Virus record (IMG/VR): IMGVR_UViG_3300035670_000225
Span: 1-60,309 of that record
Direction: 5' to 3' (one strand)
DNA length: 60,309 nt
Origin: a virus
Shown: positions 1 to 60,309 of the stretch, in pieces
How positions within the stretch are numbered: the stretch's first letter is position 1
Layout: the number at the start of each line of letters is the position of its first letter
Translations under genes and position numbers: made by a program
Notes under the pieces: model-generated
Told to the model about the DNA's origin: nothing
The model's input: the letters and a program-made list of their open reading frames with translations, nothing else
Databases searched by the model: none

Positions 1-14
1 ACGTTTAAGTCTTG

Positions 15-36
15 CGGGCATTCTAATTTTTGCCCG
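15..36 (+). promoter_or_regulatory. Hairpin in leader upstream of first gene
   Basis: CGGGCA at 15-20 can pair with TGCCCG at 31-36 around a 10-nt AT-rich loop, just upstream of the start codon at 58. No long U-run follows directly, so it is not a clear terminator. It could be a 5' leader hairpin or the end of a terminator for a gene outside the window. The GGGCAT-TCT part resembles the conserved core of the element at 59080, but only over a few bases. Confidence 0.35.
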
Positions 37-57
37 GCTTGCTGGGGCGCCGTAGCA

Positions 58-705
58 ATGCGGCAGTACCAGCAGTTTCGCGCGCTGATTAACGAAATTA
101 TGCGGCAGGGGCCGTTAGGGCGCGTGTGCGTCACGGCGTACATCACGGAGCAAGCCGTACCCGCGCCGTTCAGCGATATGTACGCGGGCGCGACAACAGA
201 GGAAATCGGCGCAGCATGTTTGGTGCTGCGGCGCGAAATTGCGCGCTGTAAAAATTTGATTACACGGCGGCGAAAACAAATTCAACGCACGACGTTTGGG
301 GCGTATTGGCACATTGTTCCGATTCCTGCCGAGACGGGCTGGCGCCTGCAATTTCGTCAGTTGTTTTTGTCGCCGCCCGAGACGCCACCTCCCACCGAGC
401 GCGTGCGCGCACTTAATACGCGTGTTTTTCGAAAGAAAACAATTGCGTTGTCTGGCGGTAAGAACTGGCAAGAACGCCGGCTTGATGCCGCGGAAAATGA
501 TATCAATGACATGATGGTCGAGTTCTTGCAGTACCCCGCCGAGTTGCTGACTGAGCAAATTGATTTGGCTGCGGTGGCGCTACACGCGACCGCCAAGCAA
601 AGAATGCTGGGCGGCTATGGCGCGTTTCGAAGCGCCGGCAGCAGCCTGTTAAAAAAGATGCGACAGCAGGAACAATCCGAACATGTCCGACAGCGGCGCG
701 CCTAA
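58..705 (+). CDS. Hypothetical protein
   Basis: Unrecognised 215-residue, basic protein (pI clearly high, many Arg/Lys) with no signal peptide or membrane segment. The ATG at 58 is preceded by a GGGG-containing stretch. The middle is rich in RRRK-type basic clusters (about residues 66-75) and the C-terminus ends in a charged KKMRQQEQ stretch, which would suit nucleic-acid binding, but no domain is recognisable. It overlaps the next gene by 23 nt, so the two are probably translationally coupled and may be functionally linked to that HTH protein. Confidence 0.75.
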   Translation: MRQYQQFRALINEIMRQGPLGRVCVTAYITEQAVPAPFSDMYAGATTEEIGAACLVLRREIARCKNLITRRRKQIQRTTFGAYWHIVPIPAETGWRLQFRQLFLSPPETPPPTERVRALNTRVFRKKTIALSGGKNWQERRLDAAENDINDMMVEFLQYPAELLTEQIDLAAVALHATAKQRMLGGYGAFRSAGSSLLKKMRQQEQSEHVRQRRA

Positions 706-1927
706 GCAACCGGTGCGGCAAAATAAAGTTCGCCGTAACGCTGAGTCGTTGCGGCGGTACGGGCGCAACCCGCGGCAGGTGTGGCATGAGTATCCAGCCG
801 TAAAAGCACGGCTTGTGTACGCCTGCAACCTTCTCTTCAACGGCGACGCCCACGAGTTCGCTGCGGCTGTTGGGGTGTGCTACCGGCATTTTTATCGCGT
901 GCTGTATGGGCACTCTCGCCTCAGCGTTAGCATGGCTGCGCAGATCGTCACAAAAACCGGCATCCGCGCCGAGTGGCTGTTGAGCGGAGCCGGCGACATC
1001 TGCTCGCCGGCGGCTGCCGGAGAGCACCTAGTTTTGCCGCCGCGGATGCAGAGTAGTTTTCGGTTGTTTGATGCTGCTGCGCACAACCCCGGGACCGAAT
1101 TTTTTCCTGCTGAACTTATATCTTTTGCTGACGCACCTGTTTCAAACTTACAGTCTTACGAAGCCGCTGGTATTTCCATATACGCAGCGCATTCCAACCA
1201 AAAGCCTGTTGGGTTTTTTTTAGGTAGCGAAATATTTGCCGCTCCTGCGGCGCACATAGTGGCGCCGTTTTTCGACGCACGCTACGCCGATTTTTTGGTG
1301 CTAACGCTGGCAGCCGCGGCGCACGACATTCAAGCCACGCACCCCGAGCAGCCGATAGATATCAATTCCGTCGCCCGTTTTGCGGCGGCGCGCGGCATCG
1401 GTTACGGCGAAGCGCTGGGTCTTGTTGGCCTAAACCGCGGCGGCGATCGCAGCAAGAGTCTGCTGGCGACTGTGCTCGACAAAAGCCTGCCAGCAGTCGT
1501 TGCCGTCGAGATCGGCGAACTGGGCCGGCACACAAGCACGCCTGTTCGCGGCGCGGAGACCGGCGCCGCTATTGGCGCCGCCGCATATACCGACCTTTTC
1601 GTCTACACCGAACAACTGAGAAATTTCTTTGGCAATCCCGGCGGCGTCATGATCGTTGCCGGCGACTGCGTTCGCGGCGTTCGTTTGTTTTTAGCGCGGT
1701 TAGAGTCGCTAAAACTTGTTGAGCCCGCACAATCTGGATTTACATTCGTTTTATTTTCTAAGCCGGACGACACACTTCAAACAGAAATTCAACTCCGCGG
1801 CGGTCACGTCATCTTTTTAGACCCACCAACAATAACGACGATAAGTCAGTTATTTCAAACATGCAACGACGTGTACGCGGGAAAGATTAACCATGAACGA
1901 CGAACACCCTATCGCGACAGCATTTGA
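683..1927 (+). CDS. HTH protein with deoxyhypusine-synthase-like C-terminal domain
   Basis: A 414-residue protein. Residues about 41-103 read as a Cro/CI-type helix-turn-helix: a FAAAVGV turn, a recognition helix with YRHFYRVLYG, then the TGIRAEWLLSGAG segment that ends many phage repressor HTHs. Residues about 145-400 resemble the bacterial deoxyhypusine synthase (DHS)-like, Rossmann-type family. There is a LTLAAAAHDI segment like the NGAAAIHDFE motif of that family, then GYGEALG, then SLLATVLDKSLPAVVAVEIG, then GAAIGAAAYTDLF and a glycine-rich segment. The catalytic lysine region of true DHS is not evident, so enzymatic activity is doubtful. A fusion of a DNA-binding HTH to this fold suggests a ligand-sensing (perhaps NAD-like) regulator, which is inference. 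It overlaps both neighbours. Confidence 0.6.
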   Translation: MSDSGAPKQPVRQNKVRRNAESLRRYGRNPRQVWHEYPAVKARLVYACNLLFNGDAHEFAAAVGVCYRHFYRVLYGHSRLSVSMAAQIVTKTGIRAEWLLSGAGDICSPAAAGEHLVLPPRMQSSFRLFDAAAHNPGTEFFPAELISFADAPVSNLQSYEAAGISIYAAHSNQKPVGFFLGSEIFAAPAAHIVAPFFDARYADFLVLTLAAAAHDIQATHPEQPIDINSVARFAAARGIGYGEALGLVGLNRGGDRSKSLLATVLDKSLPAVVAVEIGELGRHTSTPVRGAETGAAIGAAAYTDLFVYTEQLRNFFGNPGGVMIVAGDCVRGVRLFLARLESLKLVEPAQSGFTFVLFSKPDDTLQTEIQLRGGHVIFLDPPTITTISQLFQTCNDVYAGKINHERRTPYRDSI

Positions 1928-3029
1928 CAGTTTTATTGATAATCTCGCCGGGCACGAAACGCCTGACAAACTATTTTTTACGGCCGGCATTGTTGAACTG
2001 CTGCGGCATTCAAAATCTTCTAAGACAGGGTTTGCGCTGGCGGAGTTGCTGGCGAGCCTGCCGGCCGTCGAATGGAGTCGGATTCCGTTTTCTATTACAA
2101 AGACCATATTGTCTGACAAGTACAAAAAGATGGTCAGGCAACTTGGCGTGCCAGAAGAACTTGTCACGGCCGTTCTGCTGACTGGCTTGTGTGATTTTCT
2201 TGCGCACATCGAAGAGCAACCGCCGACAGAAGATTTGCTTCAAATACTGGTCTGCGAAATAGCCCGCGCCAACGCAGAGAAGCCGGCGCTCTCCGACGCG
2301 CCCAAACCTTCAGAACTTTTCAATCACTGGATGGTGAAGCGCGTGTTTGATCCCGCTGAAATTGACGATGACACGTTGACAAAAATTGACGCTGAACTGG
2401 TTTATTTTTCCGCCGCGCTTGCAAACGGCCATATGGGTCCGGACATTCGCGGCCTTGCTTTTGACAACGGCACAAACCAGTATTTTGTGTTGCTGGAAAG
2501 CGGCGAGTTTGTCGTGGTTCCAAAAGACTACGAGCACATTCGCATCGTCACAAAAGACGTTTTGTTTCCGGACGCGCCTACAGCGTTGTTTTTATCTGCA
2601 TGTGTTGCCGCGCAGCAATTGGAGATGCATGCGGTTATTTCAAAGCCGCAAGAAGAATTTGTTGCCGCTGGTAATTTGGGCAAGCCGTTAAAACCGCTCG
2701 TACCTGCGGTTGCGTCTGTAGAAGATATCGCAGCGTTAGAGCGCGTGTTTGACATTGGCCGAGAATCTGCTAGGCTCGGCATCACAGGCGCCACGGGACC
2801 TGTGGGCGCGATTGTGCGCTTCCCGATCCCAGAAACCGACTTGATTGTTGTGTTAGACGCAAATCAAGATTCTTTAGGGCCGTATAGCACGGCCCGCCTC
2901 GTTCGCGTAAACGAGACAGGCACGGAAACCGTGCTGATGCGGCACGAGACGCCGCGCCTTTATTCGTTACGCGGCGTGTATTTGTTTCCTTTGAAAGATC
3001 AACTGATTTCACTCACCGTTATGTTTTGA
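1893..3029 (+). CDS. Hypothetical protein
   Basis: A 378-residue acidic protein that I do not recognise. The N-terminal third is predicted helical (repeated Leu/Ala/Glu heptad-like stretches around residues 15-130). The C-terminal part has alternating hydrophobic residues typical of beta structure (LIVVLD, VFDIG). No cysteines or catalytic motif stand out. The start overlaps the HTH gene by 35 nt and has GGAAAG upstream, so it belongs to the same early-type operon. The function is unknown. Confidence 0.75.
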   Translation: MNDEHPIATAFDSFIDNLAGHETPDKLFFTAGIVELLRHSKSSKTGFALAELLASLPAVEWSRIPFSITKTILSDKYKKMVRQLGVPEELVTAVLLTGLCDFLAHIEEQPPTEDLLQILVCEIARANAEKPALSDAPKPSELFNHWMVKRVFDPAEIDDDTLTKIDAELVYFSAALANGHMGPDIRGLAFDNGTNQYFVLLESGEFVVVPKDYEHIRIVTKDVLFPDAPTALFLSACVAAQQLEMHAVISKPQEEFVAAGNLGKPLKPLVPAVASVEDIAALERVFDIGRESARLGITGATGPVGAIVRFPIPETDLIVVLDANQDSLGPYSTARLVRVNETGTETVLMRHETPRLYSLRGVYLFPLKDQLISLTVMF

Positions 3030-3036
3030 GTGCTTT

Positions 3037-3312
3037 ATGACAAACGCAGATTTTGCTGATTTTGATGACTACGAGCCGACGACCGAAGGCCTTGAGCCGT
3101 ATGAAGCGTATTTGTCTGTTCGTGGTTTGTTATGCCTGAGATTTGGCAAAGAACACGGCGACGAGGTGTACGCGCTTTTGCAGCGCGCGGCACAAGGCGC
3201 CGCCGATGAGATCGACGCCCCGACGACGCCCGGCATTATTTTTAATGACGATGGCGGCGAATTCGTCGGGTTTGAGGCTAATCCCGAAAGCACGGAAGAG
3301 TACTACAACTAA
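3037..3312 (+). CDS. Hypothetical acidic protein
   Basis: A 91-residue, very acidic protein (DFADFDDYE near the N-terminus) with no recognisable domain. It begins 7 nt after the previous stop and its last base is shared with the start of the DnaQ-like exonuclease gene, so it is almost certainly cotranscribed and coupled with the exonuclease. Small acidic phage proteins often act as inhibitors or DNA mimics, but nothing here shows that. Confidence 0.7.
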   Translation: MTNADFADFDDYEPTTEGLEPYEAYLSVRGLLCLRFGKEHGDEVYALLQRAAQGAADEIDAPTTPGIIFNDDGGEFVGFEANPESTEEYYN

Positions 3313-3890
3313 TGTATTTGTTTGTTGATACAGAGACGGGCGGGCTGACGCCGCAGCACAGTTTGCTTACTGTGTCTTGTATCGGCGTTGACGAGAACTT
3401 TGATATCATTTCGCGCAGCCCCCGCTGGCCGACCGGGCTGTATCTCAAACTCAAACACGAAGAGTATGCGCTTACAGCAGGCGCGCTCTCCGTGAACAAA
3501 ATAAACATTGTCGACCACAACGCCACCGGGCTGACGCTTCGGGACGCGCAAACTATGCTGTTAGCGTTTTTAGACGAAATGCTGCAACTGGCGGGAAAAA
3601 AGCGGCTGGTGCCGGCGGGGCACAACGTCGGTTTTGACGTGCAATTTATTCGCGCCAATTTGCTGGACGACGCGCAGTGGGATCGTTACTTTACGTACCC
3701 TGCGTTTGACACCGCAGCGATTGCGCGGTTTCTACACGCCGCGGGCAAGCACGATGGCGGCTATTCGCTTGGCCGGCTGCGCGACAAATTTGTGCCGCAC
3801 ATGAATAGCGGTGATTTACATAACGCGGAGGTCGATAATTTGACGACCATTGCGTTGGCCAAAAAATTTGTCGACATGGTGCCAAAATGA
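3312..3890 (+). CDS. DnaQ/RNase T-like 3'-5' exonuclease
   Basis: A 192-residue DEDDh exonuclease domain with nothing else attached. Motif Exo I is FVDTETGG (Asp6, Glu8). Exo II is GHNVGFDVQF (Asp109). Exo III is HNAEVD (His170, Asp175). The spacing and the His-x4-Asp of Exo III put it in the DnaQ/oligoribonuclease-like DEDDh group, which removes 3'-terminal nucleotides using two metal ions. The phage polymerase has its own exonuclease domain, so this enzyme may act in repair, recombination or RNA 3'-end trimming. It is coupled to the preceding gene through a one-base overlap and to a 26-codon ORF downstream through ATGA. Confidence 0.88.
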   Translation: MYLFVDTETGGLTPQHSLLTVSCIGVDENFDIISRSPRWPTGLYLKLKHEEYALTAGALSVNKINIVDHNATGLTLRDAQTMLLAFLDEMLQLAGKKRLVPAGHNVGFDVQFIRANLLDDAQWDRYFTYPAFDTAAIARFLHAAGKHDGGYSLGRLRDKFVPHMNSGDLHNAEVDNLTTIALAKKFVDMVPK

Positions 3891-3967
3891 AATTGTCGGA
3901 AGAGCCGGCTTCCGTTCGTCCCGCAAAGTCGCTGCCCATCGACGGCGACCCGGCGCCCAAGTCGTGA
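3887..3967 (+). CDS. Possible 26-residue peptide
   Basis: A short ORF starts at the ATG that overlaps the stop codon of the exonuclease gene (ATGA arrangement) and runs 26 codons. The peptide begins MKLSEEPAS and is Pro/Ser-rich. Overlap coupling is the only support, with no homology signal. It could be chance. Confidence 0.3.
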   Translation: MKLSEEPASVRPAKSLPIDGDPAPKS

Positions 3968-4062
3968 GTGGGCTGTAACCACGAGGCTGGGGACGCTTAA
4001 ACAAGATGGACTCCTTTCAGGCGTGCCCCGGAAGTCGTCAACGCACGGATGCAAGCGCAGGT

Positions 4063-4133
4063 TGCCCGATGGTGTAACGGTAGCACAAGAGATTTTGGTT
4101 CTCTTTGTCTAGGTTCGAATCCTAGTCGGGCAT
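4063..4133 (+). tRNA. tRNA-Gln(UUG)
   Basis: Complete cloverleaf: acceptor stem TGCCCGA (4063-4069) pairs with TCGGGCA (4126-4132); D-arm GGTGTAACGGTAGCAC; anticodon stem AGAGA/TCTCT around loop TTTTGGT with anticodon TTG at 4095-4097; T-arm CTAGG-TTCGAAT-CCTAG. The discriminator is T4133 and no CCA is encoded. It reads CAA (and by wobble CAG). The 95 bases before it (3968-4062) hold no gene that I can support. Confidence 0.95.
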
Positions 4134-4170
4134 TGGTTCGATAGTTTTTATCTTGCAAGGACAATAATAC

Positions 4171-5508
4171 ATGCAAGCAGGCACATCGTTACCTCCGCAA
4201 CCGGCAGCGCGCGATCTTTTAGTAAAAGACGTGGTCCGCGAAATAAAAAACAACGAACTGATTAATCCGTTTTTTCAGCGCGAGTTTGTTTGGCCGGTTC
4301 AAAAACAAAAAGATTTTATCGACTACACTCTTCAAACAGGGCAGTTGTCGGCATCTTTGCACACGTACTGCGTAGAGGGCAGTTTAGTGCGGTATTTGAA
4401 GGACGGCAGACAGCGTATAACTACGTTGCGTTACGCAATCGACAGCCCAGAAAAATTCAATTTAAGTGAGGCCCAAGTTGAAGTTCTGAAACATGTTGGC
4501 GTGCACATCATGCACCGGCAACATGAAAATCACGACGTCGCGATGGTCGATTTTCAGAATTTGAACAAAGGCACAGGTCTTTTGCCGTACGATCTCTGGC
4601 GCGGCGAACTGACAAATACCGAAGTGGGCAAGCACGTTTACGAAAAGATTAAAACGGTTGTCACGCACGTGACCGCGGACCTTGCCGGAACAGACGTAGT
4701 CAAAAACAGCGATATGGCTTCTTCGCCCGGCGCGCACGGGCGTAAACGCAACGGGCAATTGCACCGCGGCGCGCTGGCTTTGTTTTACATGTGGATTTCA
4801 AAACAGCCAGTTATTGAAAACATTTTGACCCACAACACTTATTCCAAAAACGCGCAACCTGAAGTTTTGGTTGCTAATTTTATTCGCCAACAAAACTGGA
4901 CTGTAGATATCGCTGACAGGGAGATTCAACGCTTTTACGACTATTTGGCCAGTGTTGTGGCTTTGGTAAAACGTAGAATAGCCGCCCGTGACGCGGCTTT
5001 TTCTGCCGCTAATAAGTTATGGGAAATACAAGCCGTACGCGCTCTTTTAAACGCAGGCGTATTTATTCATTTACGAAAAGACTTGCCTGCAACGCTGCTA
5101 CAGTCGGTTGTCGACTGGTATTTGGAACGTGCGGATGGGTTCAAAAAATGGCGTTCACGGTTTGATGTTATATCGCGTTTCAAAATGGGCGAGAAAGAAG
5201 AGTGCCGTATGTCGCAGCACAATTTGTATTGGTTGCGTGAAGCCGCCGCCGCGTGCGAAACCGACATTGACAGAAAAACTACGACAAAGCCTATCGTAAA
5301 AGGCGTACAAGCAAAAAAAGGCTATCACATGAGTCATGTTGTGCCCGCGGTAGCCGGCGGCGTAGAAACAATTGTCGAAGACGCTATTTCAAACTTGTCG
5401 CGCGGTGCGCGACAAATGACGCCAGAAGAAGTTGCGTCTTTAACGTCTTCGGCGCCCAACGATTTACCCCAACAAACTGTTTTTCCATTTAACGAGGAGC
5501 AAAATTAA
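4171..5508 (+). CDS. DUF262-family protein (ParB/Srx-like nuclease fold)
   Basis: A 445-residue protein with the N-terminal DUF262 signature: INPFFQREFVW (about residues 31-41) followed by LKDGRQRITTL (77-87), the DGQR active-site-like motif of the ParB/sulfiredoxin superfamily. In bacterial DUF262-DUF1524 proteins such as GmrSD or BrxU, this domain acts in NTP-dependent restriction of modified DNA and is followed by an HNH domain. Here the C-terminus (about 383-417) keeps an HNH-like YHMSHVVP...GG...NLSRGAR layout, which looks degenerate. It could be a nuclease, a DNA-modification sensor or an anti-restriction factor. It starts downstream of tRNA-Gln with AAGGA as RBS and is followed 2 nt later by a zinc-binding small gene. 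Confidence 0.7.
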   Translation: MQAGTSLPPQPAARDLLVKDVVREIKNNELINPFFQREFVWPVQKQKDFIDYTLQTGQLSASLHTYCVEGSLVRYLKDGRQRITTLRYAIDSPEKFNLSEAQVEVLKHVGVHIMHRQHENHDVAMVDFQNLNKGTGLLPYDLWRGELTNTEVGKHVYEKIKTVVTHVTADLAGTDVVKNSDMASSPGAHGRKRNGQLHRGALALFYMWISKQPVIENILTHNTYSKNAQPEVLVANFIRQQNWTVDIADREIQRFYDYLASVVALVKRRIAARDAAFSAANKLWEIQAVRALLNAGVFIHLRKDLPATLLQSVVDWYLERADGFKKWRSRFDVISRFKMGEKEECRMSQHNLYWLREAAAACETDIDRKTTTKPIVKGVQAKKGYHMSHVVPAVAGGVETIVEDAISNLSRGARQMTPEEVASLTSSAPNDLPQQTVFPFNEEQN

Positions 5509-5510
5509 AC

Positions 5511-5765
5511 ATGCTCTGTTCAATCTGTTTCAACGACATTCCCAGCGTCAACGGCTGGGACTCTGGCAACAACGCAGCGCCGGTCAATCACGGCCGCTGC
5601 TGCAATGACTGCGACAACAATGTGGTGTTTCCGGCGCGGCTCAATATGATGATGCGCGGCGTATCGAACGAGGTGTTTATGGCCATGCAACGCGAGCAGT
5701 TTGAAAGCATGCAGCGCGTGATGGCGGCACAGGTAGAAACGGCTGAGGTACAGGCTGATGGCTAA
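5511..5765 (+). CDS. Small zinc-binding protein, conserved in phages
   Basis: An 84-residue protein with CxxC (residues 3-6) and CCxxC pairs (about residues 30-34) that would chelate one zinc ion. The NGWDSGNNAAPVNHGRCC segment between them and the following VVFPARL are typical of a widespread family of small phage proteins of unknown role. The C-terminal half is helical and Met/Gln-rich. It begins 2 nt after the DUF262 gene and overlaps the next small gene by 8 nt. Confidence 0.75.
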   Translation: MLCSICFNDIPSVNGWDSGNNAAPVNHGRCCNDCDNNVVFPARLNMMMRGVSNEVFMAMQREQFESMQRVMAAQVETAEVQADG

Positions 5766-5919
5766 CACGCACATGACCCTTGACGATTTGCGCAAGTCAC
5801 TCAATAACTTTATGCCTGTATGGTTTGAGATCGAACGTTCCGACGACGGCGAGATCGTGATTCGCACCGGGCTGGTCGAAAACGCTGACGGCGAACTCGT
5901 ATCTATGGATGATGCGTAA
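5758..5919 (+). CDS. Hypothetical small protein
   Basis: A 53-residue ORF starting at ATG 5758, inside the end of the zinc-binding gene, and ending in TAATG, which overlaps the start of the next gene. It begins MANTHMTLDD and contains WFEIERSDDGEIVIRTGL, a pattern of alternating residues typical of beta strands. The exact stop/start overlaps on both sides argue that it is real. Confidence 0.65.
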   Translation: MANTHMTLDDLRKSLNNFMPVWFEIERSDDGEIVIRTGLVENADGELVSMDDA

Positions 5920-6398
5920 TGACTAAAGAACAAGAGCCGGCAGCATGGGCAGTGTGGTCGCGGCAAAGCGGGTGTTTGGCGGCATCCGTTCGCCGCGAAG
6001 ACGCAGTTGATATGCAATCTGAGTTTGAGGTCTATACCGACATTGTTCCGCTTTATTTATCGTCGCCACTTACCGACACGGAACGGGAGGCGATCCTGTT
6101 TTGCGTCAGTTGCGCGCAGGACTACCGCGATACGCTGGACGGTAGCGAGGAACGCGCCACGCAAATGATCGAAACAGCGATGCGGTTCGCCATGCCACCA
6201 GTCGGCCCTGCTCCCGTCGAAGGCCCTCGCACCGCGTCGGTCACTGATGTAGGCGGGGCGGGGCCGACGCTCGCCGACGAGGAGCGGGAGGCGATTGAAA
6301 TGGCGATCCGGCGAGAACGCGGCGAGTGGTACGGGAACCCAGATTACATGCGGGCTATTACGCTGCGGGGGCTGCTGGAGAGGACACGCAATGGCTGA
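5919..6398 (+). CDS. Hypothetical protein with duplicated LTD-EREAI module
   Basis: A 159-residue protein containing two copies of a short helical motif: LTDTEREAI (about residue 50) and LADEEREAI (about residue 117), the second followed by TLRGLLERT at the C-terminus. The same module recurs in the next gene. The N-terminal WAVWSRQSGCLAASVRREDA segment resembles small proteins that describe hits of a request-like fold, but I assign no function. This LTD-EREAI...LRGLLER composition is one I associate with accessory proteins of Planctomycetes and their phages. Start and stop overlap neighbours by 1 and 8 nt. Confidence 0.7.
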   Translation: MTKEQEPAAWAVWSRQSGCLAASVRREDAVDMQSEFEVYTDIVPLYLSSPLTDTEREAILFCVSCAQDYRDTLDGSEERATQMIETAMRFAMPPVGPAPVEGPRTASVTDVGGAGPTLADEEREAIEMAIRRERGEWYGNPDYMRAITLRGLLERTRNG

Positions 6399-6732
6399 CG
6401 GCAAGGGATGCAAGTGTGCGGCACATTCCGAATCCGAGTGCGGCTGCGATGCCGATTGGACCCCGCAAGAGGTTTACGATCTGCGGGCCGAGATCGAACG
6501 GCTGCGCGAGGCCATTCGCCGCCTCGCGGAGCAGGACGCCACACTGTCTGTCTGCGACGGCAATGTGACGGTGGCGATGGACGCCACCCTCACCGACGCG
6601 GAGCGGGAGGCGATACAGCGATCCATCTTAGAACTGGACGGAATTATGCAGGAGTTTATCCCTACGCCAGTGGAGACACGGCTGCGACGGCATGTGTCCA
6701 CGCTGCGGGGGCTGCTGGAGCGGACGAAGTGA
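6391..6732 (+). CDS. Hypothetical protein with LTD-EREAI / LRGLLERT module
   Basis: A 113-residue protein. The ATG at 6391 is preferred over an upstream in-frame ATG at 6295 because it gives the usual 8-nt overlap with the previous gene. Residues about 5-19 are Cys-rich (CKCAAHSESECGC), possibly zinc-binding, followed by a coiled-coil-like AEIERLREAIRRL. The C-terminal half carries LTDAEREAIQ and STLRGLLERTK, clearly paralogous with the preceding gene at both protein and DNA level (GAGCGGGAGGCGAT and ACGCTGCGGGGGCTGCTGGAG recur). The function is unknown. Confidence 0.65.
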   Translation: MADGKGCKCAAHSESECGCDADWTPQEVYDLRAEIERLREAIRRLAEQDATLSVCDGNVTVAMDATLTDAEREAIQRSILELDGIMQEFIPTPVETRLRRHVSTLRGLLERTK

Positions 6733-6950
6733 ACGCCGATATCGTGCACCGACTGACGCTATGGGCTGCCCGTCAGCCGCGCACGGAAGGCGCCCAGTTA
6801 GCGCTAGAGGCCGCAGCGCACATCGAGTCTCTGCGCCGCGAGGTACGAACTCAGCGGGCAGAGATTGCGCAGCATATCAGCGTGCGAAACGCAATTTTGG
6901 AAATGGATAAGCCGCCAGAGCACGGAAATATTTTACTGGAGGATAAATGA
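6729..6950 (+). CDS. Hypothetical protein (GTG start)
   Basis: A 73-residue, mostly helical protein starting with GTG at 6729, overlapping the previous TGA by 3 nt, and ending in ATGA shared with the MazG-like gene. It has a coiled-coil-like stretch (IESLRREVRTQRAEIAQ). Overlap geometry and its place in the operon support it; its role is unknown. Confidence 0.6.
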   Translation: MNADIVHRLTLWAARQPRTEGAQLALEAAAHIESLRREVRTQRAEIAQHISVRNAILEMDKPPEHGNILLEDK

Positions 6951-7255
6951 CGTTTCAAGAACTGGAAGAGAAAGTATTGCTGTGGGCAGCGGACCGAAAG
7001 ATCATCCCTAACAGCAACCCGACAGCGCAACTTATGAAGACGATGTCGGAGTTGGGCGAGTTAGCCGACGCCACGCTCAAAGGCGACGACATCGGCATTA
7101 TGGACGGGGTCGGCGATGTGCTGGTGACTTTGATCCTGTATTGCGAACTGCAGGGCCTCAGCGCGGTTCGTTGTTTAAAAAGCGCTTACGACGAAATTAA
7201 AGATCGCAAAGGCACCCTGACGCCTGAAGGTATTTTCGTAAAGGAGGCTACGTAG
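6947..7255 (+). CDS. MazG-like nucleotide pyrophosphohydrolase
   Basis: A 102-residue single-domain protein. The sequence TMSELGELADATLKGDD (about residues 31-47) followed by IMDGVGDVLVTLI (49-61) matches the ExxE...ExxD metal-binding helices of the all-alpha NTP-PPase (MazG-like) superfamily. These enzymes hydrolyse NTPs or dNTPs to NMP and PPi, cleaning the nucleotide pool. Phage versions are also proposed to lower ppGpp or to preserve host translation during infection. The first acidic helix reads SELGEL rather than EExxE, which is usual in small phage members. Coupled by ATGA to the upstream gene. Confidence 0.8.
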   Translation: MTFQELEEKVLLWAADRKIIPNSNPTAQLMKTMSELGELADATLKGDDIGIMDGVGDVLVTLILYCELQGLSAVRCLKSAYDEIKDRKGTLTPEGIFVKEAT

Positions 7256-7257
7256 TC

Positions 7258-7491
7258 ATGACTCATATCAGCGATATGTTTGTCGACCCGGACATTGTGG
7301 GCGAGGCTGAATATCGCGTAATTTATGAAACGCTAGAAGACGTATGGCAAGATTTGCACGACCACGAGGCCGATACTGATCCGGCGCAAAAAGTGGATAC
7401 GCTTATTGCCGTGCTCAACGAATTTATTTCCAGCGCCGAGGCGTTAAAACGTCGCGCGCGCGTCTGGAAACAACGCGTGCGGCAAGCGTAG
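7258..7491 (+). CDS. Hypothetical protein
   Basis: A 77-residue helical protein, acidic at the N-terminus and basic at the C-terminus (KRRARVWKQRVRQA). No family recognised. AAGGAGG lies about 14 nt upstream, within the end of the MazG-like gene. Confidence 0.6.
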   Translation: MTHISDMFVDPDIVGEAEYRVIYETLEDVWQDLHDHEADTDPAQKVDTLIAVLNEFISSAEALKRRARVWKQRVRQA

Positions 7492-7514
7492 TTTTTACAG
7501 ACAAGGACGTCGAA

Positions 7515-7712
7515 ATGTTTGACGGCAAGTATCGTATCGGCGATAAAGTGTCAGTTAAAATTGGAGACCGCCCGCCGATCGTTTTTACGATACTCGAATG
7601 CGTAACGCGAGACCGCCCGCACTACAAATTTGACTGGGCAGAACACGGATTTAATGCTATCTTAAATACTGTAGCAATCCCGGAAAGTTCTGTGCTAGAT
7701 CAAAACGTGTAG
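7515..7712 (+). CDS. Hypothetical protein
   Basis: A 65-residue protein with a likely small beta-barrel: IGDKVSVKIGDRPPIVFTILEC resembles KOW/SH3-like or Tudor-like strands. AAGGACG precedes the ATG. No function can be assigned. Confidence 0.6.
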   Translation: MFDGKYRIGDKVSVKIGDRPPIVFTILECVTRDRPHYKFDWAEHGFNAILNTVAIPESSVLDQNV

Positions 7713-7723
7713 CGCGGTGCAAT

Positions 7724-8392
7724 ATGTCTTTTGCCGGAATGTCTCAGGCGGAAATGCAATTCATCCGCTTGTACGTAGCGACACTGCGCCGCGAATATTA
7801 CTTGCTGCGCTCTGTAATGGATTTGATGCATCCGTCCGGTTTAGGTTTAAAAAGTTTTATTGACGCGACGAACGCTGCTGTCGCGCTGGATGAAATGCAT
7901 CAGGACTTTGAGGCAAACATAAGCCGCATTCAAAAGAAACGAAAAATGCGGAAAATTGCCGTGCCGCAAGGGCCGACAACTGACGAACTTGCAGATATGT
8001 TTTCGCTGTCGTTTTTCAAACTGGTAACAGTCACTGAAAAACCTAACGAAACAGGCGTCGTAGATTCGGTCAAACAGGACGACGGTTGGTTTAGCGGAAA
8101 ACCGGCCGAGTGGAAAAAAACACTGGCGCTGTATAAAAACACGCCAAAATCCGCTGGCGATAATCTGCCTAACTTGTTGTCAAATTTTTTGGCAACTTTG
8201 TTGAAATTTTTTCCATTTGAGCCGGGGCAGAAAGACTGGCACAAATTTCCGTTTGGAACTACTAAAAAACTTTGGCCACCTCAAAACAATTACATAGAGG
8301 ACGAAGACGAGCAGTACTTCGACGAAGACGATGAAGACGACGGCATGTCAGAATTTGACATGTTTTTTGGGAACGATGATGACGATGAATAA
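7724..8392 (+). CDS. Hypothetical protein with polyacidic tail
   Basis: A 222-residue protein. Residues 1-170 are mixed helical with a basic KKRKMRK patch (about residue 69). The last 35 residues are almost entirely Asp/Glu (EDEDEQYFDEDDEDD and a DDDDE end). Acidic tails of this kind are found on DNA mimics, SSB-interacting proteins and chaperones. It sits directly upstream of the SbcD/SbcC pair, so a role in the recombination module is possible but unproven. Confidence 0.65.
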   Translation: MSFAGMSQAEMQFIRLYVATLRREYYLLRSVMDLMHPSGLGLKSFIDATNAAVALDEMHQDFEANISRIQKKRKMRKIAVPQGPTTDELADMFSLSFFKLVTVTEKPNETGVVDSVKQDDGWFSGKPAEWKKTLALYKNTPKSAGDNLPNLLSNFLATLLKFFPFEPGQKDWHKFPFGTTKKLWPPQNNYIEDEDEQYFDEDDEDDGMSEFDMFFGNDDDDE

Positions 8393-8403
8393 GAGGTTTT
8401 TGC

Positions 8404-9582
8404 GTGCAGCCATTGTTTGTGTTTACCGCTGATCTTCATTTAGAGGACGGCGCGTGGTCAACAAAACCCGGTATTTACGGCGACGCTTATTACAGTTTTG
8501 CCCAGATAATTGACTATTGCATCGCGCACCGGCTGCCGCTGATCCTTGGCGGCGACGTGTTGGAGCGCAAACAGAACCTCGCCCGCCCGATCGCGAAGTT
8601 GTGCGAGGGGTTATCGCGGATGCAAGCCGCGCAGTTGGACGTGTACTACATTCAGGGCAATCACGAGTACGACCGAAACGCCCCGTGGCTCAGCATCCAC
8701 CCGTGGCCGATTCACCTGCACAACATCAGCGCCGATTTTGGCGCCATTAGCATTAGCGTTCACGGACTTGACTGGCTCCCCCGCGGCGAGATTCAGACGG
8801 CATTCCAAGCCGTACCCGCGGATACAGATATCTTGGTGACCCATCAGGTCTGGAAAGACTTCATGGGTGAGATCGGCCGTACAGAATGCGAACTGACCGA
8901 CGTACATCACGTCCAGACAGTGCTGGCCGGCGACTTTCACGTGACGAAGATCGTGGAAAGCGTCAACGCGCAGGGTAAGCCTATCAAGATGCTGTCGCCC
9001 GGCTCGACGGCCATGCAGGACATGGGCGAGCAGCCGTCGAAGTTTTTCTTTGTAATCTCTGAGCACAATGGTGCGATTGTTTTTGATGCGGTACCGTTGA
9101 AGACGCGTGGCACGCTGAGTTACGTTGTTAAGGACGTTGAGTTGCTTGACGAGTTGTGCGCCGGCAAATTGACTCGAGAGATCGAGAAGTTAGTGGCGGA
9201 TAGCAAGTCCGCCGGCCACCACCCCGATATCCACAAGCCGCTTGTTCGAGTTAAATTTGACAAACGGCTTCCCGACGCTTTTCTGCGCATCACAACTGCA
9301 GTATCTGATTCTGCGCATTTGTTTTGCGAGGCGCTGACCGACAAGGTGGCTCAGCGGCAATCTCAAACCCGCGATTCGGTTAAGAATGATCTGTTGTCCG
9401 CGCTGTCCGATTTGATCGGCGACGGGAATGAGTCATACAAATTGGCTTCTGCTCTTTTGACGGCGGACGACCCCGGCAAAGAGTTGGAAGCGCAGTTCTC
9501 TAAGTTTATGAACGAGGAGCCCCATGCAACTTCTGAAACTGGAAGTGAGGAACTGGGTTCACCATCGGCAGCGGACGTGTGA
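8404..9582 (+). CDS. sbcD: SbcD/Mre11-type DNA nuclease subunit
   Basis: A 392-residue calcineurin-like metallophosphoesterase starting with GTG at 8404. The metal ligands are all visible: ADLHL (Asp10, His12), LGGDVLE (Asp51), GNHEYD (Asn86, His87), THQ (His147) and GDFHV (His179). The C-terminal 150 residues fit the capping and Rad50-binding part. With the next gene it forms the phage equivalent of T4 gp47/gp46: a nuclease-ATPase that resects double-strand ends for recombination-dependent replication and can degrade host DNA. The gene overlaps the SbcC gene by 59 nt, as is common for these pairs. Confidence 0.92.
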   Translation: MQPLFVFTADLHLEDGAWSTKPGIYGDAYYSFAQIIDYCIAHRLPLILGGDVLERKQNLARPIAKLCEGLSRMQAAQLDVYYIQGNHEYDRNAPWLSIHPWPIHLHNISADFGAISISVHGLDWLPRGEIQTAFQAVPADTDILVTHQVWKDFMGEIGRTECELTDVHHVQTVLAGDFHVTKIVESVNAQGKPIKMLSPGSTAMQDMGEQPSKFFFVISEHNGAIVFDAVPLKTRGTLSYVVKDVELLDELCAGKLTREIEKLVADSKSAGHHPDIHKPLVRVKFDKRLPDAFLRITTAVSDSAHLFCEALTDKVAQRQSQTRDSVKNDLLSALSDLIGDGNESYKLASALLTADDPGKELEAQFSKFMNEEPHATSETGSEELGSPSAADV

Positions 9583-11680
9583 GTTTACACGCGGGTTAGT
9601 TGCCATTCTTGGTGAAAACGGTTCTGGCAAAAGCAGTCTTTTCGGGGCCATCCGTTGGCTCCTCACGGGCGAAAACCCCAACTTCGGCGTCAAGGCTGAC
9701 AACATCAGCCAGTACGCCAAGGAGGGCGAGCCAGCCTACGCGACCCTAGAGTTCGAGCACAACGGGCACATTGCCGTCGTGACTAGATATCTATTGCCGG
9801 AAAAAGAGCAGTCATTACTGGCTGTCGACGGCAAGGAGGTCGCACGCGGCGACAAGGCGGTAACGGCTGGGATCGAAAAACTGCTGGGCGTTGATGCCAA
9901 GTTCATCAGCCGGTTTATCATCGTCTCCCAGACCGAGATATTTTCATTTATTGACGACAATCAAACAGACACAGACAAATTTTTTCAGCGTCTATTCAAC
10001 ACGGCTAAAGCCGACAAGTGTCAAGATGTAATTGGCAAGGGGCTGCTGAAATTAAATGTGCCTGAAATCATCAAACCCAGTTCGCAAATAGCGGCGGAAC
10101 AAGCGGAGGTCGCCAAACAAATCGAGTACATGGACGAGCAGATTGAAAAACTGCCCTCACTCGACGCTTTTATCCAAGCACAAGACCGCGACCAGAAACT
10201 TATTCACCAATGGGAGGCGCGAAAAAAAGCAGGCATTGAACTGCAGCGTTTGACCCAGCAAGCAACTGAGTACGAAAAAGAAATAGAAGACGCAGAAGAG
10301 ACCTGCCGTCAGTACGAAAAAGATTTAGAGGCGTTCTCGGCGGCTATCAACGGCAAGGAAACGAACCACCGCGAAGCCAAGATCGCCCTAGGTCACTGGG
10401 AAAATTACAAAAACATTGCGAAGGTAAAAGCCAAGATTCAAGAGCAACGCACCGCCATTGCAGCGGAGCGCGTCCAGAATCCAGAACCGCCAATACCGCA
10501 AGGCCCGACTGCAGAAAATCTGCGAGGAAATGCCGAGGCTGTCAAACGTCAACTGAAAGACGCAGAGCGGTTCGTCGCCATGTTTACCGAAGACGGCGTG
10601 GCCGAGTGCCCGACCTGTCATACACCTTCGGCCCAGTTAGCGGCGCAGGTAACGGAGCAGCAAGACCAAATTCCTAAATTGGTTGAACTGCTGTCTGAAT
10701 TGCAAGTTGAAGCCGCAGAACGGGCTGCGGCAGAAAATGCGCGCGGCCAGTGGGAGTTGCTAAATGAAAAACTAAAGGCCCGCGAAAAGCATCTAGATGA
10801 ATCCGAGCGTGACTTGACGATTGTTAAGCCGCCGGAATCTACCGAAGAAGAACTTCAGCAGGCCGTATCAGATTACGAGGATTTTCAAGCGGCGCAAAAT
10901 GAACTTGCCCCGCTGATGCAAACCACGCGCGAGCACATCGCCAAACTCAATGGCGCGCTAGCCGCTGTCCGTGAACGTATTGGAAAACTGTCTGAAGATA
11001 TTAAAGCCATTACGACCACCGAAGCGGACGCCCATTTAGCCGGAGCGCGGCTGGAAGAATTGCGCAAACAATGTTCCGGCCGGCAAGTTTTGGAGCAGCA
11101 CAAAGTAGCGTTGTTGGCAGAAGACCGTCGACTACAAGAAATATACGACCTTACTTTGGCGCAAGAAACGGCGGCAGTGAAGTTGCGGCAGTGGGTCACG
11201 GTTGCCGAGCAGGCACGTGAGGCGCTGAAAAATGCGCCGCGAATTGTTGCGCAACGAAATTTGCAGCGGCTTGAGGCGGCTATTAATGAGTTATTGCAGG
11301 TGTTTAGTGTAAACTTTCAAGTAAAGGTCGCGAACGACGGCTCGCCAAACTTTGTTGCGGAGTTTTACGATGGTCGACGTCAACCCGCGCAGCGACTTTC
11401 AATCGGGCAAAAAACAGTCTTGGCTCTTGCGTTTCGAGTCGCCGTCAACGCCATGTTTGCCGAAGAGATCGGGTTATTGGCGCTGGACGAACCTACTGCG
11501 TCTTTGGATCAGCCGCGTATTCAAGCGCTAGCGCCGGTGCTTGAAAAGTTACGCGATCTTTCTACGGCAAAAGGGTTACAATGTTTGCTTGTGACCCACG
11601 CGTCAAGTTTGTCGCATTTATTTGAGTCAACAATCGAATTAGAGCCGCCGGAGTTACGCAATGTTCGCGCAGCAGGATGA
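9524..11680 (+). CDS. sbcC: SbcC/Rad50-type recombination ATPase
   Basis: A 718-residue SMC-like ABC ATPase. Walker A is GENGSGKSS (residues 30-38). Two long coiled-coil arms (about 185-350 and 380-600) flank a zinc-hook CPTC (Cys362, Cys365). The ABC signature is LSIGQKT (about 625-631) and Walker B is LLALDEP (Asp655, Glu656), followed by the D-loop SLD and an H-loop THAS. It is the ATPase partner of the SbcD nuclease, and is short for the family, as in phage gp46 proteins. It overlaps the genes on both sides, so nuclease and ATPase are made together. Confidence 0.93.
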   Translation: MQLLKLEVRNWVHHRQRTCEFTRGLVAILGENGSGKSSLFGAIRWLLTGENPNFGVKADNISQYAKEGEPAYATLEFEHNGHIAVVTRYLLPEKEQSLLAVDGKEVARGDKAVTAGIEKLLGVDAKFISRFIIVSQTEIFSFIDDNQTDTDKFFQRLFNTAKADKCQDVIGKGLLKLNVPEIIKPSSQIAAEQAEVAKQIEYMDEQIEKLPSLDAFIQAQDRDQKLIHQWEARKKAGIELQRLTQQATEYEKEIEDAEETCRQYEKDLEAFSAAINGKETNHREAKIALGHWENYKNIAKVKAKIQEQRTAIAAERVQNPEPPIPQGPTAENLRGNAEAVKRQLKDAERFVAMFTEDGVAECPTCHTPSAQLAAQVTEQQDQIPKLVELLSELQVEAAERAAAENARGQWELLNEKLKAREKHLDESERDLTIVKPPESTEEELQQAVSDYEDFQAAQNELAPLMQTTREHIAKLNGALAAVRERIGKLSEDIKAITTTEADAHLAGARLEELRKQCSGRQVLEQHKVALLAEDRRLQEIYDLTLAQETAAVKLRQWVTVAEQAREALKNAPRIVAQRNLQRLEAAINELLQVFSVNFQVKVANDGSPNFVAEFYDGRRQPAQRLSIGQKTVLALAFRVAVNAMFAEEIGLLALDEPTASLDQPRIQALAPVLEKLRDLSTAKGLQCLLVTHASSLSHLFESTIELEPPELRNVRAAG

Positions 11681-12602
11681 AACTGTAATTAAACTTCATA
11701 CTGCGGCTGACGGAAAAGTCTGGTATTCCCGCGGTATTAGCGCCGTAAAAAATTCTGAGCAAATTGTCGACAGTTTTTTGCTGTCGCCGGTTGTAGCGGG
11801 AATTGGGCTTACGTTCAGACTACTGGGCGTACAACAAAACGCCGAGTTGTTATGCGCGTTGTATTTACGGCGTTATAAAGGCGAGATTCGTTCTATCGAA
11901 ATTGCCGGCCCGAATATTCTGGACAGCCAGTACGAACTGAGCAGTCCGGAACTCGTCGTGCAACGTATGCGCACGGTTGCAATGTCGCCTGCCGCGGGCG
12001 GGTGGCATCAATTGACCATGCACGATTATCCGACGTACGCCATGTTAGCGCGAATGTTACGGACGAATTACGAATATGACGAAACTACACAGCATTATTT
12101 TCAAATGCACCCAGCGCACAAAGCCTTGACGTTTATCCCGACGCTCGCCGCTGCGTCCGCCGCCAAAATGCTTATCTACATTATTGACCCGCGTTGGTAT
12201 ATTGACCGCCGACGCCCTGAGCGGCTTAAAAAGTTGGAGTTGTTTCTTGGTTTAACGCCGGCGGTGCAAACAAAAGTTTCGAACAGCAAAAAATTACTGA
12301 TTAAGAATAGAGAATTTCGTTGCGCGGCAGTATTGCGCAGTTGGAAAACACAGCCCATTGAAAATGTCGATCTCGCCGATCCGGCAAATTTTTTATATCG
12401 TATCTACCAAGCCGCCGGCGGCGGCGCAAAAGGCGACTTGCGAGCGTCACAAGCGTTTATTCGGTATGTAAACGACAATTGGCTGGCTGGGCTAGAAAAC
12501 CGAAAAGGAATTCGTGACGGTTTATTTGCGCCGAACTTATTTTTCAAAACGCCGGCTGAAATCGAGACATACGAATATCACATGAAACCGCCAAAGAAAT
12601 AA
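11661..12602 (+). CDS. Hypothetical protein in recombination module
   Basis: A 313-residue protein without a recognised domain. The middle has a conserved-looking IDPRWYIDRRRPERLKKLELFLGL stretch (about residues 175-199), seen in phage proteins of unknown role, followed by a basic region. It overlaps the SbcC gene by 20 nt and precedes the UvsW-like helicase by one gene, so a function linked to DNA recombination is plausible by position only. Confidence 0.7.
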   Translation: MFAQQDETVIKLHTAADGKVWYSRGISAVKNSEQIVDSFLLSPVVAGIGLTFRLLGVQQNAELLCALYLRRYKGEIRSIEIAGPNILDSQYELSSPELVVQRMRTVAMSPAAGGWHQLTMHDYPTYAMLARMLRTNYEYDETTQHYFQMHPAHKALTFIPTLAAASAAKMLIYIIDPRWYIDRRRPERLKKLELFLGLTPAVQTKVSNSKKLLIKNREFRCAAVLRSWKTQPIENVDLADPANFLYRIYQAAGGGAKGDLRASQAFIRYVNDNWLAGLENRKGIRDGLFAPNLFFKTPAEIETYEYHMKPPKK

Positions 12603-12603
12603 A

Positions 12604-13101
12604 ATGCAAGAAGTCACGATTACCATTCGATTTAATCGGGTGTGCCTTGGCGCCGCAAAAAAGCGGCGTCACGGACAAGTGATTTTTTGTTTTGAACGTG
12701 ATCCCAGTCAGCGGGTTATGTTTATGTCTGCGGCGTGGTTGGCGTGTATGCGCCATGCAGCCAAGATTGCAAACCGACACCATTCTGAAGTGAAAAAAAT
12801 AGATTGGTGTCCGGTCATTGTGGGCGAGCCGCGAACAGATTGGCGTCGCACCATTCTGACCCCGAACCAGCAAAACGATGGTATGCGCAGCCACTACGCG
12901 CTGCATGAGGCGTTTCGCCCGGGAGATACGGTGGTCATTTCCGCTGTTCTGCCAGATGAGATATCATTGGCGGACTTCACGCACCTATTAACGCTGGTGG
13001 GGAAGTATCGCGGATTTTCGCCGTTTAACAACGCACAAGACAAATATGGGACATTTGAAATTATATCAATCGAACCAGTCGCAGGTCCGGGAAGCGACTA
13101 A
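12604..13101 (+). CDS. Hypothetical protein
   Basis: A 165-residue, basic, mixed alpha/beta protein that starts one base after the preceding stop. It has a single CMRH region and no clear motif. Its stop is one base from the preferred start of the helicase gene. The function is unknown. Confidence 0.7.
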   Translation: MQEVTITIRFNRVCLGAAKKRRHGQVIFCFERDPSQRVMFMSAAWLACMRHAAKIANRHHSEVKKIDWCPVIVGEPRTDWRRTILTPNQQNDGMRSHYALHEAFRPGDTVVISAVLPDEISLADFTHLLTLVGKYRGFSPFNNAQDKYGTFEIISIEPVAGPGSD

Positions 13102-13102
13102 C

Positions 13103-14638
13103 ATGAATTTTGCGGGTTATCCGGTCGTCATTAACCGCACTGGTAACGTGCTAAAAATTACGGGCGCCGGAGGCACCGCGCTTAACCCAGAACTAGCGAC
13201 GCGGCTGACAAAAGACCTGCGCTACGATCACGTTGAGCAATTGCACGGGCAGTCGCGCAAAAATCCAATCACCGGCCAGCGCATTTTTTTCCAAACGCGT
13301 GAGTACAAACTTTATCGAATTGAAAACGGGCACGTTATTTTATTGAGCGGCTACCTAGCCCGAATGGTGAGTCGGCTAAAGAAGTTGGGTTGCGCGCTGA
13401 CGCTTGTCGATTCTTCTCCGCAACGGAAGCGGCCTAACTGTTATGTTCCGCAGTGGGAAAACTTATCTGGCAAAATCGAATTTCGCGCGCGGCAGGAAGA
13501 ATGCTTGCAGTTAATTTCGCGCGTTCCGTGCGGCATTATTAAAGCCGTGACGGGCTTTGGTAAAACGACGCTGATTGGCGCCGCGTCGCAACTTTTCCCA
13601 GACGCAAGAATTGACGTAGTCACCAAGTCTGTTGACGTGGCTGAGCGTATTGTGCGCAGCCTTCGGCGGTTTGTACCCAAAGTGGGCATGATCGGCGATG
13701 GGTGGAAGCAGCGCGAACGGGTGACAGTGATTACTGCCGGCAGTCTGCAGCATGCGGACGGCGAAGCCGACTTCATGTTTGCCGACGAGGTCCACCAACT
13801 TGCCACAATAAATTTTTCGACCGCGCTGGCGGCTCGTTATCGGAATAGCCGCAATTTTGGCATGAGCGCGACTCCGTACGCCCGCATGGACAATGCGCAC
13901 GCAATTCTGGAGCCGCTGTTTGGCCCAATGATCTTCGACCTCCCGTACCAGCAGGCGGTCGAATTAGGGCTTGTAGTCCCGGTCAAAGTGCGCTGGCTGC
14001 CAATCCGCTTGACACACAACCCCGCCGAGCGGTACAAGCATCGCGTCGCTCGGAAGCGGCATGGCGTTTGGACTAATCATGCACGGAACAGCATTATCGC
14101 CGACGCCGTACGAGAATACCCCGATGACTACCAGATTCTTATTCTGGTGGAAACGATTGAGCACGCGGTGCATTTGGGTTCTTTGTTGCCTGAGTTTACG
14201 CTTATGTACTCTCAAATGGCGCCGTACGACTGCGCAGGCTATAAGCGCCTCAAACTGCTACCGCAAGACTACAAGCCGCTTACAGACGTACAAAAACACG
14301 ATATGCGATCGGCGTTTGAGCAGGGCTCGCTTAAACGCGTTATTGCAACAGACGTCTGGTCAACTGGCGTAGACTTTGAGCAGTTAAATGTTTTGGTGCG
14401 GGCAGATGACAGGGATAGTGACATCGTTGACGTACAGGGTCCGGGTCGCGTTAGCCGAACTTACACGTCGCCCGAAGGCGTAGTGAAAGAATTTGGCGAA
14501 GTTATTGATTGTATGGACACATTTGACCCAACGTTCTATCGCAAAAGCACGGGACGCCGCGATAGTTACAAATTGTTGGGGTGGGAGCAAAATTGGAATG
14601 AGGCTGCAAGGAGTTGGCGCACGAAGGAAAGCGGATGA
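13103..14638 (+). CDS. UvsW-like SF2 DNA helicase
   Basis: A 511-residue superfamily 2 helicase. The ATG at 13103 is preferred over 13046 because the latter lies inside the previous gene without an RBS. Motifs: a Q-like RARQEECLQL (about 128-137), Walker A AVTGFGKTT (148-156), motif Ia after it, DEVH box FADEVHQL (228-231), motif III MSATPY (254-259), motif V DVWSTGVDF and motif VI QGPGRVSRTY (about 455-464). The architecture, including an unrelated N-terminal about-120-residue domain, resembles T4 UvsW, which unwinds branched DNA and R-loops and drives branch migration and fork rescue. Neighbouring SbcCD and replicative helicase genes fit this role. Confidence 0.85.
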   Translation: MNFAGYPVVINRTGNVLKITGAGGTALNPELATRLTKDLRYDHVEQLHGQSRKNPITGQRIFFQTREYKLYRIENGHVILLSGYLARMVSRLKKLGCALTLVDSSPQRKRPNCYVPQWENLSGKIEFRARQEECLQLISRVPCGIIKAVTGFGKTTLIGAASQLFPDARIDVVTKSVDVAERIVRSLRRFVPKVGMIGDGWKQRERVTVITAGSLQHADGEADFMFADEVHQLATINFSTALAARYRNSRNFGMSATPYARMDNAHAILEPLFGPMIFDLPYQQAVELGLVVPVKVRWLPIRLTHNPAERYKHRVARKRHGVWTNHARNSIIADAVREYPDDYQILILVETIEHAVHLGSLLPEFTLMYSQMAPYDCAGYKRLKLLPQDYKPLTDVQKHDMRSAFEQGSLKRVIATDVWSTGVDFEQLNVLVRADDRDSDIVDVQGPGRVSRTYTSPEGVVKEFGEVIDCMDTFDPTFYRKSTGRRDSYKLLGWEQNWNEAARSWRTKESG

Positions 14639-15353
14639 TATCGACTATCTTGATCCCGAGTGGTATCGATCTTTAAACGATGTGCAACTAGCGGCCTATA
14701 TTCGCTATTTGTTCATCTATCATCGCGAAGGCGCGATTGATTGGGATTCGTCCGTACATCAGAAGCCTCGTCCGCACGTAGACGGCGGTCGCGACCAGTA
14801 CGGCAATAAACGCACCGCCCTATGGCCGAAAGTAATTTCGGCAATTAAGCGGCGGGACGCAGTACCCGGAATATGGGTGGCAGCGCATTTTTCTGGGGCG
14901 CTGCATTCAGCGCGCGTAAGCAGCGGTAAAAACGTTATCGGCAGTAAACCAGAAGTCTTGGCCAGCGATATTTCTGAGCGCGTTTACGATGATTACATCG
15001 GATATTTTCCGTCGCTTATTAATCAGCAGCGCAAATCTGCTGAAGTGTCAATAACTACGCGCTACACAATTACTTCGTCGCTTGATTTGCCAGAAGACGA
15101 TCATGTATTGTTGGTGCTCTGCGATAAATCGCACGTAAACGCAACTCCGTTTTTACGGTACGCCTTTGCCGCCAGCCTCGACTGTCAGCGCGCAGCGAAC
15201 AAGTTTATTTGGCCTGCGGCAATCGAATACGAGACAAAACAGGCGCTTTATGACAAATACATTGAAGACAACCCAGAGTGTGATTGGTTTGTCTCACCCG
15301 CACTAAAAAAGTTTGTAGTAGATGTACGGAAGCACTGGAGCCGATATGCCTAA
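14598..15353 (+). CDS. Hypothetical protein between the two helicases
   Basis: A 251-residue protein; ATG 14598 has GGGAG 12 nt upstream and overlaps the helicase by 41 nt. The sequence contains YLDPEWYRSLNDVQLAAYIRY near the N-terminus and is mixed alpha/beta, with no recognised motif. It also overlaps the DnaB-like gene by 8 nt. Its position beside a replicative helicase would suit a loader or accessory factor, but no loader-type AAA+ motif is present. Confidence 0.7.
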   Translation: MRLQGVGARRKADDIDYLDPEWYRSLNDVQLAAYIRYLFIYHREGAIDWDSSVHQKPRPHVDGGRDQYGNKRTALWPKVISAIKRRDAVPGIWVAAHFSGALHSARVSSGKNVIGSKPEVLASDISERVYDDYIGYFPSLINQQRKSAEVSITTRYTITSSLDLPEDDHVLLVLCDKSHVNATPFLRYAFAASLDCQRAANKFIWPAAIEYETKQALYDKYIEDNPECDWFVSPALKKFVVDVRKHWSRYA

Positions 15354-17043
15354 TTATGGAAGATTTAGTGAAGGCCCCGTAGACGATATTGAACTCACAT
15401 TCGCCGAACTAAGGGCGATGGTCCGCGGGCTGGTACGGTTTCCAAGCATTCTTAAGTCTGCGGTTCGCGCCGGCTTTGCGCCGTCTCTGTTTACGGACGT
15501 CGCAGAGCAGGGTTTAGGGGTGTTCTTGACAATTTATTTGCAGTTGCACGATCGCCACGAAACGGTCACGAAAGACATGTTTCTTGCCGAAATTGAAGCA
15601 ATGTCGCAACTGCACGCGATTGCTATGGGTCGCGCGGAGGCCGACTTTTTGTTTGGCTCCCAAGATGGCGAAGACGGCTTTATTGATTTTGCGTTTGCTC
15701 CGCCGGCGCGTGATTTAGCCCCCGCTGAAATTCGGTCGGAGCGCGATTATTTTTCAAATATTTTGCGGCGGTTTTTAAATGCGCGATCGCTCAAACAACA
15801 ACTGAAACAACTTATAGCGCAAAGCAGCGATAATACTTCGCCGCTAGAGTTTCAGCGGTTGTTGGACGATTTCAACAAAAAAGCGCAAGTTATCAAATTT
15901 CTAGGCAACGAAGCCGTCAACTCGGCGCCAATGCCCGATATCGGCAGCCCGATCATTTTGCCGCCGCAGTTCGAGCCGACGACTATTGCGTGGATCGATA
16001 ACTTTATCGACGGTTTTCGCGAAGGCGACATCATTGGTTTGTTGGGCCCGTATGCTGGCGGCAAAACAACAATGCTCAGCACAATCGCTGTGCGGCTGGC
16101 CCAGCAATACGCGGCGAACAATCAAAATAAATTGGCTGTGTACATTTGCTACGAAGACGGCGCGCAAAAGTTGAACTACACATTTTATTCTGCTGCGGCC
16201 CACATTGAGCGAGCAGCGTTTATCAACAAAACTCCAGACGAAGTTTGGGCGGGCTTGTCGACGCGGGAAAATTTGAAAGCCTACGAGCGCACAATACCTG
16301 TTAACGCAAACGCTGAAATTTTGCTTTGCGAGCGCGACCGATGGGCGGCTGTACAGAGTTGGTACAACAGTCACTTTGTGTTTTTAGACTTCTCCAAAAA
16401 TCCCGAGACTGGCGGTCGCGGAAGCGGCGGCGTACACGAAATCGTGTCCGCACTTGAAAATCTTATTGCGCAAACCGGTATGCAGATCGGGTTGGTGTGC
16501 ATTGACTACGCTAGTTTGCTACTGAACCGCGAAATGGCGCAAAACACCAATACGAAGTATCAAGAGCAGATTTGGCGGCAGTTGCAGCAGTTGCCAGACG
16601 AACTAAAAACGCTTGTGGCGATCCCGTTTCGCTGCACTGTGTTTCTGGCGCATCAGTTGGCCGGCAGCGACATCAAGAATATCCCGCCGTATCGGCATGT
16701 CACGCATTTTGACGCTCAAGGTTCGAAGGCCTTCGCAGAAAATCTTCACGCGTGCGTGTGTTTGAACAAGCCCGATCCCGAGTCACGAGTATCTACGATT
16801 AATTGGTCTAAGGTTCGTTTTTCTCGCCCGGCGAGCCCGTACGGTTTAGTCAGAATTGACGAAAACGTCGTTGATGTGCGATCCGTCGATGACGAGTATT
16901 ACGTGAACGATCTCGCCAAAAAGATTATGCGGCGCGACGAGGCCGCTCCGACCGCGCATAACAATACCGTCGTGAGCCCGAGCGAGTCGACGCGCCGTCG
17001 CGTAATGCCAAACATTGATACGTTCGGAAGCGACATGTTGTAG
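15346..17043 (+). CDS. DnaB-like replicative DNA helicase (SF4)
   Basis: A 565-residue protein; ATG 15346 follows GGAG at a spacing of 7, better than an upstream in-frame ATG at 15322. The N-terminal about-180 residues are helical, as in the DnaB primase-interaction domain. The RecA-like core starts with GLLGPYAGGKTT (Walker A 234-241) followed by a YICYEDG strand. Walker B is GLVCIDYASLL, and later come a conserved FLAHQLAG (the histidine sensor region) and a KVRFSRP segment near the C-terminus. It would form the hexameric ring that unwinds the phage fork 5'-3'. It sits immediately upstream of the primase gene. Confidence 0.87.
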   Translation: MPNYGRFSEGPVDDIELTFAELRAMVRGLVRFPSILKSAVRAGFAPSLFTDVAEQGLGVFLTIYLQLHDRHETVTKDMFLAEIEAMSQLHAIAMGRAEADFLFGSQDGEDGFIDFAFAPPARDLAPAEIRSERDYFSNILRRFLNARSLKQQLKQLIAQSSDNTSPLEFQRLLDDFNKKAQVIKFLGNEAVNSAPMPDIGSPIILPPQFEPTTIAWIDNFIDGFREGDIIGLLGPYAGGKTTMLSTIAVRLAQQYAANNQNKLAVYICYEDGAQKLNYTFYSAAAHIERAAFINKTPDEVWAGLSTRENLKAYERTIPVNANAEILLCERDRWAAVQSWYNSHFVFLDFSKNPETGGRGSGGVHEIVSALENLIAQTGMQIGLVCIDYASLLLNREMAQNTNTKYQEQIWRQLQQLPDELKTLVAIPFRCTVFLAHQLAGSDIKNIPPYRHVTHFDAQGSKAFAENLHACVCLNKPDPESRVSTINWSKVRFSRPASPYGLVRIDENVVDVRSVDDEYYVNDLAKKIMRRDEAAPTAHNNTVVSPSESTRRRVMPNIDTFGSDML

Positions 17044-17051
17044 GAGTTTTT

Positions 17052-18131
17052 ATGACGATGACAAAATCGTCAGTGCCTAGAGTTAATCCGTTAAATCCAA
17101 CGCTATATGCGCTACTGGAGCACAAGTTTGGAGAAGTCAAAATTGCTAACGCCGGTTCTGCGGCTAATATTCAACGGTTTCCAGACCCGTTGCGACCGGG
17201 GCGAATAATCACGCAGGCCCATTGGTGGGGCGAGTATTATTGCGTCAACTGCCCGTTTTGTAATGACGTCGGAAATCGGTTGTGGATCAACCACCTGTAC
17301 GGCGCCGATTACAACCCGCGAACCGGCCGCCGCACCGATACGTTTTTAGCGCACTGCTACAAAAATGATTGCGTCGCAGCAGAGGGGCGCTCCGCGCAAC
17401 TAGAAGATATGATTTTTGGCCCCGGCAAGTGGGCTAACAGAAAATTAGCGATCCGCACGGGCGACATGTCGCAGGCTACGGAAACGATTGACGCCCCCGG
17501 CGATATTATCTCCCTGCGCGATCTGCCCGATAATCATCCGGCCGTCGAGTATCTTTCCGCGCGCGGATTTGATATCAATGAACTTTCTGATGTGTTTAAC
17601 GTTGGTGTGTGCGCAAAAGCCCCGACACGTTATCGCATTATGAACGGTCGCATTTACATTCCGTCGTTTTTCAACGGCCAGTTAGTTGCGTGGCAGGGCC
17701 GGCTTGCGCGAAACACAACGAGTAAGCAAGAGATCAAATATTACACGCAAGGCCGCAAAAGTCGCGCCCTGTACAACTACGACACGGCGCGCAATGAGTC
17801 TGCGGTTGTGCTAGTCGAAGGCGCGCCCAGCGTCTGGCGAATTGGGCGGGCTGGGGTATCTATCTTCGGTAAGACGTTGTCGTATTGGCAGGAAAACACG
17901 GTGGCAACGACGTGGGCTGGAAAACCTGTTTTCGTTGTGCTAGATTGCGACGCCCAAAAGGAGTTGGAGCACGTGGTCACGCAACTGTGCCAGCACAATT
18001 TACACGTTGTTCCTGTCGTGTTGCCGGATGAACGTGATCCCGCTGACTATTCTCGCGGCGATCTTCGCGACATTCTTTCCGCCGCCGCCTCTGCGGTTGG
18101 CGTTTCGGCGAATCTGTCTTTCTTAGAGTGA
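17052..18131 (+). CDS. DnaG-type DNA primase
   Basis: A 359-residue primase with an N-terminal zinc-binding region (CVNCPFC at 64-70, then HCYKNDC at 101-107) and a TOPRIM catalytic core: VVLVEGAPSVWR (Glu256) and VFVVLDCDAQ (Asp298, Asp300). The segment MNGRIYIPSFFNGQLVAWQGR in between is the usual RNA polymerase domain strand pair. It makes RNA primers for lagging-strand synthesis. It is short compared with bacterial DnaG (about 600 residues) because it lacks the C-terminal helicase-binding domain. Located 8 nt after the DnaB-like helicase gene and 3 nt before the polymerase gene. Confidence 0.88.
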   Translation: MTMTKSSVPRVNPLNPTLYALLEHKFGEVKIANAGSAANIQRFPDPLRPGRIITQAHWWGEYYCVNCPFCNDVGNRLWINHLYGADYNPRTGRRTDTFLAHCYKNDCVAAEGRSAQLEDMIFGPGKWANRKLAIRTGDMSQATETIDAPGDIISLRDLPDNHPAVEYLSARGFDINELSDVFNVGVCAKAPTRYRIMNGRIYIPSFFNGQLVAWQGRLARNTTSKQEIKYYTQGRKSRALYNYDTARNESAVVLVEGAPSVWRIGRAGVSIFGKTLSYWQENTVATTWAGKPVFVVLDCDAQKELEHVVTQLCQHNLHVVPVVLPDERDPADYSRGDLRDILSAAASAVGVSANLSFLE

Positions 18132-18134
18132 GTT

Positions 18135-21100
18135 ATGTCGTCTGCTGTATCTTTAAACCACAGGCACGCAAGCGCGTTATATGATGATTCTGGCGCGGAA
18201 TTGACGGCTGAACTGTTTCCAATGGTGGCTTTAGATTCCATTGGAATGCCGCCCGCCGGCGCCGATTTTATTGCACACGCTGTCGCGCTCGGGGATGATC
18301 CGGCAGTCGTGAACATCAAGAACAAGAAAAAACTGCCGGTCGGAGAAAAGTTGGTCCATTTGTATCGGGCCGCTCTTTACGACCCCAATTTCTCTATGCC
18401 GATTACGTTGAAAAGCGGAATCGAAGTTGTTCAGTTTTTGCCGGGCCATCTTTTGAAATACGGCACGGGCGACGACCCGGTCTACGGGCCGAAGCCGGCG
18501 CGTGTCATGATTGTCAGTAAAATTCCCGGGATCAACGAACTCAATGATCGCAGCGCTATTACGGGCCCGGTCATGGAGCCGATGTTTAAGGCCCTGCGTC
18601 AATGCGGCTTCAACCCGCGCGACTACCGCGAGTGGTACATTACGCACGCGTGCAAATTCGGCTCCCCGACGCCTGACACGCCCGCCGTACCTGCGGCTTG
18701 GATTAAAAATTGCGCCGTATTGTTGGCGCAAGAAATCCGGCTCACCAAGCCCGATTTTATTTTGTGTCTTGGGAATGAGGCGACCAAAGCCGTACTGAAT
18801 ACGACGGCGAGTGTCTCCGAATTGTCCGGCCGCGCGACTACGCTGCAAACCTATGACGCCGAAGGCAACGCCCGCGATATCAAAGTAATGTCGATTATGC
18901 ATCCCGGCTACGTCATGCGAAAGCCAGAGATGTACGAGGATTTTTGTGGGCAACTTTCTCGTTTTAAGGATTTAATCGAGAACCGCGAAACGGTGGTCGA
19001 AGAGGTCGATCACGCAGATATTTACACGGAGGAGACGCTGCGTGAAACCGTCGACGCCATGCTGGCCGACCCAGACCCAAATGCCAATATCATCGCAGTC
19101 GACTGCGAGTGGCACGGCGACTATCCTACAGAAGACGGCGCGTATTTGCGCACGATTCAGATATCTAATAAAGATAAGTGGGCGCGCACTATCGTTTTGC
19201 GGCATCAAGGCGGCGCGGAAGCGTTTAAGCCAAACTTGGCCGCAGCCCGCGCGCAATTGCAGCGGCTGCTCAAAAGTACGCCGGAAAGAGCCGTTCGAGT
19301 TGGGGGGCATTTCTTCCGTGCTGACCTGCCATGGCTTATTGATTTTGGCGTGGATTTGCGCCCGGAGTATGCTCCCGCCCCCGATCCCGAAGACCGTTCC
19401 CGCGGAGGTTGGGATACCAGCCTCATGTACCACGCCGTTAATGAGTGCGCCAAGTATGGTCTCGACGTTTGCTCCATGCGTTTCACGTCAGCCCCTACTT
19501 ACTGGGACGAACTTAACGAGTGGCGAAAGCGTTATCGCGCAGAAAAAAAATTAAAAGCCAGTGATATGGCCGGCTATGGCGATTGCCCCGCGCACATTTT
19601 GCACCCATACGGCAACTACGACGCCGATGTGACACGACGCATTATGATGCACTTTTACGGAACTAACGGCGAAGATGGCGCAATAGCCAAAGACCAGCAC
19701 GGACACGACTGCTGGTTACCGTATTGGACTGCACATCAAGCGTCCCTGTCATTTTTGGAAATGGAAATGACCGGCCTACTCGTCGACCGTACGCGGGCCG
19801 ATGAGTTGACGACTTTATTTATGAACACGCAGGATCGGTTGTTGGTAGAAATTCGGCAAGAACTTAACTGGCCAGATTTCAACCCTAAAAGTCAACCGCA
19901 ATTGTCGGTCGCCCTGTTCGGCGCGCAGTTTTCGAATCGATATACAAATCCGCCTAATGTTCCGGAAGACGCGCAACTTTTGAACTTACGGCCTGTGAAA
20001 ACTACAGGCAAACGCCCGGTGCTATGGAATGAAATGAGTTGGAGGGGCGTAAACCCCGACACCGCCACGCCTAGCACAGACAAAGAAAGCCTTGGTATTC
20101 TCGGGCACATTAACGCAACTGCGGCTAAAATTCGCGACTACAAGTTCATCAGCCAAGTGTTGCAGTCGGTATTGCGTAAACCCTCCACCACGGAAGACGG
20201 AGATTACGAGGTCGATGAAAACGGTAATTACTCGTATGAAAAAGGTTTGGTCGGCTGTGTCCACGCCGACGGTAAGGTCCGTACTCACTTTTTTCAAACC
20301 AAGGAAACGGGCCGCGCCTCCTCATCTCGACCACCTTTGCAAAATCTCAGTTCGCGGCGAGAAAACGACTACGCACGAATTCTTGGAAACCAATACCAGC
20401 ATCCAGTTCGATCGATATTGCGCGTCCCGCCCGGTTACGTCGGGATCGAAACGGACCTCACTGGTGCGGAATTGGCGGTCCTCGCGTGGTTAAGCCAAGA
20501 CGCCGATATGATTGAACATGTGCGACGGAACATATTGCCAGAAAACCATCCAGACCACTACGACATTCATAGCCAGCAGGCAGTGAAAACTTTTAACATC
20601 ACTGACTGCCCGCCAACAAAAGAAGGTCTGAAAAAAGCAGGCAAAAAGGGTTTGCGCGTCGCCGCCAAGAACGTCAACTTTGGCATTCCTTATGGTCGCG
20701 GCGCCGAGGCGCTGGCGCGGCAATGCAAAGAAGAGGGGGAAGACGTTACGGCCGACGAGTGCCAAGCGATGATCGAGGCTTATTTTGCGTCATATCCTCG
20801 CACGCGCACATTTCTAGCCGAATGTCGCGCTCGCTCTCAAGACCCCGGCTGGATTATCGGCCCCTACGGGCGGATGCGGCGTTTTGTGCCGTCTAAGGAC
20901 CGGGCGATCCGCGGCGAGCAAGAGCGGCAAGCGCAGAACTTTCCGATTCAAGGCGGTGTGGCTGATGCTGTGTCTATTGCGCTGTCAAACTTTTATCAGT
21001 ACCGCGAAACGCATCCAGAGATTGATTACAAAATTGCGCTGCAGATTCATGACGCTATTGTGTTGCTCGTGCCGATTGAGCACGCTGAACAAGTGTACAA

Positions 21101-21293
21101 AGAGGTGGTGCCTAAATGCATGGTGGATGACGTTCCCTTTTATCCGCGGAAATTAGACGGGTCTATGATCTCCGCGGGTCCGTATCGATTTGGTTCTTCT
21201 CGCGAAGTGTTTGTTCACTGGGGCGAAACCCTGAACGCAGAGGACGCCCACGCGCTTGGATTGCGATGGTTGGCCGAGGAATTGGGGGCTTGA
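18135..21293 (+). CDS. Family A DNA polymerase with N-terminal UDG-like domain
   Basis: A 1052-residue three-part protein. Residues about 100-280 resemble family 4/5 uracil-DNA glycosylase: MIVSKIPG (125-132), ILCLGNEA (209-216) and MHPGYVMRKP (255-264). However, the motif-1 acidic/Asn residues of active enzymes look altered, so it may be inactive. Residues about 315-510 are a DEDDy 3'-5' exonuclease: VDCEWH (Asp323, Glu325), FFRADLPW (Asp397) and YGNYDADV (Tyr492, Asp496). Residues about 530-1052 are the polymerase: motif A ETDLTGAEL (Asp774, Glu779), motif B RVAAKNVNFGIPYG (Arg841, Lys845, Phe849) and motif C QIHDAIV (His972, Asp973). It is the replicative polymerase of the phage. UDG-like/PolA fusions are known in SPO1-like phages. 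Confidence 0.93.
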   Translation: MSSAVSLNHRHASALYDDSGAELTAELFPMVALDSIGMPPAGADFIAHAVALGDDPAVVNIKNKKKLPVGEKLVHLYRAALYDPNFSMPITLKSGIEVVQFLPGHLLKYGTGDDPVYGPKPARVMIVSKIPGINELNDRSAITGPVMEPMFKALRQCGFNPRDYREWYITHACKFGSPTPDTPAVPAAWIKNCAVLLAQEIRLTKPDFILCLGNEATKAVLNTTASVSELSGRATTLQTYDAEGNARDIKVMSIMHPGYVMRKPEMYEDFCGQLSRFKDLIENRETVVEEVDHADIYTEETLRETVDAMLADPDPNANIIAVDCEWHGDYPTEDGAYLRTIQISNKDKWARTIVLRHQGGAEAFKPNLAAARAQLQRLLKSTPERAVRVGGHFFRADLPWLIDFGVDLRPEYAPAPDPEDRSRGGWDTSLMYHAVNECAKYGLDVCSMRFTSAPTYWDELNEWRKRYRAEKKLKASDMAGYGDCPAHILHPYGNYDADVTRRIMMHFYGTNGEDGAIAKDQHGHDCWLPYWTAHQASLSFLEMEMTGLLVDRTRADELTTLFMNTQDRLLVEIRQELNWPDFNPKSQPQLSVALFGAQFSNRYTNPPNVPEDAQLLNLRPVKTTGKRPVLWNEMSWRGVNPDTATPSTDKESLGILGHINATAAKIRDYKFISQVLQSVLRKPSTTEDGDYEVDENGNYSYEKGLVGCVHADGKVRTHFFQTKETGRASSSRPPLQNLSSRRENDYARILGNQYQHPVRSILRVPPGYVGIETDLTGAELAVLAWLSQDADMIEHVRRNILPENHPDHYDIHSQQAVKTFNITDCPPTKEGLKKAGKKGLRVAAKNVNFGIPYGRGAEALARQCKEEGEDVTADECQAMIEAYFASYPRTRTFLAECRARSQDPGWIIGPYGRMRRFVPSKDRAIRGEQERQAQNFPIQGGVADAVSIALSNFYQYRETHPEIDYKIALQIHDAIVLLVPIEHAEQVYKEVVPKCMVDDVPFYPRKLDGSMISAGPYRFGSSREVFVHWGETLNAEDAHALGLRWLAEELGA

Positions 21294-21317
21294 TTCTTCC
21301 TCGTGGTCTGCTAGACT
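21290..21317 (+). promoter_or_regulatory. Possible sigma70-like promoter
   Basis: TTGATT (21290-21295) and TAGACT (21312-21317) are separated by 16 nt. Each matches the sigma70 consensus at four of six positions. It would drive the strongly biased gene at 21409. The evidence is consensus similarity only. Confidence 0.25.
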
Positions 21318-21386
21318 GGCGGTAACCACGCGGGAGCCTCAACAGCATCCCGTACTTTATTAACAACGCTGGGTACGATACCCAGC
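21302..21386 (+). promoter_or_regulatory. Structured leader before the 21409 gene
   Basis: Between the polymerase and the next gene lie two potential hairpins: CGTGGT (21302-21307) with ACCACG (21325-21330), and a perfect 8-bp stem GCTGGGTA/TACCCAGC (21368-21375 with 21379-21386) with a 3-nt loop, followed by an A-rich tract and the RBS AAAGAGG. No U-run follows, so it is not an intrinsic terminator. A segment ACGCGG...ACAGCATCCC in between loosely resembles the repeated element at 33031/59080. It probably stabilises or controls the downstream mRNA. Confidence 0.45.
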
Positions 21387-21408
21387 ACAACAAAGAAAGA
21401 GGCTTAAA

Positions 21409-22776
21409 ATGCCACGGTATGATTCTGAAAATCTTGCTGCCATCGACCCCGAGTTCCGTCGGCAGCACAATCTGGATAACGGCCCCCGCAAGAACAGCCC
21501 GTATACATACGGCAAAAACGTTCTGATTGCGGCTGGCAACGAACTCATGGCCAACGGCTTGTGCTTGCGGCTGATGCCCATGTACGAAGAGGGCGCCGGC
21601 CAGCGCCAATTTGTCAATTTCCGCGAGGGTGCGGACGACGTCGCCATCGGCGACTGGTGCCGGTTGCGGACCGTGGCGCACTGGGTTGGTAATCCCGGCG
21701 TGTGCATGATCCTGACTGACGGTTCGCCGGAAATGGACTTGCGTGAGAATCCGTACAACCTGTTGTACAACGTCGCGTGGAAGAACAAGGAAACTCCGGG
21801 TATCGGCCGGCTTTACAGCGAACTGCTTCAGAAGCCGAAGGTCATGAAGTCGCACATCGGCTCGCTGACCAAACCCGAGAAGATTCTGTTTGTGTCGGCT
21901 AGCATCGTCGGCACTGATGATCGCGGGCAGATTGTGCTGAGCCAGTTCCTCGACGACCCGAAGAAGAACGCGCGCGTAATCGGCCTTAAGTTCAGCGCCC
22001 TTCAATCGCTGTTCTCGATTCTTAAGGTCCGCGATCCCGATACCAACGAGTACTTGACCGGCGACATGCTGTCGTTTGGTCCGGCTAAATTGCTCACTAT
22101 CCTGCCCGAGGCTTACCAGAGCAAAGAGCAGAAGGTGATGGGCATCGGCGCCGACGGCCCTGAGACGTTCTTCTGCCCGAAGTACGCCCGCGGCCCGAAG
22201 GACTCGCAGTACATCGTTGGCTACCCGCCGCCGGATCGCCGCAGCGCCTTCACCCACTTCGCGATTGTTCATGACTCCTACAACGGTCAGCAGATTTCGT
22301 TGGAAGATCACGCCGACCGCATCGCCGAAGAGGCGCAGTCGTGGGATCAGATGCTGAACGTACTGTCGTACGAAGAGCAGGCGGAAAAGTTGGCGGGCGC
22401 GTTTCCGCGCGAGGCGCTTGAGTTTGCGTGGCGTGAGTATCCGCAGTACTTGCGTACGCTGGGTCGTGGTTCGTCTTCTCCCGCTCCGAGTTCGTCGGCG
22501 TCTGAGTTTATTGACGACGAGAACGACGAGGCCGTGCAGGCGTTCCAGCAGCGACCCGCGGCGAAGAGCGCCCCGGCGCCGAAGCCGGCCCCCAAGGACC
22601 CTCCGGCGCCTTGGGACCCCGTAGACGCCGAGGTCAGCCCGGAAGACGCCGAGGCTGTAGCGGGTCTGTTTGACGCGGCAACCGCCCCGGCAGCAGAAGA
22701 GCCCGCGACTGAGAAGTTGAAGCCGGCGGACATCCTTGCGCGTGCGCGTGCTAAGGCTGCCAAGTTGAAGAAGTAG
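21409..22776 (+). CDS. Putative ssDNA-binding or replication accessory protein
   Basis: A 455-residue protein of unrecognised family. Residues 1-345 form one mixed alpha/beta domain with many aromatic residues; about 350-440 is a disordered Pro/Ala/Ser linker with acidic patches (IDDENDE), ending in a basic Ala/Lys helix (ARARAKAAKLKK). It lies between the DNA polymerase and RecA genes, has its own structured leader and a terminator, and uses G/C-ending codons more than its neighbours (AAG, CTG, ATC), which suggests high expression. That combination is what a phage ssDNA-binding protein (gp32 type) would show. The assignment is inferred from context, not homology. Confidence 0.6.
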   Translation: MPRYDSENLAAIDPEFRRQHNLDNGPRKNSPYTYGKNVLIAAGNELMANGLCLRLMPMYEEGAGQRQFVNFREGADDVAIGDWCRLRTVAHWVGNPGVCMILTDGSPEMDLRENPYNLLYNVAWKNKETPGIGRLYSELLQKPKVMKSHIGSLTKPEKILFVSASIVGTDDRGQIVLSQFLDDPKKNARVIGLKFSALQSLFSILKVRDPDTNEYLTGDMLSFGPAKLLTILPEAYQSKEQKVMGIGADGPETFFCPKYARGPKDSQYIVGYPPPDRRSAFTHFAIVHDSYNGQQISLEDHADRIAEEAQSWDQMLNVLSYEEQAEKLAGAFPREALEFAWREYPQYLRTLGRGSSSPAPSSSASEFIDDENDEAVQAFQQRPAAKSAPAPKPAPKDPPAPWDPVDAEVSPEDAEAVAGLFDAATAPAAEEPATEKLKPADILARARAKAAKLKK

Positions 22777-22784
22777 TCTTTTCG

Positions 22785-22846
22785 CCGCCGCAATGTCGCG
22801 GGTGTCCCGGGATTTTGCCCCGGCATTGCGGCGGTTATTTTATTTT
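22785..22846 (+). terminator. Rho-independent terminator
   Basis: CCGCCGCAATG (22785-22795) pairs perfectly with CATTGCGGCGG (22824-22834), an 11-bp stem with a 28-nt loop that itself can fold (CCCGGG...CCCCGG). The stem is followed by TTATTTTATTTTT. It closes transcription after the putative ssDNA-binding protein gene, which is consistent with that gene being expressed as a separate strong unit. Confidence 0.8.
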
Positions 22847-22871
22847 TACACGCACAAAGGGCAGATTGTTT

Positions 22872-24248
22872 ATGGGCCGCAAGAAAAAGAACGAAGATAA
22901 TGATATCAGTGTGTTCGACGTTAACGGCGAACACCCCGTTATTACGGAAGTGCTAAAAGCCGCCGCCGAGGACAATGACCCGCTAATTGGCATACCCCTG
23001 CCAACCTTGGCGGCGCGTTACCTGCTTCAGGCGAATATTTTTCCGCTGTCGCGATTCACGCAATTGCGCGGCGAATTTAGCGCGGGTAAATCAGCGTTGT
23101 TGCTGGAGATTATGCGGTGGTTTCACGTCTACGGCGGCGGCGCCATCCTGATCGACACCGAGAACAAGGGTAGTCCGACTATGTTGGCGGGCATGCTGGG
23201 GCATAACCCGCAGCACATCGCCCGCACGAAGGTCACGACGGCCGCCAGCGTAGAAGAGTGGCAGAGCAAGTACATGGGTTTTTGCAAGGCCATCCACGCG
23301 CAGATCGACGCGGCAAACGCTCCTGACCGTGTCATCCCAATTTGTATTGGCGTCGATTCTATCTCGGCCGTCGAGGTAGATAGGCGTGTGGAAAAGGTTG
23401 CCGACGAAGGCCACGCGGCTGCCGGCCATCCTTATCTGGCTCGTAACCTTTCAGACTTTATGCGGACAGCGCTAGTGCCCACGTTGCGGCACTATCCGAT
23501 TGCTTTGATCGCTACGAATCACCTCAAGGAGGAGATTAATAGCATGGGTTTTGGTCCGCCCAAAAAGTACGCCCCGGGCGGCGCCAGCCTCGACTATTAC
23601 CCGACCTTAATCATCGACATGCAGAAAGCGGCACGAAACAACATTGTTTCCGGCCGCGCCGAAGGTCAGGCCGTACGGCTTATGGCTACCAAGAATAATT
23701 TGGGCGCTCCCGGCCGTAAGTTGGTCGTAAACCTAATGTGGTACAACGACATCGTTTCAGCAAAGGACGCTGAAGGAAATGAAAATTACCGAAACCAGCA
23801 GTATCACTACTGGGACTGGCATACGGCGTCTATTCGCCTGCTTATGGATTTGCAGGCGGCAGACAAAAAGCCCGCACCCGGAATCGACCCGAAGTTGCCG
23901 GCGCTCGTCAAACAGGTGTGCGACTTTGAGTACAAGCACGGCACCAAGAACGCCGAAACGCCGCTTGTTTATTCAACGGCTCTCGGCATCACGAAGCAGA
24001 ACGCGATCTCCGAGGTGGAGGCGTCAATGGCGCTCGAAGAGAATAAAAAGGTGCTCGGCGTTTTGCACGGGTTGCTCGGAGTCAACGAATACACTATTTG
24101 TGACCCGGCTAAAAAGTATCGCGAGCAAGTTATGGCCGAGTTGAAGCAGCAGCAGATGACCGACGTGCCTGAACTTATGGCTGCCGCCAGCATGTCAGGG
24201 GCCAGCATTATTCCAGAAGATTTTGATCCGCTAGGACAAGTAGATTGA
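22872..24248 (+). CDS. RecA/UvsX-like recombinase
   Basis: A 458-residue RecA-fold ATPase. ATG 22872 is chosen because the upstream in-frame ATG at 22815 lies in the terminator loop. Walker A is RGEFSAGKSA (67-74), the next strand is AILIDTENKG (91-100, catalytic Glu97), Walker B is ICIGVDSIS (Asp162), and the ATNHLKEEINSMGFG stretch corresponds to the L2 DNA-binding loop region. The C-terminal about-150 residues are an extension not seen in short UvsX. It forms the strand-exchange filament and, with SbcCD, UvsW and RuvC-like proteins, gives the phage a full recombination-dependent replication set. Confidence 0.87.
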   Translation: MGRKKKNEDNDISVFDVNGEHPVITEVLKAAAEDNDPLIGIPLPTLAARYLLQANIFPLSRFTQLRGEFSAGKSALLLEIMRWFHVYGGGAILIDTENKGSPTMLAGMLGHNPQHIARTKVTTAASVEEWQSKYMGFCKAIHAQIDAANAPDRVIPICIGVDSISAVEVDRRVEKVADEGHAAAGHPYLARNLSDFMRTALVPTLRHYPIALIATNHLKEEINSMGFGPPKKYAPGGASLDYYPTLIIDMQKAARNNIVSGRAEGQAVRLMATKNNLGAPGRKLVVNLMWYNDIVSAKDAEGNENYRNQQYHYWDWHTASIRLLMDLQAADKKPAPGIDPKLPALVKQVCDFEYKHGTKNAETPLVYSTALGITKQNAISEVEASMALEENKKVLGVLHGLLGVNEYTICDPAKKYREQVMAELKQQQMTDVPELMAAASMSGASIIPEDFDPLGQVD

Positions 24249-24255
24249 TTTTAAA

Positions 24256-24450
24256 ATGGCTGCTAAAAATATACCTAAAGTATATGCGCAGTCTTTTTTT
24301 CAAAGTGATTTGCCGCAGCGTCTTCGAGACTCGGCAAAGGCTTGTCGAGCAATAGATCGTGCGCCGCTATTGCGGGAAGCGGCCGATTGGATTGAGCGGT
24401 TAGAAAAAGAACTTTCTAAGAAAAAAACGCATGGACAGGCAAAGCAATAA
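24256..24450 (+). CDS. Hypothetical small protein
   Basis: A 64-residue, basic, helical protein. The pattern LPQRLRDSAKACRAIDRAPLLREAADWIERLEKEL is amphipathic and coiled-coil-like at the end. It begins 7 nt after the recombinase gene and overlaps the next gene by 20 nt. The function is unknown. Confidence 0.6.
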   Translation: MAAKNIPKVYAQSFFQSDLPQRLRDSAKACRAIDRAPLLREAADWIERLEKELSKKKTHGQAKQ

Positions 24451-24748
24451 ATACAACGGCTATAGCCCGTCAGACAAAGATATTATTGTTGATGGGTACA
24501 GGCTAATTTGTACGTCGATCGCGTGCCCCGAGCAGTACGACGTATTTGACGACTTGAGCGCAGAGCAGGTTGGTTACCTCCGGCTCCGGCACGGCTACTT
24601 CCGGGCCGACTATCCGGCCTGCGGCGGCAAAACAGTATACGACGCCGAAACAGCCGGCGACGGCCTATTTGATGAAGACGAGCGCATGCCGCAATTGACC
24701 GCGGCCGTTGCAGCGCTCGCCGCTGCCCGGTCGGGGGCTGCCTCGTGA
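24431..24748 (+). CDS. Hypothetical protein
   Basis: A 105-residue protein with alternating Tyr/Asp residues (CPEQYDVFDDL, FRADYPACGG) and an Ala-rich C-terminal helix. No family recognised. It overlaps the genes on both sides (20 nt and 4 nt), indicating translational coupling. Confidence 0.6.
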   Translation: MDRQSNKYNGYSPSDKDIIVDGYRLICTSIACPEQYDVFDDLSAEQVGYLRLRHGYFRADYPACGGKTVYDAETAGDGLFDEDERMPQLTAAVAALAAARSGAAS

Positions 24749-25344
24749 CGGATTCTCGCGATCAGTTTTTCGACAAACTATTTGACGAAGCAGCGCGACT
24801 GCAGACTAGCGGCTTTCAACGGCAATTGTCGTACGAGAGCCGTTTGGTACGCCGGGTGTTCAACGAGTGCGGCGTGAAGCCGCCAAGTTGGGGGCAGTTG
24901 GTCAACCTATGCAAAGCCGAAACCGGTACGCATGAAATGAGTTGCGGCTGGTTTAACAGTACGTTCCCGCGCTTTCCCGCGACGCTGTGCGGGAAAAGAA
25001 TCGGATACTGCGGCTACCGAAAAGACGAGGCTGGCAATAAAAAAAGCCTGTCGCTGTATCAGTTAACAATTGCGGAATTGTTGGCTGTTAAACACAACAT
25101 TATGGTGCGCACAATATCAAAAGCGCTGCATGTTTTGGGCGTCGAGCCGGCGCAGCCGTTTGCTTTTGTTTTTCCGGTTGTCAAAAGATTTTTTGTGGCG
25201 CATAATATGGACCTGCCTGCAAAACCCGCCGGCGACACTCCGCGGGTTTGCTGGACATACTGCACGACTGACGGCGCGATTATGCACGTCGAGCACTCGA
25301 CAACATTTTTTGGCGCACTAGGCGGCGACTGGTTCGAACTGTAG
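24745..25344 (+). CDS. Hypothetical protein
   Basis: A 199-residue protein, start overlapping the previous stop by 4 nt. Contains scattered Cys residues and an aromatic-rich C-terminus (HSTTFFGALGGDWFEL). No domain recognised. Its place after the recombinase block gives no specific clue. Confidence 0.65.
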   Translation: MTDSRDQFFDKLFDEAARLQTSGFQRQLSYESRLVRRVFNECGVKPPSWGQLVNLCKAETGTHEMSCGWFNSTFPRFPATLCGKRIGYCGYRKDEAGNKKSLSLYQLTIAELLAVKHNIMVRTISKALHVLGVEPAQPFAFVFPVVKRFFVAHNMDLPAKPAGDTPRVCWTYCTTDGAIMHVEHSTTFFGALGGDWFEL

Positions 25345-25355
25345 GAGGCGGCGCC

Positions 25356-26495
25356 GTGGTCCGGCCGGCAACTCAACAACTGCGAAGTGTGTTTGCGCCC
25401 GTTGCCGCGCTGTCTTTTAACGCCAAGCAGTACGACGAGTGTCGCGACTTTTTGTCGTCGCGAAGTTCGCAAACAGAGTCAATACCAATTGTTGACGAAG
25501 CCCAGTTGTCTATGGCGGCCGACGGCCGCATCGCAGAAAACGGGTATAGGTTTAATGCGATTGGTTTTGCCGCTGTCGCAAACGCATTGTCGTCAGGGTT
25601 GAATAGCGTGTTCAACGAACTCGCCGGCGAGACGAGGGGCAAATACAGCGTTAGCGTCGATAACGGCGATCTGGCGACTGCAACGAGCGTTTACAACGCT
25701 GTATTGCGCGCGCGGTTCGAGTTTTTGCGCGAACGTACGCTGCTGGTTAATCACCGGGAAAAAACAATCGAAGGTTTTCTTGGGCTTGAACACCGGCTGA
25801 TTGACAACGCTGTTTTTTTCAATATGGTAGCGGACGAAATTCAGGCCAAGCAGCCGGCCGCAGAGTTCTATCGCGCCGAAGTGCTGGGCCGAGAACTTCG
25901 CGTTTACTACATCGACACAAAGACAAAACGAAATGATATCTATGTAGACCCGCGGCACATTTTTGCTGGTGGCTGGTATTTTTCCAATCGGGAAGATAGT
26001 GGCTTTGCCATGCGGGCCGCGTTATGCGTCATGACCAAGTTCGGCCCGGCAATCGAGAATCGTCGAAGAAGCATGCATATCCGGCACACGGGCGCCGATC
26101 TCCTCGGCCGGGCGGCGATGATGGTTAGTAAGACCGTGGACCGCGAGATTGACATGGATGTGGTCGCAAAAAATATTAACCGACTGACGGCGACGTCGCT
26201 AAATTTTTCAGATTCCAAAGCCGTGCTCGACGCCGCGACAGAAAACTGGGTCGACTATTTAGGTCGGTTTAAAGTTACGCGCGATGATGCGCGTCAAATA
26301 TGTAAAAACGCCGCAATGGTGGGGGCGGACATAGACCCGCGAAATCCAATAGATGTCTATACCCGCGAAGTTATGAGCGCGCGGTCGCTGTATGACATGT
26401 TTTGTTCAATTTTGCGGTATTCGCGCAATCAATACCACACCACACGCGACGCGCTGCAAAGCGCGGCAATGCAATTATTGGTTCCTAACAGTTAG
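25356..26495 (+). CDS. Hypothetical protein, possibly DUF932-like
   Basis: A 379-residue protein with a GTG start at 25356 preceded by TAGGAGG. An N-terminal strand pair LSMAADGRIAENGYRFNAIGF followed by a helical AVANAL segment, then an FLGLEHRLIDNAVFFNMVADE segment (about residues 141-161) is reminiscent of the DUF932 phage/plasmid family, whose members carry a dGRIrA...Y..idN motif. The resemblance is partial. DUF932 proteins have no settled function. It may be a DNA-metabolism accessory protein. Confidence 0.6.
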   Translation: MVRPATQQLRSVFAPVAALSFNAKQYDECRDFLSSRSSQTESIPIVDEAQLSMAADGRIAENGYRFNAIGFAAVANALSSGLNSVFNELAGETRGKYSVSVDNGDLATATSVYNAVLRARFEFLRERTLLVNHREKTIEGFLGLEHRLIDNAVFFNMVADEIQAKQPAAEFYRAEVLGRELRVYYIDTKTKRNDIYVDPRHIFAGGWYFSNREDSGFAMRAALCVMTKFGPAIENRRRSMHIRHTGADLLGRAAMMVSKTVDREIDMDVVAKNINRLTATSLNFSDSKAVLDAATENWVDYLGRFKVTRDDARQICKNAAMVGADIDPRNPIDVYTREVMSARSLYDMFCSILRYSRNQYHTTRDALQSAAMQLLVPNS

Positions 26496-26513
26496 AAATT
26501 ACAGGAGGATGCT

Positions 26514-27431
26514 ATGGGTCGTAAATCTAATGCGATGTCAATTATGCAGGCTGACTTCGTACCCGCGGCCGGAGAAAACGAACTTTCGTCGCGGCTGAAC
26601 GAGCACACGTTGACCACAGAACTGCGCGATGTCGTATCAGAAATTGACCAGATTTTTGGCGACGTTCAGGTCGCGAGCCTGACGGCGTTTTGGCGGGTCG
26701 GGAAACTCATTACCGACGTCAAAAACAATCCAGAAACTTACTTAACCGACGAGCAGCGGGCAGCGCACATTGATGGCGCATCGTTGGTTATTTCTATTTT
26801 TGCTCCCGTGTACACGGCGGACCAGTTGCGGGGCGCTGTAAACTTTTATGAGCGCTACCCGGCAGAACAGGAAATCACTCGTCTGTTGTCGCTGCGCTGC
26901 CCGGATCGTCCCCGCTGGCGCATGACAGTGTCTCACGTGCAGTTGCTGTCGCAAATTTCTGACGAAGATCAGCGGGCCGTGTTAGAAGACAAGTGCGCCG
27001 AAGAGGCGTTGACTGCCCGAAACTTGTCTTTGGAATTACAAGAAATTCGCGGCAAGAAAAAGAATGGCGGGCGTACGCACCAATCGCCCAAGGGTTTGAA
27101 ACAGCAATTGCTTGATCTGTTAAACCATCAGCGGCGGTTTATCGCCCGGTCAGAAAAACTCTGGCTGGCGGAAGACGCCGACAATATTTATGACGACGTG
27201 GCCAATGCCGCGCCAGAAAAGTTAGACGAAATTATTGTGGGCCTGTTCGCGGAAATGCGGCAAAACTTTGACACTATGTCTGATATGGTCGCGGATCATG
27301 TTGCGATGTGCGCTAAGATTTACGACGAAGTTATTTCGCGTCTTGGTGACGAGGACAACGAAGACGATTCGACTTTTGACGACGAGCCAGAAAATACCGC
27401 ACCCCGCCGCAAGTCCGACATTACCCGATAG
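26514..27431 (+). CDS. Hypothetical protein, partly DUF1016-like
   Basis: A 305-residue protein with a strong RBS (ACAGGAGG). The segment FWRVGKLITDVKNN (about residues 62-75), and later SHVQLLSQISDEDQRAVLEDKC followed by ALTARNLSLELQEIRGKKK (about 163-181), recalls the N-terminal helical domain of DUF1016/YhcG-type proteins (GKxI, then W-SH--L--I-d---R, then -reL). The nuclease domain of that family is not seen. The C-terminus is acidic (EDNEDDSTFDDE). DUF1016-like domains are usually protein-interaction or DNA-binding modules. The call is tentative. Confidence 0.6.
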   Translation: MGRKSNAMSIMQADFVPAAGENELSSRLNEHTLTTELRDVVSEIDQIFGDVQVASLTAFWRVGKLITDVKNNPETYLTDEQRAAHIDGASLVISIFAPVYTADQLRGAVNFYERYPAEQEITRLLSLRCPDRPRWRMTVSHVQLLSQISDEDQRAVLEDKCAEEALTARNLSLELQEIRGKKKNGGRTHQSPKGLKQQLLDLLNHQRRFIARSEKLWLAEDADNIYDDVANAAPEKLDEIIVGLFAEMRQNFDTMSDMVADHVAMCAKIYDEVISRLGDEDNEDDSTFDDEPENTAPRRKSDITR

Positions 27432-27441
27432 TGAGGCGCAA

Positions 27442-27990
27442 ATGCTTTCGATTCGAAATGTGCCAATTGTTATTGAGCCCGGCGTGCCCGCTATTGAAGC
27501 CGAGTTTGCAGTAACGGGTCCGCCAAAGAAACGCCGGTCTTTTCCCGTGCAGTTGCTGCGCGTCGATTTAGACGGTGACGCGTTATCAAAGTTGCCATTT
27601 ATTCCGGCGACAAAACTGCCGCATGTTTTTTCGCTTACAAATGACCCCGAAGATTCTGCCACATTAGTCGTGTACGACAACGTGGGACGTATTTCTCGCG
27701 TTTACGTGCGAGACGAAAAAGGTAAGTCGTGGGAGCGCAGGGACGTAGCCGCGGAGCACGCCGGAAAAAGCGTGACCCAATTCTCGGTTCGGTTTTCGTT
27801 CGGCTCTGAAAAATCTCGTGACGAATTTATGTTCGCTATAGACAGGGTATTAGCGCAATTGCAGGCCGCTGAAACCCCCGCGCGCCGCGACGTAGAGTCA
27901 GTGTTTAAAATTCTTTCTCGCTCGCGCGTCGCGCCGGTAGTCATGCCCGTGGCTATCGCGAAGGCTGATTTAAAGCAGGTCAAGATATAG
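27442..27990 (+). CDS. Hypothetical protein
   Basis: A 182-residue protein; ATG 27442 follows GTGAGG at a suitable distance, while an upstream in-frame start at 27235 would lie deep inside the previous gene. Predominantly beta in the first 130 residues (TLVVYDNVGRISRVYVRDEKG) with a long C-terminal helix, which is a layout compatible with a PH-like or small OB-like fold. Not recognised. Confidence 0.65.
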   Translation: MLSIRNVPIVIEPGVPAIEAEFAVTGPPKKRRSFPVQLLRVDLDGDALSKLPFIPATKLPHVFSLTNDPEDSATLVVYDNVGRISRVYVRDEKGKSWERRDVAAEHAGKSVTQFSVRFSFGSEKSRDEFMFAIDRVLAQLQAAETPARRDVESVFKILSRSRVAPVVMPVAIAKADLKQVKI

Positions 27991-28021
27991 GTCGGCTCTT
28001 TTCTCACTGAACGGACTCATC

Positions 28022-28726
28022 ATGGCGGAAGGAATCGCTGATGTCTGTGTTTGCGTCTTGTTTTACGGCGCAGAAGACAAACATTTTAAACTTGCCCAAC
28101 GAGTTTTAAATGAACCTATGCGCCGGCTCGCCGAGCGAAATGTCGAATTTCGCTTCGGCTGCAACGCCGTAGGTGCAGCGACAACAAGTTATTTGCTGCA
28201 GCAAATTGCTACGCATTTTCATCGGGCTGTTTTGTTTCACAGCCCAGAAAATATCATGAAGTACCCCATGATGCGGCGTATGCTGCACGAGCCGCCCATT
28301 CGCGCCCCGATTACGATGTGGTTTGACCATGATTCTTATTTGAATTTAAACGCAGACGACAATATCGACGCGTGGCTTGGGCGCGTAATAAAAAACGTTA
28401 ATGGCTGTAACTTTATTGGCTCCGTCTATAAACAGGCGCTTTCTACTGCGCATCTTGATTGGCTGGCCAATCAACCGTGGTTTAACCCTGCTTATGACAA
28501 AAAGTATTTGTCGTATATTGTCGGCGGTTGGTGGACAATCAAAACTGATTTGCTTCGTAAATTTGACTGGCCGCCGCAAGATTTGCAGCAGAAGGGCGGC
28601 GACGCATTACTGGGCGCCATGTTTAAACATCAAGATTTACCGTTTTGTCACTTCCGTGACGGCGTGCGTGTCAATGTAAACGACGCCGGCGTCGAGTCGG
28701 CTGAGCCGAGGACAATCGACTTATGA
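28022..28726 (+). CDS. GT-A-fold glycosyltransferase
   Basis: A 234-residue protein with features of phage/bacterial GT2-like transferases: an N-terminal strand CVCVLFYGA, a metal-binding DxD-like MWFDHDSYL (Asp102-x-Asp104 region) and YIVGGWWTIKTDLLRKFDWP...GGDALLGAMF, the typical acceptor/ED region before the C-terminus. It transfers a sugar from an NDP donor. The acceptor is unknown: hypermodified DNA bases, virion fibres or host surface are options. It is shorter than typical GT2 enzymes, as is common in phages. It begins a four-gene coupled run (overlaps of 4, 8 and 4 nt). Confidence 0.65.
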   Translation: MAEGIADVCVCVLFYGAEDKHFKLAQRVLNEPMRRLAERNVEFRFGCNAVGAATTSYLLQQIATHFHRAVLFHSPENIMKYPMMRRMLHEPPIRAPITMWFDHDSYLNLNADDNIDAWLGRVIKNVNGCNFIGSVYKQALSTAHLDWLANQPWFNPAYDKKYLSYIVGGWWTIKTDLLRKFDWPPQDLQQKGGDALLGAMFKHQDLPFCHFRDGVRVNVNDAGVESAEPRTIDL

Positions 28727-29142
28727 ACGTCGTCACGTCACGCATCGACTTGAAAACAACGCGCGCAAACTGGCCTCGCGACATGGCTTTTGCGCCGGCT
28801 TTAGTCAAGGCAAAACAACCCGGCCAGCCCGAAGACTGGTACGCAATTGACGCGAAACTAGAACTAGATCAACCCCCGAGTTTTGCAGATACCCGCCACG
28901 ATCAGTATTTGCGCGTGCCGTTATTTGAATACGTTTTAAGCCCAGAAGCCGATCTTGCTTTTGCGCATGTTGTGCAACTTGTTTTAAGTTGTGCAGGGTA
29001 TATTGGTCGCCCCATAAAAACGCTGCACATAGTGACAGGAAACCCAGTTGACCTAATCTACGCTGACAGTATAAATACAGCATCAGGCCTACGGTATTGG
29101 TTTGGTATAGCCTTTTCTTTGGAGAGACAACAAAATGTCTGA
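28723..29142 (+). CDS. Hypothetical protein
   Basis: A 139-residue protein overlapping the glycosyltransferase by 4 nt and the next gene by 8 nt. The C-terminal half is hydrophobic/beta (LRYWFGIAFSLE). No family recognised. Confidence 0.65.
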   Translation: MNVVTSRIDLKTTRANWPRDMAFAPALVKAKQPGQPEDWYAIDAKLELDQPPSFADTRHDQYLRVPLFEYVLSPEADLAFAHVVQLVLSCAGYIGRPIKTLHIVTGNPVDLIYADSINTASGLRYWFGIAFSLERQQNV

Positions 29143-29803
29143 AAAACCCACAGTCATTGACGCCGCTTCGGTCCCCACAACCAGCCCTAGCGTCCAGAAC
29201 GTTCCGGTAAAAATCAATACAACACAGATGGAAAAAGTTATCAAAGAAATGGCCGCCAAGTCGATGACGGCCACGACGCTCCCCGGCGTGCAGACCGGGC
29301 AAGGCGCAGGAGCCGAACCCGTCGAGCGAATTAACCCCTCTGTTTTTATTCGAGACATGTCGGCGGACATGGAGCGTCTTTACCAGCGTTTTGAAACGCT
29401 TAAAGTCTTGGCCGCCGAAATCAACGGCCGCGCTACTAATGAGCCACTTCCTCCGCAGGTTATTTTTCGCGGCCTGACTTTAGATTTCGCTATTAGCAAG
29501 GACGATAAGGTTACGGAGCACAGCGTAAAGATGCAGGCGCTCTCCTGCATTGGCGACATCTCGAATCTGATGTCGAACGAGTTTGGCTACATTATCGCCG
29601 CGCTTCGAGAACTCTCGCAGCAAGTAGCCGACCTCGCCCAGAAAACTAATGAACGTTGCACGGCTGCGTTCAAGGACTGGGAGGCGTCGAACAAAGATAA
29701 GCAAATTGTCGGCGCTACGAAGACGGCAACTATCTCGGCCGTTACGACAGACGCGGCCCCACCTTCGTCTGCCCCCGAAAGCATTACTTTGCAGCAGCAA
29801 TGA
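29135..29803 (+). CDS. Hypothetical protein
   Basis: A 222-residue protein with a low-complexity Thr/Pro/Val N-terminus, a central PPQVIFRGLTLDFAISKDD segment and a helical region (about 130-180). Ser/Thr/Ala-rich at the end. Strong GGAGAG RBS. Not recognised; its composition would suit a structural or scaffold-type protein, which is inference. Confidence 0.65.
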   Translation: MSEKPTVIDAASVPTTSPSVQNVPVKINTTQMEKVIKEMAAKSMTATTLPGVQTGQGAGAEPVERINPSVFIRDMSADMERLYQRFETLKVLAAEINGRATNEPLPPQVIFRGLTLDFAISKDDKVTEHSVKMQALSCIGDISNLMSNEFGYIIAALRELSQQVADLAQKTNERCTAAFKDWEASNKDKQIVGATKTATISAVTTDAAPPSSAPESITLQQQ

Positions 29804-30642
29804 CGCTAAAGAAATTTAGTCGAAAACAAGTAATAACTCGCCGCGCTAGATTGGTCGCTGTCCTGACAAACTATGTCGGGCAGCACATCGTCGGCGAGGC
29901 GATCTACGCGATTACTGACGGCTTATGCGCGGCACTGCCTAATACGGTGTCGCGCAACGCCGTTTTTGAGACAATTCGTTTGCTCGCCGGCACGCAGTTA
30001 ACTCAAAAAGGCGCGGCTAAACTTGCGTGGCGTCTGGCGGGAAATATGGACGCGCTCATTGCGGGTAGTCCTGTTCCGCCGTGGACGCGGCAGATGCACG
30101 ATGAAATTGTTCCGGTGTGCGTAGAAAATGTCACGCCAATGCGCCGTAAAGATAAGAACGGCTTTTTGTTTCATTGCCGCGCCCTAGCCGGCACCCCATG
30201 CGCCGAAGTATTTACGCAATTTTTCTCAGCAAATAGTTGTCGCGCAATTTCAAGAGTTGTTGGGTTTTCTACAAACTCTTGGGGTCCGTACCAGTACGCT
30301 GGCATCGGCATGCATTTTGTAAATCTGTTGTTTTTTGCGCACATAGAGGCCGACAAATCACGCGACCGTCCGTTCTTTCGGCGCGTGAGCGTGACGAGTA
30401 GTATGCTGAAGGCGAACAAGGCGCTGCTCGAAGTACGTTGCCGAGTCGCGGCTTGCCCGCAAAATTTTCAACACTCTTGCGTGAACTGCCCCGTCGGCTA
30501 TAACGAGTGCGCATACGCTACGCACCCCAAAACATATTCCGAGTCACATTGCCGTGTTTGCAATAATTTGGCCTTTTTCGATCCGGACAACCCGGCGACA
30601 ATGTGCATAAACTGCTGTAAGGTTGGCCGCCATACGGTATAG
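29800..30642 (+). CDS. Cysteine-rich putative zinc protein
   Basis: A 280-residue protein. Residues 1-210 are mostly helical and basic. The last about-70 residues hold about a dozen cysteines in the layout CRVAACP...CVNCPVGYNEC...HCRVCNN...FFDP...CINC, enough for two or three zinc sites. Similar CP-VGY-C--TH tails occur in uncharacterised proteins of environmental phages. It could bind RNA, DNA or a ribosome-associated partner. Coupled by a 4-nt overlap to the preceding gene. Confidence 0.68.
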   Translation: MTLKKFSRKQVITRRARLVAVLTNYVGQHIVGEAIYAITDGLCAALPNTVSRNAVFETIRLLAGTQLTQKGAAKLAWRLAGNMDALIAGSPVPPWTRQMHDEIVPVCVENVTPMRRKDKNGFLFHCRALAGTPCAEVFTQFFSANSCRAISRVVGFSTNSWGPYQYAGIGMHFVNLLFFAHIEADKSRDRPFFRRVSVTSSMLKANKALLEVRCRVAACPQNFQHSCVNCPVGYNECAYATHPKTYSESHCRVCNNLAFFDPDNPATMCINCCKVGRHTV

Positions 30643-30666
30643 TTGCGATTGTTCACGGAGGAACAA

Positions 30667-31332
30667 ATGGGCAGTATTGGTTATCGAAACAAGGGCGACA
30701 CCGGCCCGATGTATAATCCCGAGCGGGATTATGCTTACATTACACCCACGCTTATGCGCGTGGCCATTGAGCGGCTCGAAACAAACGAAAGTCAAGAAGT
30801 CAAAGCGTGGCTTGAGCGACTTCAAATTACGTCTGATGAAATTAACGCTGCGGTGTCCGCGCTGGCCAACGCGCAGCGCGATTTTGTAAACGGCGCGGAC
30901 CCGGTCGCAAGTTTCGAGCAGGCGCTTTTCCGGCATAACTTTTACAATTGCCGTTTTGAAGTGCGCCAATTTTTGTTCGCCACGCTGGGCGAAGTATTTT
31001 GCGCGGCGTGGTTTGTCGCTGTGCGCGAAGTTTCTTTGGTGGGAGAAGAGTCGCCGGCGCACACAGATATGGCGCGGTTTTGCGCCGCGGTACGCGAGTT
31101 CGTAAATAAAACGAAAGGCGTCACACACGACGCGTCTTTCATGGCCGAACATTTACGAATGTATCAGGATGTTTTAAACACGCGCATCAAAAAATTGATG
31201 GCCGACGTGCTCGCACAAAACGACGCTATTTCGCGGCGTGATCGCGAGATACAAGATTTAAAAGCCCAATTAGCCGGCGCGCAGGCCTCGTGGTTTTCTA
31301 AGTTGGTTTCGATATTCAGAAAGAAATCGTAA
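30667..31332 (+). CDS. Hypothetical protein with C-terminal coiled coil
   Basis: A 221-residue protein starting at ATG 30667 after CACGGAGGAAC, a better start than an upstream in-frame TTG. An N-terminal Tyr/Asp-rich segment is followed by helical repeats. The end is a coiled coil (DAISRRDREIQDLKAQLAGA) with a basic tail FRKKS. Its last base is shared with the RuvC-like gene. Confidence 0.68.
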   Translation: MGSIGYRNKGDTGPMYNPERDYAYITPTLMRVAIERLETNESQEVKAWLERLQITSDEINAAVSALANAQRDFVNGADPVASFEQALFRHNFYNCRFEVRQFLFATLGEVFCAAWFVAVREVSLVGEESPAHTDMARFCAAVREFVNKTKGVTHDASFMAEHLRMYQDVLNTRIKKLMADVLAQNDAISRRDREIQDLKAQLAGAQASWFSKLVSIFRKKS

Positions 31333-31970
31333 TGCCCAAATACAGAATGTATAAAGACCCCGAGGCCTTTGCGCCGAAAGTGGGTCCGTGCCCGGCCGGG
31401 TCTACGAGATTCTTGGGTCTCGACCTAGGCAGTAATTGCGGCGTAGCGGTATACGACTACACTCCCGGCAAAAAGTTACTCCAAGAAAAGTTGCAATTGT
31501 TTCAGTGGGACCTATCGCCGCAGGGCTTAGAATCTGGTGCGGCACGTTTTGTTCGACTTCGCGCGTTTCTGAACGTTACAAAGCCTGAAGTCGTTGGTTA
31601 CGAGGACGTAAAATACTCGCCGCCAAAAGAGTTTTTTGTCAACAAAAAGTTCGGCATTCCGGCCGTGTTGTCTCGCGTAGCGACCGCGTCAGAAGTGCTC
31701 GGTGGCATGAAGGTTACCGTAGCGACGTGGGCAGAAGAGCATAACCTGATATCAAATGGTTACGCAATTTCAACGATTAAGAAGTACGCCACAGGAAATG
31801 GCAAGGCGAGCAAAGAAGAAATGATTATTGCCGCCAATAAATCGTTGGGCGCAGCATTTGATACGAGCAAATATAAATCGACAGGAATTGACAACGTTGT
31901 CGACGCGGCTTTTGTTTTGCTGCTTCTGATACAAAAAGTTCATGCCGGCATGCCTTTGCCCAAAAAGTGA
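31332..31970 (+). CDS. RuvC-like Holliday junction resolvase
   Basis: A 212-residue RNase H-fold protein: FLGLDLGSNCGVAVYD (first catalytic Asp31), VVGYEDVKY (Glu91), a basic KKYATGNGKASKEEM helix (about 150-164) and GIDNVVDAAFVL with Asp187/Asp191. This order and the G-GKASKEEM segment are typical of RuvC-family endonucleases, which cut four-way junctions symmetrically. Phage members resolve branched DNA before packaging. It lies away from the recombination module but in the same transcription direction. Confidence 0.82.
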   Translation: MPKYRMYKDPEAFAPKVGPCPAGSTRFLGLDLGSNCGVAVYDYTPGKKLLQEKLQLFQWDLSPQGLESGAARFVRLRAFLNVTKPEVVGYEDVKYSPPKEFFVNKKFGIPAVLSRVATASEVLGGMKVTVATWAEEHNLISNGYAISTIKKYATGNGKASKEEMIIAANKSLGAAFDTSKYKSTGIDNVVDAAFVLLLLIQKVHAGMPLPKK

Positions 31971-31973
31971 ATC

Positions 31974-32618
31974 ATGGCTCCTCCTGCGCCATTTACGCGT
32001 GTTGACGCGATTACGAACGCGGACGAGATCGCCGCGCGGTCGTGCTCTGAATCCCTGCGCGGTTTAAACCGTCAAATATCTTTATTTACTCCGGCGCTGC
32101 TTATTACTTCAGGCAGGTTCGATCGCGATCCGGTAATAGAGTTTGACGCGCGGTTTCCAGCAGAGTCCGCCGATCTTCGGCCGTTTTGCATCGACTTGAA
32201 GCCCACGACAGACGAATTGTTTTTTTCTGGGCTTGGCGTGCGGGCTATTCCGGGGCGACCGCGGCCAGTCAACTGGGATAAACGGCTGTACGGGATCGCG
32301 CAAACACGAGAAGAAGAATGTTTTGCGTTTTTGTCGGGCATCGCATTCTCCGACGCTAAGACCGGATATTTTGCGAGCACCTTTGCGTACGACCTGACAA
32401 TACCTGATCCGACATCGCGGTTTAACGAGATGCTGCCCGTAAAAGTGTTTGGTGTCATTTCAAACCAATTTATCGCAATGCTTGAGCGGCGAGTCACAGG
32501 CCCCGCAGTTGTTCGCCACGTTCCGGTTCCAAATGAAACTGCCGCATTAAACTTTTTGCAGCAAAACGGCATTTTAAGTTCGTTTAACGGAAACGACCCC
32601 CTTATCATATGTGAGTGA
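31974..32618 (+). CDS. Hypothetical protein
   Basis: A 214-residue mixed alpha/beta protein, not recognised. It contains FAYDLTIPDP (about residues 140-149), a phrase that recurs as FSYDLTMPYT in the gene at 33301, and both have a His-Pro-rich segment later followed by a ...NGI/HGI helix. The two may be distant paralogues. It starts 3 nt after the RuvC-like gene. Confidence 0.65.
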   Translation: MAPPAPFTRVDAITNADEIAARSCSESLRGLNRQISLFTPALLITSGRFDRDPVIEFDARFPAESADLRPFCIDLKPTTDELFFSGLGVRAIPGRPRPVNWDKRLYGIAQTREEECFAFLSGIAFSDAKTGYFASTFAYDLTIPDPTSRFNEMLPVKVFGVISNQFIAMLERRVTGPAVVRHVPVPNETAALNFLQQNGILSSFNGNDPLIICE

Positions 32619-32619
32619 C

Positions 32620-33033
32620 ATGTCTGATACGCCGCCGCCTGCTAACTTGTTTCACGCTGTCATACTTCAACATGACGGCGAGTTTTTAATGGAATCATTT
32701 GCGTCCGCAGAAGAACTAGCCGCAAAATTAAAAACGCTCATTAACCGCGACGTTTCTGTGGCTTGCTATCAAGGTGTGCGACTAAACATATCGAAACCAC
32801 CGTTGCGCCACCTGATGACGCCAGACGGCAATATTCCGTTGTTTGACGCCCCGCAAACAATTGAACCCGATGACACGGGTTATCTTGGTGTCGACCCTGC
32901 GCATTTAGAAGAGCCGCCTCAACTTGGCGGCCCGGCGCAAAAAGTCGGAGCGGTGCCGGACGAGTTTTTCTCGGACGACGATGGCGAAGCAATTAATATT
33001 TTTGACAGCGCGCTCCCCGATCCAGACAACTAA
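32620..33033 (+). CDS. Hypothetical acidic protein
   Basis: A 137-residue protein, start ATG 32620 (an in-frame GTG at 32611 is an alternative). The N-terminal 60 residues look like a compact alpha/beta unit. The second half is acidic and Pro-rich (FFSDDDGEAINIFD). Its stop codon forms the first bases of the repeated regulatory element at 33031. Confidence 0.6.
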   Translation: MSDTPPPANLFHAVILQHDGEFLMESFASAEELAAKLKTLINRDVSVACYQGVRLNISKPPLRHLMTPDGNIPLFDAPQTIEPDDTGYLGVDPAHLEEPPQLGGPAQKVGAVPDEFFSDDDGEAINIFDSALPDPDN

Positions 33034-33089
33034 ATTTTGAGCAAAAACGCGGCATATTTACAGCACCCCTGTTTTGTTTAGGGCGTGCT
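33031..33089 (+). promoter_or_regulatory. Repeated promoter-like element with leader hairpin (copy 1)
   Basis: From the TAA stop at 33031 a 41-nt block (TAAATTTT...CAAAAAC..GG-CATATT...AGCACCCC.G) matches the block at 59080 at 32 of 41 positions. It is followed by a stem AGCAC-CCCT (33062-33070) with AGGG-c-GTGCT (33080-33089, one bulged base) around a GTTTTGTTT loop, then the RBS GAGGG. The conserved CATATT about 9 nt before the hairpin foot suggests a -10 element and a transcript starting near the hairpin. No -35 at standard spacing is visible. Confidence 0.6.
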
Positions 33090-33105
33090 AGTAAACGAGG
33101 GCTTT

Positions 33106-33291
33106 ATGCGTGTTGTTTTATTTCGCGGCGCCGCGGTCAAGCGGCAGCGAAAAATCGGAGACGATAAGATTTTGCTTGTGTTCTATTCTCGCCCGCCGAT
33201 AGTGGTTACGCCGCAGGAGTGGGAATCAGAAAAGCAAAATATGTATTACGACGCCAGCGTCCGACGACGCGACATTGTCCGCAGCCTATAA
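33106..33291 (+). CDS. Hypothetical small protein
   Basis: A 61-residue basic protein, first gene after the promoter-like element. ATG 33106 follows GAGGG at good spacing; an in-frame GTG at 33085 lies in the hairpin and is less likely. It contains short strands (RVVLFRG, ILLVFYSRPP). No family recognised. Confidence 0.6.
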   Translation: MRVVLFRGAAVKRQRKIGDDKILLVFYSRPPIVVTPQEWESEKQNMYYDASVRRRDIVRSL

Positions 33292-33300
33292 AGGACTTTT

Positions 33301-34359
33301 ATGTCTATTGCAGCAGAAAACACGAACATTGGTGCCTCCCCCAAGGTAACCGCGGTTATGGCTCAGCAGCGCCGCCTGCTGAAACGGTGGGACGCCGTTT
33401 CTCATTATCTGGCCGGCGTTTGTACCGGCCTGTATCTGCCCGGCATTGATCAGACGTTTGATAAGCCTATTCGGCGCGTGTCTGGTCGCCGGCCGCCCCT
33501 GCTCGTTCTTGAAGGCGATGGGCTGAACCTTACCGGGTCTATCAGCCGACCACAAAATAACAAACTGGTATACACCCCAATCTTCAGTTATGACTTGACG
33601 ATGCCCTACACGCCCCGCGGCGGCGGTCGCGTGTTGCCGGCCAACAATCTGGTCTTAGCGCGCCGCGCAAACGAATTGCTGGCTGCTTTGGTTGCATACG
33701 GTCACCGAGTCGCAAACGACGCCCACGATGAACTGCCGGTTTTTGTGTTTCCGCAGGCTCTGCGGGACATGAGCGGAAAAATTGTGGCGGAAGATTACAC
33801 GCCTGTGCTGGGTTTTGAAACAGACAACCCGGCCGCGGCGATGGAGACGGTGTATATCAAGCATCCAAATCCGGCTCCCAAGATTTTGGCGCGTCACGGC
33901 ATCGAGTTTCCGATGTCCTTAACGCCCAGCGAACTCGACGATTTAGTTATTGAGTTTCGCGCTGAGTTCAATGACGCAGACATTGATTGGGGCATTGCAG
34001 TAGACGCGATTTTATTTCAGCGTCCGTACTGCTCGTTCTCGGTTCCGCTGGCTGAGGCGCTTTCCTCCGCGCCGGACGCCGTCGTTTCGGCTATGCGCGG
34101 GGAGTTGCGTGATAAGCATCAGTGGGAAGCGTCTTACGCAGACTTGCTGTGTGCGGCGCAAAACCCCGGGCAAATGCTGCGCATAAGCCGGCTGTCGGCG
34201 ATGCAGACTTTTCCCGTAGAAAGCGCGCAGGAGATGCCCGAAGACTATGCCGGCACGGTACTGGCCCCAGTTGACTGGACCCCGCCGCCCGGCGCGGCGG
34301 GGTCTTTTGGGGCCTCAACACCGGCGGCGCCACGAGCGCCGACAACTGCTGCCGCCTAA
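33301..34359 (+). CDS. Hypothetical protein, possibly structural
   Basis: A 352-residue protein with AAAGGA upstream and no recognised domain. It is mixed alpha/beta in the first 320 residues and ends in a Pro/Ala/Thr-rich tail (APRAPTTAAA). It follows the promoter-like element, has G/C-rich third positions and is followed by a gene that ends in a terminator, so it may be well expressed late in infection. A phrase FSYDLTMPYT is shared with the gene at 31974. Confidence 0.68.
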   Translation: MSIAAENTNIGASPKVTAVMAQQRRLLKRWDAVSHYLAGVCTGLYLPGIDQTFDKPIRRVSGRRPPLLVLEGDGLNLTGSISRPQNNKLVYTPIFSYDLTMPYTPRGGGRVLPANNLVLARRANELLAALVAYGHRVANDAHDELPVFVFPQALRDMSGKIVAEDYTPVLGFETDNPAAAMETVYIKHPNPAPKILARHGIEFPMSLTPSELDDLVIEFRAEFNDADIDWGIAVDAILFQRPYCSFSVPLAEALSSAPDAVVSAMRGELRDKHQWEASYADLLCAAQNPGQMLRISRLSAMQTFPVESAQEMPEDYAGTVLAPVDWTPPPGAAGSFGASTPAAPRAPTTAAA

Positions 34360-34376
34360 ACCGCGTACATGTAAAC

Positions 34377-34658
34377 ATGCGCTATTTTTTAAAGCCTGAA
34401 AAACCAATTTTAGCGTGGTTGCTCGATTGCGACGCATATCCACGCATAATTCCTATCTTCCCTCAAGAAGATAGTTCAGGCTTAGTAGTGGCGCATTTAC
34501 TTTCGGGCGGGGTGTTTGCTGAGGTCATTACAGGCCCGAAACACGTCGCCGAAGTGTGCGGTACAGGCGTTCCGCTTGGCAGACTGTATTTTCAGATTCC
34601 CAAAAGTCTGCTATACAGTGTGTGTGACGGCCTCGGCCCCGAGAACTTTGGGGGTTAG
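34377..34658 (+). CDS. Hypothetical small protein
   Basis: A 93-residue protein with a hydrophobic N-terminal stretch and no membrane-length helix. Its stop codon lies within the 5' arm region of the intrinsic terminator at 34650, marking the end of this transcription unit. No family recognised. Confidence 0.6.
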   Translation: MRYFLKPEKPILAWLLDCDAYPRIIPIFPQEDSSGLVVAHLLSGGVFAEVITGPKHVAEVCGTGVPLGRLYFQIPKSLLYSVCDGLGPENFGG

Positions 34659-34684
34659 CGCTACGCAGCGCGCCCCCTTTTTTT
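34650..34684 (+). terminator. Strong rho-independent terminator
   Basis: GGGGG (34650-34654) pairs with CCCCC (34673-34677) and GCGC with GCGC inside, giving a GC-rich hairpin followed by seven T residues (34678-34684). It overlaps the stop codon of the preceding gene. It separates the unknown block from the portal operon. Confidence 0.88.
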
Positions 34685-34700
34685 AGATATCAGAGCGCAC

Positions 34701-35624
34701 ATGTACAAAGACCCTTCTGAAATTCAGATGGAAAACGGCCGCACAATGGCCGATTACATGCGCCGCGGGCCGGCGGGTCTGCGCGGTGTCGTCGTGGGCA
34801 AAGCCACAGCCGGCGGAACCCCGGTTAACTACGATCCGCACGACATGTCGAAAGTGCGAATAAATATCATTGACCCGACCGGTAAAAACACAACAGACAT
34901 TTCGTTAAGTGAGTTTACACCAGATCGTTTAAACGCCGCGATGGCCAAAGCCAGCGAAACTATTGCTGGGGACGATATCGAATCTATCCGGGAGCGGGCT
35001 GCTATGGTTTTTGAAGAAATGGCAAATATGGCGAAGTCAGGCGTGCAGCGCGTGCCGAGCAAGCGCACAAACGCGCTCCCGGCGCCGCTTCCGCCCCCGG
35101 AAGAGGATGAAATTGTTAACGAACTAGAAGAAGAAATTCAACAAACTTTTGCGCCCGCGCCGAGTAGCCCGCCAATTGAAAAAATAGACCGTAATTACAG
35201 TCCTATGGCGGCATTTGGTTTGAAGAAAAAAACAACGGCTCCTATGCAAAACGCGGTCGCCTCTACCGGCGGACACGCGCAACGAGTTGGTCCGCCACAA
35301 AAGTTAGTGTATTTCGAGAAAGAGGGCATCGGGACGGTGCCGGCGTTTTTTCATGACGTTATTGTGTCCCTTACCGCTACGGACGAATACGGCCTAGAAG
35401 AAAGCGGGTTTTTAGTTTTAGTTTACGATTTACGCTTCGAGCAGAATGCCGCGCGCTGGTTTCCTCCCGCAAATGACCCGTATAACCGCCCGTGGGCCGC
35501 TCAAATTAGTGACGATCGGCGGCTGTACCTTGTGCATACGACCGGATTTCAGTATGTTTATGATAGCCGTGAATACTGTATTTTAATGGTAGAAAAGGCC
35601 GTGACCTCGACAGGGCTGGAATGA
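34701..35624 (+). CDS. Hypothetical protein upstream of portal
   Basis: A 307-residue protein. The N-terminal 120 residues are polar and helical. Then comes a Pro/Glu-rich linker (APLPPPEEDEIVNELEEEIQ), and the C-terminal 110 residues form a compact beta-rich unit with several aromatic residues (YLVHTTGFQYVYDSREY). It is the first gene after the terminator and directly precedes the portal gene cluster, so a virion or packaging-related role is likely by position. Not recognised by sequence. Confidence 0.68.
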   Translation: MYKDPSEIQMENGRTMADYMRRGPAGLRGVVVGKATAGGTPVNYDPHDMSKVRINIIDPTGKNTTDISLSEFTPDRLNAAMAKASETIAGDDIESIRERAAMVFEEMANMAKSGVQRVPSKRTNALPAPLPPPEEDEIVNELEEEIQQTFAPAPSSPPIEKIDRNYSPMAAFGLKKKTTAPMQNAVASTGGHAQRVGPPQKLVYFEKEGIGTVPAFFHDVIVSLTATDEYGLEESGFLVLVYDLRFEQNAARWFPPANDPYNRPWAAQISDDRRLYLVHTTGFQYVYDSREYCILMVEKAVTSTGLE

Positions 35625-35785
35625 TGGAGAAACACGGTGTTATCAAATCCGGCATTACTCCGCCGGAGCAAGAGCCAGAAAAAACCGCGGCACATGTAGA
35701 TAGCGAAAAGCCGACGGTTGCTGAACTCGATAACGATTTTCGTAAACGGGCTGCGGAAGCGGCGCGTAACACCTGCCAGAAATAG
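35621..35785 (+). CDS. Hypothetical small protein between structural genes
   Basis: A 54-residue ORF whose ATG overlaps the previous TGA (ATGA). It starts MMEKHGVIKSG, is strongly charged, and ends in a helical FRKRAAEAARNTCQK. It fills the gap before the portal gene. Coupling geometry supports it; the function is unknown. Confidence 0.6.
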   Translation: MMEKHGVIKSGITPPEQEPEKTAAHVDSEKPTVAELDNDFRKRAAEAARNTCQK

Positions 35786-35793
35786 GTGCTGCT

Positions 35794-37728
35794 TTGGCGC
35801 TCGCTCCGTCCGTAGAAATGGGCTACAACTCGCTGGGCAAGGGGGTTACTGCTGACGAGCGGTTTCCGGACCCGTTCTGCGACATCGCCAGCCTCTCTAT
35901 GCCTGAAAGTATTCAGACAGCCCTGCGCTGGACTGAGTATGTCATGAACGCTAACGGGCCTTACCGGCAGGCTATCGATCGCGTGGTTTCGTACTTCATC
36001 ACCGACGTTGAAATTTACGACATTGGCGAGAATACAACTGGTCGCGAAGAAAAAGAAAAATTTCGTGTGTTTCTTGATGACACGCTGAGCATTAAGAATA
36101 CGCTGCACAGTATCGGGCTGGACTACATGGCGTACGGCAACTCGTTCACGAGTTTGCTTGTTCCGTTCCGCCGCTACTTGTCGTGCAAAAAATGCGGCCT
36201 CGAAATGCCGTTAGAAAAAGTGCACAATTCGCCGCAGTGCGCTTTTAAGTGGCAAAACTTTGAGTTTCACGCCACCTGCCCGAAATGCAAAGCGACCGGT
36301 GAGTGGCGGCATATCGACCGCCGCAGCGGCGACAACGATCAGATGCACGTGAAAAGATGGAGCCCGCACGAAATTGATATTTTGTGGGACCCATACACTG
36401 ACGAATGCTCGTACGTTTGGAAAATTCCGCAAGACTACCGCACGCTAATTAAAAACGGTCACCTGCACCATCTTGAGCGAGCCAGTTGGGAAGTTATTCA
36501 GGCAATTAAAAACGAACAGAATTTGATGTTCGATAAGGGCGTTATTTACCACCTCAAAGAAGATGCCCTCGCTGGTATGCGCAACCGTGGCTGGGGTATT
36601 TCACGCGTGCTGACAAATTTTAGGCAGGCGTGGTATTACCAGATTTTGCATAGGTACAATGAAGCCGTCGCCCTCGATTACGTAATTCCTTTTCGCGTAA
36701 TTACGCCGGCGCCCCGCGGCGGTGACAACCAGTCGTCTGACCCCGTTCATACGATTAATTTGTCGAATTTTACGGCGCGCGTTAACTCAATGCTACGCGC
36801 GCGGCGAACCGATCCGGCGCGCTGGAATGTGCTTCCGTTCCCCGTAAACTATCAGGCGCTCGGCGGCGACGCGAGCCAGTTAGCGCCGCGAGACCTTTTA
36901 GATCAGGGTCTCGAAACGTTATTGAAGTGCATCGGAATGCCCGTTGAGTTATTTAACGGCACGCTGCAACTTCAGGCCGCGCCAGCGGCGCTTCGTTTGT
37001 TTGAGGCAAATTGGAGCCACCTGCCGCACAACATGAATCGCTTTCTCACCGACTTGGCCGCGAACATAGCCAAGATTATGTCGTGGGAGCCGGTCGGGGC
37101 GAAGTTGATGCGCGTCACTCATGCTGACGACCTCAACAGGCAGATGGCGAAACTGCAACTTATGCAGGGGCAGCAAATCAGTAAGACTACAGGTCTGGCC
37201 AGTGTCGGTTTGGATTATGAGGAAGAAACCAAACGTATGCTGGAAGAAGAGCGCATTTATGCCGAAGAGCAAGAGCGCATGCAAAAAGAAATGGAACAGG
37301 CGCAGACGATGAAAGACCTGTCCCAGCAAACCGAGATGATGGGCGGCGTTGGTCAGGCCGGCGCGGGCGCAACCGGTATGCCGCCCGCGGGCGCGCCAGC
37401 GCCGGCGCAAGGCGCGGCCCCGCCCGGTATGCCAATGCCCGGCCAGCCGACTGCCGTAGATCAGTTCCTAATGCAGCGACAAAACTCGGGTAGTATTCCG
37501 CGCACGCCAGAAGACCTGCAGCAGCAAGCCCAACTTATTGCTAACCAACTATTGTCGTTACCGGAGTCGCAAAAAGACTCTGAACTTATCAAACTTAAGC
37601 GCGGCGACAATACTATGCACGCGCTCGTCACAAGCATTATTGACGACATCAGGCAGCAGGCTCGATCGCAGGGCGGCGCCATGGTTATGCAGCAGCAATA
37701 TGGTCAACCGGCTCCCGCAGGCGGGTAA
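35794..37728 (+). CDS. Portal protein with internal zinc ribbon
   Basis: A 644-residue phage portal: an N-terminal SLSMPESIQTALRWTEYVMNANGPYRQAIDR helix, a long stem, and a C-terminal MGQAQ-type Gln/Met/Pro-rich tail. Conserved portal features include DYMAYGNSF (about 110-118) and PVELFNGTLQLQAAPAALRLFE. An unusual insert carries CKKC (Cys131, Cys134) and CPKC (Cys162, Cys165), a probable zinc ribbon. The portal forms the dodecameric ring through which DNA is packaged and ejected. Start: TTG 35794 with AGG upstream gives the length above; ATG 35818 is possible. No capsid or terminase gene follows within the window. Confidence 0.8.
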   Translation: MALAPSVEMGYNSLGKGVTADERFPDPFCDIASLSMPESIQTALRWTEYVMNANGPYRQAIDRVVSYFITDVEIYDIGENTTGREEKEKFRVFLDDTLSIKNTLHSIGLDYMAYGNSFTSLLVPFRRYLSCKKCGLEMPLEKVHNSPQCAFKWQNFEFHATCPKCKATGEWRHIDRRSGDNDQMHVKRWSPHEIDILWDPYTDECSYVWKIPQDYRTLIKNGHLHHLERASWEVIQAIKNEQNLMFDKGVIYHLKEDALAGMRNRGWGISRVLTNFRQAWYYQILHRYNEAVALDYVIPFRVITPAPRGGDNQSSDPVHTINLSNFTARVNSMLRARRTDPARWNVLPFPVNYQALGGDASQLAPRDLLDQGLETLLKCIGMPVELFNGTLQLQAAPAALRLFEANWSHLPHNMNRFLTDLAANIAKIMSWEPVGAKLMRVTHADDLNRQMAKLQLMQGQQISKTTGLASVGLDYEEETKRMLEEERIYAEEQERMQKEMEQAQTMKDLSQQTEMMGGVGQAGAGATGMPPAGAPAPAQGAAPPGMPMPGQPTAVDQFLMQRQNSGSIPRTPEDLQQQAQLIANQLLSLPESQKDSELIKLKRGDNTMHALVTSIIDDIRQQARSQGGAMVMQQQYGQPAPAGG

Positions 37729-37730
37729 AA

Positions 37731-38774
37731 ATGAGTGTCGGTATTTATACGCATTACGCGCAATGCGACCAGACATATTTTGCGATTCGTCTTGCAGATT
37801 TCTTGCGCAACCAAGGCGTTGATTTTTCTATTTATACAGATAACCAGCCCGCCAAAATCAAGTCTGCGTATGACAACATAGTCGTACACAAAAATAAACA
37901 ACGGTATAGCGATTGGGCGAAAAAACAGCGCATTCTAGTTTGGACTCATGTACCTAAAATAGAGCAAATTAATATTGCTAAGCGCGCCGGCGCCACGACC
38001 GTCTTAGTGCCAATGTGGCAAGAATTAAATACGCCGTTCAAAAAAACCGTACGCCAAGCCGATCATCTCATCGCGTTGTCGACAGAATGCCGAGAACTTT
38101 TCCACGGTGTATACAAGTTTCGCAATGTAACGTTAATACCTTTTGACACGGGATTGCCGCCGACAAAAAAAGACGGCAATGTAGATGCCAAGAAAATAAA
38201 ACTGTTTTTGCCGTGGTTTGATCGGAATGCACGTTGCGCACAGAATTCTTTTTTGGATCAACTAGAGTACTTGCTATTGCGCATGCCAGAAGCGCATTTA
38301 ACTGTTGCAATTTCGTCGAGCAAATTTTCACCGGCAATTGCCAAGTTTTTTCAACGTCTTGGAAGACACACAGAGGGGCGCGTTTCTTTGTTGCGAAACG
38401 TTGCCGTGCCGGCTCGCACAAAACTTTACGGCGAACACGACTTAACCGTATTCCCCGCCGAGTGCGATAATTTTGGATTGTGCAGTTTGACTTCAATTTG
38501 CTGCGGCACGCCAGTGATTACGCTCGCAGTTTCTCCGCAGACTGATTTTGTATATCAAGACGCAAATGGCGTACTTGTAAAAACTAAAGTTGATTATGAC
38601 GAGCATGGTGTGCCGCACGCGCGCCCTGATTACGACTTGTTCGGTGAAACATTGCAGACACTCATTGCGGAACCAAACTACATCAACGCGATGAATCGCA
38701 AAATTAACTACAACTTAAATTCTCGCCGCAAATCATTTGAACTAGGTTGGCAATCTGTTTTGCGGCTTGTGTGA
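37731..38774 (+). CDS. GT-B-fold (GT4-like) glycosyltransferase
   Basis: A 347-residue glycosyltransferase. The C-terminal Rossmann domain carries the E-x7-E donor-binding motif in VFPAECDNFGLCSLTSICCGTPVI (about residues 240-265), typical of GT4 retaining enzymes. The N-terminal domain starts with SVGIYTHYA. The sugar donor and acceptor are unknown. It starts 2 nt after the portal gene and overlaps no structural gene, so its product may modify virion proteins or host polysaccharide. Confidence 0.75.
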   Translation: MSVGIYTHYAQCDQTYFAIRLADFLRNQGVDFSIYTDNQPAKIKSAYDNIVVHKNKQRYSDWAKKQRILVWTHVPKIEQINIAKRAGATTVLVPMWQELNTPFKKTVRQADHLIALSTECRELFHGVYKFRNVTLIPFDTGLPPTKKDGNVDAKKIKLFLPWFDRNARCAQNSFLDQLEYLLLRMPEAHLTVAISSSKFSPAIAKFFQRLGRHTEGRVSLLRNVAVPARTKLYGEHDLTVFPAECDNFGLCSLTSICCGTPVITLAVSPQTDFVYQDANGVLVKTKVDYDEHGVPHARPDYDLFGETLQTLIAEPNYINAMNRKINYNLNSRRKSFELGWQSVLRLV

Positions 38775-38796
38775 CACTTGGCGCACGGAGGCGCAC

Positions 38797-39576
38797 ATGA
38801 AAAAAGCCGACGACCTGTCGTTAGACAAAACGTTATTGTTTGCCCAACAATGCTACGCCGAAAAGCAAAACAATTCTGGCGAAAACTTACTCGCGCATTG
38901 CAAAAGAGTCGCGTATCAAGCCGAGACTATTGCGCATAAGTTGTATCAGGACTTGCGCACGGATTACGTACCTGAGAATCTCAAAGATACTGTCGCGGCA
39001 ATTATTCATTGCGGGCTGCTGCATGACGTCTTGAATGTCCGCGCGTGTGCGTTTGAAACTATTGCCGAGGTAGCAAATGTTCAAATCGCCGCTATGGTGT
39101 CAGCGCTCAGCCGCGATTTTCGTCTTGTTGAAACAAAGCGAGATATGGAATTTCGTGGGCGACTTAGCCAGAGCGCGGTCGGCACACAAATTGTCGCCGT
39201 CGCCGACATTATTTGCACGGCAAAAGAATTGCTCAAAACGCTAGAACGCAGCGGCATGTCGGTTGTGCCAAAATCTAAAAAAATTTTGGCGCAATTAGAC
39301 GGCGACTTGCTGGCAGTGCATGCAGCAAATAAATATTACATGCTGCGGCTGTATGTGCACGCCGCCCGCAATCTTCTCGTGGATGTGAGTCAAAAAATCA
39401 AATCTTGCAGGCAAAAAGCAAAAGCGGACAAAGCGGCAGCCAGTCTTGCCAAAAAAGTGCAAGAAGCGGTAGACTCTCGCGCCAAGAAAGATCGACGTCC
39501 GCGCGGCAAAACTAAAGAGAAAAAACAGGAGGTGCGCTATGCAAGAAAAAGAAATCTTCGCACAGATGTTGACTGA
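38797..39576 (+). CDS. HD-domain phosphohydrolase (SpoT/MESH1-like)
   Basis: A 259-residue protein; ATG 38797 after CACGGAGG is better than the upstream in-frame ATG at 38767. Metal ligands fit the HD superfamily of RelA/SpoT and MESH1: His34 (NLLAHCKRV), His76-Asp77 (GLLHDVL) and Asp137 (VAVADIIC). In MESH1 and SpoT this domain removes the 3'-pyrophosphate of (p)ppGpp. The synthetase domain of SpoT is absent. The last 80 residues are very basic (KKDRRPRGKTKEKK) and may bind nucleic acid. In phage infection such a hydrolase could blunt the stringent response. Not proven here. Confidence 0.68.
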   Translation: MKKADDLSLDKTLLFAQQCYAEKQNNSGENLLAHCKRVAYQAETIAHKLYQDLRTDYVPENLKDTVAAIIHCGLLHDVLNVRACAFETIAEVANVQIAAMVSALSRDFRLVETKRDMEFRGRLSQSAVGTQIVAVADIICTAKELLKTLERSGMSVVPKSKKILAQLDGDLLAVHAANKYYMLRLYVHAARNLLVDVSQKIKSCRQKAKADKAAASLAKKVQEAVDSRAKKDRRPRGKTKEKKQEVRYARKRNLRTDVD

Positions 39577-39853
39577 CTTCGCGGCGACCCGACCCGAGAT
39601 TACAGACAATCAGGTCTTGCAGGACTTTTGCGATTATGCTAAGACGTGGTTTTCTGAAAAAGGCGTTGTGGGTGTCGCGCAAACCGTCAATGGTTTTGCT
39701 TTGCGTTTTAAAGACGGTTCTGAGCGGATTTTATTCTCTTCTAATTTTCAGGCCGTAGCGGATCAGCCTTCTTTTTCGATTTCTGGCGTGGGTGGCGGGC
39801 CCGTGCGAATTACGCCCATAGCCGTAGACACGTCACATAAAATTACCGGGTAA
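39539..39853 (+). CDS. Hypothetical protein
   Basis: A 104-residue acidic protein with a strong RBS (AGGAGG) inside the end of the HD gene, overlapping it by 38 nt. The second half is beta-rich with SSNF, SFSISGVGGGPVRIT. Not recognised. Confidence 0.65.
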   Translation: MQEKEIFAQMLTDFAATRPEITDNQVLQDFCDYAKTWFSEKGVVGVAQTVNGFALRFKDGSERILFSSNFQAVADQPSFSISGVGGGPVRITPIAVDTSHKITG

Positions 39854-39868
39854 TTACAAGGAGCGTAA

Positions 39869-40549
39869 GTGTTTATTTGTTTTGAAGGTATTGACGGCGC
39901 CGGCAAGAGTACGCAGGCCCGCATGCTTCAGCAGCGACTTGCGGCCGATGGCTATAAAGTTGAATTAGTGGCAGACCCCGGCACTACTAAAATTGGGACA
40001 GCAATTCGGCAGATTCTTCTCGACAACGACGGCCCGATCACGCCCGTCGCGCAAATGCTGCTATTTTCTGCGGCCCGGGCTGAGTTATCTGCGTATGCGC
40101 GTGCACAATTGCGCAAAAAAACCGTCATTATTTGCGATCGCTGGTTTTTATCGACGGTAGTGTATCAGGGTGTCTTGAATCGGATACCGATACATAGTCT
40201 TTTTGATATTTTTGAAATGTCGGACTGTGTGTTTCCAGATTTATGTTTTTTGCTTGACCTCGATCCGCGCGACGCCAAGAAACGGATGGGCAAGCCGCGC
40301 GACAGGTACGAGCGCAAAGGCATGGCTGAGCGCAAGATTATGCGCGACGCGTATCTAAATTTTGCCGGGCACCAGTTCGCTGCCGCCACTGAAGTAGTCG
40401 CGGCAGATCGTCCGGCAGAAATAACGCACAAGCAGATTTACGCAATTGTGAAATCTGCTTTGACGGAGCGGAAGATAAAACCCACAAGGAAGGAGCCTAA
40501 AAATGGCCGTTCTCGTGTCCGAGCAAACGCACGTAAATCAAGAACGTGA
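39869..40549 (+). CDS. tmk: Thymidylate kinase
   Basis: A 226-residue kinase with a GTG start at 39869, preceded by AAGGAGC. The P-loop is EGIDGAGKSTQ (residues 6-16), the DPGTT segment binds the thymidine base side, ICDRW is the DR motif, and a LID-like region DRYERKG follows LDLDPRDAKKRM. It phosphorylates dTMP to dTDP. With the thymidine kinase at 56586 it secures the dTTP pool during replication. The C-terminus (about 20 residues) is unusually basic. It overlaps the next gene by 47 nt. Confidence 0.9.
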   Translation: MFICFEGIDGAGKSTQARMLQQRLAADGYKVELVADPGTTKIGTAIRQILLDNDGPITPVAQMLLFSAARAELSAYARAQLRKKTVIICDRWFLSTVVYQGVLNRIPIHSLFDIFEMSDCVFPDLCFLLDLDPRDAKKRMGKPRDRYERKGMAERKIMRDAYLNFAGHQFAAATEVVAADRPAEITHKQIYAIVKSALTERKIKPTRKEPKNGRSRVRANARKSRT

Positions 40550-41006
40550 TTACTCCGTATTTGTCGCTCTAAAAGAGGTGCAGCAATTAGAGCGGCAATT
40601 AATTGTTAGCCCAGAAAATCGCACAATTAACGCGGCTTTGCGCAACGTTGTGTTTCTGCTTTTAGACCTTGCGCAGAAATATGTGCCGAATACCGCCGCC
40701 ACTTTTAGCGATTACTCGCATCTGACGCACTGCATTAAACTTTTGCAGGAAATGGGTTTAAAGCCCCAAATTGCGGCAAAACTTGACGCAGCCGTAGCCG
40801 GCGTAAGTGCCGATATCGTGTACAATTCTTTTGAATACCGGCAGTTGCGCAATAAAATAAAAGCGTGTTTGGCGGTTGTTGCCGACCTAACCGAGCGCCC
40901 TGCTGCCGCGGGCTCAAAAGAGTTTCAGCGCGGCGTGCGCGAAGGTTACCGTCGCGCCAGCGATATCGCCGTATTATTCCTTGAAGACATCAATGAGACC
41001 GCGTAG
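40503..41006 (+). CDS. Hypothetical protein
   Basis: A 167-residue, all-helical-looking protein with no cysteines or obvious motifs, overlapping the thymidylate kinase gene by 47 nt. The RBS GGAGCC lies before ATG 40503. Not recognised. Confidence 0.65.
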   Translation: MAVLVSEQTHVNQERDYSVFVALKEVQQLERQLIVSPENRTINAALRNVVFLLLDLAQKYVPNTAATFSDYSHLTHCIKLLQEMGLKPQIAAKLDAAVAGVSADIVYNSFEYRQLRNKIKACLAVVADLTERPAAAGSKEFQRGVREGYRRASDIAVLFLEDINETA

Positions 41007-41007
41007 C

Positions 41008-41271
41008 ATGGACGCCCACAGCATAACAGTAGCCCTTGGCGATTTAAATCCGGACGCCGTGTTACTCGAAAACATGGACACGGCGCTTATTGGCGTTGGT
41101 TATATCGGCCCGCGCGATCCGGTGGCGATATACAGCAAAGCAAAGATATACGAAAAACTATTTGCTGACGGTTTTTCGCAGGAAGATGCTAATGAGTATT
41201 TCGGCAAATACTCTAACACATGGGCGGCTGAAAACACGCCTGTAATTATGGATGACCTTTCGGAGCAATAA
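41008..41271 (+). CDS. Conserved small phage protein
   Basis: An 87-residue protein; ATG 41008 chosen, with ATG 40993 possible. The composition DALIGVG--G---PVAIY--------L--DG-S-E-A-E-F----------TPV matches a recurrent small phage family of unknown function. Its last base is shared with the start of the next gene. Confidence 0.65.
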   Translation: MDAHSITVALGDLNPDAVLLENMDTALIGVGYIGPRDPVAIYSKAKIYEKLFADGFSQEDANEYFGKYSNTWAAENTPVIMDDLSEQ

Positions 41272-41573
41272 TGGCTACGGTTGTTGAAAACCACCCTGAC
41301 AGCATTATCTTTGTCAACGGCGGGCGCGGCGATAAAGAAAACTCACCGACGCTGTCTGTGCAGGCGGGCGATTGGGAGGTCGAGGATCACGTCGAGTCTG
41401 GCGTGGTGTTTGACGCGTACGGCCCACAACCACCGCTGCTCACCCCGGCTGACGCGCGCAAACTGGCTAAATGGCTGCAACGCGCCGCCGACAGCCTAGA
41501 GGGCGTAAAACATTCGGACAAAAAAAAGAGTCGGCACAACTATTACGAGCAGGATGATGTAGACGATTATTGA
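41271..41573 (+). CDS. Hypothetical protein
   Basis: A 100-residue, acidic protein with an N-terminal beta-rich part and a polar C-terminus (KKKSRHNYYEQDDVDDY). The last bases overlap the following gene's possible upstream start. Not recognised. Confidence 0.6.
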   Translation: MATVVENHPDSIIFVNGGRGDKENSPTLSVQAGDWEVEDHVESGVVFDAYGPQPPLLTPADARKLAKWLQRAADSLEGVKHSDKKKSRHNYYEQDDVDDY

Positions 41574-41581
41574 GGTTATTT

Positions 41582-41893
41582 GTGAAAAACTCGCTGCTCT
41601 GCTGGCTTCTACTGGTTGCTCTGTCGCGCGTAGAGGCGGCAGAGTTGCTCATTTTTACGGCTGATTGGTGCGGCCCGTGTCAGCAATTAAAAACAGACAT
41701 CGCACAGAACCCCGAGATTATGCGGGATTATGAGTGGGGCTATGTCGACTTCGACGCTGAAAAAGATTTGGTGCGCGCCTACAGTGTAAAAACAGTGCCC
41801 ACTTTTTTTATACTAGAGGGGCATAACGTTGTGCGCCAACAATCCGGTTATCGCGGCCCGGGGCAATTGAGGCGCTGGTTGCAAAGCAGGTAA
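41582..41893 (+). CDS. Exported thioredoxin-like protein
   Basis: A 103-residue protein; GTG 41582 lies at the right distance from GAGG. Residues 1-19 form a signal peptide (a Lys near the start, CWLLLVALS core, VEA cleavage site), followed by a thioredoxin fold with the redox motif DWCGPC (Cys30, Cys33) and the cis-proline strand VPTFFI. It would act in the periplasm or outside the cytoplasm, making or reducing disulfides, perhaps in cysteine-bearing fibre proteins. Exported thioredoxins are uncommon in phages. It lies next to the first fibre-type gene. Confidence 0.75.
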   Translation: MKNSLLCWLLLVALSRVEAAELLIFTADWCGPCQQLKTDIAQNPEIMRDYEWGYVDFDAEKDLVRAYSVKTVPTFFILEGHNVVRQQSGYRGPGQLRRWLQSR

Positions 41894-41905
41894 GCGGGCG
41901 CCGAT

Positions 41906-42307
41906 ATGACCGTGAACAAAAAAATATCAGAGTTGCCCGACAAACCGCTCCCCGAGCCGTCGGACATCATATTGCTGGTCGATACGGGCGTCACGCCGAT
42001 CAGTACGAAAAAAACAACGCTGGCAGACATGTTAGCGTCGTTTCGAAATTTACCGAACGGTTTAGCGATTCTAGACGCTGCTGGTAAAATACCGGCAACG
42101 CAGTTGCCGCCGCTCGCAATTAACAACACTTTTGTTGTAAACTCGCTAGGAGCGCTCGTCGACCTTGTTGCCGAAATTGGCGACGTAGCCGTGGTGACAA
42201 GTCTAAACAAAAGTTTTATACTGGCCAACGAGCCGGCTTCTGCTATTGGAAACTGGGTTGAATTACTGGCCTCGGGAACAAATATTCTTGATGGCGGAAA
42301 TTTTTAG
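41906..42307 (+). CDS. Short fibre-like protein (KISELP-type N-terminus)
   Basis: A 133-residue protein whose first 75 residues (KKISELP...DIILLVDTGVTPISTKKTTLADMLASF...NGLAILDAAGKIPATQLPP) closely resemble the first 75 residues of the collagen-like protein at 52428. This N-terminal module is common in tail-fibre-type phage proteins and probably anchors or trimerises the protein. The rest has no recognised domain. It may be a truncated or short fibre. Confidence 0.68.
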   Translation: MTVNKKISELPDKPLPEPSDIILLVDTGVTPISTKKTTLADMLASFRNLPNGLAILDAAGKIPATQLPPLAINNTFVVNSLGALVDLVAEIGDVAVVTSLNKSFILANEPASAIGNWVELLASGTNILDGGNF

Positions 42308-42321
42308 GAGCAATGTAGCCG

Positions 42322-45300
42322 ATGTCTAACACTATTCAAATTAAGCGTCGCACCTCCGCGCCCGGCAACCAAGCAGGCGCTCCGACCAATCTCGCCGTGG
42401 CCGAACTGGCGTTCAACGAGGTGGACAATACGCTGTACATTGGGCGCACTACCGGCGGTACGACTCCTGTGACCGTTGAGGCGCTCGCCGGCGCGGGCGC
42501 TTTCTTAGCGCTTTCTGGCACTCAAACAGCCAGCGGCAATTACACGTTCAACACCGGCACTGTCACGCTGAACGGCACTGTGTCTGGCACCGGCATCAAT
42601 TCTTACGTGACCGGGAAGCGGTTAAACGAATTTACAGCGCCTAATGCCGCAGTCAGTTTTGGTTCACAGCAAATCACCAACCTCGCGGCCCCGACCGCTG
42701 ACGCGCACGCTGCCACGAAGAAATACGTGGACGATACTGTGACCGCCTCGCAGCCGACCGGCGTCGCCTATTTAGCAGCCAATAACACCTTCACCGGTAT
42801 TAATACGTTTGCAAATACCGTAACGGTGCAGGGTTCGTTCGCAATCGTCGACGGCACTGATGTTTTTAACATTGATCAAGGCGGTAATTTTAGCGGCGCT
42901 AATGGCACGCTGAGTGGCACGCTTGCGGCTGCTGGGTTGACAGTGAGTTCCGGCACCGGTGGTTCTTTTACGGTAGTTAGCAATGGTGAAACAAGCATCA
43001 CCAACGCGTCTCTTACGTTGACCAGCAACAGCAACTTTGCGCCAGTTTTTAAAGTAGGCGACGGTACTAATGAAAATTTTGTTGTATATCCTGACGGCAG
43101 TTTTAACGCAGCCGGCGGCGCTAATTCGTTCTCAGTTGACAATGCTGGCGTGTGTTATCCGTCAGCCGTTTACATGGGCGGCGGCACAGTTGTTATCAAT
43201 CCCGGCGATCCGGCCGGCAACGTGTTCATCATCAACAACGGAGCCGACACTTTTACGGTGAATCAAAGCGGCAACTTTTTTGCCACAAGCGGTACGGTCG
43301 GCGGCGCTATGTATGTCGACACAATGTACCTCGGCGGTAGCACCATCGTTCTTGATCCCGGCGCGACGAACGTGCTGGAAATTTCTGATACAAGCAACAC
43401 CGTTGGTTTTGGCGTAACGGCGGCTGGCACCGTCTCGGCGAAAAGCGTGGAAGTCAACGGGCAGTTTATTGCGGCTGGCACCGCGACAAGCGTGTACACG
43501 TACCCGAATGCTAATCCGTTTGCAGTTTATGGGTCGCAATTAGCGCCCGTATTTGAAGTGGCTAACGACGGGACTGTTACGGCAGATACGCTCGTCGCCG
43601 GCACGCTCAATGTCCTCGACAAGCAGATAGTGCTAGCCGACGTTGCTACCCCCTCAGATACGACAGCAAATGGTAGCGGCATCGTTGTAAAAGGCCCAAC
43701 AAATTCGACTTACAAAAATATTTTGTGGGCGGACGAAGATGACTCTTGGCGCTTCAATCAGGCTATCCACGCCGCCGGCACCAGTTTTATTCTCAGCAGC
43801 GGCACCACTACAGCGTCTGGTGGCGGCTCATCTTCCAGTGTGCTTAATGTCGTCGACGATTACAACGTAGAGCGAAAAGTAACTTTCGCGTTGCCGGTCA
43901 GTTTTTCGACCGGTTCGTGGCTTATAACTGTACCGCTTAAAACCGGCACAATGGCGCTTAGCACTGATAAACTCAGCGCATTTGCCGCGACCACATCCGC
44001 AGAACTCGCGGGCGTAATTAGCGACGAAACTGGCACCGGCAAACTTGTGTTTTCTGGAAGCCCCGAATTTCAATTTAGCGCGGGGACGACGAGCACCGTA
44101 TTTGATGTTTTCAATACGACCGCAGAGACGATCAACGCCTTCGGCGCCGCGACGACGGTCAACATCGGCGCGAATACCGGCACTACGTACATCAAACACG
44201 CGCTCGACATAACCGGCACAATTAGCGCAGCAAACAACAACTTTACCGTCGACGCGTCTGGTGCTGTAAGCGCGGCCGACGGCAACTTTAGCGTTAGCAC
44301 AACAGGCGCAATAACAGCCGCCGCCGGCGCCTTCCTTGTCACATCAGACGGCGAACTTTCCGCGGCTTCTGGAAACTTTTCCGCCACAACTTCTGGCACA
44401 ACGATTTCAGGTGACTTTTTGGTCGCACCCGCCGGCGGCGGTGGCGATATATTCAGTGTGGACGCTGCAACCGCGACCGTTCGTGTAAACGGCGACGAAG
44501 TTGCTACCAAGCCCTACGTTGACGCGATCAAGCAGGGTCTTGATATCAAAGACAGCGTGCGCGTTGCGACAACCGCGAACATTACCCTGTCCGGCACGCA
44601 AAGTATTGACGGAGTATCGGTAGTTGCCGGCGACCGCGTGCTAGTTAAAAATCAGAGCACGGCTAGTCAAAACGGTATTTACGTTGTTGCAGCCGGCGCT
44701 TGGTCGCGCGCAGAAGACGCAGACACCAGCGAGAAAGTTACGGCTGGCTTGTTTGTATTCGTGGAATTGGGTACGGCAAACGCGGACACGGGCTGGGTAC
44801 TTGTCACGGATGAGCCGACAACTCTTGGCACAACAAGCCTTACCTTCTCTCAATTTTCGGCTGCCGGTCAAATTTATGACGGCAACGGTCTTGTAAAAGT
44901 TGGCAATACTATTAGCGTCGGTACGGCGTCTACGAATCGTATTGTCGTTAACGCCGATAACATCGATCTTGCCACGACCGGCGTAACGGCCGCCGCTAAC
45001 TACACGCGCGTCACAGTTGACGCGTACGGCCGCGTGACCGCCGCTGACAGCCCGCTTGTGGTCGCTGCCGGAAAGACGCTGGGAGTGAGCAACACGCTGA
45101 CGTTTACCGGTACAGACGCCAGTTCTGTGGCCTTTGGCGCCGGCGGTACAGTCGCTTACATTGGCAGCAACAACGCGTTCACTGGCGCCAACACGTTTAC
45201 GAATACTACCGGCCAGACTTTCCGGCAAGCGGCGACGCAGGACGGCATTATTCTTCGTGGCCGCGCCGGCGGTACAAGTACGCGCGCCGTGACCGTCGAA

Positions 45301-45420
45301 ACAGCGGCGCTCTCTGCTAACCGCACCATCACCCTTCCTGACGCTGCGGGTACAGTGCTTTTGGATTCTACGGTATGCGCCGCAGTGGCCGATTGCACAA
45401 TCGACGGCGGCACGTTCTAA
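42322..45420 (+). CDS. Tail fibre / adhesin protein, 1032 residues
   Basis: The N-terminus NTIQIKRRTSAPGNQ...LAVAELAFNEVDNTLYIG matches the first about 45 residues of the 45430 and 46944 proteins and is typical of phage receptor-binding fibres. The bulk is a low-complexity, Gly/Ser/Thr/Ala-rich stretch with repeated short beta strands (about residues 60-720). A domain KQGLDIKDSVRVATTANI...GVSVVAGDRVLVKNQ (about 735-785), found in many phage fibres, is followed by a C-terminal region with TFTGTDASSVAFG repeats and a RTITLPDAAGTVLL end. This is an outer fibre of the virion. Cysteines are nearly absent except near the C-terminus. Confidence 0.78.
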   Translation: MSNTIQIKRRTSAPGNQAGAPTNLAVAELAFNEVDNTLYIGRTTGGTTPVTVEALAGAGAFLALSGTQTASGNYTFNTGTVTLNGTVSGTGINSYVTGKRLNEFTAPNAAVSFGSQQITNLAAPTADAHAATKKYVDDTVTASQPTGVAYLAANNTFTGINTFANTVTVQGSFAIVDGTDVFNIDQGGNFSGANGTLSGTLAAAGLTVSSGTGGSFTVVSNGETSITNASLTLTSNSNFAPVFKVGDGTNENFVVYPDGSFNAAGGANSFSVDNAGVCYPSAVYMGGGTVVINPGDPAGNVFIINNGADTFTVNQSGNFFATSGTVGGAMYVDTMYLGGSTIVLDPGATNVLEISDTSNTVGFGVTAAGTVSAKSVEVNGQFIAAGTATSVYTYPNANPFAVYGSQLAPVFEVANDGTVTADTLVAGTLNVLDKQIVLADVATPSDTTANGSGIVVKGPTNSTYKNILWADEDDSWRFNQAIHAAGTSFILSSGTTTASGGGSSSSVLNVVDDYNVERKVTFALPVSFSTGSWLITVPLKTGTMALSTDKLSAFAATTSAELAGVISDETGTGKLVFSGSPEFQFSAGTTSTVFDVFNTTAETINAFGAATTVNIGANTGTTYIKHALDITGTISAANNNFTVDASGAVSAADGNFSVSTTGAITAAAGAFLVTSDGELSAASGNFSATTSGTTISGDFLVAPAGGGGDIFSVDAATATVRVNGDEVATKPYVDAIKQGLDIKDSVRVATTANITLSGTQSIDGVSVVAGDRVLVKNQSTASQNGIYVVAAGAWSRAEDADTSEKVTAGLFVFVELGTANADTGWVLVTDEPTTLGTTSLTFSQFSAAGQIYDGNGLVKVGNTISVGTASTNRIVVNADNIDLATTGVTAAANYTRVTVDAYGRVTAADSPLVVAAGKTLGVSNTLTFTGTDASSVAFGAGGTVAYIGSNNAFTGANTFTNTTGQTFRQAATQDGIILRGRAGGTSTRAVTVETAALSANRTITLPDAAGTVLLDSTVCAAVADCTIDGGTF

Positions 45421-45429
45421 TCGCGTACC

Positions 45430-46635
45430 ATGCCAAACCAAATTCTGCACAAACGCAGCAGCACGCCCGGAGCAGTGCCTACAACTGGGCAACTCGCTGA
45501 CGGCGAACTTGCGTTAAATCTGGCTGACGGCAAACTGTTCGCAAAAAAGGCGGACGGCACCGTGGCGGCTTTTCCGGCCGAAGTCGAGGGTGGAACGGAA
45601 ACTACGGTCGCAACAGAATTGACGTATTATTTTCGCAACGTCGCGTCAGATTACTGGGACGACCCCAACAACTGGTTTTTAAACGCTGACATAGATTATC
45701 CCGCTAACACGATTCCGCCGGCAAATTCGAATGTGATCATTACGTCGTTGTGCGAGATAGGGCGAGTAATGGCCAATGCCGGCGCGAATCTTGTCGTTAA
45801 AAATATTAAGTTATGCGGCGAAGGACTCGACAGTGTCGGCAACCCAATTTACGCAGAACTGCGCGACACGAATTACGGGGGGTATCGCGTCGAAGTAACC
45901 GAGACGATGACACTCGGTGACGATACGGTTGGCATCAACGGCTTTTCATCTTCTTGTTACGCCGCGCTTAACGCAGACGTGTATTTAGCAACTGGCGCTG
46001 TCGCTACATTGTATCATAACAGCAATTTCAACAGCCGCAACATTGACGGCCCGGGCACGCTGATTATTCAGGGCGGCAGCATTAGTTACGCGAGCCTATA
46101 CGCAAATACAGAAATGCGCTGGGGGTATGCAAATCCCTACTTTTACGGCGAATTTAAGTACTTTGGCGGTACTTTGCAGTACGGCACCGCATACTACAAC
46201 TACAACACAAGCGCGCCGCCTGTCATCATTTTTAACCCCGGCGCCTACGACCCGGCGACCATTAACAATGCGGACTACAACTACTTTTATAATGCCGATT
46301 TACGCATTTACAATCTAAGCGGCGTGACAAATAACTATATTCAAGCCGAGTCGTGGGCCGGCCCGGCGCCGACAGTTGTTTCCGTGTACAACGCTGTAGA
46401 AATAAATAACACCGCGTTTACTACAATTTCGTTAATAAACATGACCGGATCGTTGATTACGTTCTACGATTCGTCGACAAATGCCGGGATGATTGACGGC
46501 GACGCGCACTTTAGAAACTCGTCGTCAAATTCCCCGTCTGGTACGATTAACGGCACCGCGACATTCTTCGATTCTGCGTGCAATAACGGCGGTAGCGCGA
46601 CCACCTTTGTGCCCAGCCCGCCGCCGAGTTGCTAA
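45430..46635 (+). CDS. Tail fibre / adhesin protein, 401 residues
   Basis: A 401-residue protein beginning MPNQILHKRSSTPG, with the same anchor module as the 42322 protein (ADGELALNLADGKLF, residues 23-37), followed by a beta-rich domain that includes YYFRNVASDYWDDPNNWFLNAD and many Asn/Tyr/Gly residues, consistent with a beta-helix type adhesin. A few cysteines are present. It starts 10 nt after the previous fibre gene. The receptor is unknown. Confidence 0.72.
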   Translation: MPNQILHKRSSTPGAVPTTGQLADGELALNLADGKLFAKKADGTVAAFPAEVEGGTETTVATELTYYFRNVASDYWDDPNNWFLNADIDYPANTIPPANSNVIITSLCEIGRVMANAGANLVVKNIKLCGEGLDSVGNPIYAELRDTNYGGYRVEVTETMTLGDDTVGINGFSSSCYAALNADVYLATGAVATLYHNSNFNSRNIDGPGTLIIQGGSISYASLYANTEMRWGYANPYFYGEFKYFGGTLQYGTAYYNYNTSAPPVIIFNPGAYDPATINNADYNYFYNADLRIYNLSGVTNNYIQAESWAGPAPTVVSVYNAVEINNTAFTTISLINMTGSLITFYDSSTNAGMIDGDAHFRNSSSNSPSGTINGTATFFDSACNNGGSATTFVPSPPPSC

Positions 46636-46652
46636 CCGCATGAGGTACTGCA

Positions 46653-46940
46653 ATGGAATTTAATCCGCCGCTCGTGATCCCGATGCCCGACGGTACGCAA
46701 CGCACCGTCGCGCGTCTATTTCCGATTATTTATGACGACGTGACCCGCAAGGTGTGCAACTTAATGCTGCACCCGTTTCCGAAACCGTTGACGCTATGGC
46801 GCGGCGAGGCGTACGACATCGCCGGCGACTATACGCAGGCAGATGTTGATGCACGGCTGCTGGAATTGCTTGGCGACGACCCCGTACATGTACTGCGCGG
46901 TTTGATTCCCGGCGCCAATGGAAATATGCCGCAAGGATAA
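46653..46940 (+). CDS. Hypothetical protein in fibre cluster
   Basis: A 95-residue protein between two fibre genes (18 nt and 3 nt spacing). It has several Pro/aromatic residues and VHVLRGLIPG near the end. It might be a chaperone or a small virion protein. No recognised domain. Confidence 0.65.
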   Translation: MEFNPPLVIPMPDGTQRTVARLFPIIYDDVTRKVCNLMLHPFPKPLTLWRGEAYDIAGDYTQADVDARLLELLGDDPVHVLRGLIPGANGNMPQG

Positions 46941-46943
46941 TCA

Positions 46944-49421
46944 ATGGGCACTGTAATTAAACATCGCCGCGGCTCGTCGCTTGCGCTCGTTAACGAAAAT
47001 CCAGTGCTAGCCGACGGTGAACTGTGCTTTGATACCGACGCGAACCTTTTCAAGATCGGCGACGGGGTGACGCCGTGGCTTGGTTTGCCGTTTATACAAA
47101 ACCCGCCCGCCGACGGAAGTATTCACGCCGGCAAAATATCTGACGGCGCGGTAACACTCGCCAAATTTGCGCCGGCGCCAAATAATCAAAATCCGGGGTT
47201 TTTGAAAACAAACGGGTACAGCGCCCCGATTGAATTTCAAACAGTAGCCAGCGGCAACAGATTTTTTAACTTCGCCGCGAATTACAATAGTTCAACTACT
47301 ATTCGACGCCTGCTTGGCGCCCAAACAAGTATTGGCAGTTTTTGGATTCAGCGCCCCAGCATAGGTAGAAACGGTGCAAGCGTTGCTTACGGCAACCGCA
47401 CATTTGTATTCGTAGCCGACAGCGGTAGTCAGCGCACGGGGTACTCAACAAACGGCGGCTACTCGTGGACATATGTAAACTCTGCTGCCGAAGGCAACGC
47501 GTGGTATTCCGTCACGTTTGGTGACGGCAAGTTCGTGGCCGTGGCCAATAGCGGCACGTCTGTCCGCGCTATGTATTCCATAAACAACGGGCAGTCGTGG
47601 ACGCTCTGCACGGTTCCTGCCGGCGTATCTACCGCGGCGTGGACCAGCGTAGCGTACGGCAACGGCACGTTTGTCGCTGTGTCGTCTAATGGCTTTGTGA
47701 TGTCCTCCGCGGACGGCATCACGTGGACGCAACGCACGCCTTCCACAACGAGCATTGCGTGGCAAGCGGTGACTTACGGCAATGGCGTATTTGTCGCCGT
47801 AGCAAGCGCCGGCGGGACGCGCATCATGACGTCGCCAGATGGCGTAACGTGGACGAGTCGATCAGGTTCGACAACACAAAACTGGACGGGTATCGCGTAC
47901 GGTGCTGGTTATTTTGTCGCGGCTGCGTTTAACTCTTCTGCAATTATGCGGTCAGTGGACGGAATTACGTGGCAAAGTATCAGCACCCCGTATTTCGGCG
48001 CGACGCGCGTGCATATAGCATTTGGCGGCGGCAAATTTGTGATAACGCGTCTCGGCGGAAGTTTCTCCGCCGGACAGTTTGTGATTGTGTCCGATGACGG
48101 CGGCGATACGTGGTGGTACCCGTTGCCGATAAACGATTACAATCTCGGCATTGATTTGATGCCGTATTCGACTAGCGTTCGCGGCAGTTGCTACGGCGGC
48201 GGTAAGTACGTCGCAATCGGTAATAGCCTACATTGGACAAGCGGCGCGTTTAGTCCAGATGAAAATTTGACCGACGCGCCGCTTGATTCTGCGTTTTATT
48301 TGCGCAAAAACGGCGACTGGCTGGCGGTGACGGAGGCTACGCTCACTGGCGCGACAGGCGTGCAAGGCGTTACGGGCCCAACCGGGCCAACGGGTCCTCA
48401 GGGTTTAACTGGCGTAAATGGCGCGACAGGCGTGCAAGGATCAACTGGACCTACAGGCCCGCAAGGCAATGTAGGCGCACAAGGCCCAACCGGCGCGACA
48501 GGCGTTCAAGGTTCGACGGGACCCACAGGGCCTCAAGGCATTCAAGGTGCGCAGGGTTTAACAGGTGTAACTGGCGTAACAGGTCCGCAAGGTATTCAAG
48601 GTAATGTTGGTGCAACTGGTGCGACAGGCGTTCAAGGAAACGTTGGTGTAACTGGGGCTACTGGTCCTCAAGGTGTTCAAGGAAACGTTGGTGTAACAGG
48701 CGCGACAGGCGCGCAGGGACTGACAGGCGTGCAGGGCGCAACTGGCGCCACAGGAGTGCAAGGCGCCACAGGCCCCGCGGGGCAAGGATTTTCTGACGGC
48801 GATAAAGGCGATATCACAATCAGCGGCTCGGGGGCCACGCTGACTATTGACAATCAGGCCGTAACGTACGCCAAGATTCAAAACGTTTCTGCTACCGACA
48901 AACTTTTAGGACGTTCTTCTGCCGGCTCGGGCGCTGTGGAAGAAATTACTTGCACCGCATTTGGGCGCAGTCTCATCGATGACGCCGACGCCGCTGCGGC
49001 CAGAACAACGTTGCTTGCCGCGCCGACTGATTCGCCGACGCTTACAGGCACAACAACATTAAATGGTCCGCTTTATTTGCTCGGCGGCTATAGTGAAAAA
49101 GTTGAAGCGCTGACGATCACTTCGTCCACGTTGACAATCGATCTCGCAGATTGCGCGTTATTCACGTGCACCCTCGACTCCGACATCACGACGTTTACGA
49201 TTTCAAATACGCCCGCGACCGCTGGACTGGCCACTGGTTTCACGCTAATTTTTACGGCTGACGGTACGGCACGCGCGGTGACATGGCCCCTGAGTGTAAA
49301 GTGGGCGGGCGGAACAGCGCCTACGCTGACAAGCACAAACGGAAAGAAAGACGTATTCAGTTTTTTGTCGCCGGATAACGGCACGACATGGCTTGGCTTT
49401 ATTGGCGGGCAGGATTACTGA
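46944..49421 (+). CDS. Receptor-binding protein: beta-propeller plus collagen-like stalk
   Basis: An 825-residue protein. An N-terminal anchor ([38 protein letters not shown]) is followed by about 6-7 WTYV..., FVAVA..., [10 protein letters not shown] repeats (residues about 130-440). This spacing of Trp and Asp-Gly-x-x-Trp-Thr is typical of BNR/sortilin-like beta-propellers. About residues 465-613 are Gly-X-Thr/Gly-X-Y collagen-like repeats, forming a triple-helical stalk. The C-terminal 210 residues contain [16 protein letters not shown] and a [11 protein letters not shown] motif found at the ends of fibre proteins. It is a virion adhesin. Its stop overlaps the next start by one base. Confidence 0.78.
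48340..48784 (+). repeat. Collagen-like Gly-X-Y repeat region (in 46944 protein)
   Basis: About 148 codons of Gly-X-Y with Thr or Gln in the Y position (GAT, GVQ, GPQ). In DNA it is a degenerate 9-nt periodicity (GGN...). Frames without stops on the other strand are side effects of this repeat. Confidence 0.9.
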
Positions 49422-51610
49422 TGTTTGGCGGCATTGCCAGTAAACGAGGGCTTTTGCGCGCGGCGGCCGACGGCGACGCCGTATATGCTGTAGGTAGGTT
49501 TCGATTTTCGTCGCCCGGGCTTGCGCGTGCTAATCGCATTGTGCAGTTAAACGCAGACGGCTCGGTCGACACTGCGTTTAATATTGGCACCGGATTTGCA
49601 CAAAACGTTTCAGCAGTAGCGCTACAAAGTAATGGCAAACTTATCGTTGTTGGCGCTTTTTTAACTTACAACGGCTCGTCCGTCTCGCGGATCGTGCGGC
49701 TGAATACGGACGGAAGTCTTGATACGTCGTTTAACGTCGGAACGGGGCTAAACAACAGCGCTAATGACGTTGCAGTTCAAAGCGACGATAAAATCATTGT
49801 GGGCGGGGCTTTTAGCGCCTACAACGGCGCAACAGCCCCCCGGCTCATCCGATTAAACAGCGACGGAACACTTGATACAAGTTTTAATCCCGGCACAGGC
49901 CCGGGCAATTCGGTTAACGCTTTGACCCTGCAAAGTGACGGAAAAATTCTCATTGCGGGTTCTTTTGTAGACTACAATGGAACCGCACGAAATTATATTG
50001 CGCGTGTAAATTCAGACGGCGCGTTAGATACGACGTTTGACGTTGGAACAGGTTTTAGCAGCATTACCACCGCTATAGGATCGGATAGCACTGGCAAAGT
50101 AATTGTTGGCGGCCTTTTTAGCACGTTTAACGGCGTATCTCGAAACCGCATTGCACGACTAAATAGCGACGGCTCGTTGGATACGACTTTTGTTGTCGGA
50201 ACTGGTTTTAACAATCCGGTTTTTACAAGAAATATTGCTGTTCAAAGCGACAACAAAGTGATTTGCGGCGGCGACTTTTTTGCATACAACGGCACTACGG
50301 CCAATCGCGTAGCGCGGCTTGATACAAATGGCGCGCTCGACAATACATTTGGCAGCGGCGTAAACACGTCTGTTAACACCGTTGCGTTGCAACCTGATGG
50401 AAAAATTCTTATCAGCGGCGGTTTTGAATCATTTAACGATCAATTTGTTTCTCGTATTGTTCGTTGCAACACTGACGGAACTATAGACACAAGTTTTACG
50501 GCCGCAATCAACTCGGCCGCCACAGCGATAGCCGTGCGCGGCAACGGCAAAATAATTGCAGCAGGCGGTTTTACAACGGTCAACGGACAACGAGTCGACT
50601 TTTTAGTTCGAATCAAGAACGACGTGCGTGATCAGTCGCTTAACGTCTCCGGTAACTTTGACAATCAGATTAATCGGCTTGTTGTTCAGCCAGATGAAAA
50701 ATTAATTGTTTGCGGGACTTTTACGACGATCAGCGGAAATTCCCGAATGCGCGTTGCGCGGTTAAACGCCGACGGGTCTCTAGACACGACCTTCAACGTT
50801 GGAACTGGCTTTAATAACACTGTTAATGCTGCCGAGGCGACCTCTGACGGCAAGATTATTGCTGGCGGCGCGTTTCTGTCTTATAACGGCACGAGTATCA
50901 ACAGAATTGCGCGGCTTAACGATGACGGGTCGCTAGATACGACCTTCAACGTTGGAACTGGCTTTAATAACACTGTTAACGCGCTTGCTATTCAAGAAGA
51001 CGGAAAGATTCTAGTTGGCGGGTTTTTTACGGCTTATAACGGCGTCACGGCAAATAGAATAATACGTCTTAACGCAGATGGAACACACGACACAAGTTTT
51101 GCCATCGGCACCGGGCTCGCTAATGCAGTTAATGATTTTGCGTTGACGCCAGATGGTAAAATAATTGCTTGCGGTTCTTTTACTACTTATCAGAGCGTTG
51201 CCGCGTCACGAATTGTGCGCATCAACGCCGACGGTTCCAGAGATACTGCATTTAATATTGGAACAGGGTTTAACACGACTGTAAATTCTTGCGCGGTTCA
51301 AAGCGATGGAAAAATTGTTGCGGTCGGCGCGTTTTCGACATATAGCGGCGCGGGTTCAATTCGAATTGTTCGAATTAACGCAAACGGCTCCCGCGACACT
51401 GGATTTAATGTTGGAACCGGGTTTAATAGCACAGCAAACACTGTGCGAACACAGCCAGACGGGAAGGTATTGGTAGGCGGGTTTTTTACGGGCTACAACA
51501 ATACCGATGTGCGATATATTGTGCGGCTTACGGATTCTGGCGCGATAGACAATACTTTTGACTTCGCGTTCGACAATGCAGTTGATCGCGTACTATTTGT
51601 GCCAGCGTAG
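49421..51610 (+). CDS. Delta-60 repeat (beta-propeller) protein
   Basis: A 729-residue protein built almost wholly of tandem about-50-residue repeats of the delta-60 / DUF5122 type: LNADGSLDTTFNVGTGFNNTVNA... KIIVGGAFSAYNG. About 14 copies are visible. They fold as a beta-propeller, likely two propellers. ATG 49421 overlaps the TGA of the previous gene. In bacteria this repeat occurs in surface or secreted proteins; here its place in the fibre cluster suggests a virion surface or receptor-binding protein. One pair of blades carries a 41-bp identical DNA stretch. Confidence 0.82.
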   Translation: MFGGIASKRGLLRAAADGDAVYAVGRFRFSSPGLARANRIVQLNADGSVDTAFNIGTGFAQNVSAVALQSNGKLIVVGAFLTYNGSSVSRIVRLNTDGSLDTSFNVGTGLNNSANDVAVQSDDKIIVGGAFSAYNGATAPRLIRLNSDGTLDTSFNPGTGPGNSVNALTLQSDGKILIAGSFVDYNGTARNYIARVNSDGALDTTFDVGTGFSSITTAIGSDSTGKVIVGGLFSTFNGVSRNRIARLNSDGSLDTTFVVGTGFNNPVFTRNIAVQSDNKVICGGDFFAYNGTTANRVARLDTNGALDNTFGSGVNTSVNTVALQPDGKILISGGFESFNDQFVSRIVRCNTDGTIDTSFTAAINSAATAIAVRGNGKIIAAGGFTTVNGQRVDFLVRIKNDVRDQSLNVSGNFDNQINRLVVQPDEKLIVCGTFTTISGNSRMRVARLNADGSLDTTFNVGTGFNNTVNAAEATSDGKIIAGGAFLSYNGTSINRIARLNDDGSLDTTFNVGTGFNNTVNALAIQEDGKILVGGFFTAYNGVTANRIIRLNADGTHDTSFAIGTGLANAVNDFALTPDGKIIACGSFTTYQSVAASRIVRINADGSRDTAFNIGTGFNTTVNSCAVQSDGKIVAVGAFSTYSGAGSIRIVRINANGSRDTGFNVGTGFNSTANTVRTQPDGKVLVGGFFTGYNNTDVRYIVRLTDSGAIDNTFDFAFDNAVDRVLFVPA
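50786..50979 (+). repeat. Direct 41-bp repeat within the delta-60 protein
   Basis: The bases at 50786-50826 are identical to those at 50939-50979, at a distance of 153 bp (51 codons, one blade). Other blades share protein sequence but far less DNA, so this pair arose by a recent duplication or gene conversion. Confidence 0.85.
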
Positions 51611-51632
51611 CGCGAAGTAATAAGGAGTAGTT

Positions 51633-52166
51633 ATGCGTTATGCGGAAGTTTCTGCGGCCGGCGACGTCGTGCGCACTTACACACAGTTACCGAAATCGTA
51701 TCGCAACATCTCAAACTTTTTTGCGCTTAATCCAGAGCGCCTTAAAGATTTGAGTTGGAGCGGTAACGACGACGTTATGTTTTACGAGTACGTCGAGGAT
51801 CGCCCGCCCACCGAGGCCGGAATGGTTGCTTCCGGGCCAATTTATACAGTTGATCACGCTGCCGGGAAAGTTATCGGCGTTTTTACTAATGTCGCCGCCC
51901 CGCCCCCGGCCCTGCCAGTTGTGCCAGAATCGATCTCCGCGCGGCAAATTCGAATGTGGCTTGTCAGCCGCGGCTACAGTTTGGCCGCAGTTGAAGCCGC
52001 TATTGAATCAATTGACGACGCTACGCAGCGCGAACTGGTGCGTATTGAGTGGGAATACGCACCTTACGTGGAACGCACGCACCCGGTCGTTATGTCGGTT
52101 GCCGCGAGCCTAGAAATGACCGCTGAAGATGTTGATCAGGCTTTTATAGAGGCCAGCCTTCTTTGA
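51633..52166 (+). CDS. Putative tail-fibre-associated protein
   Basis: A 177-residue protein with RBS AAGGAG. The last half contains ARQIRMWLVSRG--LA-VEAAIESIDDATQRELVRIEWEYAPYVERTHPV, a helical pair found in phage proteins located next to fibre genes (candidate fibre chaperones). The N-terminal half is beta-rich with YTQLPKSYRNISNF. It follows the delta-60 gene and precedes a small membrane peptide gene. Confidence 0.65.
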   Translation: MRYAEVSAAGDVVRTYTQLPKSYRNISNFFALNPERLKDLSWSGNDDVMFYEYVEDRPPTEAGMVASGPIYTVDHAAGKVIGVFTNVAAPPPALPVVPESISARQIRMWLVSRGYSLAAVEAAIESIDDATQRELVRIEWEYAPYVERTHPVVMSVAASLEMTAEDVDQAFIEASLL

Positions 52167-52223
52167 ATTTTGCAGCGCTGTTTTTAATTGAGTAGCGGAT
52201 ACACGTAACAACCAGAGCGTCGA

Positions 52224-52325
52224 ATGAAAACTTTGAATGCGTTTATGGCATTTATTTGTATCACCGCCACCGTGCTGGCGGCAATTTTGTCGTGGGCGCT
52301 GATCTACTTACGGCCGGCGCTGTAA
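52224..52325 (+). CDS. Small single-TM peptide, 33 residues
   Basis: ATG 52224 starts a 33-residue ORF beginning MKTLNAFM with one hydrophobic stretch of about 20 residues (FICITATVLAAILSWALIYL) and a short basic tail. It sits alone in the 261-nt gap between two large genes. It might be a small holin, antiholin or virion membrane protein; its length is below typical holins. Confidence 0.45.
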   Translation: MKTLNAFMAFICITATVLAAILSWALIYLRPAL

Positions 52326-52379
52326 TTGTTTGTTGTTTTGTGCGTTATTTGCGCCGTTTAAACAGTAGATCGTGTGTAC

Positions 52380-52427
52380 AAAATGTGCTATTTTATATGG
52401 CAGAAACCTCTGCTGCGAGAATAGCCC
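52380..52427 (+). promoter_or_regulatory. Possible promoter and leader hairpin upstream of the 52428 gene
   Basis: An AT-rich stretch with TATTTTATATG (52389-52399) is followed by a small hairpin GCAGA-AACC-TCTGC (52400-52413), then the start at 52428. The arrangement (AT-rich box, then a hairpin starting GCA) resembles the 33031 and 59080 elements in outline, but without their conserved blocks. Confidence 0.3.
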
Positions 52428-54440
<2,013 letters not shown>

Positions 54441-54445
54441 TTATT

Positions 54446-54820
54446 ATGCGTGGGCACCTTGGCTTTCGAATTCGACCCCGACTCCCCGTAGATGTTGTCA
54501 TCACGCAAATAACGCAAGACGCGCTCATATATCAGCCGCCGATCCCAGATGTTGTCATCACGCAAATAACGCAAGACGCGCTCATATATCAGCCGCCGAT
54601 CCCAGATGTTGTCATCACGCAAATAACTCAAGACGCCCTGTTATATGCGCAGCCAGAAAATGAACTACGACTAACTCAACTGGCGTCTGACGTTTTGCTA
54701 TATGCGCAAGCAGAAAATGAACTACGGCTAACTCAACTGGCGGCTGACGTTTTGCTATATGCGCAGCCGGAATCTGAAATTAGAGTGACACAAATTTCAA
54801 TCGATGTTTTAACCTATTGA
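54446..54820 (+). CDS. 19-residue repeat virion-like protein
   Basis: A 124-residue protein; ATG 54446 is chosen over an upstream in-frame start inside the previous gene. After MRGHLGFRIRPRLPV it consists of six copies of an about-19-residue unit of the form D/E-x-x-x-T-Q-x-x-x-D-x-L-x-Y. Two copies at the start are identical in protein and DNA. Similar TQ-x-x-x-(E/D)-x-L repeats (RVTQLAVEVL-like) are frequent in structural genes of tailed phages. The role is unknown, but a virion component is likely because of this and the fibre-cluster context. Confidence 0.65.
   Translation: MRGHLGFRIRPRLPVDVVITQITQDALIYQPPIPDVVITQITQDALIYQPPIPDVVITQITQDALLYAQPENELRLTQLASDVLLYAQAENELRLTQLAADVLLYAQPESEIRVTQISIDVLTY
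54491..54769 (+). repeat. Tandem 57-bp repeats in the 54446 gene
   Basis: 54491-54547 and 54548-54604 are identical 57-mers; the third unit from 54605 starts with 23 identical bases and then diverges. A second pair, 54656-54712 and 54713-54769, is nearly identical. The unit equals 19 codons, so the frame is kept and unit number can change by slippage or recombination without frameshift. Confidence 0.9.
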
Positions 54821-54830
54821 GCAACAAATC

Positions 54831-56012
54831 ATGAGCGTAATTTTTTTCGAAGGTTTTACTAACGCCACCATTTCCGCTTCTGTGCCCAATAACGGCTTAG
54901 ACCCCGCGTATTTGATTCCTACGGGTATATCTACTGCGAACAATAGCGCTATTCCTCCTTTTGTTGCATTTACAAGAAACAGCAGCAGCCGCCTAAAATT
55001 AACCAACATCGGCACACATGCGAATAAGAAGTTGTATTTTGGATTGCGCGTTAATTACTATGAAACAACGCCCGCTCTTCCGCTGAAAATTCTTGAGGTT
55101 TACAACGATTTAGACGCGCCTGTTTTGTCAATAGAGCCCGTGCATGAGTACAACAGCGCCGTTGCCGCAGCCAAACCGAACGTATTACTAGATGTAAAAG
55201 ACGCAAACGACGTAGTTCTCGGTACATTTGTGGTATCAACAATAATTGCCGATACAGGTTTTTCTAAGAATGACGCCGACAGTTCAAGCGGTTATGGATT
55301 TTTTAACAACACATTAAAAGTTTTGGAATTTGAATTTGATCTAGTAGCAAATACTGTTGCCATGAGGTACGAGGGTCAGCCGCTAGTGACGACAACAAAC
55401 GCGGCTAACGTTTCGCTTCCGGCGGGCGGATTCGCTATTGGCGGCTTCGCTACATATCCCACGTCCGCCGGCGTAAATTACGTCGGCTCTCAAACGCATA
55501 TCTACGATCTTTACCTTGTCGATAATCAGGGGACTTTTGCAAATTCGTGGCTTGGGAAAGAATTTTCTATACAGCGAGTCAGTCTGCTCGGAAATCCGTT
55601 ATTGAGTGACGGCTGGGTAGATCAGACTAACGCAACGTCTTTTAACGTAAGCGCGATTAATTCGTTTGACGGTGACGCCACGTATGCTCGCACGGGCACG
55701 TATCCTAACAATCTTTTATTTAGTGCCGCTACGGCCACGCCGCCGCAGGCTACGCCAATCATCGCCGGAATCAGAGTGCAGAGTGACGCGCGGAAATCGA
55801 CTGATAACTCGAAATATGTGCATATTTTCCAGAGCCCAGATACGGCCGAGATATACGAAATCGGCAGCCCGCGGCTGCTTACAAACATTAATTACGCTAA
55901 ATATACGCAGTTCATCAACGAAAATCCCGAGCGAGTAGGTGACGCGTGGAGTGTTGATGACATTAACAACGGCGGTTCGTTTGGCGTTAGGTCGCTCGAC
56001 CCGGACGCCTGA
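54831..56012 (+). CDS. Putative virion structural protein
   Basis: A 393-residue protein with a beta-rich N-terminal domain of concanavalin/LamG-like strand pattern (GFAIGGFATYPTSAGVNYVG, IYDLYLVDNQGTF) and a C-terminal segment SDARKSTDNSKYVHIF...NENPERVGDAWSVDDINNGGSFGVRSLD that recurs at the ends of phage structural proteins. Starts 10 nt after the repeat protein. A head-decoration or tail-surface role is likely from context. Confidence 0.65.
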   Translation: MSVIFFEGFTNATISASVPNNGLDPAYLIPTGISTANNSAIPPFVAFTRNSSSRLKLTNIGTHANKKLYFGLRVNYYETTPALPLKILEVYNDLDAPVLSIEPVHEYNSAVAAAKPNVLLDVKDANDVVLGTFVVSTIIADTGFSKNDADSSSGYGFFNNTLKVLEFEFDLVANTVAMRYEGQPLVTTTNAANVSLPAGGFAIGGFATYPTSAGVNYVGSQTHIYDLYLVDNQGTFANSWLGKEFSIQRVSLLGNPLLSDGWVDQTNATSFNVSAINSFDGDATYARTGTYPNNLLFSAATATPPQATPIIAGIRVQSDARKSTDNSKYVHIFQSPDTAEIYEIGSPRLLTNINYAKYTQFINENPERVGDAWSVDDINNGGSFGVRSLDPDA

Positions 56013-56016
56013 TACT

Positions 56017-56586
56017 ATGGCCAAACTCACTATTATCAATTCGTGCTGCGGGCCGCGGTTGCGCACTGAAGGATGTAACGGGCCGCTTGTACTAGCAAAT
56101 GAAGAGGACGATAAGGGCTGCTGTTGCGACGAGTGCCCCGAAGAATGCAGCGTCACGCAATATGGTCTATTGCAGGATGACTCCGGCTGGTCGGTGGATG
56201 CGGCCCCGACCGCTTTGCCAATTGAAATTAGTTTTAAGTATGAAAACGCGTCGAGCACCGGCTGCGGCGGTTCAAACAACAATGCGCAAGGCGGGTCGGT
56301 TACTTGTTGTTTTCGGCTTCAGGAAGAGAGCACAATTGAACTTGATGTGTCAGGGCCGGTAGAACAACAAAACGAAGGTTTTGACTTCGGCCGTATAGAG
56401 GTTGGCGGCGTTACTGCGAAAATCGGCAGTTTTGGCCGCGGGCTACAGTGCGTAATGATTGACACACAAGATACGCAAACAGTTGTGTTGCCGGCCGGCG
56501 TGCACAGTTACACCATAACCGCGGGAACTAATGACGGTTTATGGCATCAAAACATGACGCATACGTTTAAAATTCGCAAAACTTAA
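56017..56586 (+). CDS. Cysteine-rich hypothetical protein
   Basis: A 189-residue protein; ATG 56017 is preferred. An N-terminal cysteine-rich part (SCCGPRLRTEGC...CCCDECPEEC) is followed by a beta-rich C-terminal part. Disulfides or zinc sites are likely. If a virion protein, it may be a client of the exported thioredoxin at 41582. Its last base is shared with the thymidine kinase gene. Confidence 0.65.
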   Translation: MAKLTIINSCCGPRLRTEGCNGPLVLANEEDDKGCCCDECPEECSVTQYGLLQDDSGWSVDAAPTALPIEISFKYENASSTGCGGSNNNAQGGSVTCCFRLQEESTIELDVSGPVEQQNEGFDFGRIEVGGVTAKIGSFGRGLQCVMIDTQDTQTVVLPAGVHSYTITAGTNDGLWHQNMTHTFKIRKT

Positions 56587-57173
56587 TGCCTAAACTCTAC
56601 TTTCGGTACGGCACCGTCGGCAGCGCCAAGACGCTCAATCTTCTCGCCGTAGCGCACAACTACCGCCAGCAGGGCAAGAAAGTCCTGCTCGTCAAGCCCG
56701 AACTCGACACGCGGTTTGGCGTAGATATCATTAAGACGCGCGCCGGATTAGAAATGCCGGCCGATGTTTTGGTTCCGCCTGTCGGACCTGCGCGGCTCCC
56801 CGATTTAGCCGGCGTCGTTTGTATTCTCGTTGACGAGGCCCAATTTTTGTCGCCGACTGCGATTGACCAGTTTCACCAAATCGTTCACGACAGCCCCAAA
56901 ATCCCAGTTATTTGCTACGGGCTGCGCGCGGATTTTCGCCGCCAATTATTTCCCGCAGCCGCTCGCCTCGCGGAACTTGCCGATACTATTGAGGAAGTCA
57001 AAACCACGTGCCATTTCTGCTTGCGGAAAGCCGTATTCAACCTTAAACTGCTCGACGGCGTGCCCACTATGTTCGGGCCGTCTGTTGAACTGGGCTGCGA
57101 AGAAAAGTATCTACCCGCGTGCGCCGGCTGTTTTAACGAGCAACATAGACGTGCTGGGAACTCAAACTGCTGA
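56586..57173 (+). CDS. tdk: Thymidine kinase
   Basis: A 195-residue type II thymidine kinase. The P-loop is YGTVGSAKTLNLL (GTVGSAKT, residues 9-16, with Ala where most family members have Gly before the Lys). The catalytic/Mg region is ILVDEAQFLSP. The C-terminal zinc site uses CHFC (142-145) and CAGC (179-182), followed by a short tail. It phosphorylates thymidine to dTMP in salvage, feeding the thymidylate kinase. It lies among late genes, not with the replication cluster. Confidence 0.9.
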   Translation: MPKLYFRYGTVGSAKTLNLLAVAHNYRQQGKKVLLVKPELDTRFGVDIIKTRAGLEMPADVLVPPVGPARLPDLAGVVCILVDEAQFLSPTAIDQFHQIVHDSPKIPVICYGLRADFRRQLFPAAARLAELADTIEEVKTTCHFCLRKAVFNLKLLDGVPTMFGPSVELGCEEKYLPACAGCFNEQHRRAGNSNC

Positions 57174-57188
57174 CCGTACTCACGCACG

Positions 57189-57449
57189 ATGGTTACGCAC
57201 GTTGTTATTTTGTTGGGCTGTTTTGCTGCAATCATTGCGGCATTTCTTTTTCTGGCCGCGCGCGACGAACGAGATACGCGGCGCCGCAAACAGCAGTACG
57301 AAGAAGAAAGACAGCGCTTCCGCAACGAAATCGACGCAATTTTGGCGCGCGCTGTGGCTCAACAAAAAGAAGATAAGCCAGCCATGGGTTTGCCGGTCAC
57401 CAATAAAGAACGGCAAGATCGGCGTCGAGTAATCAAGTTGTACCCTTAG
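57189..57449 (+). CDS. Small membrane protein with coiled coil
   Basis: An 86-residue protein with one N-terminal transmembrane segment (THVVILLGCFAAIIAAFLFLA), then a charged coiled coil (KQQYEEERQRFRNEIDAILARAV). This N-in membrane anchor plus coiled coil is the plan of an inner-membrane spanin (Rz-like), but no partner outer-membrane lipoprotein is seen nearby. Confidence 0.6.
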   Translation: MVTHVVILLGCFAAIIAAFLFLAARDERDTRRRKQQYEEERQRFRNEIDAILARAVAQQKEDKPAMGLPVTNKERQDRRRVIKLYP

Positions 57450-57469
57450 TCTGACTTTTAGGAGAAGTT

Positions 57470-57928
57470 ATGGGTTGCTGCAATAAACAAGGCGGCTGCT
57501 CCAAGCAAGAAAAAGACTTGCCCACCGACGCGCTGCTTGAATCCTTGTCAGGACTAAGCGCCGATCTCGTTGGGAAGTTACTTCAAGTTGCGGCGGCAGG
57601 ATTAAAAGCCAACACGCTGCTCCGCCAATTTGGATTCACGGGCACAAAAGCCGGAGAACTCGCCAAACGGATCGCCGACTTGGCTATTGAAAACGAGTAT
57701 TTGCGCAGTGTATTAGATTTGTATTCTCCGGTCACCTTCAATGCGGCCGCCAGTCAGGTCGAGATTTTTTTCGGCCCGGGCAACGAGTATGTGTTAAAAA
57801 TTCCGCTTACATCAAAGAGCGATCGCGAACGGATTGTCACGCAATTACGCGCGGCAGCCGATAAACTGGCTCGCGTTGAAGACTCCGCAGAAACAACCCA
57901 GCAATTCTTACCGTTTTTCGACAAGTAA
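57470..57928 (+). CDS. Hypothetical protein
   Basis: A 152-residue protein with strong RBS AGGAG. It starts with a cysteine-rich MGCCNKQGGCSKQ stretch that might bind metal, followed by amphipathic helices. It lies directly upstream of the third glycosyltransferase. Not recognised. Confidence 0.65.
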   Translation: MGCCNKQGGCSKQEKDLPTDALLESLSGLSADLVGKLLQVAAAGLKANTLLRQFGFTGTKAGELAKRIADLAIENEYLRSVLDLYSPVTFNAAASQVEIFFGPGNEYVLKIPLTSKSDRERIVTQLRAAADKLARVEDSAETTQQFLPFFDK

Positions 57929-57951
57929 ACTCGGCTGTCAAAGGATTGACA

Positions 57952-59082
57952 ATGGCTAAACCGACGCTGCACCTAATCGGCATTTTTCACACAATTCACA
58001 ATCAGGCGTATTCGCATTGCGCGTTTACCGGGAAAGCCCTGCGCTTTTCTAAGATGATGCGCCCGTTTGGTTACAACGTCATCGAATACGCTAACGAGGG
58101 CAGCGAAAGCGAAGCCGACGAAAAAGTGCCGATGTTGCTTAAATCGCAGTTTGACGAATACATCGGCCGCCGCGACAAAACAGCCTTTCATGGAGACGTC
58201 GCAACTGTTGGTACAAAGCCGCATCAAATTTTTGAATCCAAACTGATCGCGGAAATGAGCAAACGGATTAAACCAAAAGACTTGATCTGCCACCCATTCG
58301 GCCACGCTCATTCTCGTTTATTGCAAGAATTTCCCAAGCACACGCACATTGAAACCGGCATCGGTTACCCGACGCTGGTAAAAGGCACAATGCGTATTTT
58401 TGAATCCGAAGCGTGGCGGCACTACCACTGCGCCAAGGAAGACAGGCAAGGCACAAACTACGAGTGGGTTATTCCTAACTACTTTGATATCGATCACTGG
58501 TCGCCCAAATATGAGCCCGGGCAATACTACGCTTTCTTGGGTCGGATTTCGTCGTGCAAAGGGCTCGATACAATTAAAGAAATCGCGAAATACATCGGCA
58601 ACAAAAAAATTATTCTGTGCGGACAGGGCGATCCAACTCCGTGGCAACACCCCAACATCGAATACTGGGGGCCGATTACCGGTCAGCAACGCAGCGAATT
58701 TATGCGTAACGCAATTTGCTCGCTGATGCCCACAAACTTTTTAGAGCCGTTTGGCGGTTCTGGCGTGGAAGGCATGTTATGCGGCACACCGCTAGTATCC
58801 ACAGATTACGGCGCATTCACAGAAACCGTAGTGCCGGGCTTGACGGGTTATCGGTGCAAGACGTTGCGGGACTGGCTAGAGGCGCTGGAAATCGTCGGTG
58901 ATTTGGATCGCAGAAAAGTGGCTGAACACGCGAGGCATAAATATAGTCTGCAAACATGTGGCGCAATGTACGACAAGGCGTTTACGCAAATTTACGAATT
59001 ATACGGTAAAGGCTGGTACACGCTTCCCGATAAGTATAAACAGCGCAAAATTGACGCGCCGCCAGTTTCGAATCCCGGCTAA
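57952..59082 (+). CDS. GT4-like glycosyltransferase
   Basis: A 376-residue GT-B-fold enzyme; ATG 57952 with AAGGA upstream is preferred over the in-frame TTG 57946. Features: a substrate-side KPKDLICHPFGHAHS segment, YYAFLGRISSCKGLDTI (the typical GT4 FVGR--xxKG start of the C-terminal domain), IILCGQG, and FLEPFGGSGVEGMLCGTPLVSTDYGAFTE with the E-x7-E donor motif. It is the third glycosyltransferase of the window. The acceptor is unknown. Its stop codon begins the second copy of the repeated regulatory element. Confidence 0.82.
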   Translation: MAKPTLHLIGIFHTIHNQAYSHCAFTGKALRFSKMMRPFGYNVIEYANEGSESEADEKVPMLLKSQFDEYIGRRDKTAFHGDVATVGTKPHQIFESKLIAEMSKRIKPKDLICHPFGHAHSRLLQEFPKHTHIETGIGYPTLVKGTMRIFESEAWRHYHCAKEDRQGTNYEWVIPNYFDIDHWSPKYEPGQYYAFLGRISSCKGLDTIKEIAKYIGNKKIILCGQGDPTPWQHPNIEYWGPITGQQRSEFMRNAICSLMPTNFLEPFGGSGVEGMLCGTPLVSTDYGAFTETVVPGLTGYRCKTLRDWLEALEIVGDLDRRKVAEHARHKYSLQTCGAMYDKAFTQIYELYGKGWYTLPDKYKQRKIDAPPVSNPG

Positions 59083-59147
59083 ATTTTTGCCAAAAACCGG
59101 GCATATTCTTAGCACCCCCGTGGTTCTTTATTACGGGACTTGGGTGC
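59080..59147 (+). promoter_or_regulatory. Repeated promoter-like element with leader hairpin (copy 2)
   Basis: The block starting at the TAA stop of the glycosyltransferase gene matches the 33031 element at 32 of 41 positions: TAAATTTT, CAAAAAC, GG-CATATT and AGCACCCC are identical and in register. A hairpin follows: GCACC-CCCGT (59112-59121) with ACGGG...GGTGC (59133-59137 and 59143-59147). The strong RBS GGGAGGG and ATG 59173 come next. Same gene-end position, same order of parts and same hairpin foot make chance unlikely. Confidence 0.62.
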
Positions 59148-59172
59148 GCGTTTCGACACCGGGAGGGAACCC

Positions 59173-59352
59173 ATGTCCACGCTTCGTCTGCTTCGCGAGG
59201 TCGCGATGTTTGTCGCCGTTGTCGGTGGCGCAGCGCTCGGTTATGCCGCGGGTCAAAGTTTTGAATCCGGCGGGCAACTCGTGTGTGCGTTTGTCGGCAT
59301 GGGGGCCTTCGGGGCTTTCGCGGACATCTGTCTGCGCGGAGGAAAAAACTGA
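59173..59352 (+). CDS. Small two-TM membrane protein
   Basis: A 59-residue protein with two hydrophobic segments (AMFVAVVGGAALGYAAG and LVCAFVGMGAFGAFADICL) and a short basic C-terminus. It is the first gene after copy 2 of the promoter-like element, with strong RBS GGGAGGG. Small two-TM proteins like this are common holins; no endolysin is seen nearby in this window. Confidence 0.6.
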   Translation: MSTLRLLREVAMFVAVVGGAALGYAAGQSFESGGQLVCAFVGMGAFGAFADICLRGGKN

Positions 59353-59984
59353 TGATGCAACTTGTACGTGCGTTGTTTCTTTCGACGTTCTGGTGGTGGA
59401 TGGCGGTACTGGCGTTCGTGCTCGGCTACGCGACGTATGTCAACGCTGAGCGCCCGGAAGAGATGGAGATTCGCGCGGCTCTCGATCAAAACTTCGAGGC
59501 CTACAATCGCGAAGACGTGCCGGCGATGATGGCGACGCTCTCTCCCACGCTACCGCGGCGGGACGAGTTTGCGCAGCAGTCGGCGGCCCTGTTTCGCGAC
59601 AACGACGCGTATATCAGCGTGCTCGATTTTGAATTGCTAGAGGTGCGCGGGCAGTACGCTGTCGCCCGCGTTATCCAAGGCACGACAACCCGAGACGACG
59701 CGCCTGAGCCCACGCCCGAAGAAGCCTTTTATCGAGAACACTCTAAACTCTTGCCCAGCGAGGCGGAGACAGAATATGTTCAAGGCTTCAAAAAGGAGCG
59801 GGGCAAATGGCGGCTATGGTTGGTCATGACGCAGCCGCGAAAGCCCTTCGTCGGCTACACTGACGACGGCGTGTATCACGGCCCGAACGCGGCCGAGATT
59901 AATCGCAGGAACGGCGTAAAAACGCGGAGTCATTGCCCGGGCGGAAACTGTTCATTTCCGCGAATTCGGGTGACGGCGCAGTGA
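59352..59984 (+). CDS. Membrane-anchored SnoaL/NTF2-like protein
   Basis: A 210-residue protein starting at ATG 59352 (shared base with previous stop). Residues about 12-32 are one transmembrane helix (WWWMAVLAFVLGYATYV), then an extracytoplasmic NTF2/SnoaL-like domain: a long helix ALDQNFEAYNREDVPAMMATLS followed by beta strands YISVLDFELLEVRGQYAVARVIQGT. The C-terminus KTRSHCPGGNCSFP is cysteine-bearing. Domains with this phrasing are, to my knowledge, frequent in Planctomycetes. The role in phage infection is unknown. Confidence 0.65.
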   Translation: MMQLVRALFLSTFWWWMAVLAFVLGYATYVNAERPEEMEIRAALDQNFEAYNREDVPAMMATLSPTLPRRDEFAQQSAALFRDNDAYISVLDFELLEVRGQYAVARVIQGTTTRDDAPEPTPEEAFYREHSKLLPSEAETEYVQGFKKERGKWRLWLVMTQPRKPFVGYTDDGVYHGPNAAEINRRNGVKTRSHCPGGNCSFPRIRVTAQ

Positions 59985-59990
59985 GTGGTT

Positions 59991-60062
59991 GGGGCTGTGG
60001 CGCAACGGTAGCGCAAGGGACTTTTAATCCTTTGGTTGTGGGTTCGAATCCCACCGGCCCCA
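59991..60062 (+). tRNA. tRNA-Lys(UUU)
   Basis: Complete cloverleaf: acceptor GGGGCTG (59991-59997) pairs with CGGCCCC (60055-60061, one G-T pair); D-arm GGCGCAACGGTAGCGC; anticodon stem AGGGA/TCCTT (one G-T pair) around loop CTTTTAA with anticodon TTT (60023-60025); T-arm GTGGG-TTCGAAT-CCCAC; discriminator A60062. No CCA encoded. It reads AAA/AAG. Confidence 0.95.
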
Positions 60063-60104
60063 TTGGTTGGTTTTGTTGTTTTCATCACTTCAAGGAGGAG
60101 CCCG

Positions 60105-60308
60105 ATGAACTGGCTCGTAATGTTGATCGTGACGCTGCTCACGCCCATTGTGCAGCCGATTGTGCAGCACAGCGCGCAGCGCGTTCAGGCGCGATTGCAG
60201 CAAAACCAGCCGCAATACGTGCAGCCTTCCCCACAGCCCCAGTTCGTGTACCATGAGGGGCGGTGGTGGAAATTCGAGAACAACCAATGGTACGTGGAGG
60301 TCAAATGA
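60105..60308 (+). CDS. Small membrane protein with C-terminal WWK-type motif
   Basis: A 67-residue protein after the strong RBS AAGGAGG. It has an N-terminal hydrophobic stretch (WLVMLIVTLLTPIVQPIV), a Gln/Pro-rich linker and an EGRWWKFENNQWYVE end. It is complete; an ATG at 60305 overlapping its stop begins a further gene cut by the window end. The function is unknown. Confidence 0.6.
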   Translation: MNWLVMLIVTLLTPIVQPIVQHSAQRVQARLQQNQPQYVQPSPQPQFVYHEGRWWKFENNQWYVEVK

Positions 60309-60309
60309 C

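Follow-up and report, generated by a model that had tools for sequence, protein, structure and literature searches.

A two-box promoter class with a probable 5' hairpin in large tailed phages, likely recognised by a phage-encoded sigma factor

Results

A gene-end repeat present twice in the window

The DNA analysed here, referred to as the window, is the virus record IMGVR_UViG_3300035670_000225 (60,309 nt), which is probably a fragment. It carries two copies of a 41-nt repeat, located at positions 33031-33071 and 59080-59120, in which 32 of the 41 positions are identical in a single register by direct count. Each copy starts at the TAA stop codon of the gene upstream (ORFs 32611-33033 and 57946-59082), runs into a hairpin and is followed by a strong ribosome binding site (RBS), all of which confirms the description given in an earlier note on this DNA, except that the conserved block was found to begin one base before the position called there, at C33030 in the first copy and at C59079 in the second. 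Within the window only these two sites match the composite pattern at three or fewer mismatches, the expectation from shuffled sequences being 0.

In the first copy, on the plus strand, a -35 box CTAAAT (33030-33035), which includes the TAA codon that ends the gene upstream, is followed by GG and a -10 box CATATT (33051-33058, the box itself being 33053-33058), an initiator AG (33062-33063) and a predicted hairpin (33062-33089), in which AGCAC-CCCT (33062-33070) pairs with AGGG-(C)-GTGCT (33080-33089). The RBS CGAGGG (33096-33101) then precedes a gene of 61 aa (33106-33291) that is conserved in the related record G001 introduced below. An alternative 68-aa reading of this gene from position 33085 had no family match, and a protein-based search for orthologues of the gene returned only two near relatives.

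The second copy, also on the plus strand, has the same arrangement: a CTAAAT box at 59079-59084 that again includes the upstream stop codon, GG and CATATT at 59100-59107 (the box at 59102-59107), the initiator AG at 59111-59112 and a hairpin at 59112-59147, formed by GCACCC (59112-59117) pairing with GGGTGC (59142-59147) together with an inner stem. The RBS GGGAGGG (approximately 59161-59167) is followed by a gene of 59 aa (59173-59352), whose G001 orthologue lies at the same place. The gene upstream of this copy (57946-59082, plus strand) encodes a glycosyltransferase that shares approximately 60% identity with a glycosyltransferase from Synechococcus phage S-CBWM1, and its horizontal acquisition is possible. 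Two tRNA genes were also observed on the plus strand, tRNA-Gln(ttg) at 4063-4133 and tRNA-Lys(ttt) at 59990-60063, the latter downstream of the second copy.

The repeat belongs to a two-box class with fixed spacing

Direct DNA comparison of the window with named phages gave no match. The core pattern retrieved five stretches from a collection of viral contigs, including the 198-kb record G001 (IMGVR_UViG_3300032298_001038), which is collinear with the window at approximately 76% nucleotide identity over 44 kb; it contains three full copies, two of which precede the counterparts of the genes that follow the repeat in the window. A weight matrix iterated over G001 yielded approximately 12 sites with CTAAAT and GGGCATATT that are without the AGCACCCC block, and several of these lie between a hairpin with a T-run and downstream genes, among which are the small genes arrayed at 59.8-63.2 kb. 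The AGCACCCC block forms the hairpin's 5' arm; as it varies between sites, it was rejected as a recognition element. One match (L029), of atypical context, was set aside as an apparent chance hit.

The pattern of the class is CTAAAT-N17-CATATT, usually with GG before the -10 box, the consensus of both boxes having been built from 68 distinct sites. When CTAAAT and CATAT[TC] pairs were counted in 12 related records, 45 were found at a spacing of 17 and at most one at each other spacing from 0 to 40, with no peak for control words. The earlier note had stated that no ordinary -35 is present, which proved wrong: the CTAAAT box lies exactly 17 bp upstream of CATATT, even if it is not the sigma-70 hexamer TTGACA. 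Considering 33 records (31 with the sigma gene described below, the window and Salmonella phage Arash), the exact pair occurs in 28, on a single strand per record and with no match for reversed-pattern controls; it is present in 27 of the 31 sigma-bearing records and absent from Arash and from four sigma-bearing contigs that are partial. With near-duplicates among these 33 records, such counts are not wholly independent. All 26 exact pairs counted in seven genomes lie on the coding strand and none on the opposite one, and the -10 box falls inside an ORF of at least 100 aa at 6 of 57 sites, as compared to 86% of random positions. Many sites stand after terminators and ahead of genes. Independent recovery of the motif by pair counting was not achieved in G001, G009 and G010, where GC-rich repeats swamped the counts.

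Two-box spacing near 17 bp and intergenic placement on the coding strand, both of which were found here, constitute the architecture of a sigma-70-family-dependent promoter. The view that the repeat represents a phage-specific promoter class is therefore strongly supported by its fixed spacing, its restriction to one strand, its intergenic position and its recurrence at the heads of genes and operons in many relatives, the last being what the earlier note had predicted a motif search would reveal. A housekeeping sigma-70 promoter was rejected, the boxes being CTAAAT and CATATT rather than TTGACA and TATAAT, and TTGACA-N16-18-TATAAT at up to one mismatch is absent from the seven genomes. Extended -10 sites of host type (TGNTATAAT) are also present (six on the coding strand, none on the other), and other polymerases may therefore act as well; these few sigma-70-like sites suggest that the host polymerase may serve other genes. 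A further short sequence, TTAG[AC]TATCA, was observed at window position 34683-34692 (plus strand) and in G001 at 2336, 59882, 60503, 62364 and elsewhere, mostly on the coding strand, in many cases right after the T-run of a hairpin resembling a terminator and in some immediately ahead of the promoters described here.

Initiator and hairpin downstream of the -10 box

At positions 4 and 5 past the -10 box the class has a TR initiator, with T at 64 of 69 sites followed by G (54 sites) or A (15 sites) and never by a pyrimidine, while the two window copies have AG in place of TG. Bacterial RNA polymerase (RNAP) usually starts at a purine preceded by a pyrimidine, and the position of the TR initiator is consistent with the start expected approximately 5-9 nt past the -10 box in promoters of the sigma-70 family. 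Transcription thus likely starts at the purine 5 nt past the -10 box, in agreement with the earlier placement of the start close to AGCACCCC. In the window the candidate starts are G33063 and G59112, each of which is the first base of the foot of the hairpin stem.

The hairpin turned out to be a general feature of the promoter class and not one of the two window copies only: at most sites, although not all have a clear one, a hairpin immediately follows the -10 box, common in position and variable in sequence. In the discovery set, 38-nt windows placed directly after the -10 box fold more stably than shuffled sequences (median z approximately -1.0 to -1.3), with z returning to approximately 0 by 16-20 nt beyond that point. 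For an independent set of 29 non-redundant promoters collected afterwards, the mean z of the equivalent windows is -2.0, with 79% of the sites below -1.5, and z is approximately 0 from 16 nt onwards apart from a weaker dip near 108 nt. A 7-bp stem is common to twelve orthologous leaders, where 97.6% of cells are paired and five of the seven pairs are altered on both sides; none of 500 shuffles performed as well in pairing and covariation, and sliding the pairs abolishes the signal, with the qualification that the stem coordinates were taken from the same sequences and that kinship inflates the pairing and covariation counts.

The lineage encodes a sigma factor and an RNA polymerase

The Pfam model of sigma region 4 first flagged a 269-aa open frame in G001. 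The 268-aa protein scores 36.8 bits against Sigma70_r3 (cut-off 25.3) and 22.6 bits against Sigma70_r4, just below the cut-off of 24.1, and its nearest solved relatives are SigA, RpoS and RpoD, the profile match to SigA (1.7e-8) spanning regions 2.4 to 4. Its predicted fold, of moderate confidence (pLDDT 69.5, pTM 0.36), likewise retrieves sigma factors of the SigA/RpoS/RpoD kind. The gene was found at 31 loci. The recognition helix of region 4 reads TPGAVSQRAAK in the phage protein as opposed to TRERIRQIEAK in SigA, so that the two proteins differ in the residues presumed to contact the -35 box, which would fit a different -35 box.

RNAP beta and beta' domains are encoded in 12 of 12 large records, and each large record tested has the sigma gene as well as the RNAP. 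A single ORF of approximately 1470 aa in G001 (20920-25359, minus strand) and in G008 (142145-146524, plus strand) contains beta together with the N-terminal part of beta', the latter with its DFDGD motif, and the other large relatives have frames that match this ORF in size; in G008 a separate downstream ORF of 656 aa is apparently the remainder of beta'. An alpha subunit was sought in the records tested and not found. Neither the sigma nor the RNAP genes lie in the window fragment, both being present in its collinear relatives (G001). Because the lineage encodes both, recognition by a phage sigma factor and RNAP, as proposed in the earlier note, is likely.

A cultured relative, Salmonella phage Arash

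Arash encodes an orthologous sigma factor, Gp10, followed by genes of similar size in what is apparently the same structural neighbourhood, and it has the same kind of RNAP. Its beta, beta' and Gp10 proteins were detected in the virion by mass spectrometry, and its authors considered either a role as infection begins or carry-over resulting from high expression (PMC10585845). Despite the orthologous sigma factor, CTAAAT-N17-CATATT is absent from Arash, and a search for an analogous motif by counting pentamer pairs found only an unrelated dispersed repeat; the link to Arash is therefore one of analogy, the virion location in particular having been established for the Arash proteins. Arash further differs in that it has a second, different sigma-like protein, Gp196 (OQ632216.1, 120656-121693), for which the window's large relatives yielded no homologue. 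Five near-identical repeats dispersed over intergenic sites, each 100 bp long or more, TATATA-rich and with inverted-repeat character, were also noted in OQ632216.1 near 26.7, 66.5, 100.2, 138.6 and 173.3 kb.

Discussion

The reading that we favour, with a probability of roughly 0.7, is that the repeat is a promoter class of environmental tailed phages of approximately 200 kb, read by a phage sigma factor and likely by the phage's own RNAP, with a 5' hairpin that is probably protective. A sigma-70-family factor of the Arash Gp10 type would recognise CTAAAT as the -35 and (GG)CATATT as the -10 element, 17 bp apart, and would most likely partner the phage beta/beta' RNAP, which possibly enters with the DNA, as the Arash homologues are virion proteins. 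Transcription would begin at the purine 5 nt past the -10 box, so that a hairpin would form from the first nucleotides of the RNA, no more than a few bases from the 5' end, and this hairpin would probably shield the end from pyrophosphohydrolase and from RNases that depend on the 5' end, thereby stabilising the phage mRNA.

Protection of the mRNA appears to be the likeliest function of the hairpin because RppH and RNase E favour single-stranded 5' ends (PMC3997798). Stabilising stem-loops at the extreme 5' end, where the hairpin of the present class would also lie given the proposed start, are known from papA and others (reviewed in PMC3997798); those belong to single genes, whereas here a whole promoter class has a hairpin, of changing sequence and with a presumed stabilising role. 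The hairpin might instead act in initiation or regulation, through initial pausing, as a protein-binding site or as a translation switch. In the alignment of the twelve leaders the loop GTAT is kept while the stem covaries, and TTATY/GTATY recurs in other leaders, clustering at positions 16-19 past the -10 box, which may point to a factor that binds the loop or to a second element; most hairpins, however, are alike in position and not in sequence, consistent with a 5'-end element whose role is purely structural, and we regard a regulatory function in place of mRNA stability as unlikely, at about one chance in four.

It is also conceivable that the same promoter and phage sigma factor operate with the host core RNAP, in the manner of T4 or SPO1, while the phage RNAP uses other signals. 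Phage sigma factors classically redirect the host core, the two-box geometry is an ordinary bacterial one, and no alpha subunit of the phage enzyme was found. Against this stand the co-occurrence of sigma and RNAP in all large records tested and the presence of both Arash homologues in the virion; use of the host core is regarded as rather unlikely. Recognition of the class by the phage sigma factor is considered likely, and its use by the phage's own RNAP is, on balance, favoured.

A host alternative sigma factor such as a sigma-28-like one, the phage sigma factor doing something else, is very improbable. The consensus of sigma-28 promoters is TAAA-N15-GCCGATAA, and TAAA-N15-GGGCATAT in the present class has the same register; nevertheless, the -10 box is unlike GCCGATAA at half of its positions, its consensus being GGGCATATT or similar, and the class goes together with the phage sigma gene in 27 of 31 sigma-bearing records. 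A terminator, or another repeat that is not a promoter, is scarcely credible: a GC-containing hairpin does lie past a gene end, but only 3 of 69 sites have at least six T residues in the 8 nt after the hairpin, the remaining 66 being without a T-run, and conserved boxes at fixed spacing precede the hairpin at sites that are themselves placed ahead of genes, often past a separate terminator. A sigma-54 (-24/-12) promoter can be dismissed almost entirely. By eye, GG-N10-GC is matched by the two window copies and by the third full copy of G001, but the wider alignment revealed that the GC is not conserved across the class, being part of the variable hairpin arm, and this reading leaves CTAAAT at a fixed 17 bp unexplained.

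With respect to the timing of expression, the promoter had been proposed to be a late one, for which no support was found: arrays of small genes too have copies at their heads, and in Arash the homologues of both polymerase and sigma factor are virion components. As the polymerase is possibly injected, the designation could be mistaken, and early use seems at least as likely as late use. If packaging in the virion, as in Arash, holds for these phages, transcription from the promoters could begin at injection. A more far-reaching version of the phage sigma and RNAP reading, namely that the lineage injects a complete sigma-dependent RNAP of its own, with the promoters as a private code possibly in use from injection and most primary transcripts bearing a hairpin at the 5' end as a protective cap, is put forward tentatively, at about one chance in three.

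Several features of the class have counterparts in other phages. The late promoters of SPO1, which depend on gp33/gp34 and the host core polymerase, are two-box promoters of a phage sigma factor with a -10 box GATATT, a -35 box CGTTAGA and a spacing of 18 bp, so that the -10 box resembles CATATT while the -35 box and spacing differ; to our knowledge they have no class-wide hairpin. The late promoters of Kayvirus vB_SauM-515A1 have likewise been attributed to a phage sigma factor, with a purine-enriched start approximately 6 nt after the -10 box, but consist of a long -10 element TGTTATATTA without a -35 box (PMC7698491), whereas the class described here has a -35 box at fixed spacing, a 5' hairpin and, in the same genomes, an RNAP. 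Phages phiKZ and AR9 have a multisubunit RNAP without alpha, and late starts of AR9 have T before the A or G at +1, both of which recall the present class; they lack, in contrast, a two-box sigma-type promoter and a recognisable sigma homologue, AR9 making use of gp226 and a uracil motif in the template strand for promoter recognition (PMC7598289). The mReC phages, RNAP-encoding Caudovirales, are likewise tailed phages of approximately 200 kb whose beta and beta' are near enough to the cellular subunits to be matched by Pfam, a likeness of genome size and gene content; the main text of that study mentions neither sigma factors nor promoters (Weinheimer and Aylward 2020, PMC7481178).

No promoters of this RNAP-encoding tailed-phage lineage were found in the open-licence literature, and they appear to be undescribed so far. 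A defined promoter together with a defined sigma factor makes the start of transcription in such phages directly testable, including by means of the cultured relative, and the pair could yield an orthogonal transcription system. It is, moreover, unusual in itself for the transcripts of a promoter class to begin regularly with a covarying hairpin, as they would here.

Two further features of the window, both on the plus strand, may be recorded: positions 6202-6267 match the Rfam model RF03075 (DUF3800-VIII RNA) at 56.4 bits, above the gathering score, and the gene at 18135-21293 encodes a single protein in which a family A DNA polymerase is combined with an N-terminal uracil-DNA glycosylase domain.
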